From positions 1 through 14,869 of the forward strand of contig JAQICW010000013.1 in assembly GCA_027858355.1 (NCBI GenBank): a stretch of DNA of 14,869 bases, written 5' to 3'. A program made the position numbers and the translations under genes. This document shows positions 1 through 14,869 of this stretch, in pieces; positions within the stretch are counted from its first letter, which is position 1, and each line of letters starts with the position of its first letter. The notes beneath the pieces are model-generated. The model was given only the letters and a program-made list of their open reading frames with translations, was not told the DNA's origin and made no database searches. This stretch comes from Desulfobacula sp. Its GTDB lineage: Bacteria; Desulfobacterota; Desulfobacteria; Desulfobacterales; Desulfobacteraceae.

Positions 1-371
1 TCAATGATTTTAATGGTCGCTTCAATGGATTCTATGGCGGATAAATCTTGTCTTAAAAGGTTTTCAGTAAAGCTTATCCTTCTTGCCTGAAGATCGTCTA
101 CATCTGCGATCTTTGCCTGAATCATCTTCATTTCAGTGTACTCTTTAATGGCTCTGAGTCTTCGCTCTCCTGCAATCAGCTGAAACCGGTCTTTTTTTTG
201 CGGGCGGACAATAATGGGTTCGATCAATCCATCCTTCAGAATACTTGCGGCAAGTTCTCTTAAACTGCCTTCATCAAAGTATTTGCGGTGTTGATAGGGT
301 GAAGGGTCAATTTTTTTAATGTCTATCATGGAAAAAGAAAACGGATAATTTTTATTGTCTGTTATGGGCAT
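1..371 (-). CDS. parB: ParB/RepB/Spo0J-family partition protein, N-terminal part (runs off the left edge)
   Basis: Reading the minus strand from the ATG at 371 gives about 123 codons without a stop up to the window edge. The translation has the ParB N-terminal domain: an IDPSPYQHRKYFDE segment (about residues 21-34), then IVRP and the box-I motif GERRLRAIK (about residues 65-75), then the box-II motif ENLLRQDLSAIE (about residues 103-115). In the family this domain is the CTPase/clamp that loads on parS through a following helix-turn-helix, which lies outside the window. The role would be chromosome or plasmid segregation together with ParA. The start has a purine-rich stretch (AGGGGA) upstream on the minus strand; a second in-frame ATG near 326 is possible. 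The gene is divergent from the two-component system, with about 690 bp between them. Whether it is a chromosomal ParB, a Noc-like or a mobile-element ParB cannot be decided here. Confidence 0.9.
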   Translation of the reverse strand, partial: MPITDNKNYPFSFSMIDIKKIDPSPYQHRKYFDEGSLRELAASILKDGLIEPIIVRPQKKDRFQLIAGERRLRAIKEYTEMKMIQAKIADVDDLQARRISFTENLLRQDLSAIESIEATIKII

Positions 372-625
372 GATCCAAATCCCCTATAAAAAAATAAAAA
401 ATTTAATCGCACTAGTTTAAAAGTATAGATGTTCTATAAAAAATATTATCAAAAAAGTAAAACCAAATGACAATTGCCGTTTCTGAAAAAGGGATAATTA
501 CAATTATTTTATTTTCATGTCCCACAGCGTGTGTCCAAAATCACACAGGGTAAAAAGATGTCAGGATTGGGAATTTGGACGATATAGCGGGTTTTTTGCA
601 GTTAAGTGCGGGCCGTGTTTTATAT

Positions 626-735
626 ATATTATAAAAAACACTGTGGGGAAATGGCCAGGTATGACGCTCATGGCTTATATAATTGAATAGAAATCACAAG
701 GCTGAAAAAACCCTGTATACTATATGTAGGGGTGC
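626..735 (+). repeat. Diverged dispersed intergenic repeat, copy 1
   Basis: This stretch resembles 12750-12848. Both contain TAAAAAACACT, then TGG, then AATGGCCAG, then a GGCT.ATATAAT block, GAA, AGGCT and finally TATACTA followed a few bases later by ATGTA, in the same order and at nearly the same spacing. By eye the identity is roughly two thirds, with a few small gaps. Both copies lie upstream of plus-strand genes of membrane signalling or transport. The conserved TATACT could be a shared -10 element, but no good -35 is seen at the right distance. The nature of the repeat (promoter module, small RNA, or old mobile element) is unknown. Confidence 0.55.
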
Positions 736-834
736 TCAAATTTTGCCTGGGCTGAGTCTTTAAAATACCAGTACACGCCGTCGATTATCAGCCAGAACCC
801 CATATAGATAGACAAAGTCCGGGGTTTTCTTTTC
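720..834 (+). promoter_or_regulatory. Candidate structured leader RNA with alternative terminator hairpin
   Basis: Two nested inverted repeats are visible. The outer stem pairs CTATATG-ta-GGGGT (720-733) with ACCCCATATAG (797-807), 11-12 pairs with a 2-nt bulge. The inner stem pairs CTGGGCTGA (747-755) with TCAGCCAG (788-795), 8 pairs with one bulged G. The 3' strand of the outer stem (AACCCC, 796-801) can instead pair with GGGGTT (821-826), which is followed by TTCTTTT, giving a terminator-like hairpin whose loop can form a small GAC/GTC helix. Mutually exclusive stems of this kind are the hallmark of an attenuator or riboswitch. No known riboswitch class is recognised. If transcribed, it would lie on a long leader of the response-regulator gene, or form a free-standing small RNA. 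Confidence 0.4.
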
Positions 835-867
835 CTTAAAAAATTTACTAAAAATCTAATTTGTATT

Positions 868-900
868 CTTTTTTTACCAGTTCATGTTGTGTTCATTTTT
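868..900 (+). promoter_or_regulatory. PhoB/OmpR-type direct-repeat operator upstream of the response regulator
   Basis: GTTCAT-N5-GTTCAT (880-896) gives two half sites exactly 11 bp apart, preceded by a T-run and ACC. Eleven-bp direct repeats are the classic binding pattern of OmpR/PhoB-family regulators. Nearly the same string (T-run, ACC, TTCAT, N6, TTCAT) occurs upstream of the PEBP-fusion gene and of tolC, which suggests one regulator binds all three. The -10 element at the expected distance (near 907) is weak, so the exact promoter is uncertain. Confidence 0.55.
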
Positions 901-1059
901 AAATGCTACTTATTGAAATAGTGTGTCGGTATCTTTTTATATTTTGGCTAAAATTTAGTTTGGCGGCACGGATGGCACATAAAAATTGAGCTGAGATAAA
1001 CAACTTCATTTAGATAAAATTAAATGGTATTAAATACCAAACAATTATAAGTGGAAATG

Positions 1060-1731
1060 ATGAGAATACTTGTTGTAGATGATGACAAAAGTCTATGCTG
1101 TACGATTAAACGCGGGTTGGAGGAGAATGCCTTTGCCGTAGATTACGTGCACAATGGTGATGATGCTTTGTACTATGCATCCTCAACCCCGTATGATCTG
1201 ATCATTCTTGATGTGATGATGCCCCTTAAATCAGGCTTTGAAGTTTGCAGGGAACTTCGTTTAAAAAAGGATGACACCCCTGTTTTAATGCTGACGGCCA
1301 AGGATGAAATTGAAGACCGTGTGACAGGACTGGATTTAGGGGCCGATGACTATTTGATAAAACCGTTTGATTTCAGTGAACTGCTGGCAAGAATCCGTGC
1401 GTTGCTGAGACGAAAAGGCAAAAGCCGGTCCCCGAAACTTAAAATTGGTGACTTGTCATTAAATACCGTTACCAGGGAAGTGAGATGGAAAGGGAACCTC
1501 GTTGAGCTGACAACCAAAGAATTTGTAATTCTTCAATATTTGATGCGCAATCCGGATGCTGTTGTTACACGAAGCATGATAGAAGCCCATGCATGGGACT
1601 ATGATTTTGACAGTATCTCCAATCTTGTTGATGTTTACATTCGCCGGATCAGGCAAAAAATTGATCCTGAAGCGGGTAAGAAAATTATCACCACCGTCAG
1701 GGGGGCAGGTTATCGGATGCAAAAGGGATGA
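1060..1731 (+). CDS. OmpR/PhoB-family response regulator
   Basis: With the ATG at 1060 the protein has 223 residues and begins MRILVVDDD, the usual start of the family. In-frame alternatives are ATG 1057 and GTG 1051, but a receiver domain rarely has an extension before MRILVV, and the purine-rich AAGTGGA lies just upstream of 1060. The receiver domain covers residues 1-115: acidic pocket D7-D9, phospho-acceptor D51 in ILDVMMP, T79 in LTAKD and K101 in LIKPF. A winged-helix DNA-binding domain follows (about 125-220), with the typical VDVYIRRIRQKID recognition helix region and a closing TVRGAGYRM. The gene overlaps the kinase start by 4 bp, so the two are probably translationally coupled. It is likely the factor that binds the TTCAT direct repeats upstream of itself, the PEBP-fusion gene and tolC. 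Confidence 0.95.
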   Translation: MRILVVDDDKSLCCTIKRGLEENAFAVDYVHNGDDALYYASSTPYDLIILDVMMPLKSGFEVCRELRLKKDDTPVLMLTAKDEIEDRVTGLDLGADDYLIKPFDFSELLARIRALLRRKGKSRSPKLKIGDLSLNTVTREVRWKGNLVELTTKEFVILQYLMRNPDAVVTRSMIEAHAWDYDFDSISNLVDVYIRRIRQKIDPEAGKKIITTVRGAGYRMQKG

Positions 1732-3194
1732 ATGGATTAAGTATTAAAATTAAATTTACACTCTGGTACCTCACGGTTCTTTCACTCATCCTGATAGTCC
1801 TTGGGACGGGTATTTATTTTACTTTGTCCCACCAGCTTCATTCCTCATTCAATCATTCCTTGAAAAAAAGAGCGGATCAGATATCGGAATTCAGAGATAT
1901 CATTTCCATTGTTGCTGGAGGTACGTTTGAAGAAGAAACAGGAGAATTGATCTCATTTGATTTTTATTTTGCAGATGAGCTTGTGAACATTTCTCCCAGG
2001 CAGATCAAAATCCCTGTCCGAAAAGAATTCATTAACACCGTTCTTGGAGGAGAAAGTCTCTATAGAACTATCCAGATAAATAACGAACCCTTTCAAGTTT
2101 ATGCGGTCCCATATTTGCCTGGCATAGAGAAAATCAGGCTCGATAAATTCAGAATTGGAGAAAAAGATAATCCCGGCCGGGAGGACGTCGGGTTTAAAAG
2201 TACAGAATTACCCAATCAAATCCAAATAGAAAATGCTGCTCTCATGGTTGCCCGGTCCACAACAGATATTGAAATGGCTTTGAAAAAACTGCTTCAAATT
2301 TTACTATTTTCATTCCCAACTACCTTATTTCTATCCGGGTGGGGAGGCATATTTTTGCTGAACCGGATATTGAGGCCCATTGATCAGATTTCACAGACCA
2401 CCAGGAAAATTGGGGAGACGGATTTAACCAAACGAATCAATGTACAGGCAGATGATGAGCTTGGACATCTTGCACAAACGATTAACCTCATGCTGGCCAG
2501 ACTGGAAAAGGCATTTAAAAGACAAAAGGAGTTAACGTCGGATGCCTCCCATGAATTAAGAGCCCCCCTTGCGGTTATCCAGGCAGAGGCGTCCTTGACC
2601 CTGCAAAAAAATCGGGATGCCAAAACCTATAGAAAGTCGATGGAAGTCATTGTTACCGAAGCTGAACGGATGTCTGGGGTAATCAAACAAATATTGTTCC
2701 TGGCCCGAACAGATTCAGACAGACAGACGCGTTCTTTTAAATCTATAGATTTAAACCTGCTCTTATATGATCTTTGTGATGAAATTGATATCCTGTGCCA
2801 GGATAAGGGACTCAAATTGAGATACAGCCCAGGGTCCACCGTAAACATTTTAGGTGATGAAGCACTCTTGCGAAGAGTATTTGTGAATCTTTTGACGAAT
2901 TCAATCCGTTATACACCCATAAATGGAAGCATCACAGTAAACCTCTCCACAGAAAACGGGATGGCAGCGATTAAGTTTACAGACACAGGCATTGGCATCC
3001 CGAATGAAGATGTACCGTATATATTTGAACGGTTTTATCGTGTAGACAAGGCCAGGTCAAGAGAATCAGGCGGAAGCGGACTGGGGTTGTCCATTGCAGA
3101 TCAAATCGTTAAAGCCCATGGCGGTGAAATTCATGTTGAAAGCGAAATGGATAAAGGGAGCACATTTGTTGTAAAGCTGCCTGTGGGATCATGA
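1728..3194 (+). CDS. Membrane sensor histidine kinase (heavy-metal/CusS-like architecture)
   Basis: A complete 488-residue kinase. TM1 is about 10-33, a periplasmic sensor region runs about 35-186, and TM2 is about 188-212. A HAMP domain (about 212-265) starts RILRPIDQISQTTRKIG. The H-box SDASHELRAPLAV has phospho-acceptor H275. The ATPase domain shows the N-box RRVFVNLLTNSIRYTP (N387 and N391), the G1 box DTGIGIP (D419), the F-box ERFYRVDKARS and the G2 box GGSGLGLSIA (about 448-457). All catalytic motifs are intact. HAMP and H-box wording resemble the CusS-type kinases that sense metals or envelope stress, but the periplasmic domain is not one I recognise and the signal is unknown. The last 62 bp are part of a 272-bp duplication whose second copy lies at 7685. 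Confidence 0.95.
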   Translation: MNGLSIKIKFTLWYLTVLSLILIVLGTGIYFTLSHQLHSSFNHSLKKRADQISEFRDIISIVAGGTFEEETGELISFDFYFADELVNISPRQIKIPVRKEFINTVLGGESLYRTIQINNEPFQVYAVPYLPGIEKIRLDKFRIGEKDNPGREDVGFKSTELPNQIQIENAALMVARSTTDIEMALKKLLQILLFSFPTTLFLSGWGGIFLLNRILRPIDQISQTTRKIGETDLTKRINVQADDELGHLAQTINLMLARLEKAFKRQKELTSDASHELRAPLAVIQAEASLTLQKNRDAKTYRKSMEVIVTEAERMSGVIKQILFLARTDSDRQTRSFKSIDLNLLLYDLCDEIDILCQDKGLKLRYSPGSTVNILGDEALLRRVFVNLLTNSIRYTPINGSITVNLSTENGMAAIKFTDTGIGIPNEDVPYIFERFYRVDKARSRESGGSGLGLSIADQIVKAHGGEIHVESEMDKGSTFVVKLPVGS

Positions 3195-3404
3195 TAATCC
3201 ATTCAGTTTATTTATTGTTTTTTCCAGAACTATAATCCAGCGCCATAATTTTTTTACCCATTCATCTTCTGTTCATATTTCATCTTTATACTCTAATAAA
3301 CAATAGGTGATCAAAATTACCCGTTAACCTTTTTTAATAGTGAGGTTCAGATGAAACAGATAATAATAGCAGCAATCGCAATTTCTATGATGATGGTAAC
3401 CCTG
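3133..3404 (+). repeat. 272-bp direct repeat, copy 1 (kinase 3' end + promoter + signal-peptide start)
   Basis: This block matches 7685-7956 at a constant offset of 4552 bp with no gaps and about 14 mismatches by eye (roughly 95% identity). It contains the last codons and stop of the histidine kinase, the TTCAT operator and TATACT -10 element, the ribosome-binding site, and the first 17-18 codons of the PEBP-fusion gene. Because this copy lies in two intact genes, it is probably the source. Confidence 0.95.
3261..3292 (+). promoter_or_regulatory. Promoter and TTCAT operator of the PEBP-fusion gene
   Basis: TTCAT occurs at 3261, 3272 and 3279. The first two are 11 bp apart, as expected for an OmpR/PhoB-type dimer site. 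A good -10 (TATACT, 3287-3292) starts 10 bp after the second half site, so the operator covers the place of a -35 box. This is the arrangement of activator-dependent PhoB-type promoters. It lies in the 156-bp gap after the kinase stop, and the start codon is about 60 bp downstream. Confidence 0.65.
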
Positions 3405-5390
3405 GTTTCGGCAAAACCGAACGAAGGTCTTGAAACCGATGATCGGCAAGAAAGTGAATTCATAGTAAGGAATTCAGCCGTGGCATCGGACGGTTCATTA
3501 TCATCTCAATTTACAGGGGATGGCCCAGGGATGTCAATGCCGGTTGAATGGTCAAACGTGCCTACAGGTACCAAGTATTTTGCATTGAACCTGTGGCATA
3601 TACCAAAACCCATTTCAGATCCAGACCAGGTAAAATCATATTGGCTTGTCTACAATATTCCGTCGGATATTCGCAGCCTTCCTGCCGGTGTTAAAGGGGT
3701 GGGGATAGATGGCTATAACAGTAAGAATAAGACAGGGTATGACCCGATGAGTTCAAAAGGGCCTGGTGTCAAGGAATATAATCTTACACTATACGCGCTT
3801 TCAGCAAAGCCTGTATTCAAAAACACGACAAGGGTTCAACGGTCCGATCTGTTGCAAGCGATAAAGGGCATTCTGCTTGATGAATGCACTCTGAAGTACA
3901 CATATGAAAGGGTGAACAATGATCGGCAGGAAAGTCGAAAAAAAAAACTGGAGGCTTTGACAGCGCCTCAAAAGGAGAATGTCAAAAATATTCTGCGCAG
4001 TTATGACCCGGTGTCACTTACGGCCAAAGATGCCAGGGCTATACATGAGGCATTTCGTAAGGCAGGACTCCGTGGTGGCCCGGCGGCCGCAGATGCCATC
4101 AGGGAGGCTGGTTTTGATCCAGATAAACTGCGCGACCTGGCACCGCCACCGGACGGGGACCGTGACAAAGGGAAAGATAAACAAGGACAAGGTCCAGATA
4201 AATCATCAGGGCAGTATTCAATTGAGCAGGCGATTTCCGACCGGGCACAGTTAACCACAATGGCGTTCTCAGGACTGGCATTTATCACTGGTGATTTTGG
4301 TGCCTCAACATTCATTCCGCCAGGGAAAGTATGTGATTATTTTGGTTTCCAGTATATGCGCGATGTTGATATTGCAAAAAAAGGGCACAATCCAATGTTT
4401 GTGGACAGGGTTGTCGGCAATGTATTGTCCGTTCTTAATGATAAACAAAAACAATTGTTTCGCAATCTGGCCGAGGAGCAGGTTCCCCAGCTCGAGACAC
4501 TGGCCAAAATGCGGTTGCCTTTAATCAAGAGCTTTCACAAGAAATTGGACGGTAATATACCAAATGGCAGCAACGGGCTGAACAAGCAGGCAGTTATAAA
4601 TTATGTGGGTGATATCTTTGCGCAGGATGCAAAGTTAAGCATCCGCCGTGCAGAGGTGATGTCTGCCGTAGCTGCTTCGTTGACTGATGATCAGAAATCT
4701 TATCTGGGAGAAATGAAATTCGGCGATTTTAATTCCTGGCCGGATAAAACAGAAAAGGCCCATCTTGAAAGAGGCAAATCCAAGCTCTTTAATGTGGCTT
4801 ACATGACCTATGCCAGCGAATTTTTCAGCTGGTATGCCGGGTCTGTAGAAGCTGATACATACATATGCCCAGAAAGACAAGGTACATATTTTGGCGGGTT
4901 TTACATGAAGGATATACCTGCGATGAACAAAAAAGATTATGATATCAGTACTTCTATTACCGGGGACAAAGGGGAAGCGTTTTTAAATGATGTCCTTAAT
5001 GACAGGCAGCGGGTATCCATTATTGTGATACTTGATAAACAGTGCAAGCTGCTCGAAGAAATCATTGATGTCCGCCGTGCATTCAGTACAGAACTGCGCA
5101 AACTGCTGGCAGGAAAACAGCTGAACAAAAAAAAGCTGATCGACCTGGGCTACCGTTACGGGGAACTTGATGGGGAATTGTCATGGAATTACGCCATGAC
5201 ATTTGCCGGGGTAAACCGGACGCTTACTGATGAACAAAGGCTTGCGCTGGTAAAATTGCGCAATCTGGAAGGGTACAAGAGCGCGCCATACTACCTCTAT
5301 TCCAGCCCTGTAGAAAAGTTGCCGGAAATGCCCGCTGCAGATCGTTTTTTTTTCGCTCCAAAGCAGCAACCGAAAGTTAAACATGATTAA
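3351..5390 (+). CDS. Exported PEBP (YbhB-like) domain fused into a two-fold repeated LTxxQ-type protein
   Basis: 679 residues; the ATG at 3351 follows TGAGG at good spacing. A signal peptide covers about residues 1-21 (KQ, hydrophobic core, ending LVSA), so the protein is periplasmic or outer-surface. Residues 36-187 resemble the YbhB/YbcL phosphatidylethanolamine-binding fold (FIVRNSAVASDGSLSSQFTG, MPVEWSNVPTGTKYFALNLW, SYWLVYNIPSDIRSLPAGV, YNLTLYAL). A charged linker (about 190-290, ALTAPQKENV, then APPPDGDRDKGKDK) leads to two homologous units, about 306-460 and 488-640. Each has T(F/Y)IxP, YFGF/YFGG-YM(R/K)D, LNDxQ and a closing LTD(D/E)Q, and each has one Cys (C328, C506). LTxxQ motifs recall CpxP/Spy/ZraP-type periplasmic sensors or chaperones, but homology to them is only a suggestion. 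17-bp direct repeats bound the PEBP domain. Position after the kinase suggests an accessory of signal sensing or of the exporter. Function unknown. Confidence 0.85.
   Translation: MKQIIIAAIAISMMMVTLVSAKPNEGLETDDRQESEFIVRNSAVASDGSLSSQFTGDGPGMSMPVEWSNVPTGTKYFALNLWHIPKPISDPDQVKSYWLVYNIPSDIRSLPAGVKGVGIDGYNSKNKTGYDPMSSKGPGVKEYNLTLYALSAKPVFKNTTRVQRSDLLQAIKGILLDECTLKYTYERVNNDRQESRKKKLEALTAPQKENVKNILRSYDPVSLTAKDARAIHEAFRKAGLRGGPAAADAIREAGFDPDKLRDLAPPPDGDRDKGKDKQGQGPDKSSGQYSIEQAISDRAQLTTMAFSGLAFITGDFGASTFIPPGKVCDYFGFQYMRDVDIAKKGHNPMFVDRVVGNVLSVLNDKQKQLFRNLAEEQVPQLETLAKMRLPLIKSFHKKLDGNIPNGSNGLNKQAVINYVGDIFAQDAKLSIRRAEVMSAVAASLTDDQKSYLGEMKFGDFNSWPDKTEKAHLERGKSKLFNVAYMTYASEFFSWYAGSVEADTYICPERQGTYFGGFYMKDIPAMNKKDYDISTSITGDKGEAFLNDVLNDRQRVSIIVILDKQCKLLEEIIDVRRAFSTELRKLLAGKQLNKKKLIDLGYRYGELDGELSWNYAMTFAGVNRTLTDEQRLALVKLRNLEGYKSAPYYLYSSPVEKLPEMPAADRFFFAPKQQPKVKHD
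3439..3455 (+). repeat. 17-bp direct repeat, left copy, bounding the PEBP domain
   Basis: ATGATCGGCAAGAAAGT here matches ATGATCGGCAGGAAAGT at 3919-3935 with one mismatch. It encodes DRQES (residues 31-35) just after the signal peptide, and the second copy encodes DRQES (191-195) just after the PEBP domain. Confidence 0.9.
3919..3935 (+). repeat. 17-bp direct repeat, right copy, bounding the PEBP domain
   Basis: Second copy, exactly 480 bp (160 codons) after the first. The in-frame spacing and the position exactly at both edges of the PEBP domain suggest the domain was inserted with duplication of a target, or can be lost by recombination between the copies. Confidence 0.9.
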
Positions 5391-5668
5391 GATGATCATC
5401 AAAAAAGTCATTCTCTCCTGGGGTCTCGCCTTGTTCCTTTATGGGATTTTTCCCTGGAATAACAGGGGCGTCTGAAATCAAAGAAATAAGCATAGACCAG
5501 GCGGTTCAACTGGCCGTTGAAAACAATCAGGATTTGAGGACGAGGCATCTTATGAAATCGCCCGCCATGAATTGTCCTCGTCTGACTATACGGCACTTCG
5601 GCAGGAGCAGCAGGTCATCTTTGATACGGTGAGCGCCTATCTTGATGTTGTCAAGCAACTGTAGGAAA
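5383..5668 (+). pseudogene. Relic of a tolC-like gene: original start, then internal deletion and truncation
   Basis: An ATG at 5383 overlaps the stop of the preceding gene by 8 bp and begins a signal-peptide-like stretch, MIKMIIKKVILSWGLALFLY. After a frame change near the T/C run at 5446-5455, the sequence from 5462 matches the functional tolC from 7957 (TGASEIKEISIDQAVQLA), with two mismatches in the first 76 bp. At GGATTTGA (5530-5537) it jumps: the next bases match 8223 onward. The skipped 190 bp in the intact gene are bounded by the same 8-mer (8025-8032 and 8215-8222), so this is a deletion between short direct repeats, and 190 is not a multiple of three. Similarity ends about 5668, where CGG has become the stop TAG. 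No functional product is expected. The relic shows that tolC once followed the PEBP gene directly with its own signal peptide. Confidence 0.9.
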
Positions 5669-5782
5669 GGGGGCACGGCGGGGAGCGCAAGCCTGCCAAA
5701 CAAGGCTGATAGGTAAATATTGCCGCATTATGAACCTGATATCTTCTTTCTTTTGGTGAACAATAATAAATTTTACTGAAAT
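5669..5782. other. Short spacer between the tolC relic and the IS-like element
   Basis: No gene is visible. It contains a weak AGCCT/AGGCT hairpin (about 5691-5708) and does not match the functional tolC, so it is foreign to that gene. Confidence 0.4.
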
Positions 5783-6789
5783 AGTCCCATAGGATTGGTT
5801 GGGAAATTTCGAAAGAACGCATCCCTGACATGAAAATAAATTTGCATAAAAATGCCAGAACCACCCCAGCGCAGCGTGCTTTTATTCAGAATGCCGATCA
5901 GATGAGTATCTCTGAACTTGCCGACAGGATCGGAGTGAGTGAAACCACTATCCGGCGATGGAAGAACCGTAATTTTGTCTTTGATAAACCCCATACCCCC
6001 AAAAAGGTCAGAACAGCAATGACACCTGAGCAGGAGATCCTGGTTATTATTCTCAGGATATGCCTCCGCCTTGGTCTTGACGATCTCCAACAGGTGGTAC
6101 AGGAATTTATTTGTCCCGACTGTTCAAGATCCGGTCTGAACCGACTTTTAAAACGGTACCATATTTCCAGGCTCGCCCCGTTTAAAAAGGCTTTGCCAAG
6201 GAAACCTGCTATTAATCTGAATGATTATCGCGGCACGTATTTTTATTATAACAAGGTGATTTTACCCCCCATGCCCGGCACCCGGACACCTGTCCATGTG
6301 CAGACCCTGGACTATTCTTTTAAATATTTTTATGCAGACATCTGCAGGGCTCCTAAGCCGCCAGCCCTGTTTTTTATTAAACAGGCCATCCATCATTTTC
6401 TCCTGCATGTTATGGGAATCATATTTACCGATCCCATTGTTCTTTTTGACTCAGATATGCTTATCCGGCAATCAGTTCATCTCCACAATCAGCTTATCAA
6501 AAACTACTGCCAGGGTCATAACCTAATTCCCTGGTACCTGAAAACCGTTCCTGGCCCGACCCTGGAAAGGCTTAAGCAGACAACTGTATCCATAGAAAAA
6601 AGATATCACCTCCCAAAGATCAACCTGCCCTGTTTTGACAATGCCAGCCTGCTGAAAAATATCTGGATGTATAATACAAAGATAAGCCTGACAGCATTGA
6701 AAAATAACACACCCAAACAGGCCATTCAAAAATATTATGCCCATTTTCCAAACAGCTTTAAAAAAAATCCAAACCAATCCTTTGGGACA
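5783..6789 (+). mobile_element. Decaying IS481-like insertion sequence with imperfect terminal inverted repeats
   Basis: The ends are inverted: the left end reads AGTCCCATAGGATTGGTTGG from 5783, and the reverse complement of the right end reads TGTCCCAAAGGATTGGTTTG from 6789. About 17 of the first 20 positions agree. The enclosed 1007 bp is a normal size for IS481-family elements, and the right end begins with TGT, as is common in that family. No target-site duplication is recognisable beside the ends, which fits age or a later rearrangement. The element sits between the tolC relic and the EF-hand gene, inside the rearranged segment, and may have taken part in the rearrangement. Confidence 0.7.
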
Positions 6790-6846
6790 TCATTGCCACC
6801 CCAAAATACTGATCAGGAACTGGTATCTTTTTTGTTTGTCCATTGA
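5830..6846 (+). CDS. IS481-like transposase, probably inactive (first catalytic Asp is Asn)
   Basis: 338 residues. The N-terminus has a helix-turn-helix (about 27-47, ISELADRIGVSETTIRRWKN) followed by HTPKKVRTAMTPEQE and the LGLDDLQQVV..SRSGLNRLLKRY segment typical of IS481-family transposases. In the DDE region the family pattern 'hHVDVKYLPKM' reads FYYNKVILPPM, so the first Asp is N141. The second position is FTD (D201) in FTDPIVLF in place of the usual TDNGKEF, and the glutamate is in TLER (E246) in place of NGMVERF. The tail (WMYNTKISLTALKNNTPKQAI) still fits the family. The frame reads through the right terminal inverted repeat, so residues after about 320 come from outside the element. 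An open but catalytically altered frame suggests recent decay, or possibly a retained DNA-binding role. The CDS itself is certain as an open frame; activity is doubtful. Confidence 0.75.
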   Translation: MKINLHKNARTTPAQRAFIQNADQMSISELADRIGVSETTIRRWKNRNFVFDKPHTPKKVRTAMTPEQEILVIILRICLRLGLDDLQQVVQEFICPDCSRSGLNRLLKRYHISRLAPFKKALPRKPAINLNDYRGTYFYYNKVILPPMPGTRTPVHVQTLDYSFKYFYADICRAPKPPALFFIKQAIHHFLLHVMGIIFTDPIVLFDSDMLIRQSVHLHNQLIKNYCQGHNLIPWYLKTVPGPTLERLKQTTVSIEKRYHLPKINLPCFDNASLLKNIWMYNTKISLTALKNNTPKQAIQKYYAHFPNSFKKNPNQSFGTSLPPQNTDQELVSFLFVH

Positions 6847-6990
6847 TCAGACAGCTTTGATTTTGATCTTTGAGCTGCCAATAATCGTTAACCCAAAAAA
6901 AAAGAAGGTGATGTTTATGGTGTGAAATAAAAAAAAATTTAAAAAATTAGATGTGATTGACAATGTAATTTTAATTTTAAGGAGGTTAAA

Positions 6991-7623
6991 ATGAATATTC
7001 AAGGAATTGGACAATCATTTTCAGCCTATCAGTCGATGAGCATACGCGGTAGTCAGGGGATGAATAGCAGTTTTGAGCCACCCAGTGCGGACAGCATCAT
7101 GGAAAATGATGATGCCAACCTGGATGGTGTATTAACGGTTGATGAAACCCCCATGTCCGAAGAGATGTTTTCCGATGCAGACTCAGATTCAGATGGCCAG
7201 CTGAACACCAGTGAGCTTGAAGAAATGCTTTCCAACGGCCCTCCGCCGCCGCCCATCATTGGCGGTGGCGGAGAGCAGGGCATGATGGGCGGTGGAATGA
7301 GCGGTGCCCAGTCTATTCTGGATGCTGAAGATACGGATGAAGACGGCAGTATCAGCTCTGAAGAATCCAGCCTGTCAAGTGAGGTGTTTTCACTCCTGGA
7401 CACAAATAAAGACGGTGTGATTTCCCAGGATGAAATAGAAGCTGCCCAGCCTGATAAGCAGGAAAACATGAACATGATGCAGGGATTGTCTTCGAATCAG
7501 ACAGTCTCCCAGGACCAGGCAATAAATGTTTACCGTCAGGTCATGGAATCTTCAATGACGAATTTTTCCAGCACGGATTATGCTGATTCCAATCTGGGCA
7601 GTTTTCTCCAGACCATGGCATAA
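6991..7623 (+). CDS. Four-EF-hand calcium-binding protein
   Basis: 210 residues with a strong AAGGAGG ribosome-binding site before the ATG. Four canonical 12-residue loops of the DxDxDGxIxxxE type are visible: D41-E52 (DANLDGVLTVDE), D64-E75 (DSDSDGQLNTSE), D114-E125 (DTDEDGSISSEE) and D137-E148 (DTNKDGVISQDE). Loops are spaced 23 residues apart within each pair, as in paired EF-hand lobes. The two lobes are joined by a PPPPP and Gly/Met-rich linker (about 84-106). There is no signal peptide or membrane segment. The protein is highly acidic. Calcium binding is well supported by family knowledge; the biological role is unknown. It sits alone between the IS-like element and the kinase relic, with its own terminator, and may be a later arrival in the locus. 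Confidence 0.9.
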   Translation: MNIQGIGQSFSAYQSMSIRGSQGMNSSFEPPSADSIMENDDANLDGVLTVDETPMSEEMFSDADSDSDGQLNTSELEEMLSNGPPPPPIIGGGGEQGMMGGGMSGAQSILDAEDTDEDGSISSEESSLSSEVFSLLDTNKDGVISQDEIEAAQPDKQENMNMMQGLSSNQTVSQDQAINVYRQVMESSMTNFSSTDYADSNLGSFLQTMA

Positions 7624-7634
7624 TCCTTTCAATT

Positions 7635-7662
7635 AGAGGCGGTTGAAAGACCGCCTCTTTTC
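7635..7662 (+). terminator. Rho-independent terminator of the EF-hand gene
   Basis: A perfect 9-bp stem AGAGGCGGT / ACCGCCTCT with a 6-nt loop (TGAAAG) is followed by a short T-run. It begins 12 bp after the stop codon. Confidence 0.92.
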
Positions 7663-7684
7663 GAATCCTTTTGAATATCAGGAT

Positions 7685-7746
7685 ATGTTAAAAGCAAAAT
7701 GGATAAAGGGAGCACATTTATTGTAAAGCTGCCTGTGGGATCATGA
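7685..7746 (+). pseudogene. Relic of the histidine-kinase 3' end
   Basis: Codons for SKMDKGSTFIVKLPVGS and a stop match the last residues of the kinase (SEMDKGSTFVVKLPVGS). There is no start or upstream kinase sequence, so it is a by-product of the duplication. Confidence 0.92.
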
Positions 7747-7812
7747 TAATCCATTCAATTTATTTATTATTTTTTCCAGAACTATAATCCAGCGCCATAT
7801 TTTTTTTACCCA

Positions 7813-7844
7813 TTCATCTTCTGTTCATATTTCATCTTTATACT
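7813..7844 (+). promoter_or_regulatory. Promoter and TTCAT operator of the exporter operon (duplicated copy)
   Basis: TTCAT at 7813, 7824 and 7831 and TATACT at 7839-7844 are identical to the elements before the PEBP-fusion gene. It should give the exporter operon the same regulation by the upstream response regulator. Confidence 0.65.
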
Positions 7845-7902
7845 CTAATAAACAATAGGTGATCAAAATTACCAGTTAATTTTTTTTAATAATGAGGTTC
7901 AG

Positions 7903-9261
7903 ATGAAACAGATAATAATGGCAGCAATCGCCATTTCTTTGATGATGGTAACGCTGACAGGGGCGTCTGAAATCAAAAAAATAAGCATAGACCAGGCGGT
8001 TCAATTGGCCGTTGAAAACAATCAGGATTTGAAAACGGCAAAAAATAATGTTCGTTATTCAACCTTAACCCTTGAAAAGGAAAAGAATGATTTCCTCCCC
8101 CAGGTTACCGGCACCATCAATAGCCGTATAACGAGCGACTACGAACAATCCGCTTCAAAGCGCAACTCATATACTTCCGACGCCGGCGTGGCAGCCAGCC
8201 TGAACCTCTTTAACGGATTTGAGGACGAGGCATCTTATGAAATCGCCCGCCATGAATTGTCCTCGTCTGACTATACGGCACTTCGGCAGGAGCAGCAGGT
8301 CATCTTTGATACGGTGAGCGCCTATCTTAATGTTGTCAAGCAACTGCGGGAAATCGTTATTGCCCGTGAAAATCTGACATACAACAGACAGAAGGAAAAC
8401 CAGATCAAAGCCTTTTATGATGCTGGTAAAAGCCCTGTCATAGACCTTTATCAGCAGCAGGCTGAAACCGCAGATGCAAAATCCGATCTTATTGCAGCCG
8501 AAAACAGTCTGAAGAAAGCCGGGCTTGAACTGGTCAGTCTTATGGGCATTAAGGAATTTGACGGGGTTAAGGTGACAATGCCTGAATTCAGGCTTTCAGC
8601 CGTGGCAGGTGAAATAAACAGCAAAAGCATGATACAAAAAGCCTTTCAGACCCGGGCTGATCTTCTTGCGCTGAAAAAAAACGTTTCAGCAAAACAAGCC
8701 GGGGTAAGGGAGGCAAAATCCGGCAGATACCCTTCTGTAGACCTGAACGTCGGCGTGACAGGGGCCTATACCGATCAATATGATGAGAATGCAAGATCCC
8801 GTTCCGGGCAGGACAATCTGGATTCTTATGTGGGGGTTAGAATTTGCCTGCCCCTCTTTGACAAACACCTGACACGAATTCGTACAGGACAAGCCCGAAT
8901 CGACAAACAGACCGCTGTGCTCTCCCTTGAAAAATTAGAAGACCAGATCCGGGTGGAGCTTGGTGAGGCAGTGGCTGATTACAAAAGCGCATGCGAAACC
9001 ATCAAAGCGGTCGAAACCCGGCTTCTTTATGCCCAAAAAGCCCTGGAATCCGCTGATCAGCGCTACAAAGTCGGGAAATCCGGTCTGACTGAATTGATCC
9101 TCATCCGATCCGACCTGGTGGAAGCCAGAAACAAAGTCGTTGAAGCACAAATAGATCAACTGCTGAAAAACGTATCCATATTTTTTTATAGAGGAGATTT
9201 GGGATTATCCCATCTTCTCTTTCATTCGGTCGTCTCTCCGGCGGAAAAGGAATTGTCATGA
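7903..9261 (+). CDS. TolC-family outer-membrane efflux channel with borrowed signal peptide
   Basis: 452 residues. The signal peptide (about 1-22, ending LTGASE) is coded by the duplicated start of the PEBP-fusion gene. The mature part begins IKKISIDQAVQLAVENNQDL, the usual first helix of the outer-membrane efflux family. The two-fold repeated coiled-coil/barrel organisation is visible: LNLFNGFEDEASYEIARHEL near 105-120 in the first half, then the second half with QAGVREAKSGRYPSVDLNVGV and ALESADQRYKVGKSGLTELI. It forms the trimeric outer-membrane duct of a tripartite exporter. The gene overlaps the adaptor start by 4 bp (ATGA). The length is normal. The start is fixed by TGAGG at good spacing, as in copy 1. 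The substrate is unknown. Confidence 0.93.
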   Translation: MKQIIMAAIAISLMMVTLTGASEIKKISIDQAVQLAVENNQDLKTAKNNVRYSTLTLEKEKNDFLPQVTGTINSRITSDYEQSASKRNSYTSDAGVAASLNLFNGFEDEASYEIARHELSSSDYTALRQEQQVIFDTVSAYLNVVKQLREIVIARENLTYNRQKENQIKAFYDAGKSPVIDLYQQQAETADAKSDLIAAENSLKKAGLELVSLMGIKEFDGVKVTMPEFRLSAVAGEINSKSMIQKAFQTRADLLALKKNVSAKQAGVREAKSGRYPSVDLNVGVTGAYTDQYDENARSRSGQDNLDSYVGVRICLPLFDKHLTRIRTGQARIDKQTAVLSLEKLEDQIRVELGEAVADYKSACETIKAVETRLLYAQKALESADQRYKVGKSGLTELILIRSDLVEARNKVVEAQIDQLLKNVSIFFYRGDLGLSHLLFHSVVSPAEKELS

Positions 9262-10469
9262 AAATGGTAAAGATCGGAACGAAACTGTTAAAAGTCCTGT
9301 TCATGGCATGTGGCCTGCTTTTCATCATCCTTTGTGCCCAAAGATTCTGGGTGGAAGCCTCATTCCGGGACCCGTCTGAGCCATTACAATTTCGGGTGGA
9401 AGAAATCAAAAGGGGAAGCATGGAAAATACGGTTTCTTGCACCGGAAGCCTTTCAGCTGTGGGAACCGTTGAGGTGGGGACCCAGGTGTCGGGTACCATA
9501 AAAAGGGTGTTTGTGGACTATAATGACCGTGTGACAAAGGGACAGATTCTTGCTGAACTCGACCTTGACCTGTTTAAAGCAGCCGTGGATATGGCCAGGG
9601 CCTCGGTGATCCGTACACAGGCTCTCCACAAACAGGCCCTGGCAGAGTATCAAAGAAATAAATCGTTATACGAGCAGGGCTATCTTTCATCCCAGGAGAT
9701 CCTGGTCTACGAGACTTCAAAGGAAACCTCAAGGGCAGAACTTTTGTCGGCAAAAGCTGCTGTGATCACGGCAAAAACGAACCTTACCAATGCCCAGATC
9801 AAATCTCCCATAAACGGTGTTATCCTGGAAAGAAATATCGAAGCCGGGCAGACTGTGGCTGCCAGTTTAAGCACGCCCACGCTGTTCATCATTGCAGACG
9901 ATCTGTCAAATATGGAAATTGAGGCCAGCGTAGATGAAAGTGATATCGGAATGGTAAAAACGGGCCAGCCCGTGAGATTTACCGTTCAATCCTATCCCGA
10001 CGATATCTTTACAGGAACCGTGAATCAGATTCAGATGAACCCAACAGAAACCTCTAATGTTGTCACCTATACTGTGATTGTGGGTGCACCGAACAAAGCG
10101 GGAAAATTTTTGCCGGGCATGACCGCTACTGCAGATTTTGTAGTGGAAACAGCGGCAAATGAACTGATAGTGTCCAATGCGGCGCTGAGCTTTACGCCTG
10201 ATGACAGGGACACTTGCGATGATCCCGGGATCTATATTCTTGACGGAAGAACACCCAGACGAATTTTGGTTACCACCGGCATATCAAGCAGTATGGCCAC
10301 GGTAATAAAAAATACCAGCCTGATTGCCGGGACATCTGTGATTGTCGGAAAAAATGTTGAAAAAGAAGAAAATTCGACGGGGATTTTGTCAAAGATATTC
10401 TCCATGTCCCCCGGAGGTGGCTCCCCACAGGGAGGTCCTCCCGGGGGCGGCGGTGGGGCGAAAAGATAG
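9258..10469 (+). CDS. MacA-like periplasmic adaptor (membrane fusion protein)
   Basis: 403 residues. An N-terminal membrane anchor (about 9-28) is followed by the lipoyl/barrel-sandwich half VEVGTQVSGTIKRVFVDYND (71-90), a coiled-coil hairpin (about 104-180) and the second lipoyl half IKSPINGVILERNIEAGQTV (181-200). A beta-barrel region (DESDIGMVKTGQPVRFTVQ, about 226-244) and a membrane-proximal domain follow. Such adaptors link an inner-membrane ABC permease to TolC. It overlaps tolC by 4 bp and is followed by the ATPase. Odd feature: a low-complexity tail, PGGGSPQGGPPGGGGGAKR (385-403), which is not a usual part of MacA as far as I know. Confidence 0.93.
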   Translation: MKMVKIGTKLLKVLFMACGLLFIILCAQRFWVEASFRDPSEPLQFRVEEIKRGSMENTVSCTGSLSAVGTVEVGTQVSGTIKRVFVDYNDRVTKGQILAELDLDLFKAAVDMARASVIRTQALHKQALAEYQRNKSLYEQGYLSSQEILVYETSKETSRAELLSAKAAVITAKTNLTNAQIKSPINGVILERNIEAGQTVAASLSTPTLFIIADDLSNMEIEASVDESDIGMVKTGQPVRFTVQSYPDDIFTGTVNQIQMNPTETSNVVTYTVIVGAPNKAGKFLPGMTATADFVVETAANELIVSNAALSFTPDDRDTCDDPGIYILDGRTPRRILVTTGISSSMATVIKNTSLIAGTSVIVGKNVEKEENSTGILSKIFSMSPGGGSPQGGPPGGGGGAKR

Positions 10470-10495
10470 GACACACAAAATTTAGGGACTCGAAA

Positions 10496-11212
10496 ATGAA
10501 AACCATTCAGCTCAAAGATATAAAAAAAACATTTCACCTGGGAGGGAAAATTGTCAAAGCCCTGGACGGCATTGGCCTAAACATCCCAAAAAAGGACTTT
10601 CTGGCAATTATCGGAACCTCCGGGTCAGGCAAATCAACCCTCATGAACATCCTGGGCTGTCTGGATCAGGCAGACCAGGGTGAGTATCTTCTCGAGGAAG
10701 TGCCGATCAATCAATTGGATAAAAATGCATTGGCTGATATCCGAAACCAAAGGATCGGATTTGTGTTCCAGGGGTATAACCTGCTCTCCAGGACAACCGC
10801 CCTGGAAAATGTGCAACTGCCCCTTATTTACAGAAGGAAAAACCGGATAGATGATCCTGTAAAAAAGGCTGAGGCCGCGCTTGATATGGTCGGGCTCAAA
10901 GATAGGATGCACCACGAACCCAACCAGCTCTCAGGCGGCCAGCAACAGCGAGTCGCCATTGCCAGAGCATTGGTGACGGACCCCGCTATTATTTTGGCTG
11001 ATGAACCCACTGGAAACCTTGACAGCCGAACCACGGAGGAGATCCTTGCCCTGTTCCAGCAACTCAATGATCAAGGCATCACCATTGTCCTTGTCACCCA
11101 TGAAATGAATGTGGCTGAGCATGCAAAACATGTGGTTGATGTCTCAGACGGCCGCATTATAAACACGTATGAGGTTGCCCATCGGCGATATGCCTTGCGC
11201 CAACCGGCTTGA
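10496..11212 (+). CDS. ABC transporter ATPase (MacB/LolD type)
   Basis: 238 residues with all ABC motifs: Walker [10 protein letters not shown] (40-48), Q-loop VFQGYNLL (Q92), signature LSGGQQQR (145-152), Walker [12 protein letters not shown] (E170) and H-loop H202. The wording QADQGEYLL and [10 protein letters not shown] is typical of the MacB/LolD subfamily, which couples ATP hydrolysis to FtsX-like permeases. Here the ATPase is separate from the permease, unlike E. coli MacB, where they are fused. The gene begins 26 bp after the adaptor stop, preceded by AGGGA, and ends 25 bp before the permease start. Confidence 0.95.
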
Positions 11213-11237
11213 TACAAACCAAACGGAAAATATTAAC

Positions 11238-12455
11238 ATGAAATTAAGACAATTTATCATTGTTGCCTTTAAGAATATTACCCGAAACAAGATGAGAAGT
11301 CTGCTCACCATGTTGGGAATAATTATTGGACTTGCATCGGTGATTGCCCTGGTCGCCCTGGGTAAAGGGTCCCAGGCAGACATTGAGGCCAAAATATCTA
11401 CCCTTGGAACCAATTTAATCATGGTGAAACCGGGCAGCACCCATACCCGCGGTGTCAGGGGTGGAGCCGGCACCCGAAGCTGCCTGACCATGGATGATGT
11501 TGCCGCAATTTCCAGGCTCGCCCGGGATGTGAAACATGTATCCCCTCTTATCCGGGTGTCGGGTCAGGTGATTGCCGGTAACGCAAACTGGAACACCTCC
11601 ATTGAGGGCGTGGACATTAGCTATCCCATGATACGCAACTATGAAATTGCCCAGGGTGCTTTTTTCACATCCAGGGATATAAAGGTGAAAGCCAAGGTGG
11701 CGGTCCTGGGGCAAACGGTTGTGGACGAGCTTTTCCCCGGACTGAATCCCCTGGGCACAAGTATCCGCATCGGAACTGTCCCCTTTGATGTGGTGGGTGT
11801 TCTTTCACCAAAAGGCCAGTCCGCCATGGGAAATGATCAGGATGATATTATTTTTGTTCCGTCCTCAACTGCGCTTTACCGCATGGGTGACGGTGAAACC
11901 GTTCATGACATCATGGCCAGCGCCGTTTCCAAGTCAGCCATAGATCAGGCCCAGGCTGAAATGGCAAGCATTCTTCGTGCAACACATGGGATCACTTCCG
12001 GCGAGGAGGATGATTTTGAAATCCGCAACCAGACCGAAATTGTCAGCACAGCCACCCAGGTGACCACCACCCTCACCATGCTTCTCAGTGCTGTTGCCGG
12101 GGTTTCTCTGCTGGTCGGGGGGATTGGGGTGATGAATATCATGCTGGTTTCCGTCACTGAGAGAACCCGTGAAATAGGTATCCTCATTGCAGTTGGTGCC
12201 CGGAGTTCCGATATCCTGCTGCAATTCCTTATTGAAGCTGTTATCCTCAGTCTTTCCGGCGGAATCATTGGTATTTTAGCTGGTGTAGGCATTGCTTTCG
12301 GTCTGGGTACTGTCATGGGCATTCAGGTAATTTTTGAACCATTCATGATATTTCTCAGTGTCGGGTTTACGGCACTCGTTGGGATCTTTTTCGGTTATTA
12401 CCCAGCGAAAAAGGCATCGCTACTCAACCCAATTGAAGCGATGAGATATGATTAG
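11238..12455 (+). CDS. MacB/FtsX-type ABC permease
   Basis: With the ATG at 11238 the protein has 405 residues and begins MKLRQFIIVAFKNITRNKMRS, the usual start of the family. An in-frame ATG at 11169 would add 23 unrelated residues overlapping the ATPase gene, so the later start is preferred. TM1 is about 20-42. A large periplasmic domain (about 45-275) has the MacB signature regions (VALGKGSQADIE, GTNLIMVKPG). Three C-terminal helices follow at about 279-305, 326-356 and 367-386, with the conserved TERTREIGILIAVGAR loop and closing PIEAMRYD. It works with the ATPase, the adaptor and TolC to move substrates from the periplasm to the outside. The ribosome-binding site is weak, so coupling to the upstream gene is likely. 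Confidence 0.95.
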   Translation: MKLRQFIIVAFKNITRNKMRSLLTMLGIIIGLASVIALVALGKGSQADIEAKISTLGTNLIMVKPGSTHTRGVRGGAGTRSCLTMDDVAAISRLARDVKHVSPLIRVSGQVIAGNANWNTSIEGVDISYPMIRNYEIAQGAFFTSRDIKVKAKVAVLGQTVVDELFPGLNPLGTSIRIGTVPFDVVGVLSPKGQSAMGNDQDDIIFVPSSTALYRMGDGETVHDIMASAVSKSAIDQAQAEMASILRATHGITSGEEDDFEIRNQTEIVSTATQVTTTLTMLLSAVAGVSLLVGGIGVMNIMLVSVTERTREIGILIAVGARSSDILLQFLIEAVILSLSGGIIGILAGVGIAFGLGTVMGIQVIFEPFMIFLSVGFTALVGIFFGYYPAKKASLLNPIEAMRYD

Positions 12456-12472
12456 GAGAAACTATCCTTTTT
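12454..12472 (+). terminator. Weak terminator-like hairpin after the exporter operon
   Basis: AGGA and TCCT pair around a 7-nt loop, overlapping the stop codon region, and a T-run follows. A four-bp stem is poor, so this may not be functional. Confidence 0.25.
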
Positions 12473-12550
12473 AAAGCAAGTGAGTAATATAAAGGCGAGC
12501 CTTAATGGTATGATCAATCAGTAGTCAAATAACAGAAAATACCAATGGCT

Positions 12551-12621
12551 TCTTTCACCAGTACTCGCTTTTAAAAATAATTATAAACCACCACATCTGG
12601 TATTGACAATATTTTTGTTTC
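12551..12621 (+). repeat. Short dispersed repeat, left copy
   Basis: TCTTTCACCAGT (12551-12562) and ACATCTGGTATT (12593-12604) recur with the same spacing at 14666-14734. By eye about 70% of bases agree between the copies with small gaps. The left copy also has an AATACCA (about 12539) inverted to TGGTATT (12598-12604). Confidence 0.55.
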
Positions 12622-12749
12622 AGATTAAAAATTCCATTATATGGGAGAGGCCAAAATCAAATTTCCAAATTTCCTATTAACTTTTATTGGAGAGTAACAG
12701 GATTATTTAAAATCAAAATCTGGGGATTCTGGAAAAATGATCTTTTTAT

Positions 12750-12848
12750 ATAAAAAACACTCTGGAAGAATGGCCAGAAAAGATGTCTGCGGCTGATATA
12801 ATGGAATTGAAAGGCCAGGCTTCTTGTAAAAAATATACTAAGGATGTA
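12750..12848 (+). repeat. Diverged dispersed intergenic repeat, copy 2
   Basis: Counterpart of 626-735: TAAAAAACACTCTGG, AATGGCCAG, GGCTGATATAATGGAA, AGGCT and TATACTA occur in the same order. It lies immediately upstream of the membrane sensor-like gene. Confidence 0.55.
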
Positions 12849-12898
12849 TAAAAAAATGACTGGTAACCGAAGTTTTCTTCACAAGGGACATTAATCTG

Positions 12899-13690
12899 AT
12901 GGTTTCGATTACACCGGCAAAAATACTCCTGATTACGGCCCTGTCTTTTGCCGCTGCACTTTTAGGCTTGTTTGACAGCTTATATGTCTGGCAGTGGCAA
13001 CATATTCAGTTGCATTCGACAATAGAAACTCTTGGCGGGATAACGGCTTGCCTAATTTCCATAATACTGTTCAGCCAATCCCAGGAAAAGCTGGATATCA
13101 ACTTAGTTATGCTGGCAACAGGCTTTGCGAGCATGGGGGTGCTTGATACAGCCCATGCCATAAGCAAGCTTGGAGGTTCTTTTGTTTTCCTTCATAGCGT
13201 AGCCAGTCTATCAGGCAGTTTCTTCTTTGCTTCGGTCTGGTTTAGCAAGGGACGACGATTAGGAAATCTTTACGAACTACGTTTCATATATTTTGGATTT
13301 ATTCTTCTGTCGGTTTCAATCGGCTTGAGAGCACTGCTGTTTCCGGGTGATATTCCTCAAATTATGCCATTGTTTGATGGTAATTTTACCATGGCAGCAG
13401 TCCTGATCAATCTAACGGCAAGCCTCCTGTTTATTGCCTCAGTATTCAAGTTTTACCAGGTATACCGGCAACGAGGAGACCAACGGGATCTGCTTTTCGC
13501 TTGTTTGGCCTATCTGTTTGGAATTGCCGCTATTATTTTTCCATTTTCAAGTCCCTGGAACGGTATGTGGTGGGTCTGGCATGTGGTAAGGCTGACCGCT
13601 TTTTTATCTACACTTGTATTTATTGCCCGGCAGTATATAAAATACCTAGGGCTAAATGAGGATGGGAACAAAAAGAGTCGTGAACAATGA
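12899..13690 (+). CDS. Multi-helix membrane protein resembling a stand-alone MASE-type sensor domain
   Basis: 263 residues, almost all membrane helices: about 6-26, 43-60, 67-88, 92-115, 128-148, 163-185, 197-217 and 222-245. The helix layout and the phrases LHSTIETLGG, GFASMGVLDTAHAIS and FLHSVASLSG recall the membrane sensor regions (MASE3-like) that usually sit in front of kinase or cyclase domains, but here the protein ends with a short charged tail and no output domain. Four histidines lie in or next to helices (H39, H86, H99, H228) and could bind heme or a metal; this is speculation. The start has AAGGGA upstream. The stop overlaps the TauE/SafE start by 4 bp, so the two proteins probably work together. 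I do not assign a function. Confidence 0.8.
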   Translation: MVSITPAKILLITALSFAAALLGLFDSLYVWQWQHIQLHSTIETLGGITACLISIILFSQSQEKLDINLVMLATGFASMGVLDTAHAISKLGGSFVFLHSVASLSGSFFFASVWFSKGRRLGNLYELRFIYFGFILLSVSIGLRALLFPGDIPQIMPLFDGNFTMAAVLINLTASLLFIASVFKFYQVYRQRGDQRDLLFACLAYLFGIAAIIFPFSSPWNGMWWVWHVVRLTAFLSTLVFIARQYIKYLGLNEDGNKKSREQ

Positions 13691-14586
13691 GAATCTGGTC
13701 CCGGCTGCGTAATGCCCCCAGGCATTTGGCCTTCTGGGTGGTGGCTGACGTAATTTATGTTTTTTTTGTATCTTTATTTCTGGGTACAGATATTCCATTA
13801 AGCTTTCCCAAATTTATAGTTGTCCATCTGCTGGCCATAGCCGTAGGAACCATGGTAATGTTCACTGGATTGGGAGCAGGTGTGCTCTGGATACCGGTCT
13901 TGACTTTTTTAGATATCAGACCCTCCGAGGCGGTTGCTATCTCCATATTTACCCAGATTGCCGGAAAAGGTACAGGCTCTTTGACCTACCTTTTCAACGG
14001 AATGGTGGACATGAAAACGACCATAGCCTTTATTCCCATGGCTCTGGTGGGCGTGACCCTGGGGTTTCTGACCGGCTTTTATGTACCTATGGCTTATGAT
14101 CGATTCCTTCTCTACATCTTTTTACTCATTGCAGGCTACCTGTTGATGAGAACCATTCAGTCCCTTGACATCCCAACCGAAAAAAAAGAGGTCTCTGATA
14201 CTACTGCTACGCATCCCTTAAGCAAAAGCTCCCCTGTTGTTGTCGTCTCCTCATTTTTTACGGGCCTTTTGAGCATCGGCAGCACGGACTGGCTCATCCC
14301 TCACATGACAATCAAGCTCAACATGACTACATCCCGGGCCGTGGCCACCGGTCTGTTTATCATGTTTATCACCATTTTGTTTTATCTGATACTGGTCTGC
14401 ATCAGTGTCTGGTTTGGGTACGCATCCTGGCCCCATGGGACATCTTTGCTGTTTGCAACCTGTAGCGGCGTCATCATGGGAGGCCAGATCGGTACCCGTC
14501 TAATTCGTATCCCGTGGCTAAAAAAGCATCAGAAACATACCTTTATCATCATGTTAGCCATGTCAATCATTCATTTGATCTGGTAG
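13687..14586 (+). CDS. TauE/SafE-family anion permease
   Basis: 299 residues with about eight hydrophobic helices. The first-half motif VMFTGLGAGVLWIPVLTFLDIRPSEAVAIS, where a glycine-rich turn precedes a proline helix and AVA.S, is the family hallmark, and the second half repeats it in weaker form (about 190-230, FFTGLLSIGSTDWLIPHMTIKLNMTTSRAVATG). Members export or import sulfite, sulfoacetate, taurine and related organosulfur anions, so an anion role is likely, but the substrate cannot be read from sequence. Before the first motif are an N-terminal helix (about 16-34) and a polar start. It overlaps the upstream sensor-like gene by 4 bp, which suggests coupled translation. In a sulfate-reducing type of organism, a sulfur-anion substrate is attractive but unproven. 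Confidence 0.88.
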   Translation: MRIWSRLRNAPRHLAFWVVADVIYVFFVSLFLGTDIPLSFPKFIVVHLLAIAVGTMVMFTGLGAGVLWIPVLTFLDIRPSEAVAISIFTQIAGKGTGSLTYLFNGMVDMKTTIAFIPMALVGVTLGFLTGFYVPMAYDRFLLYIFLLIAGYLLMRTIQSLDIPTEKKEVSDTTATHPLSKSSPVVVVSSFFTGLLSIGSTDWLIPHMTIKLNMTTSRAVATGLFIMFITILFYLILVCISVWFGYASWPHGTSLLFATCSGVIMGGQIGTRLIRIPWLKKHQKHTFIIMLAMSIIHLIW

Positions 14587-14665
14587 AGTAGCAGTCTGGA
14601 AAGCTCGGGTAATCAATCATGCTATCATCAGTGACGAATCATTTTCAAGCATTGGGAGATTATTT

Positions 14666-14734
14666 TCTTTCACCAGTCCGGACCTTTTAATAAAATCCAA
14701 ATCACAACATCTGGTATTTTAAATTTCATTGTTC
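14666..14734 (+). repeat. Short dispersed repeat, right copy
   Basis: Matches 12551-12621. The two copies are direct repeats flanking the sensor-like/TauE pair. Confidence 0.5.
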
Positions 14735-14762
14735 ATCCGCCATGAATTACACTGGTACCTTT

Positions 14763-14836
14763 CAGAATAATTGATGTTGTGAATGTGTGAGAGTTTTTCA
14801 AGTTCACTCACTCACATTCATGGCTCAATTATTCTG
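14763..14836. repeat. Long imperfect palindrome
   Basis: CAGAATAATTGA (14763-14774) is the exact reverse complement of TCAATTATTCTG (14825-14836), and inside it TGAATGTG (14780-14787) pairs with CACATTCA (14813-14820), with further partial pairing toward a loop. About 74 nt in all. There is no T-run directly after it, so it is not an obvious terminator. It could be a mobile-element end, a miniature element or a recombination site. Confidence 0.75.
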
Positions 14837-14869
14837 GGGCAAACAGTTTCGCTTTTTCAACATAATCTA

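What the first reader, a model, noticed from the sequence alone, without database searches (positions are those of the whole stretch)
7685..8040. Exporter gene has captured another gene's promoter and signal peptide
The 272 bp from the kinase 3' end through the promoter to codon 17-18 of the PEBP-fusion gene occur again, about 95% identical and gap-free, directly fused to the mature part of tolC. The hybrid signal peptide MKQIIMAAIAISLMMVTLTG comes from the PEBP gene, while the relic at 5383 shows a different original tolC signal peptide. The result is a regulated promoter for the exporter in place of simple read-through. The conserved TTCAT/TATACT elements, compared with drift in the useless kinase relic, suggest selection on the promoter.
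Basis: partly seen in the sequence, partly recalled or inferred. Interest (0 to 1): 0.75.

Follow-up and report, generated by a model that had tools for sequence, protein, structure and literature searches.

The report
Exporter gene with borrowed control region
In a sulfate-reducer-like bacterium, a TolC exporter gene carries a copied control region plus most of the export signal of a neighbouring gene, so that it probably stays under the same stress sensor although its original copy is broken; the kind of event is known, the regulon it preserves appears undescribed.

Summary
3133-3404 and 7685-7956 are gap-free copies (14 differences in 272), the second joined in frame to tolC. Codons 1-18 of the exporter signal peptide come from the PEBP-fusion gene; the cleavage region (TGA|SE) is tolC's own. 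A broken tolC with native-type signal peptide overlaps the PEBP stop at 5383, so PEBP and tolC were once adjacent. New here: the control region holds a direct repeat, TTCAT-N6-TTCAT, 10 bp before a -10 hexamer. It occurs exactly three times in the window: before the response-regulator gene, PEBP and tolC. Relatives carry it before the orthologous regulator (5 of 7 genomes, regulator 62-72% identical), before genes sharing the PEBP protein's LTxxQ-type domain, and in one genome before a NodT-macAB-PEBP operon. Best reading: a regulon-preserving operon split by duplication, loss of PEBP from copy two and decay of the first tolC. Binding, transcription and order of events are inferred. Promoter capture by duplication is known; this is a new variant.

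The parts
881..912 (+). TTCAT-N6-TTCAT box with N10 and a weak -10, upstream of the response-regulator gene
1060..1731 (+). OmpR/PhoB-type response regulator (heavy-metal CopR/CzcR-like; ATG start chosen by me, the ORF list starts at GTG 1051)
   Evidence: Pfam Response_reg + Trans_reg_C; TIGR01387 252 bits, below cutoff 279.2
1728..3194 (+). sensor histidine kinase
   Evidence: HAMP, HisKA, HATPase_c; 90% homologue P0241 on the 5,769,677-bp contig
3133..3404 (+). first copy of the repeat: kinase 3' end, box, -10, leader, RBS, PEBP codons 1-18
3261..3292 (+). box TTCATCTTCTGTTCAT + N10 + TATACT before the PEBP-fusion gene
3351..5390 (+). secreted PEBP-fusion protein with five LTxxQ-like motifs
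   Evidence: PF01161, LTXXQ below its cutoff, motif scan
5383..5668 (+). broken tolC: native-type signal peptide with a one-base frameshift, 190-bp internal deletion at a 13-bp repeat, right edge at 5661-5668
5751..7632 (+). transposase-like gene (5830-6846) plus EF-hand gene (6991-7623): a two-gene unit found together elsewhere
   Evidence: blastn 71% over 1930 bp to L116/L126; also paired in L118/L127
7635..7662 (+). G+C-rich hairpin followed by a short run of four T after the EF-hand gene: possible weak terminator upstream of the tolC promoter
   Evidence: read by eye from the sequence; not listed by the terminator scan, which asks for five T
7685..7956 (+). second copy of the repeat, fused in frame to tolC
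7813..7844 (+). box and -10 of the tolC promoter, identical to the PEBP one
7903..9261 (+). TolC-family outer-membrane channel with hybrid signal peptide (18 PEBP residues, then TGA|SE of TolC)
   Evidence: PF02321
9258..10469 (+). MacA-like periplasmic adaptor
10496..11212 (+). MacB-like ABC ATPase
11169..12455 (+). MacB-like permease (ORF as listed; it overlaps the ATPase gene, a later ATG at 11238 is possible)
   Evidence: MacB_PCD + FtsX

Best explanation
A two-component system drives three promoters in this locus through one repeat box: its own, that of a secreted PEBP/LTxxQ-fusion protein and that of a TolC-MacA-MacB-like exporter. The phosphorylated regulator is expected to bind TTCAT-N6-TTCAT (11-bp period) as a head-to-tail dimer over the -35 region, 10 bp before the -10, and to recruit RNA polymerase. 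Originally tolC followed PEBP and was read from the PEBP promoter. A duplication spanning kinase 3' end to tolC 5' part, followed by in-frame loss of the PEBP body from the second copy, put tolC directly behind a copy of that promoter, RBS and signal-peptide n/h region, keeping TolC's own cleavage site. The first tolC decayed and a transposase-like/EF-hand unit now sits at the joint. The result is an operon split into two transcription units of one regulon. Shown: repeat, fusion, relic, boxes and their recurrence in relatives. Inferred: binding, activation, export, duplication and order of events.
For: Repeat, joints and relic. TTCAT-N6-TTCAT occurs 3 times in the window, each before a relevant gene; the longer pattern TTCATN4TGTTCATNTTT likewise 3 times, 0 expected in 200 shuffles. 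Upstream of regulators 62-72% identical it occurs in 5 of 7 genomes (G105, G213, G077, G163, G283; absent in G154; only 76 bp available in G061), and in none of 2 regulators of 52% identity and none of 4 other regulators beside related exporters. It stands before genes sharing the LTxxQ-type domain of the PEBP fusion in G105, G213 (two) and G077, and before a NodT-macA-macB-PEBP operon in G283. Box + N10 + TANNNT in 10 whole genomes: 17 matches, 10 of them at these loci (G105 3 of 3, one of these before pilus-type genes; G213 3 of 3; G283 2 of 2; G077 2 of 3), reversed control 0. In nine upstream regions spacer 6 occurs 11 times, each other spacer from 0 to 15 at most 3 times. Recognition helices are nearly identical in the box genomes. 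The PEBP fusion lies beside MacAB genes elsewhere (L001, L082).
Against: No binding or transcript data. G154 has nearly the same recognition helix but no box before its regulator. In the relatives an exporter behind the box was seen in one genome only (G283, NodT-type channel); G105 has the box and the regulator, but its tolC-macA-macB genes (L098) lie elsewhere beside another regulator without box. The box-bearing neighbours in G105, G213 and G077 match only residues about 185-670 of the window protein, not its PEBP domain. The 10-genome pattern was written after seeing the sites, so only its scarcity elsewhere is independent. Promoter copies differ by 14 of 272, relic and tolC by 3 of 200 or 5 of 207 (p = 0.04 or 0.16), not what one duplication date predicts most simply. 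The inserted unit lies exactly at the supposed joint, which needs a coincidence or extra deletions. The sigma-70 scan misses this promoter and lists other weak matches upstream (7595-7624, 7721-7750, 7743-7770).
Confidence: 0.68

Rival explanations
1. The second copy came by transfer or recombination from a related strain: two whole loci, about 5% diverged, lay side by side and decayed in complementary ways (first lost tolC-macAB, second lost the regulator genes and PEBP).
For: The second copy shares with the 5,769,677-bp relative 4 of the 5 residues at which the two copies differ (kinase VKSK, signal peptide M6 and L13), and divergence differs between the promoter copies and the tolC copies.
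Against: The two copies share with each other kinase-tail residues absent from that relative; only five residues can be polarised; no TolC hit on that relative's contig is among the 120 listed of 153.
Confidence: 0.2
2. A small cassette (kinase 3' end to codon 18) was copied ectopically in front of an already displaced tolC, without a larger duplication.
For: The repeat is sharply bounded on both sides and no further piece of kinase, PEBP or tolC is left in 5669-7684 (one chance-like 16-bp match).
Against: It does not explain why tolC itself exists twice, nor why the repeated pieces are just the two ends of one kinase-to-tolC segment.
Confidence: 0.13
3. Assembly artefact or strain chimera of a metagenome contig.
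For: The window seems to be a whole 14.9-kb contig and holds long repeats.
Against: The fusion joint and the left edge have no shared sequence and the relic's deletion only 13 bp, too short to mislead an assembler; the fusion frame is open over 452 codons.
Confidence: 0.05
4. The captured promoter is inert and the exporter is read from elsewhere, or the hybrid gene is itself on its way out.
For: No expression data; the simple sigma-70 scan does not pick this promoter and lists weak matches upstream of it.
Against: Identical box and -10 in both copies, spacing kept across genomes; tolC, macA, ATPase and permease frames are open.
Confidence: 0.1

Closest known systems
Promoter capture by tandem duplication (rnk-citG duplication activating citT in the E. 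coli long-term experiment; PMC5918244, passages read; histidine genes of Salmonella, as cited in PMC11111574, passages read)
   Same: A duplication puts a gene (citT: a transporter) behind a copy of a neighbour's promoter.
   Different: There the promoter brings new control. Here the captured promoter belongs to the same regulon, the signal-peptide n/h region moved too, and the first tolC copy is a relic.
BaeSR regulon of E. coli (spy, acrD, mdtABCD-baeSR; PMC12046405, passages read)
   Same: One two-component system controls a periplasmic chaperone (Spy, an LTxxQ-type protein by recall) and TolC-dependent exporters.
   Different: Other regulator subfamily, MacAB-like ABC exporter, PEBP fusion instead of Spy, other box.
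OmpR/PhoB-type tandem-dimer sites (PhoP of Mycobacterium tuberculosis, 7-bp repeats with a 4-bp spacer; PMC4832192, passages read; PhoB pho box, recalled)
   Same: Two direct repeats with an 11-bp period.
   Different: Half-site TTCAT. I found no named box of this kind, but looked only in PMC by the terms.

Membership tests
OmpR/PhoB family response regulator | Receiver plus winged-helix effector | tested here: met
   PF00072 and PF00486 above cutoff
OmpR/PhoB family response regulator | Direct-repeat site with about 11-bp period before target promoters | tested here: met
   (sequence only)
OmpR/PhoB family response regulator | Binding of the regulator to that site | not testable with these tools
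   needs footprinting or gel shift
CopR/CzcR/SilR heavy-metal regulators | Score above TIGR01387 cutoff | tested here: not met
   252 bits, cutoff 279.2
BaeSR | BaeR/BaeS equivalog score | tested here: not met
   BaeR 146 of 380 bits, BaeS 187 of 500 and 176 of 603
MacAB-TolC exporter | OEP channel, HlyD-type adaptor, ABC ATPase and MacB_PCD/FtsX permease in a row | tested here: met
   Pfam matches above cutoff for all four
MacAB-TolC exporter | NCBIfam cutoffs for TolC, MacA and MacB | tested here: not met
   TIGR01844 151 of 225, PRK11578 135 of 342, PRK10535 247 and 271 of 966, the last a one-gene model of the two-gene MacB here; so called MacAB-like
Promoter capture by tandem duplication | Second promoter copy fused to the target gene | tested here: met
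Promoter capture by tandem duplication | Intact duplicate or its direct ancestor seen | tested here: inconclusive
   only relics remain; no closely related intact locus found in the genomes searched

The most novel reading that the evidence does not exclude
An undescribed envelope-stress regulon of Desulfobacterota (TTCAT-N6-TTCAT-N10 promoter, copper-type two-component system, PEBP/LTxxQ-domain proteins, TolC-MacAB-like exporter) in which the whole control unit, from box to signal-peptide h-region, was moved as one portable piece, so that an operon was split without leaving its regulon and the channel's own cleavage site was kept.
Probability: 0.5. Interest if true: 0.6.

Novelty: new variant of a known kind. 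Interest (0 to 1): 0.5.

Why it matters
It is a natural, partly readable record of how an operon can be split while each part keeps the same regulator, with relics that show which signal peptide came first. It also gives a testable binding box for a little-known stress system of sulfate reducers and ties a widespread PEBP/LTxxQ-fusion family, for which I found no study, to a TolC-MacAB-like exporter.

Tried and rejected
Whole genome of the window: not held. Viral contigs with TolC: no relative. Plasmids with the PEBP region: one record, 7% of the query. The best PEBP match in the Desulfobacula MAG (L047) is a fragment among unrelated genes. AlphaFold model of the PEBP fusion is weak (pLDDT 66); Foldseek gave no hit at E 0.001, and the only confident-looking rows among the 50 shown were of a PEBP homologue (3n08, probability 1.00, E 0.12-0.13); a profile search of solved structures gave one marginal hit. 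Selection from the pairwise counts: rejected. No PADLOC family for the PEBP fusion or EF-hand protein; weak ones for the transposase-like protein. Paper searches found the general mechanism but, in the titles and abstracts listed, not this regulon or this fusion; PMC open-licence papers only.

On checking, I corrected: the domain coverage of the box-bearing neighbours, the strength of the hairpin, the pattern behind each box count, the MacAB cutoffs and the follow-up of the extra pattern matches. The rivals overlap with it and with one another, so the odds do not add to one.

Full report
What is there. The window seems to be one whole 14,869-bp contig (longest contig of P0001 and P0121). Named relatives of its TolC and kinase are mostly Desulfobacterota (Desulfobacula, Desulfoplanes, Desulfobacteraceae); the PEBP fusion has relatives in many phyla. 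Order on the + strand: response regulator (1060-1731), histidine kinase (1728-3194), PEBP-fusion gene (3351-5390), broken tolC (5383-5668), transposase-like gene (5830-6846), EF-hand gene (6991-7623), repeat copy (7685-7956), tolC (7903-9261), macA-like (9258-10469), ABC ATPase (10496-11212) and MacB-type permease (11169-12455).

The repeat. 3133-3404 and 7685-7956 align without gaps with 14 substitutions. The copy begins inside the kinase's last codons and ends after codon 18 of PEBP, where it meets, in frame, the tolC base homologous to 5462. The hybrid signal peptide is MKQIIMAAIAISLMMVTL (PEBP) plus TGA|SE (tolC), so TolC keeps its own cleavage region (the cleavage site is a rule-of-thumb reading, no predictor was run). 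Among the 240 listed homologues only P0001, P0002 and P0121 have this start. None of the TolC relatives P0122-P0132 has it; several read like the relic.

The relic. 5462-5542 and 5530-5668 match tolC 7957-8037 and 8215-8353; they overlap by 13 bp, the footprint of a 190-bp deletion between short direct repeats. The relic also has a one-base frameshift before the mature part and ends at 5661-5668. Its ATG overlaps the PEBP stop. PEBP and tolC were therefore neighbours in this lineage.

The box. Both promoter copies contain TTCATCTTCTGTTCAT, 10 bp, TATACT, unchanged. The same direct repeat stands 179 bp before the response-regulator ATG. TTCAT-N6-TTCAT occurs nowhere else in the window, and a longer form of it is never met in 200 shuffles. 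I searched for the regulator in 389 genomes of the order: 9 matched at E 1e-75. Of the 7 that are 62-72% identical, 5 have the box upstream (G105, G213, G077, G163, G283); G154 does not, and for G061 only 76 bp upstream exist. The 2 at 52% and 4 other regulators beside related exporters, taken as controls, have none within 250 bp. Resampled stretches hit 1-22 times in 3000. The box also precedes genes of the same LTxxQ-domain family in G105, G213 (two genes) and G077; these match residues about 185-670 of the window protein and show no PEBP-domain match. In G283 it precedes the divergent NodT-macA-macB-PEBP operon, whose last gene does contain a PEBP domain. G154's contig has boxes elsewhere (L095 188 and 2547), the first with an off-pattern -10 and facing the contig end.

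Genome-wide. Over 10 whole genomes (about 54 Mb) box + N10 + TANNNT matches 17 times, 10 of them at these loci, one of the ten before pilus-type genes just after the G105 kinase; the reversed control matches 0 times. Matches not at these loci: G077 C832 (before a repeat-rich protein), G163 1, G001 2, G015 2, G395 1. The last six were only compared with the window proteins: five show nothing, one (L108, G001) has a 32% piece of PEBP domain about 1.2 kb away on the other strand. G163's regulator site has an 11-bp gap to its -10 and is not in the count of 17. In an alignment of 14 sites (second window copy left out; the G105 pilus-side site and G154's site 188 included) the base after the second TTCAT is followed by TT (13 and 14 of 14) and the -10 shows T 13, A 13 and final T 11 of 14. 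Recognition helices are nearly identical in the box genomes and in G154, and differ in the three other regulators aligned (G344, G386, L080).

The exporter in the regulon. In relatives, an exporter behind the box was seen in one genome (G283). In G105 the tolC-macA-macB genes (L098) lie on another contig beside another regulator, without box. A full PEBP fusion between MacA- and MacB-type genes was seen in L001.

History. A kinase 90% identical and a PEBP 91% identical lie on one 5,769,677-bp contig (equal length), on which no TolC hit is listed (120 of 153). Three other relatives have kinase and TolC on contigs of equal length (5318, 24427, 42221), which I read as the same contigs; none of these lengths is among the listed 120 of 1751 PEBP hits, though a diverged PEBP gene below that list is possible. 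So TolC seems tied to this two-component system with or without PEBP. The two repeated pieces are the two ends of one segment, kinase 3' end to tolC 5' part, as a tandem duplication would leave; loss of the PEBP body from copy two then made the fusion. The transposase-like and EF-hand genes form a unit also found together in G060 (71% over 1930 bp) and G044, in other surroundings, so they are probably a later insert at or near the joint. Against a single duplication: the promoter copies differ more than the tolC copies (14 of 272 against 3 of 200 or 5 of 207; p = 0.04 or 0.16), and the second copy agrees with the 5.77-Mb relative at 4 of 5 differing residues. A transferred or recombined second copy is the main rival.

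Box to -10: 1 change in 60, elsewhere 13 in 212, p = 0.32. Kinase relic: 3 in 62 against 11 in 210, p = 1.0. The relic has not drifted more than the rest. Function of the box rests on its recurrence in other genomes, not on these counts.

How it probably works. By analogy with OmpR/PhoB-type regulators, which bind direct repeats as tandem dimers (PMC4832192, passages read), the activated regulator would bind at the -35 position of all three promoters and raise regulator, PEBP-fusion protein and exporter together, much as BaeR of E. coli controls spy and exporter genes (PMC12046405, passages read). A hairpin with four T after the EF-hand gene (7635-7662, read by eye; not listed by the scan) may reduce read-through into tolC. 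None of this is measured.

Novelty. Promoter capture by duplication is well known (PMC5918244 and PMC11111574, passages read). A variant in which the captured promoter belongs to the same regulon and takes the signal-peptide n/h region with it did not appear in my searches, nor did the regulon box. These cover open-licence PMC papers only and I saw listings and passages, not whole texts.

Noticed in passing
window 5751-7632; L116/L126, L118/L127: Transposase-like gene and EF-hand gene travel as a pair (71% over 1930 bp to G060; also paired in G044). At E 1e-20 the transposase-like gene is found in 19 of 84 family genomes, at one place in 18 of them; in the other 8 loci fetched no EF-hand gene was found beside it. 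It looks more like a low-copy or domesticated unit than a busy insertion sequence.
   Followed up: partly
P0288, P0300, P0315, P0341; L127: Some relatives of this kinase carry fused EF-hand domains, and in G044 the EF-hand gene is followed by another kinase-regulator pair: a possible calcium or metal link.
   Followed up: no
window 3351-5390; L001-L051: The PEBP-fusion/LTxxQ-domain family is spread over many phyla (51 loci); 17 of these 51 loci also hold a kinase and a regulator match. The conserved region has LTxxQ-like motifs and no clear solved fold.
   Followed up: partly
L001 3414-8889; L082 3007-9991: PEBP fusion within or at the end of macA-macB operons (MacA-PEBP-ATPase-MacB in a Bacteroidetes MAG; NodT-MacA-ATPase-MacB-PEBP in G283).
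   Followed up: partly
L092 6983: In G105 a third box directly after the kinase precedes a run of genes that look like type IV pilus minor pilins and PilY1 (names by eye).
   Followed up: no
window 630-693 and 12749-12812; 12550-12619 and 14665-14733: Diverged direct repeats (75-77%) flank the whole locus and, separately, the two genes after the permease; perhaps remnants of mobile ends.
   Followed up: no
L047 2219-2584: A 92% identical piece of the PEBP-fusion gene lies alone among unrelated genes in a Desulfobacula MAG.
   Followed up: partly
P0091, P0291: A PEBP-list protein and a kinase-list protein share the contig length 128,435, perhaps another linked pair.
   Followed up: no
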